From Bacillota bacterium (lineage in GTDB: Bacteria > Bacillota > Clostridia > Lachnospirales > Lachnospiraceae), in contig JAEWRS010000108.1 of assembly GCA_023398855.1 (NCBI GenBank), forward strand, positions 1 to 18,636: a stretch of DNA of 18,636 bases, read 5' to 3'. Position 1 is the stretch's first letter. Every line of letters begins with the position of its first letter. A program made the position numbers and the translations under genes. Shown piece by piece: positions 1 through 18,636 of the stretch. The notes below the pieces were generated by a model. That model did not search any database. It was given only the letters and a program-made list of their open reading frames with translations, and was not told the DNA's origin.

Positions 1-966
1 GAGCCAGGTACTGTTCCGGGAGTGATGTTTCATGAGGGAGAAAAGGCTCAGGTCTTTAATCAGCTTCAGGCATTGAACCAGCTGAGGTTCCAGAATTTAA
101 CAGGAAAACCTGTACAGGAGCCTGGACTTCCGGAAACAGAAGCCGCAGTGATTTCGGCAGAAGCAGGAACAGCGCAGTCTGCGGTAAGCCTGGAAGATGA
201 AGTGGGAAAACTGGGAAAAGCAAGCCAAAAGGAATCCCGGGGAATGGAAGGTTTGGGACAGGCCAAGGGGCCCGGGTCTGACCGGGAAGGTGAAGATAAC
301 ATTTGGGAGGCGAAACCGCTAAAAGGAACACTTGAGGAGGTCCCGGAGAGAAAAGGGGAAGAGGCAGTTATACCGGTACAACGAGAGAAGACAAAGGTAA
401 AACCGGATTTCATTGAGAAAGATGAAAAAAAACAGGCTGAGAACCAGGAAATTTCACGGGAAAACTTTTTTGAACCCAACCGTATTCATTCAGTCCAGCC
501 CTTAAAAGAGGAGACCGCTTATGTGACGGTAAATGCCGAGAGTCTGGAAGGATTAGAGTCAAAGCTCTCTCAGCAGATTTTTAAACAGATCCAGGCAGGC
601 AGAGGAGAACTGGATGTACAGCTGGAACCTCATAATCTGGGCAAGATCCGGATCAAGGTTTCTTATGAGGACAGTCAGGTCAGCGTATCTGTTTTGTGCT
701 CAGAAAGCAGAACCTTAAAGCTATTGTCCCAGTCAGCGGGAGCATTGGGATCGATTCTGGAAAATAACCTGGAACGTCCGGTTCAGATCCTGGTGGATAA
801 GCAGGGGACAGATTATCTGGACAATCAGAAGGAACAAGGCAACGGACAAGAACAGCACCAGCCCCAGCATGAAAACAGGAAAGAAGAAAGCCGAGAGGAT
901 TTTATTCAAAAGCTGAGACTTGGTATCTTTGAAACAGGTAATGCGCAGGAAATGGAAATCAGATAG
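1..966 (+). CDS. fliK: Flagellar hook-length control protein FliK (5' end missing)
   Basis: FliK is the secreted ruler that measures the hook and, through FlhB, switches the export apparatus from hook to filament subunits. The reading frame is open from base 1, so the start lies upstream; 321 codons are visible. The first two thirds are low-complexity, rich in Glu, Lys, Gln and Gly, as expected of the extended ruler part. The C-terminal Flg_hook domain lies at about 520-800, with the family signature LDVQLEPHNLGKIRIKV near 610-660, followed by the helical part ending in PVQILVD. A Gln/Glu-rich tail follows. The gene is followed 15 bases later by flgD, the usual partner. The domain is clear; the exact N-terminus cannot be judged. 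Confidence 0.9.
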   Translation, partial: EPGTVPGVMFHEGEKAQVFNQLQALNQLRFQNLTGKPVQEPGLPETEAAVISAEAGTAQSAVSLEDEVGKLGKASQKESRGMEGLGQAKGPGSDREGEDNIWEAKPLKGTLEEVPERKGEEAVIPVQREKTKVKPDFIEKDEKKQAENQEISRENFFEPNRIHSVQPLKEETAYVTVNAESLEGLESKLSQQIFKQIQAGRGELDVQLEPHNLGKIRIKVSYEDSQVSVSVLCSESRTLKLLSQSAGALGSILENNLERPVQILVDKQGTDYLDNQKEQGNGQEQHQPQHENRKEESREDFIQKLRLGIFETGNAQEMEIR

Positions 967-981
967 ATAAGGAGAGAAAAA

Positions 982-1524
982 ATGGCAGATGTAAATACAG
1001 TGAACAACTATAGTTCTCTCATCAATTCACTTACTAAAAGCTCAAAAACTACGGCCAGCGGCGAGCTGACAACAGATGGCTTCTTTAAGCTTATGGCTGC
1101 ACAGCTGCAAAATCAGGACATGTCAAGTCCTATGGACAATTCGGAGATGATGACTCAAATGACTCAGATTGCCATGATGCAGGCGATGAATAATTTTTCC
1201 ACTGCTATGGAGGATTTTTCACAGATCAATACCATTAACTATGGTACCTCCATGATGGGAAAAGAGATTATGCTTGCAACCGAAGATAATACCGGTCAGA
1301 TAAAAAAGATTAATGGAACCGTAACAAGAGTGGATATCTTCAGCGGTATTCCGACTATTTACATCAATGATGACAGTAAAAAAGGATATTCCATTGCCAA
1401 TGTTATGTCTGTTTATGAAAAGGGACATGCTCCTACTGAGGAGACGGAAGAGACGGACCCGGAAAAGGAAACGGATAAGGATAAGGCTTCTGGCTCAGTT
1501 ACTGACACAGAAACGAATCAGTAG
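982..1524 (+). CDS. flgD: Flagellar hook assembly (cap) protein FlgD
   Basis: FlgD forms the cap at the tip of the growing hook and guides FlgE polymerisation. The 180-residue protein has the conserved N-terminal FlgD region at about residues 28-75, with FFKLMAAQLQNQDMSSPMDN and a Met/Gln-rich helix after it. A short beta-rich part follows (about 93-146; GTVTRVDIFSGIPTIYIN). It is much shorter than proteobacterial FlgD and shows no obvious Ig-like domain, as in the short Bacillus form. Residues 152-180 are an acidic Glu/Thr/Asp-rich tail of no evident fold. An AAGGAGA ribosome binding site precedes the ATG. It sits between fliK and the TIGR02530-type gene, the normal order. Confidence 0.93.
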   Translation: MADVNTVNNYSSLINSLTKSSKTTASGELTTDGFFKLMAAQLQNQDMSSPMDNSEMMTQMTQIAMMQAMNNFSTAMEDFSQINTINYGTSMMGKEIMLATEDNTGQIKKINGTVTRVDIFSGIPTIYINDDSKKGYSIANVMSVYEKGHAPTEETEETDPEKETDKDKASGSVTDTETNQ

Positions 1525-1556
1525 AGTGCTGCTGAGGGAGACGGAGGTGAGGAACA

Positions 1557-1931
1557 ATGATAAACAAAGTAAACCAATATGAGGATGTCAGACAGCTGAA
1601 ACTGCGGAGCGCCGCGGCAGCATCTCAATGCGGAAGCTGTTTTGGCGATGTACTGAAGAGCCGTATTGGCAGCAAGGATGAACTTCAATTTTCCCGGCAT
1701 GCTGCAGAGCGGGTCAGCCAGCGCGGAATTGATATGTCGGAGCCATTTTTAAATGACCTCCAGTCCGCCGTGGAAAAAGCCCGGTCAAAAGGTGCAAAGG
1801 ATGTGGTTATTATCAGCGAAAGGGGAGCGTTTATCGTGAACATTCCTAACAATACGGTGGTAACTACCATGTCAGGCAGCGAAATGAAGGAAAATATTTT
1901 TACCAATATTGACAGTGCCATCTTATTATAG
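1557..1931 (+). CDS. Conserved small flagellar-operon protein (TIGR02530 type)
   Basis: This 124-residue protein matches the family found between flgD and flgE in many Firmicutes, known as a flagellar operon protein (TIGR02530). Recognisable features are FSRHAAERVSQRGIDMSE at about residues 45-62, an amphipathic helix with AVEKARSKGAKD (75-86), and the C-terminal stretch NNTVVTTMSGSEMKENIFTN leading to IDSAILL. No signal peptide or membrane segment is seen. Its biochemical role is not established to my knowledge; position suggests a part in hook assembly. The ribosome binding site is GGAGGTGAGGA just before the ATG. The assignment rests on remembered family sequence, not on a search. Confidence 0.85.
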   Translation: MINKVNQYEDVRQLKLRSAAAASQCGSCFGDVLKSRIGSKDELQFSRHAAERVSQRGIDMSEPFLNDLQSAVEKARSKGAKDVVIISERGAFIVNIPNNTVVTTMSGSEMKENIFTNIDSAILL

Positions 1932-2015
1932 CTGGACCATTTATGGAGGCTTTTTCTTCCCGTCCGATTGACTGGGGAAAGATGGCAATAACACAGAAGA
2001 GAGGAAACACATTGT

Positions 2016-3617
2016 ATGGTCAAATCAATGTTCGCTGGTGTGGCAGGACTCAGGGCTCACCAGTCAAAAATGGATATCATAGGAAATAATATAGCTAACG
2101 TAAATACCTGGGGATTCAAAGCGGCAAGCATGTCTTTTAAGGATACTATGTACCAGACCACATCTTCCGGCTCTGGGGGCAGCACCAAGACGGGAGGCTA
2201 CGGAGGTACCAATGCGGGTCAGGTAGGATATGGAGTTACCACGGGCTCCATTTCTTATGACTTTACCAAAGGAGGAACAGCTCCGTCTGCCAATGGTCTG
2301 GATTGTATGATTGATGGTACCGGGTTTTTTATAGTAGGTCCCATGATCAGCGGAGGAACTCTGCCTTTGGGGGAAGAAGGCGCACTGAAATCCAGTGGTC
2401 TGTATCTTTCCAGAGTTGGTAAATTCCAGGTGGATGGAAACGGTTATCTGACTGATGATTCAGGTAATTATGTGTATGGTTTTACAAGGTCCGGAGATCC
2501 GACTGATGACGGCAGTTTTGACACCACAGCTCTTACGCCTCTGAAAATCCCTACAAAGTCTGATATGGCAGGCGTAAGCAATAAAGGTGCCAAGGATAAA
2601 ATTGCAGATGCAAAAAAGAAATTGGAAGAAGCAAGAGCATTGTTTAATGCAATGGATGCAGAGCTGGGAAATGCTAGAAATACATACATTACAGCTAATG
2701 ATAATTATACTGCCAAATATGCGGCTGCTGGTGTTGATGCAGCAAAAACCGATATGGATGCAAAAAAGACTGCAATGGATGATGCATACAGGGTATGGCT
2801 GGATGACAAGGACAACTCGGCTGCCAAGACAGATTATCTCGAGAAAAAGACAGAATATGATAAGGCAAACAGCGCTTTTATTGTAGCCCAGGCAAATGTC
2901 AGAAAAGCGACTGCCCTGGCATCAAGTAAAGTAACCGAGTTAAATGATGATGTGACAGCTTACACAAAGGCATATTCGGCCTATATTATGTCTGATCCTT
3001 CCACGGATCCGGATTACGAGACAAAGAAAACCGCCTATACCACAACAAAGGCAGCATTAGATAAAATCCAGTCAGAATTGTCAAAAATAGAGGATAAATC
3101 TCCGGAAGGTCTGCGGGATGCTGCCAAACAGGTGGTTGATTCGGCATTGGCTAAGGTGGCTGCGGCAAAGACAACGGTGGAAAATGCAGAAAAAACTTTG
3201 AAAACCGCTCAAAATGCTGCCACTACTACAGCGATAGACAATGCTTCTGCTGACGATACTAAGGCATCCTTGTCCAATTTTAAGATTCGGACGAATGGTA
3301 CGGTGGTCGGTATATCTGAAGACGGTGTTACCATTGTTATTGGTAAGATTGGCCTGGCAGGCGTACAAAATACCGGAGGTCTTGAAAAGGACAGCGGCTA
3401 TTATTATACCCTTGGAGCTAATACCGGTAATGTAAGTGTTTATGAAGGCGGAGGAACAGAAGGGCGTATCCTTGGCAACTATTTAGAGCAGGCAAAGGTT
3501 GATCTTGCCACGGAAATGACTGAGATGATTACCACTCAAAGAGGATTCCAGGCGAACTCAAAGATCATAACCGTAACAGATCAAATGCTTGATGAGCTGG
3601 TAAATATGAAGCGTTAA
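2016..3617 (+). CDS. flgE: Flagellar hook protein FlgE with large helical insertion
   Basis: FlgE polymerises into the hook, the universal joint between rod and filament. At 533 residues it is about twice the Bacillus size. The N-terminal part is canonical: SMFAGVAGLRAHQSKMDIIGN (4-24), ANVNTWGFKA (27-36), and the D1 core with MIDGTGFFIV (98-107), YLSRVGKFQVDGNGYL (130-145) and TPLKIP (174-179). The C-terminal part resumes at LSNFKIRTNGTVVGI (419-433), followed by GKIGLAGVQNTGGLEKDSGYY and the helix LATEMTEMITTQRGFQANSKI (497-517). Between them, about residues 184-417, lies an Ala/Lys/Asp/Thr-rich helical segment not expected in FlgE. The start at 2016 gives the family N-terminus, with AGAGAGGAAA upstream. 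An 84-base gap separates it from the gene before. Confidence 0.93.
   Translation: MVKSMFAGVAGLRAHQSKMDIIGNNIANVNTWGFKAASMSFKDTMYQTTSSGSGGSTKTGGYGGTNAGQVGYGVTTGSISYDFTKGGTAPSANGLDCMIDGTGFFIVGPMISGGTLPLGEEGALKSSGLYLSRVGKFQVDGNGYLTDDSGNYVYGFTRSGDPTDDGSFDTTALTPLKIPTKSDMAGVSNKGAKDKIADAKKKLEEARALFNAMDAELGNARNTYITANDNYTAKYAAAGVDAAKTDMDAKKTAMDDAYRVWLDDKDNSAAKTDYLEKKTEYDKANSAFIVAQANVRKATALASSKVTELNDDVTAYTKAYSAYIMSDPSTDPDYETKKTAYTTTKAALDKIQSELSKIEDKSPEGLRDAAKQVVDSALAKVAAAKTTVENAEKTLKTAQNAATTTAIDNASADDTKASLSNFKIRTNGTVVGISEDGVTIVIGKIGLAGVQNTGGLEKDSGYYYTLGANTGNVSVYEGGGTEGRILGNYLEQAKVDLATEMTEMITTQRGFQANSKIITVTDQMLDELVNMKR
2565..3266 (+). other. Predicted helical/coiled-coil insertion inside FlgE
   Basis: Approximate limits, FlgE residues 184-417. 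By eye it forms four helical segments: about 190-237, 241-325, 335-360 and 367-408. Pro and Gly are almost confined to the breaks (G239; P328 and P332; P363 and G365). It contains no Cys or His and hence no metalloprotease motif. It sits where the variable D2 domain of other hook proteins lies, so it should project outward from the hook. The reading frame is intact across it and both flanks are normal FlgE. The helical prediction is from composition and pattern only. Confidence 0.7.
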
Positions 3618-3640
3618 TAATAAGCTTTAGCAGTGATTTT

Positions 3641-3661
3641 GGGAGGCGGTGTCCGCCTCCC
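3641..3661 (+). repeat. Perfect 9-bp inverted repeat with 3-base loop between flgE and flbD
   Basis: GGGAGGCGG, loop TGT, CCGCCTCCC. It lies 23 bases after the flgE stop and ends 7 bases before the flbD ribosome binding site (AAGGGGG, 3669-3675). All pairs are Watson-Crick and mostly G-C, so the RNA hairpin should be very stable. No T run follows on either strand, so it does not look like an intrinsic terminator. It could protect the 3' end of processed flgE mRNA or set relative expression of hook and stator genes (inference). Confidence 0.75.
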
Positions 3662-3683
3662 CGGATTTAAGGGGGAAAAAGAG

Positions 3684-3887
3684 ATGATTCGTCTGACCAG
3701 GTTGAATGACGAGGAATTTATAATTAACTGCAGACAAATTGAACGGGTAGAATCCATACCGGAATCAAATATAATATTGGTGAGCGGTAAGCACTATGTG
3801 GTAAAAGAAAGTATAGATGAGATCATAAACCGAGTAATTGAGTATAATGCCCGAATCTATGCATGCGCGCAGAGAATGAAAGTATAA
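3684..3887 (+). CDS. flbD: FlbD/SwrD family flagellar protein
   Basis: This 67-residue protein has the FlbD/SwrD pattern: start MIRLTRLNDEEFIINCRQIE, then VESIPESNIILVSGKHYVVKES and a C-terminal helix (DEIINRVIEYN). In Bacillus subtilis SwrD supports motor torque by keeping MotA/MotB levels up; here it lies directly before motA and motB, which fits. The ATG at 3684 is preferred over one at 3633 because AAGGGGG (3669-3675) is 8 bases upstream and the family begins with MI.L. The longer reading would run through the 3641-3661 hairpin and add unmatched residues. The C-terminal end (RIYACAQRMKV) has two residues either side of a lone Cys and no known motif. Confidence 0.88.
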   Translation: MIRLTRLNDEEFIINCRQIERVESIPESNIILVSGKHYVVKESIDEIINRVIEYNARIYACAQRMKV

Positions 3888-3920
3888 TTCAGGCATTGCC
3901 TGGGCTATGGGAGGTTATTC

Positions 3921-4739
3921 ATGGATATATCATTAATTGTTGGCTGGGTAATGGGAACTGTTTTGATTATTTATGGAATCGGGCTGAAAAAGATCGGGAA
4001 TTTCATAGATGTGGACAGTATTATCATTGTTGTTGGGGGCACAATTGCAGCTTTGATTGCCAGCTACCCATTCAAAGTTCTTGCACAGGTTCCGAAGCAT
4101 ATCGGGATCATGCTCAGTCCCCAAAGGTACAATGCAGAAAAGGTTATTGATACTTTGGTGGATATGGCCAAGACAGCCAGAAAAAAAGGACTTTTAGTGC
4201 TGGAGGAGCAGGCTAACGGAATTAAAGATCCCTTTCTTAAGCAAAGTGTTATGCTGATTGTGGATGCTATGGATGCTGAAAAAATCAGGGAAATGCTGGA
4301 AAGTGAGGTCTTAGCTATGTCTGAGCGCCATGATCAGGATGTCAGTATGTATGAAAAGGGGACTTCCGTTGCCCCGGCATTTGGTATGATCGGTACTTTG
4401 GTAGGACTTGTTAACATGCTGAAAAGTATGGATATGGAAAGCGGAAGCGCAAACAGTTTAGGGACAGATATGTCGGTTGCCTTGATTACTACGTTTTATG
4501 GCTGCGTTCTGGCACACTTGCTGTTCGGCCCCATGGCCAAAAAGCTTCGTATCCGAAACGATGAGGAAATGTTGTATAAACAAATTATTATTGAAGGCGT
4601 GTTGTCCATTCAGGCAGGAGATAATCCTAAATACTTAGAAGAGAAGCTGCTGTCTTATCTGTCTCAGGGACAACAGAATAAAATCATGAAGAAAAAATCC
4701 GGTGGTACTGGAAAAGAAGATGCTTCAGCGGCATCATAG
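3921..4739 (+). CDS. motA: Flagellar stator protein MotA
   Basis: MotA forms with MotB the ion channel that drives rotation. The 272-residue protein has four membrane segments at about 4-21, 32-52, 149-168 and 183-205. The cytoplasmic loop has the charged torque-generating region KTARKKGLLVLEEQ (84-97; R87 and E95/E96 match the family Arg and Glu). P152 in APAFGMIGTLVGLV corresponds to the essential Pro of transmembrane helix 3. The C-terminus is basic, then Gly/Ser-rich. GGGAGG precedes the ATG. motB follows 51 bases later. Which ion is used (H+ or Na+) cannot be told from what I can see. Confidence 0.95.
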   Translation: MDISLIVGWVMGTVLIIYGIGLKKIGNFIDVDSIIIVVGGTIAALIASYPFKVLAQVPKHIGIMLSPQRYNAEKVIDTLVDMAKTARKKGLLVLEEQANGIKDPFLKQSVMLIVDAMDAEKIREMLESEVLAMSERHDQDVSMYEKGTSVAPAFGMIGTLVGLVNMLKSMDMESGSANSLGTDMSVALITTFYGCVLAHLLFGPMAKKLRIRNDEEMLYKQIIIEGVLSIQAGDNPKYLEEKLLSYLSQGQQNKIMKKKSGGTGKEDASAAS

Positions 4740-4790
4740 GTTCTTTTGGTTTTATGGGCGGTTACTTAAAACAGGGAAACAGGTGGTTAT

Positions 4791-5579
4791 ATGATAAAGA
4801 AAGATAAGAAGCCGGAAGAGCTTGGAAGCTGGATGGATACATATGGAGACATGGTTACATTGTTGCTGTGCTTTTTCGTCCTTCTGTATTCTATGTCCTC
4901 CGTTGACCAGTCCAAATGGAAGCTGTTGGTGCAAAGCTTTAATCCCAGTGCCTTAGAAGGATCGGACCAGGTAGTGCTGGATGCCAAGGTTACGGAAGGG
5001 GAGGGAGAATTGACTGGAGGTGTTCCTGATGAGGGAGGCGGGACAACAGATTTTGATGAGCTGTATCTGGTATTAAAGCAGATCGTTGAAGATCGTAATA
5101 TGCAGGATAGTGTCGAAATTAGTCGAGGAGACGGCTTCACATTTATTTCATTTCGTGATAAAGTATTTTTTGACGGAGACAGTTCCGTTCTCAGGCAGGA
5201 AGGAAAAGACGTTCTTGACCAATTTGCTGCAGCCATGTTTCAGGCAAATAATACAATTAAAGAAGTCCAGGTGCTGGGGCATACCTCCCAGGGAGATCCG
5301 GCCAGGCCGAATAATATCCGTAATGACAGAATGCTGTCTGCTCAGCGTTCCGCGGAAGTTATCATTTATCTCCAAAGCAAAAATGCCGTTTCACCGGAAA
5401 AGCTGGTGGGTTTAAGCTTTGGTCAGTTTCGTCCGATTGCGCAGTTTGATACGGAAGACGGGCGTGCAAAGAACCGCCGTGTGGAAATCCTGATAACTAA
5501 GAATGATACGGTTGAAAAGTCCCTGGAGGAATACTACAACCAGGTATATCAAGACAGTCAGGAAGAAACAGGCAATTAA
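4791..5579 (+). CDS. motB: Flagellar stator protein MotB
   Basis: MotB couples ion flow to rotation and anchors the stator to peptidoglycan. The 262 residues start with a short basic cytoplasmic part, then one membrane helix (about 19-36) with the ion-binding Asp as D20 in TYGDMVTLLLCFFVLLYSMS. A plug/linker rich in Gly and acidic residues (about 58-88) follows, then an OmpA-like domain (about 106-237) with FRDKVFFDGDSSVL, LSAQRSAEVI and NRRVEILI. In the family's GHTD motif the Asp is replaced: the text reads VLGHTSQGD, with S166 at that place. The Arg of the LSAxR motif (R186) is kept. AGGTGG lies 4 bases before the ATG. fliL, often next, is absent. Confidence 0.94.
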   Translation: MIKKDKKPEELGSWMDTYGDMVTLLLCFFVLLYSMSSVDQSKWKLLVQSFNPSALEGSDQVVLDAKVTEGEGELTGGVPDEGGGTTDFDELYLVLKQIVEDRNMQDSVEISRGDGFTFISFRDKVFFDGDSSVLRQEGKDVLDQFAAAMFQANNTIKEVQVLGHTSQGDPARPNNIRNDRMLSAQRSAEVIIYLQSKNAVSPEKLVGLSFGQFRPIAQFDTEDGRAKNRRVEILITKNDTVEKSLEEYYNQVYQDSQEETGN

Positions 5580-5601
5580 ATAATTAGCGGGAGTGAAACA
5601 G

Positions 5602-6621
5602 ATGGCTGAAATATTATCCCAAAGTCAGATTGACGCGCTGCTCAATTCCCTGCAGGGAACTGATGAGCCTATCAAGGAGATTGATAAGAAAGAAAATGAA
5701 TTAAAATACAGGAAATATGATTTTTACAGTCCCAAGAAGTTTACAAAGGATAAACTGAAAATTCTAAAAAGTATCTTTGATAATTATTCCAGAATTGCCG
5801 GTTCCCAGATCAACAGTTTATTCCGGACTTCCAGTGAATTGTCTGTGGTTACGGTAGAAGAACAGCGGTATTATGAGTTTGCCAATGCGCTTGGAGATAA
5901 TGATGTTCTTACTATTGTCAATGTATCCTTACCGGATCATTCCAAGAACCCTCCGCTTATGATCAATGTCAGTATGACCTTGATGTTAAGCCTGATTGAC
6001 CGAATGCTGGGAGGAGTGGGAGACGATATAGTGATTGACTCATCTTACACCTATACGGAAATTGAAATGGTTTTATACCGGAGGGTGGTCCAATATATAA
6101 TTGGTGCGTTAAAAGATTCGTGGTCAAGCTATATTAACCTGAATTTTGAACTGGACAGGCTGGAGGAAAATCCAAGCATGTTCCAGGAAATTGGTGTGGA
6201 TGAAACCATTGTTATCGTTGTTATTGATGTAGATATGAAGGAATGCTCCGGAAGATTTAATATCTGTATTCCGGGAAATCTGCTCATGAATATATTCGAT
6301 ACTATGGATAAACGGAAGCACATTGCTATGGGGGCTGAGGCTAACAGTCAGGATAATAGACAGGAAATCATGAACAGCATTAAGGCTTCCGACTTGCTGG
6401 TTCAGGCTCAGGTAGGAGAAGCGGTGATTACCCTTGATGATGTATACAATCTTCATGTGGGAGATGTCATTAATTTAGGCACCCCGAAGGATTCGAATGT
6501 ACAGCTGTATGTGGAAAGCCAGCCATGGTTCAGAGGCCAGCTGGGCGTTCATAAGCGGAATGTGGCGGTTCGGATCGAAGACCTTGTTGAAGAAGGAAAT
6601 AACCAGACCGGTGAGAGCTGA
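5602..6621 (+). CDS. fliM: Flagellar motor switch protein FliM
   Basis: FliM is the part of the C-ring that receives CheY-P and passes the signal to FliG. The 339-residue protein begins MAEILSQSQIDALLNSLQG, the CheY-P binding peptide (LSQSQIDALL, residues 5-14). The middle domain (about 38-240) is CheC-like without phosphatase residues and carries the FliG-contact loop MLGGVGDD (135-142). The C-terminal SpoA domain runs from about 258 to 328 (VGEAVITLDDVYNLHVGDVI). I chose the ATG at 5602 rather than GTG at 5593, because it gives the family N-terminus and GCGGGAG lies upstream. It follows motB after 22 bases. Confidence 0.96.
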   Translation: MAEILSQSQIDALLNSLQGTDEPIKEIDKKENELKYRKYDFYSPKKFTKDKLKILKSIFDNYSRIAGSQINSLFRTSSELSVVTVEEQRYYEFANALGDNDVLTIVNVSLPDHSKNPPLMINVSMTLMLSLIDRMLGGVGDDIVIDSSYTYTEIEMVLYRRVVQYIIGALKDSWSSYINLNFELDRLEENPSMFQEIGVDETIVIVVIDVDMKECSGRFNICIPGNLLMNIFDTMDKRKHIAMGAEANSQDNRQEIMNSIKASDLLVQAQVGEAVITLDDVYNLHVGDVINLGTPKDSNVQLYVESQPWFRGQLGVHKRNVAVRIEDLVEEGNNQTGES

Positions 6622-6670
6622 GTCAGGGATTACATAAAGAATTAAGGATGATAAAAGGAGATGCAAAGAA

Positions 6671-7030
6671 ATGGCGAAAATATTATTAGTAGATGATGCG
6701 GCGTTTATGAGAATGATGATTAAGGATACTTTGACAAAGAACGGGTATACCGATTTGTATGAAGCTTCCGATGGTGCACAGGCAGTGCAGATGTTTTCAG
6801 AGATCAATCCTGACTTAGTAATCATGGATATCACCATGCCCAATATGGATGGGCTGGAGGCATTAAAGCTTATCAAAGGGAAATATCCCAATGCTGCTGT
6901 TGTTATGTGTTCTGCAATGGGACAAGAGAGTATGGTAATCGAAGCAATTAAATCCGGCGCAAAGGATTTTATTGTGAAACCCTTCAAACCTGACCGTATA
7001 CTGAAAACAGTTACAGGTATTATCGGCTAG
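6671..7030 (+). CDS. cheY: Chemotaxis response regulator CheY
   Basis: A single receiver domain of 119 residues. CheA phosphorylates it and CheY-P binds the switch. Acidic pocket D8/D9 (ILLVDD), phosphoacceptor D53 (VIMDITMPNMDG), S81 at the Thr/Ser switch position, F100 and K103 (DFIVKPF) are all present. No output domain follows. It lies directly after fliM, whose N-terminal peptide it should bind; in the Bacillus order it comes after fliY. GGAGATGC is the upstream ribosome binding site. Because there is no kinase gene nearby, CheA must lie elsewhere or downstream of the window. Confidence 0.95.
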   Translation: MAKILLVDDAAFMRMMIKDTLTKNGYTDLYEASDGAQAVQMFSEINPDLVIMDITMPNMDGLEALKLIKGKYPNAAVVMCSAMGQESMVIEAIKSGAKDFIVKPFKPDRILKTVTGIIG

Positions 7031-7054
7031 ATCATATACTGCAGGAGGGTACAT

Positions 7055-7501
7055 ATGTCGTTCTTAAGTTCTATGAACATCAGTGCGTCGGCAATGACGG
7101 CACAGCGTCTTCGGCTGGATATTGCATCGGAGAACATTGCAAATATTGATACTACAAGGACAGAAGCCGGTGGCCCTTACCGGAGAAAGATGGTGGTTCT
7201 TGAATCCAGGAGTGAAGGCAATTTCCGCAGAGTCCTGATGAATGCGGCTGGTTTGGGCAGGCAGCAAAGCAGCGGAGGGGTTCGGGTTTCACAGATCATG
7301 GAAGATACCAGTCCCTTCAAGTCCGTCTACAGCCCGGAACATCCGGATGCGGATGAAAATGGCTATGTGCAGATGCCTAATGTGGACCTGATTAAGGAAA
7401 CTGTGGACAGTATGTCTGCAACCAGATCTTATGAGGCTAACATCACTGCATTTAATGCGGTAAAGGCGATGGCTTCCAAGGCGTTGGAAATTGGGAAGTA
7501 A
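7055..7501 (+). CDS. flgC: Flagellar basal-body rod protein FlgC
   Basis: FlgC is a proximal rod subunit. The 148-residue protein matches FlgC over its length: N-terminal SSMNISASAMTAQRLRLDIA (5-24), the ENIANIDTTRT motif, PYRRKMVVLES (41-51), then PDADENGYVQMPNVD and the C-terminal helix RSYEANITAFNAVKAMASKA ending LEIGK. Both terminal heptad helices needed for polymerisation are intact, so this does not look like a decaying copy. The place is odd: flgC normally follows flgB at the head of the operon, next to fliE. Here it is 24 bases after cheY and 48 before fliY. Whether another flgC exists upstream cannot be seen. GCAGGAGGGT is a strong ribosome binding site. Confidence 0.93.
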   Translation: MSFLSSMNISASAMTAQRLRLDIASENIANIDTTRTEAGGPYRRKMVVLESRSEGNFRRVLMNAAGLGRQQSSGGVRVSQIMEDTSPFKSVYSPEHPDADENGYVQMPNVDLIKETVDSMSATRSYEANITAFNAVKAMASKALEIGK

Positions 7502-7524
7502 TCGTATATGGCATAGAGGGCTAA

Positions 7525-7569
7525 ATGAGTATAGAGGGAGAAGAGTTATATGGATTCGAAGAATTTTAG
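7525..7569 (+). CDS. Possible micro-ORF overlapping the fliY start
   Basis: A 14-codon reading frame (MSIEGEELYGFEEF) with AGAGGG 4 bases before its ATG. It runs into fliY in another frame and stops 20 bases inside it. It could couple translation of fliY to ribosomes arriving from flgC, or be chance. No homology is claimed. Confidence 0.15.
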   Translation: MSIEGEELYGFEEF

Positions 7570-8902
7570 CGCATTTGAGATTGATGCCATAGGTGAAATA
7601 CTGAATATAAGCCTGGGAGCCTCAGCCACAGCAGTATCTACCATGCTCAATGCCAGAGTTGATATCACCACACCAGTGGTTAAGGTATTGTCAAAGGATG
7701 AATTTGAGATTTCAAACCTGGAACCAGCAATAGGGGTGGAAATTACTTACATAGCTGGACTTAGCGGAAGTAATCTCATGCTTTTAAAGAGACATGATGT
7801 AAAAGTAATTGTTGATATGCTGATGGGTATGGAGACCCCGGAAGAAGAATTTGAGCTGAATGAACTGAATATCAGTGCGATTTGTGAGGTCATGAATCAA
7901 ATGATGGGTTCATCCGCAACGGCTCTGTCGGAATTTTTAAGTAAGACCGTTAACATCTCTACTCCAACTTCCTTTGAAATCAGTGATATCAATGAGTTCA
8001 AAGAAAAATATTATAATAATGAAGATCACATGGTTGTCGTGGGATTCACCTTAAAGATTGCAGATCGGCTGGAAAGTGAGTTTATTAATGTGATGCCTCC
8101 CAGTCTTGCTAAGGAATTAGTGGGAGGATTTTTTCCTCAGGAGATCCAGGAACCGGATCCGGCCCAATCATCGGCCCCGGCCTCATCACCATCACCGGCT
8201 CCAGAACCGGCTTCTTCCTTTTCAGGAGGAGGAATTCTCTCTCAAGAGGAGATCGAAAAACTTTTAGCTGGCAGTGTGCAGCCAGAACCATCTCCTGAGC
8301 CTCAAAAGGCACCTGAGCCAGTTCATTCATCTGGAGGCATTTTGTCCCAGGAAGAGATTGAAAAACTATTGGCAGGCAGCATGACACCGGAGGCTCCTAA
8401 AACAGTGCGGCAGCCTGAAACGGTGACAGCGCCCATAAGTCCGATGCCGGAAGCGGATCACACGGCGGTTCAGCAGATGATGCAGCAGATGCAGATGCAG
8501 CAGCAAATGATGCAGCAAATGCAGCAGATGATCATTCAGCTGCAAAGCGGGCAGCAAAGCATACCCAAAAAGGAAGTTCAGGAACCCAAGACCATAAATG
8601 TCAAGCCAATTCCCCAAAACAGCTTGCGGGAAGGGGAGACAAGCTATGAGGAGCAGGAGGAAAACCGGGAACTGATCATGGGCGTGCCCTTGGAAGTATC
8701 GGTAGAGATCGGCAGAACCAGGAAGCTTGTGAAGGAAATACTTGAATTTACCAAGGGCTCATTGGTGATCCTGGATAAACTGGCAGGTGACCAGGTGGAT
8801 TTATACGTAAACGGCCGGGGCATCGCCAAAGGGGATGTGGTCGTGGTTGATGATAATTTTGGTATCCGTATTACAGAAATCACTAGGAAGAACGCAGAGT
8901 AG
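7550..8902 (+). CDS. fliY: FliY: CheY-P phosphatase fused to FliN-type switch domain
   Basis: FliY is the Gram-positive switch protein that joins a CheC-like CheY-P phosphatase to a FliN SpoA domain in the C-ring. The 450 residues hold: a CheC-like domain (about 5-195) with two complete DxxxExxN-x22-P type sites, D12/E16/N19/P42 and E113/N116/P139; a Pro/Ser-rich linker; two copies of GGILSQEEIEKLLAGS (227-242 and 262-277); a Gln/Met run (308-327); and the C-terminal SpoA domain (about 374-447; PLEVSVEIGRTRKLVKEIL). In Bacillus FliY the FliM-like CheY-binding peptide is single and N-terminal; here it is internal and doubled. AGAGGGAGAAG precedes the ATG. Confidence 0.94.
   Translation: MDSKNFSAFEIDAIGEILNISLGASATAVSTMLNARVDITTPVVKVLSKDEFEISNLEPAIGVEITYIAGLSGSNLMLLKRHDVKVIVDMLMGMETPEEEFELNELNISAICEVMNQMMGSSATALSEFLSKTVNISTPTSFEISDINEFKEKYYNNEDHMVVVGFTLKIADRLESEFINVMPPSLAKELVGGFFPQEIQEPDPAQSSAPASSPSPAPEPASSFSGGGILSQEEIEKLLAGSVQPEPSPEPQKAPEPVHSSGGILSQEEIEKLLAGSMTPEAPKTVRQPETVTAPISPMPEADHTAVQQMMQQMQMQQQMMQQMQQMIIQLQSGQQSIPKKEVQEPKTINVKPIPQNSLREGETSYEEQEENRELIMGVPLEVSVEIGRTRKLVKEILEFTKGSLVILDKLAGDQVDLYVNGRGIAKGDVVVVDDNFGIRITEITRKNAE
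8228..8380 (+). repeat. Two tandem copies of a FliM-like CheY-binding motif in FliY
   Basis: Copies at 8228-8275 and 8333-8380, each coding for GGILSQEEIEKLLAGS, 105 bases apart start to start. The peptides are identical but 10 of the 16 codons differ, all synonymously. That is expected of an old duplication held by selection on the peptide. The core LSQEEIEKLL matches the FliM N-terminal motif in this same operon (LSQSQIDALL). Confidence 0.85.
8471..8530 (+). repeat. CAG/CAA/ATG trinucleotide repeat (Gln/Met run) in fliY
   Basis: Twenty consecutive codons, FliY residues 308-327, are all Gln or Met. Any three-base slippage keeps the frame, so length could vary between strains. It forms the last part of the linker before the SpoA domain and may be a short helix or coiled coil. 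Confidence 0.8.
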
Positions 8903-8919
8903 AGAGGAAGTGGCTGTAT

Positions 8920-9276
8920 TTGAACAGTATAATTAGTCTGGCATCGGTGCTGATTCTTACCGTTTTGGTTCTGTATTTAAGCTATGTGTTTACAAAAAGC
9001 CTTGGAAATGGAATCGGTATGAAGCGGGGCGGAAGCTCTATGGAGATGCTGGACAGGCTTTCCCTTGGACAGGATAAAGCTGTGGCAGTGATCCGTGCAG
9101 GGAGCCGGTATTATCTGATTGGTATTGCTTCTTCCCAAATAACTCTTCTTGCGGAGCTTTCTGAAGAGGATGTTCCCAAAGCGACAGCGGCTTCTCCATC
9201 ATTTGGAACAGATGGGTACGAAAATTTTAAAAATATTTTGAAGAAATACACAGACAAACATAAGAAAGATATATGA
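8920..9276 (+). CDS. fliO: Flagellar export protein FliO
   Basis: FliO helps assemble the FliP ring of the export gate. The 118-residue protein has one membrane helix near the N-terminus (about 4-26; SLASVLILTVLVLYLSYVFT), then a short cytoplasmic domain with SMEMLDRLSLGQDKAVAVIR, RYYLIGIASSQITLLAEL and a basic end. It must start at the TTG at 8920: the next in-frame ATG lies after the membrane helix. GAGGAAG (8904-8910) is 9 bases upstream, overlapping the end of fliY. FliO is poorly conserved; the call rests on size, topology, motif and place before fliP. Confidence 0.87.
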   Translation: MNSIISLASVLILTVLVLYLSYVFTKSLGNGIGMKRGGSSMEMLDRLSLGQDKAVAVIRAGSRYYLIGIASSQITLLAELSEEDVPKATAASPSFGTDGYENFKNILKKYTDKHKKDI

Positions 9277-9281
9277 GGAGG
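9275..9281 (+). promoter_or_regulatory. Ribosome binding site deciding the fliP start
   Basis: GAGGAGG overlapping the fliO stop codon and 6 bases before ATG 9288. This near-perfect site favours 9288 over the ATG at 9273 that lies on the fliO stop, and suggests translational coupling. Confidence 0.7.
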
Positions 9282-9287
9282 AATGAA

Positions 9288-9950
9288 ATGAATACAGATG
9301 CCTTGGTTAATATTAACGGCGGAAGGGTGCCAACCCTGGAGCTATTTCTTATTCTGACCATCATTTCATTGCTGCCCTCTATATTAGTGATGATGACATC
9401 CTTTACCAGGATTGTCATTATCTTGTCGTTTACCAGAAACGCTTTGGGAGTTCAGCAGGCTCCCCCCAATATGGTGCTTGTAGGGATCGCACTGTTTTTG
9501 ACTCTGTTTATTATGGATCCCGTAATTAAGGATATCAATACCAACGCTTATCAGCCGTATATTAAGGAAGAAATCAGCCAGGAAGAGGCCTTGAGCCGTG
9601 CTCAGGTTCCCATGAAAAAGTTTATGCTGAAACAGACAGAGAAGTCGACCCTGAACCTATTTGTAGATTTGTCAAATACGGATATGCCTGAAAATATAGA
9701 GGATCTTCCCATGACGGTGGTGATTCCGTCATTTATGACCTCTGAATTAAAGAGGGCATTTACGGCCGGTTTTATGATCTTTCTGCCATTTATGCTGGTG
9801 GACATTGTTGTGTCAAGTACCCTGATGTCCATGGGTATGGTCATGCTTCCTCCGGCAATGATTTCCCTTCCCTTTAAGCTTCTTTTATTTGTAACGGTAA
9901 ATGGCTGGGAGCTTTTGTTTACAAATCTGGTTAAAAGTTTCCACTACTGA
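9288..9950 (+). CDS. fliP: Flagellar export gate protein FliP
   Basis: FliP is the main subunit of the export channel (with FliQ and FliR). The 220-residue protein has membrane segments at about 17-36, 61-80, 158-177 and 185-207. Conserved stretches are MMTSFTRIVIILSFTRNALG (35-54), the motif QQAPPNMVLVGIALFLT, PSFMTSELKRAF (147-158) and GFMIFLPFMLVDIVVSSTLM. It lacks a cleavable N-terminal signal peptide, like the short Bacillus form. Starting at 9273 instead would add MRRNE with a poorer ribosome binding site. It is followed after 14 bases by fliQ. Confidence 0.96.
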   Translation: MNTDALVNINGGRVPTLELFLILTIISLLPSILVMMTSFTRIVIILSFTRNALGVQQAPPNMVLVGIALFLTLFIMDPVIKDINTNAYQPYIKEEISQEEALSRAQVPMKKFMLKQTEKSTLNLFVDLSNTDMPENIEDLPMTVVIPSFMTSELKRAFTAGFMIFLPFMLVDIVVSSTLMSMGMVMLPPAMISLPFKLLLFVTVNGWELLFTNLVKSFHY

Positions 9951-9964
9951 CGGGAGGATAGAAT

Positions 9965-10225
9965 ATGACGGAAGTTGCACTTAGCGGTTTGATGTATGAG
10001 ATGTTTGGGCTGGCTGTAAAGCTGGCAGGTCCTGTTCTGGTGGTAAGCATGGTGGTTGGTGTCATTATTTCCATACTGCAGGCTGCCACACAGATTCACG
10101 AGCAGACCATTACCTTTGTTCCCAAACTGATCGTCATAGGCTTGGTTCTTTTGATGATGGGGAGCAATATGATGGATACTCTATGTGATTTTACCATACA
10201 TATTTTCAGCACCATGTTAGGATAA
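9965..10225 (+). CDS. fliQ: Flagellar export gate protein FliQ
   Basis: An 86-residue protein of two membrane helices (about 14-36 and 54-76) with the FliQ signature AGPVLVVSMVVGVIISILQAATQIHEQTI split around the first hairpin; the QAATQ...EQT core is at about residues 39-50. FliQ packs around the FliP/FliR core of the gate. A GGGAGGA ribosome binding site precedes the ATG, and fliR follows after 18 bases. Confidence 0.95.
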   Translation: MTEVALSGLMYEMFGLAVKLAGPVLVVSMVVGVIISILQAATQIHEQTITFVPKLIVIGLVLLMMGSNMMDTLCDFTIHIFSTMLG

Positions 10226-10243
10226 AGGGAAAGGAATGTTTAA

Positions 10244-11005
10244 ATGCCGGAAATAGGACAAATGATGCTGTTTTCCCTGATTTTCATGAGGATGTCAGGT
10301 TTTATCCTGTTGAATCCGATTCTGGGAAGAAGGAATATTCCTAATGTAGTAAAGGGCGGAATGGTCATGGTATTTACCCTCCTGATCTATTCCTTTTCAG
10401 CAGCCCAGGTGCCGGAACCGGTTAATTCCATAGAATTTGCGGTACTGATTGTGAAAGAATTTCTTATGGGTTATGTCATTGGTTTTGTTATGGAATTGTT
10501 TCTCATGGTCATCACCTTTGCAGGCTCCATAATAGATTTTCAGATGGGATTGTCCATGGCAACAATTTATGATCCTCAGAGTAACGCCCAGGTGGCTGTT
10601 ACCGGAAGCCTTTGGCATGCGTATCTCGTACTTTTGTTTTTTGCGGTAGATGGACATCTGGCTTTGATTAAGCTGCTTATAAAATCTGCCGAGACGGTTC
10701 CTTATGGACAGGTGGTTCTCGGGACAAAAGTGGCCTGGGCAATAATTGAGGTATTCATTCAATGTATTATCATGGCCATCAAATTCTCATTTCCTATTAT
10801 AGCAATTGAATTTATAACGGAAATAGCAGTTGGAATTCTGATGAAGATGATTCCGCAGATCAATGTGTTTGTTGTAAACATACAGGCAAAGCTTATGATT
10901 GGACTGCTTATGCTGATTTTCCTGTTTTCTCCCATGTCAGATTATTTGGGCGATTTGATAACTCAGATGCTTCTTACGGTCCAGAGCATGATCAGACTTT
11001 TGTAA
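10244..11005 (+). CDS. fliR: Flagellar export gate protein FliR
   Basis: FliR is the single-copy core of the export gate. The 253 residues are mostly hydrophobic, with about six membrane segments. Conserved points are FMRMSGFILLNPILGRRNIP (14-33), the segment VKEFLMGYVIGFVMELF (around 70-86), GSIIDFQMGLSMATIYDPQS and the C-terminal VNIQAKLMIGLLMLIFLFSP. Length is standard. A 93-base gap follows before flhB, the longest in the export block; I see no gene or clear hairpin in it. Confidence 0.95.
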   Translation: MPEIGQMMLFSLIFMRMSGFILLNPILGRRNIPNVVKGGMVMVFTLLIYSFSAAQVPEPVNSIEFAVLIVKEFLMGYVIGFVMELFLMVITFAGSIIDFQMGLSMATIYDPQSNAQVAVTGSLWHAYLVLLFFAVDGHLALIKLLIKSAETVPYGQVVLGTKVAWAIIEVFIQCIIMAIKFSFPIIAIEFITEIAVGILMKMIPQINVFVVNIQAKLMIGLLMLIFLFSPMSDYLGDLITQMLLTVQSMIRLL

Positions 11006-11098
11006 GGGTTAAGGAAACACCCTGCAAATATGTCCTGGCATCTGGTGAGGCGGGAGCGGTTTTAGGCCGTGTAAAAGGAAAGGATGTGATGAACGGCA

Positions 11099-12160
11099 AT
11101 GGCAGGTGATTCTAAGACCGAGAAGGCCACCCCTAAAAAACGGAAGGATGAACGGAAGAAGGGTCATGTTGCCGTCAGCAAAGATGCGACAATGGTCGCG
11201 TCCCTTCTTGGTATATTTATGATGCTTAAGATGTTGTTTCCGCTCATGTATAAAACTTTGCGGAATTACATGATAAAGTACATTAGCCTGGCGCCATCGG
11301 CTGAGACTTTGTCCGATTATACGGCAAAGGCATTTATGGATACGATTGAGGCTATTGCAAAGGCTTCCCTCCCCATTCTTCTGGTTTCCGTCCTGCTGGC
11401 AGTAGTTGCCACGGGGGTGCAAACAAGGTTTCTTTTTACTAAAAGCAATATGGCTCCTAAATTTAACCGGTTGAATCCACTTCAGGGTATTAAGAATATT
11501 CTTTCACTCAAAAGCCTTGTGGAGCTGATTAAGAGTTTAATAAAAATAACAATTTTGATCCTGATCCTTTATCAGATCATTAAAGGTGATTTAAGAGCAG
11601 TGGCAAGAACCCTTGATATGGAGCTTCAGGATTCGTCGGTTTATGTGCTGAACGCAATTCTTGAAATGATCACCAAGGTATCCATTGTATTTCTGGCCAT
11701 TGCGGGATTTGACTACTTTTACCAGTGGTGGGATTTTGAGCGTCAGATTAAGATGTCAAAGCAGGAATTAAAGGAAGAATACAAACAGACGGAAGGGAAT
11801 CCCGAAATTAAGGGGAGGATCCGCAACCTTCAGAGGGAACGGGCCAAGTCCAGAATGATGCAGGCTGTCCCTACTGCAGATGTGATCGTGCGAAATCCTA
11901 CCCATTACGCAGTGGCTCTGCGGTATGACATAGAAAAGGATGGTGCACCTGTACTTGTGGCAAAAGGCCAGGATGAGCTGGCTCTGAGAATTGTAGCGGT
12001 AGGTGAGGAAAATGGGGTGTATGTGCTTGAGAATAAGCCCCTGGCAAGAGGGATATACGCCGGCACCCAGGTGGGAGCTGAGATCCCATCGGAATACTAC
12101 GGCATGGTCGCCGAAATTCTTGTTTACGTATACCGTATGAATAACAAGATTATTGAGTAG
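11099..12160 (+). CDS. flhB: Flagellar export switch protein FlhB
   Basis: FlhB controls export specificity and cuts itself so that, together with FliK, export changes to filament proteins. The 353-residue protein begins MAGDSKTEKATPKKRKDERK, the typical soluble basic N-terminus. Four membrane segments lie at about 31-50, 88-108, 143-163 and 183-206. The cytoplasmic domain has the self-cleavage motif NPTH at 266-269 (ADVIVRNPTHYAVAL), then ARGIYAGTQVGAEIP. The nearest purine-rich site (AAGGAAAGG) is about 15 bases before the ATG, rather far, but upstream in-frame codons include a stop and the N-terminus fits the family. Confidence 0.95.
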   Translation: MAGDSKTEKATPKKRKDERKKGHVAVSKDATMVASLLGIFMMLKMLFPLMYKTLRNYMIKYISLAPSAETLSDYTAKAFMDTIEAIAKASLPILLVSVLLAVVATGVQTRFLFTKSNMAPKFNRLNPLQGIKNILSLKSLVELIKSLIKITILILILYQIIKGDLRAVARTLDMELQDSSVYVLNAILEMITKVSIVFLAIAGFDYFYQWWDFERQIKMSKQELKEEYKQTEGNPEIKGRIRNLQRERAKSRMMQAVPTADVIVRNPTHYAVALRYDIEKDGAPVLVAKGQDELALRIVAVGEENGVYVLENKPLARGIYAGTQVGAEIPSEYYGMVAEILVYVYRMNNKIIE

Positions 12161-12200
12161 AAAAAGCGGCAGAGATACTTGAAAGAAATGGTGCAAAAGA

Positions 12201-14270
12201 ATGAAGAATTTACTGAAAAATTCCGTAGTAATTTTTGTTATTATGATCGTACTTCTGTTGATTATCCCATTGCCTCCATTTTTATTGGATGTAATGATTA
12301 TCATAAATATTTCTCTTTCCATGATAATCTTATTGATAACCATGAACATAAGAGAGCCATTGGAGTTTTCTATTTTTCCGGCTCTGCTGTTGGTTACCAC
12401 CCTTCTGCGCTTGGGATTAAACGTGTCTACCACACGAAACATCTTATCCCACCAGGGATCATCAGGTATGGTGATCAAGGCCTTTGGTGATTTTGTATTG
12501 CAGGGAAATATTGTCGTTGGTTTTATTATATTCCTGATCCTGGTATTGGTAAACTTTCTTGTTATTACCAAGGGTACGGAGCGGGTATCAGAGGTTGCAG
12601 CCAGATTTACCCTGGATGCCATGCCAGGAAAACAGATGGCCATTGATGCAGATTTAAGCTCCGGTCTGATCAACGAACAGGAGGCCAAATTAAGACGGTA
12701 TAAGATCCAGAAAGAAGCTGACTTTTACGGAGCAATGGATGGTGCTACCAAGTTTGTGAAGGGAGACGCCGTCATGTCCATCATTGTTACTGCCATTAAC
12801 TTTATCGGCGGAACAATCATTGGTATGGTACAGTCTGACATGCTTTTCAGTCAGGTAATAACCGTTTATTCGATTGCAACGGTGGGTGACGGACTTGTCT
12901 CTCAGCTGCCGGCTCTTTTGATTTCCACAGCAACGGGTATGATCGTTACCAGAGCTGTTTCAGAAGGCAGTTTAAATGAAGATGTTTCTGCCCAGTTCAT
13001 GGCACAGCCTAAAGCCATTATGATCACTGGCTTTGTAATGGCAATTCTCATACTGGTTCCTGGAATGCCGAAGGTTCAGCTGGCGATTATGGCTGTTGGC
13101 CTGGTGGCGGCGGGATATCATCTGGAGCAAAAGGTTAAGCAGGCAGCTGTGAGTACCCAGGAAACTGCGGCAGCCTCCATGATGGAAGAGAGTGTCCGGC
13201 CTGCAGAAGATGAAGAATCTTATTACCGGGATGTAAACAATGTGTATTCCCTCATCAATGTTGAGCCTATTGAACTGGAATTTGGCTATAGCCTGATACC
13301 GTTGATTGATGAAAGCAGCGGAGGCAAGATGATTAACAGGATCGTTATTTTCAGAAGGCAATATGCCCAGGATATGGGATTTGTTATTCCTTCCGTCAGG
13401 CTGAGGGACAGTTCAAGCTTAAATACCAATCAATATATCATTAAGATCAGAGACGAAGAAGTGGCCAGAGGAGAGATCCTGGTGGATTATTACCTGGCAT
13501 TAGAGCCTCCCACTCTTTCAGGGGAAGTTGACGGGATCGAAACAGTGGAACCGGCTTATGGAATCCCAAGCAAATGGATCCGTCCTGAGAACAAAGAAAT
13601 GGCAGAAATCTATGGTTATACGGTGATTGATCCTCTTTCCGTAATGCTGACTCATCTGTCTGAAACCATCAGACGGCATGCTTATGAATTATTAGGACGC
13701 CAGGAGGTCATGCAGCTGTTAGATAATGTCAGAAAGCTTTCAGCAGAATTGGTTGATGAGCTGTTTCCCAACCAGTTCTCTTACAGCAGCTTTCAGAAGA
13801 TTCTCAATAATCTTTTAAAGGAAGGCGTGCCCATTAAGGATATGGAGACCATACTGGGAACAATTGTAGACTCGATCCCAACCACAAGGGATATAGATGT
13901 TATTACTGAAAATATCAGAATTGCACTAAAGAGGACCATAACCAGGATGTTCTGTGATGGGGGTCAAATGAAGGTTCTCACCTTGGATGCAGAGCTGGAA
14001 AAAAATATTATCGGAAGTATGGCAAAGGGAGAGCAGGGCGTTTATCTGGCTCTCAGTCCTGATGTAATGCAGTCAGTGATCAGTCAGCTGGGGGATCAGA
14101 TCAAGAAATTCAGCGATCTGGATCAAAAGCCTGTCATCCTGACAAGTCAGGTAGTCAGATTGTATTTCTATCGTTTGATTGATCAGTTCTATCCCAATGT
14201 ATATGTCCTTTCATTTAACGAGATTGCAAATAATATACAGATCCAAGCAGTTGGAAATATCACCATTTGA
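12201..14270 (+). CDS. flhA: Flagellar export protein FlhA
   Basis: FlhA is the large nonameric export protein that docks chaperone-substrate complexes and couples export to the ion gradient. The 689 residues have about eight membrane segments in the first 310, with the family signature RFTLDAMPGKQMAIDADL (about 135-152) in the cytoplasmic loop between them, and the EAKLRRYKIQKEADFYGAMD helix after it. A linker (about 311-345) leads to the cytoplasmic domain, which contains VIDPLSVMLTHLSETIRRHA and SYSSFQKILNNLLKEGVPIKD parts. Length is normal. The ribosome binding site is weak (GAAAGAAATGG), unlike its neighbours. flhF and flhG do not follow. Confidence 0.96.
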   Translation: MKNLLKNSVVIFVIMIVLLLIIPLPPFLLDVMIIINISLSMIILLITMNIREPLEFSIFPALLLVTTLLRLGLNVSTTRNILSHQGSSGMVIKAFGDFVLQGNIVVGFIIFLILVLVNFLVITKGTERVSEVAARFTLDAMPGKQMAIDADLSSGLINEQEAKLRRYKIQKEADFYGAMDGATKFVKGDAVMSIIVTAINFIGGTIIGMVQSDMLFSQVITVYSIATVGDGLVSQLPALLISTATGMIVTRAVSEGSLNEDVSAQFMAQPKAIMITGFVMAILILVPGMPKVQLAIMAVGLVAAGYHLEQKVKQAAVSTQETAAASMMEESVRPAEDEESYYRDVNNVYSLINVEPIELEFGYSLIPLIDESSGGKMINRIVIFRRQYAQDMGFVIPSVRLRDSSSLNTNQYIIKIRDEEVARGEILVDYYLALEPPTLSGEVDGIETVEPAYGIPSKWIRPENKEMAEIYGYTVIDPLSVMLTHLSETIRRHAYELLGRQEVMQLLDNVRKLSAELVDELFPNQFSYSSFQKILNNLLKEGVPIKDMETILGTIVDSIPTTRDIDVITENIRIALKRTITRMFCDGGQMKVLTLDAELEKNIIGSMAKGEQGVYLALSPDVMQSVISQLGDQIKKFSDLDQKPVILTSQVVRLYFYRLIDQFYPNVYVLSFNEIANNIQIQAVGNITI

Positions 14271-14305
14271 CATGGTATTGTGTCTGAAAGGCGGTGTTAG
14301 TCAGA

Positions 14306-15079
14306 ATGGAACAGGATTTCACCCAATATACCAATGAAGATTTACTAATTAAATATAAGCGGACTAAGGATATCAAGATCAAGCATGAACTGGTCATGCG
14401 TTATCTGTATATGGTCAGAAGTATTTCCATTCAGATGAGGGATGTATATTTAAGCTTTGCACAGGTGGATGATATTGTCAATGAAGGCGTTCTTACCATT
14501 ATGAGTGGAATAGAAAAGTTTGATCCGGAAATGAACGTTAAATTTGAAACCTACATTTCCAAGAGAATTCGAGGAATGATCATTGATATGGCACGAAAGC
14601 AGGACTGGATTCCACGAAGTGTGAGAAAGAATGCCAAGGAACTGGATCATGCGGTTATGGAATTATGTAATCGTCTGGGCAGATTTCCGTCTCCAAAGGA
14701 AACGGCAGAATATATGGACATCAGCCTGGAAAAATATCAGGAAGCTCTCGGTAAAACTAATGTCTACAGTGTATTATCACTGGATATGGTTCTGGAAGCA
14801 GGAAGTGACAATAAAAAAACGGTACAGCTTCCGGCTGTTAATGAAAATGAACAGCCGGAGGATCATTATCTCCAGGAAGAATATAAGCAGATTCTGGTTC
14901 AGGCAATTAATAATTTAAAGGAAAACGAGCAAAAGGTTATTTCACTGTATTATATGGACGAATTAAATATGAAGGAGATTGCGCACGTCATGAGTGTCAG
15001 CGAGCCGAGAATATCACAGATCCATTCCAATGCAATTCAAAAGCTTAAGCAATATCTGACGGGGTTTATAAATGGGTAA
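14306..15079 (+). CDS. fliA: Flagellar sigma factor (sigma-28 / SigD, FliA family)
   Basis: This sigma factor directs RNA polymerase to late flagellar and chemotaxis promoters. The 257 residues hold region 2 (about 26-105) with VDDIVNEGVLTIMSGIEKFD, FETYISKRIRGMIIDMARKQDWIPRSVR, region 3 (about 108-150; LGRFPSPKETAEYM), and region 4 (about 195-252) with the helix-turn-helix LNMKEIAHVMSVSEPRISQI. The DWIPRSVR stretch is characteristic of the FliA/SigD/WhiG group. ATG 14306 is chosen over GTG 14294, because AAAGGCGG lies at a normal distance. It starts 35 bases after flhA. No anti-sigma FlgM is in the window. Confidence 0.93.
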   Translation: MEQDFTQYTNEDLLIKYKRTKDIKIKHELVMRYLYMVRSISIQMRDVYLSFAQVDDIVNEGVLTIMSGIEKFDPEMNVKFETYISKRIRGMIIDMARKQDWIPRSVRKNAKELDHAVMELCNRLGRFPSPKETAEYMDISLEKYQEALGKTNVYSVLSLDMVLEAGSDNKKTVQLPAVNENEQPEDHYLQEEYKQILVQAINNLKENEQKVISLYYMDELNMKEIAHVMSVSEPRISQIHSNAIQKLKQYLTGFING

Positions 15080-15099
15080 CAGGAAAGGGGTAAAACACT

Positions 15100-15903
15100 A
15101 TGTTTCATGGATTTTATAATCTGGCATCAGGAATGCTTTACCAGAACCGAAATTTAAATGTGATCAGCAATAATATGGTCAATGTCAGTACTCCGGGCTA
15201 TAAATCAGACAAGCTGGTCAGTACCACATTTAAGGATGAGATGCTCTATAGAAATGGCAACCGTGATAAAAGCAATCCAGTAGAAATCGGATCAATATCC
15301 ATGATTCGTACCGCCAGGGCTACTAAGACGGCTTATGACCAGGGAACTGTGGAAGAGACAGGGGGAAATCTGGATTTTGCCCTTACAAAGCCTGGTTTTT
15401 TTTCCATTGAGGATTCAAGCGGAAATCATCTTTATACAAGAAACGGATCCTTTCATGTCGATGACGAGGGTTACCTATGCTTATCTTCACTAGGAAGGGT
15501 TCTGGGAGAAGACGGAAGCCCAATAGAGCTTCCTACAGACCATATTACTGTTGATCAATTGGGAAATATTTATGAAGTGCCTTTAAAAGGACTGGGAACT
15601 GACGAAGATGGCGGGGATTCAGAAGATAAGGAACCGGTTCTTTTAGGAAAGCTTGGAGTAGTAAATTTTGCAGATTATACCCAGCTGGTTAAAAGCGATA
15701 ACGGTACATTTACAACTACAGCTGAGGCTGCAGCAGCAAATGGAGGAGTCCAATGGAAGGCAATCGAGCGTTCTAATATCGATCCCATTAATGAGATGAC
15801 CTCAATGATAAGCAGCCAGAGGGCGTCCCAAAGTGCGGCTCAGGTGCTCAAGATGTATGATCAGCTTATGAGCAGGATTGTAAGCGATATAGGAAGAGTA
15901 TAA
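15100..15903 (+). CDS. flgF: FlgF/FlhO-type flagellar rod-hook protein
   Basis: A rod/hook-family protein of 267 residues. The N-terminal signature is GFYNLASGMLYQNRNLNVIS (4-23) and NNMVNVSTPGYKSD; the core has GNLDFALTKPGFFSIED (89-105) and LYTRNGSFHVDDEGYLCL; the C-terminus has NIDPINEMTSMISSQRASQS (226-245). Resemblance to Bacillus FlhO makes FlgF/FlhO the likeliest role, a distal rod or junction part. Residues 166-178 are an Asp/Glu-rich loop in the middle domain. It starts 20 bases after the sigma gene and is followed 14 bases later by the second family member. Separation of FlgF from FlgG by eye is uncertain. Confidence 0.78.
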   Translation: MFHGFYNLASGMLYQNRNLNVISNNMVNVSTPGYKSDKLVSTTFKDEMLYRNGNRDKSNPVEIGSISMIRTARATKTAYDQGTVEETGGNLDFALTKPGFFSIEDSSGNHLYTRNGSFHVDDEGYLCLSSLGRVLGEDGSPIELPTDHITVDQLGNIYEVPLKGLGTDEDGGDSEDKEPVLLGKLGVVNFADYTQLVKSDNGTFTTTAEAAAANGGVQWKAIERSNIDPINEMTSMISSQRASQSAAQVLKMYDQLMSRIVSDIGRV

Positions 15904-15917
15904 GGGAGGAAGGGTCA

Positions 15918-16688
15918 ATGGAGCAGTCATTTTATATCGGTACTTTAGGCGCTATGGGGCAGCAGGCAAAGCTTAATTTAGTTTCAAATAATGTGGCTAA
16001 TGTGAATACCGTAGGCTTTAAAGCGCAGTACAGTGTTTTCTCGGATTTGGTGCATGCTGAGCTTAGAAATTCCCAGGGGCAGGGCGGAGCCAAATCAGGA
16101 AGCGGAACAAAGATCGACCAGTCAAAGACGGATTTTACTCCTATGACTTACAAGGAAACTGGTCTTGAACACGATTATGCTATTGCCGGTGAAGGCTTTT
16201 TTATGCTTAAAGATCCTGTCACAGGTGAAGTCTCCTACTCCCGTGACGGACGTTTCCAGCTGTCTCAAATGGAGGATAAGTTTTATCTGGTAAATTCCGA
16301 TAACAAACGGGTCCTCAATATGAATCAGGAAGAGATTTCTTATGATGTGAAGCCTGCCACATATCCTGGAGATGAGGCTGAGGATGAGGAGGATAAGACA
16401 GAATTGGAGGAAGGAGAGCATGATCCACAGGCAATTGGAGTGTATACCTTTGCAAGAAGGGATGGCATAGAGAGCCAGGGGGATAATGTCTATACGGTGG
16501 CTGCCAAAAACGGAGAGCCGATTCTGCTTGAAAAGGTTAAGGTAATAAAGGGAGCCTTAGAGGAGTCTGGAGTAGATTTTGCCCAGGAGATGGCCAGATT
16601 GATCGAAGCGCAGAGAGCTTACTCTTATGCGCTTAAAATGGTCCAGACGTCTGATGAGGTTGAGTCGACAATTAATTCTCTGCGGTAG
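15918..16688 (+). CDS. flgG: FlgG/FlhP-type flagellar rod-hook protein
   Basis: Second rod/hook-family protein, 256 residues. N-terminus: GTLGAMGQQAKLNLVSNNVA (8-27) and NVNTVGFKAQYS; core: HDYAIAGEGFFMLKDP (85-100) and YSRDGRFQLS; C-terminus: GVDFAQEMARLIEAQRAYSY (218-237). It resembles Bacillus FlhP, so it is called FlgG, the distal rod. Residues 151-170 are almost all acidic (GDEAEDEEDKTELEEGEHDP), at the place equivalent to the acidic loop of its neighbour. GGAGGAAGGG precedes the ATG. The two genes are probably translated together. Confidence 0.78.
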   Translation: MEQSFYIGTLGAMGQQAKLNLVSNNVANVNTVGFKAQYSVFSDLVHAELRNSQGQGGAKSGSGTKIDQSKTDFTPMTYKETGLEHDYAIAGEGFFMLKDPVTGEVSYSRDGRFQLSQMEDKFYLVNSDNKRVLNMNQEEISYDVKPATYPGDEAEDEEDKTELEEGEHDPQAIGVYTFARRDGIESQGDNVYTVAAKNGEPILLEKVKVIKGALEESGVDFAQEMARLIEAQRAYSYALKMVQTSDEVESTINSLR

Positions 16689-16721
16689 ATGCCGTGAGTA
16701 ATGAGGAAAGAGGGCGATATC

Positions 16722-17348
16722 ATGAAAATAACGCGTTACGATGAAATGAATAGTCTGGGCCTGGATCTCATCAGGGAAATCGGAAGCATTGGCACAGGAA
16801 ATGCAGCCACGGCGCTGTCTTCCATGTTAGGGAAAACGGTTCGCATGACACTTCCGGATGTGAAGATCCTGGGATACAATGAAGCCATTAAATACCTGGG
16901 AGATCCGGAAGAAATTGTAGCTGCCATTCTTGTTAAAATGACAGGTCAGATTAATGGTCTGATGCTGTTTATCTTAAAGCTGGATTTCATCAATGAAGTG
17001 TTAACCAGCGTTATGCAGCAGAATATTGAGGATTATTACCAGCTGAACGTTTTAGAAACTTCAGCGTTAGAGGAAATTGGGAATATCATCATCTCTTCTT
17101 ATGTGAATGCCATGTCCTCCCTGAGCGACGTTGCCATCAATTTATCAGTTCCCGATATCGCTGTGAACATGCTGGGCGGAATCTTAAGCGTACCAATGGT
17201 AGAATTTGGTTATCAGACTGATAAGATGATGATGATCAGCGGTCAGTTTGTTATTGGGGGAAAAGTTCTTCACAGTGATTTGCTGATGATGCCGGATATA
17301 CAGTCATTGAACTTTTTAATGGAAAAGCTGGGGATAGTCAATGGATAA
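16722..17348 (+). CDS. cheC: CheY-P phosphatase CheC (first active site altered)
   Basis: CheC dephosphorylates CheY-P and is activated by binding CheD. The 208-residue protein matches family length from the ATG at 16722, which has AGGAAAGAGGG upstream; the ATG at 16701 would lie within that site. Family enzymes carry two DxxxExxN-x22-P sites. The second is intact (E118, N121, P144 in LEEIGNIIISSYVNAM). In the first, D15, E19 and P45 are kept but the Asn is S22 (LIREIGSIGTGNAATAL; codon AGC at 16785-16787). It overlaps cheD by 8 bases, which fits a CheC-CheD complex. The missing Asn suggests one working site only (inference). Confidence 0.95.
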   Translation: MKITRYDEMNSLGLDLIREIGSIGTGNAATALSSMLGKTVRMTLPDVKILGYNEAIKYLGDPEEIVAAILVKMTGQINGLMLFILKLDFINEVLTSVMQQNIEDYYQLNVLETSALEEIGNIIISSYVNAMSSLSDVAINLSVPDIAVNMLGGILSVPMVEFGYQTDKMMMISGQFVIGGKVLHSDLLMMPDIQSLNFLMEKLGIVNG

Positions 17349-17823
17349 ACAATTAACTGTTGGAATTGCAGACATGAAGTTTGCAAGGCAAGAGGGGATT
17401 TTAATTACTTACGCACTTGGTTCCTGTATTGGAATCAGTCTGTATGATCCCATGATTAAGCTGGGAGCTCTTGTGCATATTATGCTGCCCGAAGTATTCG
17501 GAGCGGGAGACGGAAATATATTTAAGTATGCAGATACAGGGCTTGCGGAAACATTTCGGAAAATTGAAATAATGGGAGCCAGGAAACCCAGACTGATTGC
17601 TAAAATTGCGGGGGGGGCCAAAATGTTTGAATTGCAGGGAAACAGCACGCTTGGTAATATAGGAGCCCGTAATATAATCAGTGTGAAGCAAATACTTCAC
17701 GCAGAGGGTGTCAGGCTTGCTGCTGCGGACGTGGGAGAAAACTATGCACGGACCATGACCTTTGATGTGAGCACTGGAATGGTGAAAATCCGGACTTATG
17801 GCAGGGCGGAAATTGTTTTGTAA
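17341..17823 (+). CDS. cheD: Chemoreceptor glutamine deamidase CheD
   Basis: CheD deamidates chemoreceptors and stimulates CheC. The 160-residue protein has the Cys-His-Thr triad at C29 (ALGSCIGISLYDP), H46 (GALVHIMLP) and T23. Conserved stretches YADTGLAETF, KIAGGAKMF (88-96) and GNIGARNI (105-112) follow. The first codons overlap the end of cheC, so translation is probably coupled. The codons for the GG of AGGAKMF are both GGG and create an eight-G run at 17610-17617. The 83-base gap to cheV carries a likely sigma-28 promoter. Confidence 0.95.
   Translation: MDKQLTVGIADMKFARQEGILITYALGSCIGISLYDPMIKLGALVHIMLPEVFGAGDGNIFKYADTGLAETFRKIEIMGARKPRLIAKIAGGAKMFELQGNSTLGNIGARNIISVKQILHAEGVRLAAADVGENYARTMTFDVSTGMVKIRTYGRAEIVL
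17610..17617 (+). repeat. G8 homopolymer inside cheD
   Basis: Eight consecutive G within GCG GGG GGG GCC (Ala-Gly-Gly-Ala). A one-base slip here would truncate CheD about two thirds of the way before its C-terminus-conserved strands. It is the only G run of this length I noticed in the window. Confidence 0.8.
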
Positions 17824-17829
17824 ACATTA

Positions 17830-17854
17830 TGAACCAGCTAAAGGATGCCGATAT
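17830..17854 (+). promoter_or_regulatory. Putative sigma-28 (SigD) promoter for cheV
   Basis: The -10 element GCCGATAT (17847-17854) matches the SigD consensus in full. A TGAA at 17830-17833 matches three of four bases of the -35 TAAA, with 14 bases before CCGATAT, within the accepted 14-16. It lies in the cheD-cheV gap, about 50 bases before the cheV ATG. The sigma factor gene is in the same window. The weak -35 keeps this tentative. Confidence 0.5.
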
Positions 17855-17931
17855 TTTATTAGGCAGTTGTTTTTGCTGGATTATATTGGGATAAAGGAGA
17901 AGAATTATGGCAGAAACAGATATTTTATTAG
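17850..17931 (+). repeat. 13-bp direct repeat around the cheV start
   Basis: GATATTTTATTAG occurs at 17850-17862, overlapping the putative -10 element, and at 17919-17931, in codons 5-9 of cheV, 69 bases apart. It may be chance in AT-rich sequence or the trace of a local duplication. Confidence 0.5.
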
Positions 17932-18636
17932 AGTCAGGAACCAATGAAATTGAAATAATGGAATTTACCGTTTATGGTGAATTGTATGGAATTAATGTTG
18001 CCAAAGTACGTGAAATAATGATGTCAGATAAGGTGAAACCCATTCCTCATGCCCATCCTTCCGTAGAAGGAATTTTTAAGCCGAGAGATATTCTTCTTAC
18101 CGTGATTGACCTACCTCAATACCTGACTGGAAAAGCAACGGAAAAGCAGAGCAAGGATTTATTCATAATTACAAATTTCAATAAGCTGCACATTGCGTTC
18201 CGGGTTCATAGCGTCGTTGGAATCAGCCGTATCTCATGGAAGAATATACAAAAGCCTGATGATACCATAAGCCGGGGAGAGGAAGGCGTTGCAACGGGGA
18301 TCGCTCAGTGCGGTACTGATCTGGTTACCATTCTGGACTTTGAAAAAATCGTGGCTGACATTGCGCCGGAAACCGGGATCCGGTTAGATGAAATCAGCAA
18401 GCTGGGGCCAAGAGAGGCAGTTGACAGTCCGATTCTCATTGCAGAGGATTCCATCCTTTTGACAAAGATGATAGAAGCGGCTCTTATGAAAGCAGGCTAT
18501 AATAATCTGACCTTTAAAAACAATGGCCAGGAGGCGTGGAATTTTCTGTCTGAGGTACGGTTTGATTCAGATCTAAATAAAAAGGTCAGCCTGATTATCA
18601 CGGACATAGAAATGCCGGAAATGGATGGGCACCGAC
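17907..18636 (+). CDS. cheV: Chemotaxis coupling protein CheV (3' end missing)
   Basis: CheV joins a CheW-like coupling domain to a receiver domain; it links receptors to CheA and adapts when phosphorylated. The frame is open from ATG 17907 to the window end, 243 codons. The CheW-like part spans about residues 12-153 (EFTVYGELYGINVAKVREIM; GIFKPRDILLTVIDLPQYL; LHIAFRVHSVVGISRISW). The receiver domain begins at about 174 (SPILIAEDS, with E180/D181) and shows the phosphoacceptor D233 in ITDIEMPEMDG just before the cut. AAAGGAGAAG lies before the ATG. The switch Thr and Lys are beyond the window. Confidence 0.95.
   Translation, partial: MAETDILLESGTNEIEIMEFTVYGELYGINVAKVREIMMSDKVKPIPHAHPSVEGIFKPRDILLTVIDLPQYLTGKATEKQSKDLFIITNFNKLHIAFRVHSVVGISRISWKNIQKPDDTISRGEEGVATGIAQCGTDLVTILDFEKIVADIAPETGIRLDEISKLGPREAVDSPILIAEDSILLTKMIEAALMKAGYNNLTFKNNGQEAWNFLSEVRFDSDLNKKVSLIITDIEMPEMDGHR

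Follow-up and report, generated by a model that had tools for sequence, protein, structure and literature searches.

The flagellar operon described here encodes a hook protein, FlgE, whose two ends look ordinary and whose middle does not, which raises the question of what fills this middle, where it came from and what it does on the hook. The window (the whole stretch of DNA analysed, 18,636 nucleotides) is a flagellar operon, its genes being named from Pfam and NCBIfam models scoring over their cut-offs. Pfam identified fliK, flgD, a small flagellar gene (Flagellar_put) and the FlgE/F/G ends, together with flbD, motA, motB, fliM, a response regulator, a CheC/FliN-type (fliY-like) gene, fliO, fliP, fliQ, fliR, flhB, flhA, cheC and cheD, and NCBIfam added flgC and a FliA-type sigma factor. 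The genes around flgE have the order fliK-flgD-flgE-flbD-motA-motB, with Flg_hook, FlgD, FlbD, MotA_ExbB and MotB_plug over cut-off. As the preliminary description had stated, the FlgE frame is open throughout and both ends are normal. They match FlgE/F/G-type Pfam domains (Table 1), and the subfamily model TIGR03506 scored 189.8 bits against a cut-off of 70.25; individual FlgE equivalog models matched below cut-off (e.g. NF004241, 217 of 469 bits). A D1 fold was recognised by structural alignment to hooks and rods over residues ~78 to 501. In a Pfam search with the full protein, no model exceeded its cut-off in the middle.

Table 1. Positions of flgE and of its parts in the window; residue numbers refer to FlgE
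Feature	Positions	Strand	Evidence
flgE, hook protein, 533 aa	2016..3617	+	ORF open throughout
D0 N-terminal helix and linker region, residues 1-84	2016..2267	+	Pfam Flg_bb_rod (PF00460) at 8-35, over cut-off; pLDDT <50
D1 N-terminal half, residues ~85-180	2268..2555	+	Strands in model; structural alignment
Helical domain in D2 slot, residues 181-410, six predicted helices	2556..3245	+	
Bundle helix 1, residues 181-237, leaves D1	2556..2726	+	AlphaFold2 model
Distal part, residues 238-362, helices 2-5; most variable stretch among relatives	2727..3101	+	
Bundle helix 6, residues 363-410, back into D1	3102..3245	+	AlphaFold2 model
D1 C-terminal half, residues 418-495	3267..3500	+	Salmonella alignment, model, structural alignment
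D0 C-terminal helix, residues 496-533, low model confidence	3501..3614	+	Pfam Flg_bbr_C (PF06429) at 488-531, over cut-off

Elsewhere in the window, flgC lies at 7055-7501 (TIGR01395, 169.6 bits; cut-off 102.1), between the response-regulator gene and the fliY-like gene and away from flgB. In the relatives, flgB was found ~8 kb upstream of flgE (4/4 genomes), and a single flgC-sized frame of 152-170 aa, bearing the FlgEFG C-terminal motif, lay ~4 kb downstream of flgE (7/7 genomes). Two neighbouring rod genes of the FlgE/F/G family (267 and 256 aa) occupy 15100-16688; for both, the general FlgEFG model gave the highest score, and the flgF and flgG cut-offs were reached by neither.

The full FlgE was modelled with AlphaFold2 using 62 aligned sequences. 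Helices were predicted at residues 181-237, 240-263, 268-296, 303-324, 334-356 and 363-410, with D1 strands flanking the helical segment on both sides. In ten-residue blocks, pLDDT was 92-98 over residues 191-400 and 83-84 at both edges. The D0 region had low model confidence, which is unsurprising because it was modelled outside the polymer. When folded alone with nine sequences, the segment was again all helical (mean pLDDT 89.7), and both predicted models contained only helices over residues 181-410, with no beta fold between the D1 halves. The preliminary description had read the middle as four helices at 2565..3266 (residues 184-417) and had named a beta-sandwich D2 as the contrary outcome. 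Its helical reading was upheld by a high-confidence prediction and its position was roughly right, whereas the count is six and the predicted borders lie nearer 181-410. The C-terminal border of the segment aligns to Salmonella FlgE residue 286; since D2, the outermost hook domain, is reported to span residues 144-284 in Salmonella (PMC6769732), the segment fills the D2 slot. In sum, a six-helix bundle with borders at about 181 and 410 is predicted where other hook proteins carry D2.

AlphaFold tends to assign helices to Ala/Lys-rich sequence, and the segment has such a composition (18.5% Ala, 10.7% Lys, 2.9% Gly and 1.9% Pro over 62 relatives; 3 Pro and 5 Gly in residues 184-417 of the window protein), so that the modelled helices might reflect composition alone and the segment might be neutral filler of low complexity that lacks its own fold. 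The high pLDDT speaks against this, as does the conservation pattern. In a periodicity scan from 60 to 180 degrees over 102 FlgEs (the window's included), conservation was most strongly periodic at 100-105 degrees in all six predicted helices, the helical peak being reached by 0-29 of 500 shuffles, and two control stretches of D1 strand had their peaks elsewhere. Hydrophobicity gave a helical peak only in helices 2, 4 and 5, so the helical periodicity rests mainly on conservation. Ten positions, four of them Tyr, were invariant across 25 aligned segments. Selection on the codons (segment dN/dS of 0.10-0.39) and presence of the segment in every complete FlgE ORF of the genus, both described below, are likewise not expected of filler, and we regard this explanation as scarcely credible.

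A fold search with the bundle alone returned generic long-helix arrangements; hook proteins were absent among the 50 matches listed, which does not exclude a D3/D4-type similarity. By sequence, the segment matched no hook chain among the matches listed, and only the FlgE ends did. A protease of the flagellinolysin kind had been called unlikely for want of Cys and His. Such an insertion is marked by a zinc-binding His motif, and this motif is missing here, residues 184-417 containing neither His nor Cys; the assessment therefore holds. The missing residues themselves weigh little, because axial flagellar proteins are usually Cys-poor and some relatives carry a few Cys or His.

We surveyed the genus, family and class, centring on a relative. 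A search with the segment alone returned nine proteins at E <= 1, the window's own among them, and the named matches were Lacrimispora brassicae, L. amygdalina, Clostridium sp. and Lachnospiraceae bacterium. Two of ten loci (L009 and L010), weak relatives from other lineages, were left out of further analysis. Out of 1877 proteins found in the full-length protein search, we analysed the best 120; many of these have assembly-type source labels only and may be metagenomic. The FlgE middle measured 227-281 aa in these best 120 of 1877 proteins. In the genus holding L. amygdalina, L. celerecrescens and [Clostridium] aerotolerans, all 25 genomes gave a match. The flgE gene was a complete single ORF in 23 of them, was cut at the sequence end in one and was broken into two frames in one. 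All 23 complete ORFs carried the segment, and the segment profile matched once per genome, only at flgE (in two pieces in the broken gene). The segment is thus the standard of the genus and not a peculiarity of one strain. The broken gene (L035 and L036, one genome) is interrupted within the helical segment, which represents either a true loss or a sequencing error.

In the family, 8 of 397 genomes had a segment match at E <= 1e-4: two strong ones in genus members, and six weak ones in other proteins, which by eye resembled membrane permeases or adaptors with coiled coils. A separate family search matched 29 of 299 genomes, with four candidates scored per genome, so that some FlgEs may be missed. 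In the class, the FlgE C-terminal part was found in 145 of 391 genomes (E <= 1e-20). Helical composition throughout was seen in none of 94 non-genus clostridial FlgE middles with 100 or more residues (class loci gave 81 and family loci 13, representing 90 places, four of them counted twice as cut and full copies); no FlgE ORF was recognised by the pattern used at 5 of 90 class loci. The mean helix-propensity difference was at most 0.046 in these middles and at least 0.084 in the genus (32 rows, 24 distinct proteins), and Gly+Pro made up at least 9.8% versus at most 8.8%, both being measures of composition and not fold predictions. The segment is therefore not the standard FlgE middle of clostridia. 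Together with the structure prediction, this survey supports the earlier proposal that a helical bundle replaces D2 and gives the hook a new surface; the interpretation as a whole was partly supported.

Several other FlgE-type proteins were seen in these surveys. Five from other clostridia (L104, L105, L106, L116 and L117) are 986-1117 aa long with middles of ~700-840 residues, and those of L116 and L117 include an 80-residue stretch of strong helix propensity within an otherwise non-helical middle. A phage record (MT835480.1; Bacteriophage sp., 75 kb, human faeces) contains a FlgE-like protein at 35989-37548 with 40% identity over 53% of the query, and this record may be a mislabelled bacterial contig.

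In a tree of the FlgE ends, the 24 carriers formed one clade (support 100/100). The tree was built without duplicates, the broken or cut rows L034-L036, L009 and L010, and L058, L059 and L061, whose start was not found by the pattern used. The rows nearest this clade have either 24-43 or 146-176 residues opposite window residues 161-417. The former (at least 10 non-genus rows) are D2-less FlgEs of other Lachnospiraceae, which have D0/D1 ends as in Lacrimispora, as does FlgG, and no outer domain. The latter are mid-sized Lachnospiraceae FlgEs (L042-L047, 416-446 aa) that share the slot and have close ends, without helical composition. Branches just outside the carrier clade were weakly supported (94/36 and 89/76), and the ancestor may accordingly have had either no D2 or a mid-sized one. 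These sequences are most simply read as a single gain of the helical domain by the common ancestor of the genus. No donor outside FlgE was found when a profile of 25 segments was compared with proteins of similar length (scoring covered the 7993 candidates with most words in common): the single match at E <= 0.001 was a protein of 221 aa that carries the C-terminal Pfam domain of FlgE.

To describe how the domain varies, we compared the window protein with 61 relatives. Identity was 69-93% in the N-terminal part, 64-91% in the C-terminal part and 27-82% in the segment, and by this computation the helical domain is the least conserved part of FlgE. Length and helical periodicity of the bundle are kept across the relatives. 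In the unthinned set of 120 proteins, pairs with ends 97-99.7% identical had segments down to 62-65% identical (medians 83 and 94%), and in the 102-protein set some pairs with ends 97-99% identical were only 45-65% identical in the distal part. Alignment of four pairs with near-identical ends and divergent segments showed the differences concentrated distally, and the start of helix 1 and helix 6 held conserved stretches. Averaged over the whole set, conservation was 2.21-2.55 bits in helices 1 and 6 versus 2.07-2.18 bits distally; helices 1 and 6 thus vary nearly like the distal part over the whole set, and the sharp contrast between base and tip is confined to close pairs. A diversity-generating retroelement was considered as a source of the variation and dropped, as four aligned pairs differed across residue types and with length changes.

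A bundle acting as a dedicated adhesin, with mucin, plant fibre or a neighbouring cell as its definite target, would suit its probable surface position, which follows from the domain order, and epithelial binding peptides have been connected with another hook protein (PMC5431167). However, binding to a fixed target should keep some patch of the surface conserved, and conservation is lowest in the part most distant from D1. Moreover, no binding family scored over its Pfam cut-off and the fold matches were generic. We consider an adhesin highly improbable.

At the DNA level, one pair (L006/L028) was 96-99% identical over the N-terminal 140 residues and 96-97% in the flanks, but 72-76% in the distal bundle. 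There dS climbed from 0.03-0.19 to 0.71-0.95; in the ends outside the N-end it reached 0.41. In a second pair (L003/L019), identity fell to 58-63% between flanks that were 92% identical, and much of the C-terminal half stayed at 84-88%. Scans over ~19 kb in five pairs, two of which share one genome, placed the lowest-identity window in flgE in three pairs, for one of them within its D1 part. The remaining two pairs had their lowest windows near -8 to -9.5 kb, with the flgE middle still below the control median. A second patch of low identity (76%) was observed between L005 and L024 at flgE codons ~141-180, the D1 edge before the helical domain, and a patch at the D1 edge also occurred in L006/L007. 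Allelic exchange may thus reach into D1.

In all of 15 pairs, dN/dS was higher in the segment than in the ends and remained below 1, so that positive selection was not found by this measure and the segment is computed to be under purifying selection on average. For dS, the segment exceeded the ends in only 8 of the 15 pairs. The trees of the ends and of the tip rejected each other in the AU test. As any tree from other data may be rejected, this test alone is weak, and a split-half control was added, in which each half of the columns was tested against the tree of the other half; the conflict between ends and tip persisted. Nearest neighbours by ends and by tip differed in 60 of 102 proteins. 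Plain mosaics, at thresholds of our choosing, numbered only 2 of 102; one of these, P0119, was 99% identical to P0110 in the ends (50% in the tip) and 91% identical to P0108 in the tip (91% in the ends). Tip identity was at most 60% in 70 of 119 pairs with ends at least 96% identical, a count from the thinned set, in which removal of identical rows and of rows alike in both ends and tip (120 to 102) raises the share that looks mosaic. The combination expected of a hypervariable hook, namely local divergence of the outer domain with conserved ends and incongruent trees, was therefore present, though not in every pair. On these alignments, the divergence of the tip looks like localized allelic exchange.

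An alternative is a purely mechanical D2, in which contacts of the bundle between subunits set hook curvature and stiffness and the sequence varies from relaxed constraint, as an outer helical bundle with no recognition partner would tolerate change. The retained bundle length, the conservation that tracks helix faces and the dN/dS values below 1 all agree with it. In known hooks, D0-Dc are described as a stable tube with surface D2 arrays along 6-start lines (PMC6769732), Salmonella hook curvature is attributed to D2-D2 packing along these lines (PMC9133114, PMC6769732), and removal of D3/D4 from C. jejuni FlgE is reported to leave broken flagella (PMC5097172). However, relaxed constraint raises dN and should not raise dS locally, as was seen in some pairs, nor should it set the trees of tip and ends at odds, as was seen in the set. 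We judge this account, taken on its own, to be unlikely.

Our preferred reading, to which we give a probability of roughly 60%, is that the helical domain replaces D2 and forms the outer layer of the hook, with a conserved fold and a tip whose diversification is probably driven by phage or host recognition. The Lacrimispora ancestor would have gained a helical domain of ~230 residues once, in the D2 slot of FlgE. Since the hook is held together by D0, Dc and D1, the bundle would be its outermost layer, its base fitting D1 and the neighbouring subunits and its distal part facing the surroundings. Distal parts would be exchanged among strains by homologous recombination, and tip variants would be favoured, most likely against phages or host antibodies. 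The localized variation favours such an exposed, recognition-facing role for the distal part; we know of no phage or antibody that binds the Lacrimispora hook. The domain likely also tunes hook bending, by analogy with the D2 contacts that do so in Salmonella.

Helices of 48-57 residues, at 1.5 A per residue, would give rods of ~7-8 nm. We tentatively picture the Lacrimispora hook as coated with such helical rods, one per subunit, with the tips exchanged like flagellin or S-layer alleles so as to form a hook-serotype repertoire and a changing target for phages and antibodies, and with the base acting as the D2 that sets bending. If true, an unrelated fold can replace the outer layer of the hook with the universal joint retained, and the position of D2 counts more than its fold. 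This would also be the second hook protein diversifying at its surface, after that of Campylobacter, and pressure from phages or immunity on hooks, and not on filaments alone, would become testable in gut and soil bacteria. Among the papers listed in literature searches, judged by title and the start of the abstract, none showed an all-helical replacement of D2 whose tip is hypervariable locally, and a search for Lacrimispora flagella and hooks returned no papers.

The beta domain D2 of Salmonella and the domains D3 and D4 of C. jejuni, which are not known to be helical bundles, offer points of comparison. Luneberg 1998 is said to be the original report on C. jejuni FlgE. Outer hook domains are described as varying in size and structure among bacteria (PMC5069557), and the Lacrimispora domain is of this known kind. 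Like it, Salmonella D2 lies between the D1 halves, but it is given as ~141 residues (PMC6769732) against ~230 residues, predicted all-helical, in Lacrimispora. Hook diameters are given as 180 A for Salmonella and 280 A for C. jejuni (PMC5097172). C. jejuni and Lacrimispora each have large, group-specific outer domains in the hook protein; C. jejuni is reported to keep D0-D2 and add D3/D4 (PMC5097172), whereas the Lacrimispora helical domain itself occupies the D2 slot. The variable parts of C. jejuni FlgE are described as these surface domains, whose variation among strains is said to be tolerated because they are inessential to the contacts that organise the hook (PMC5097172), and its gene as a recombination hot region (PMC4866539). 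A base for fit and bending and a tip for exposure and change would fit this division of roles, carried over by analogy, and the tip pattern resembles the allelic exchange reported for C. jejuni FlgE, although the fold that carries it seems to be unrelated. For C. difficile, exchange of large parts of the flagellar operons has been proposed, and flgE is reported among the recombination-enriched genes (PMC7677006).
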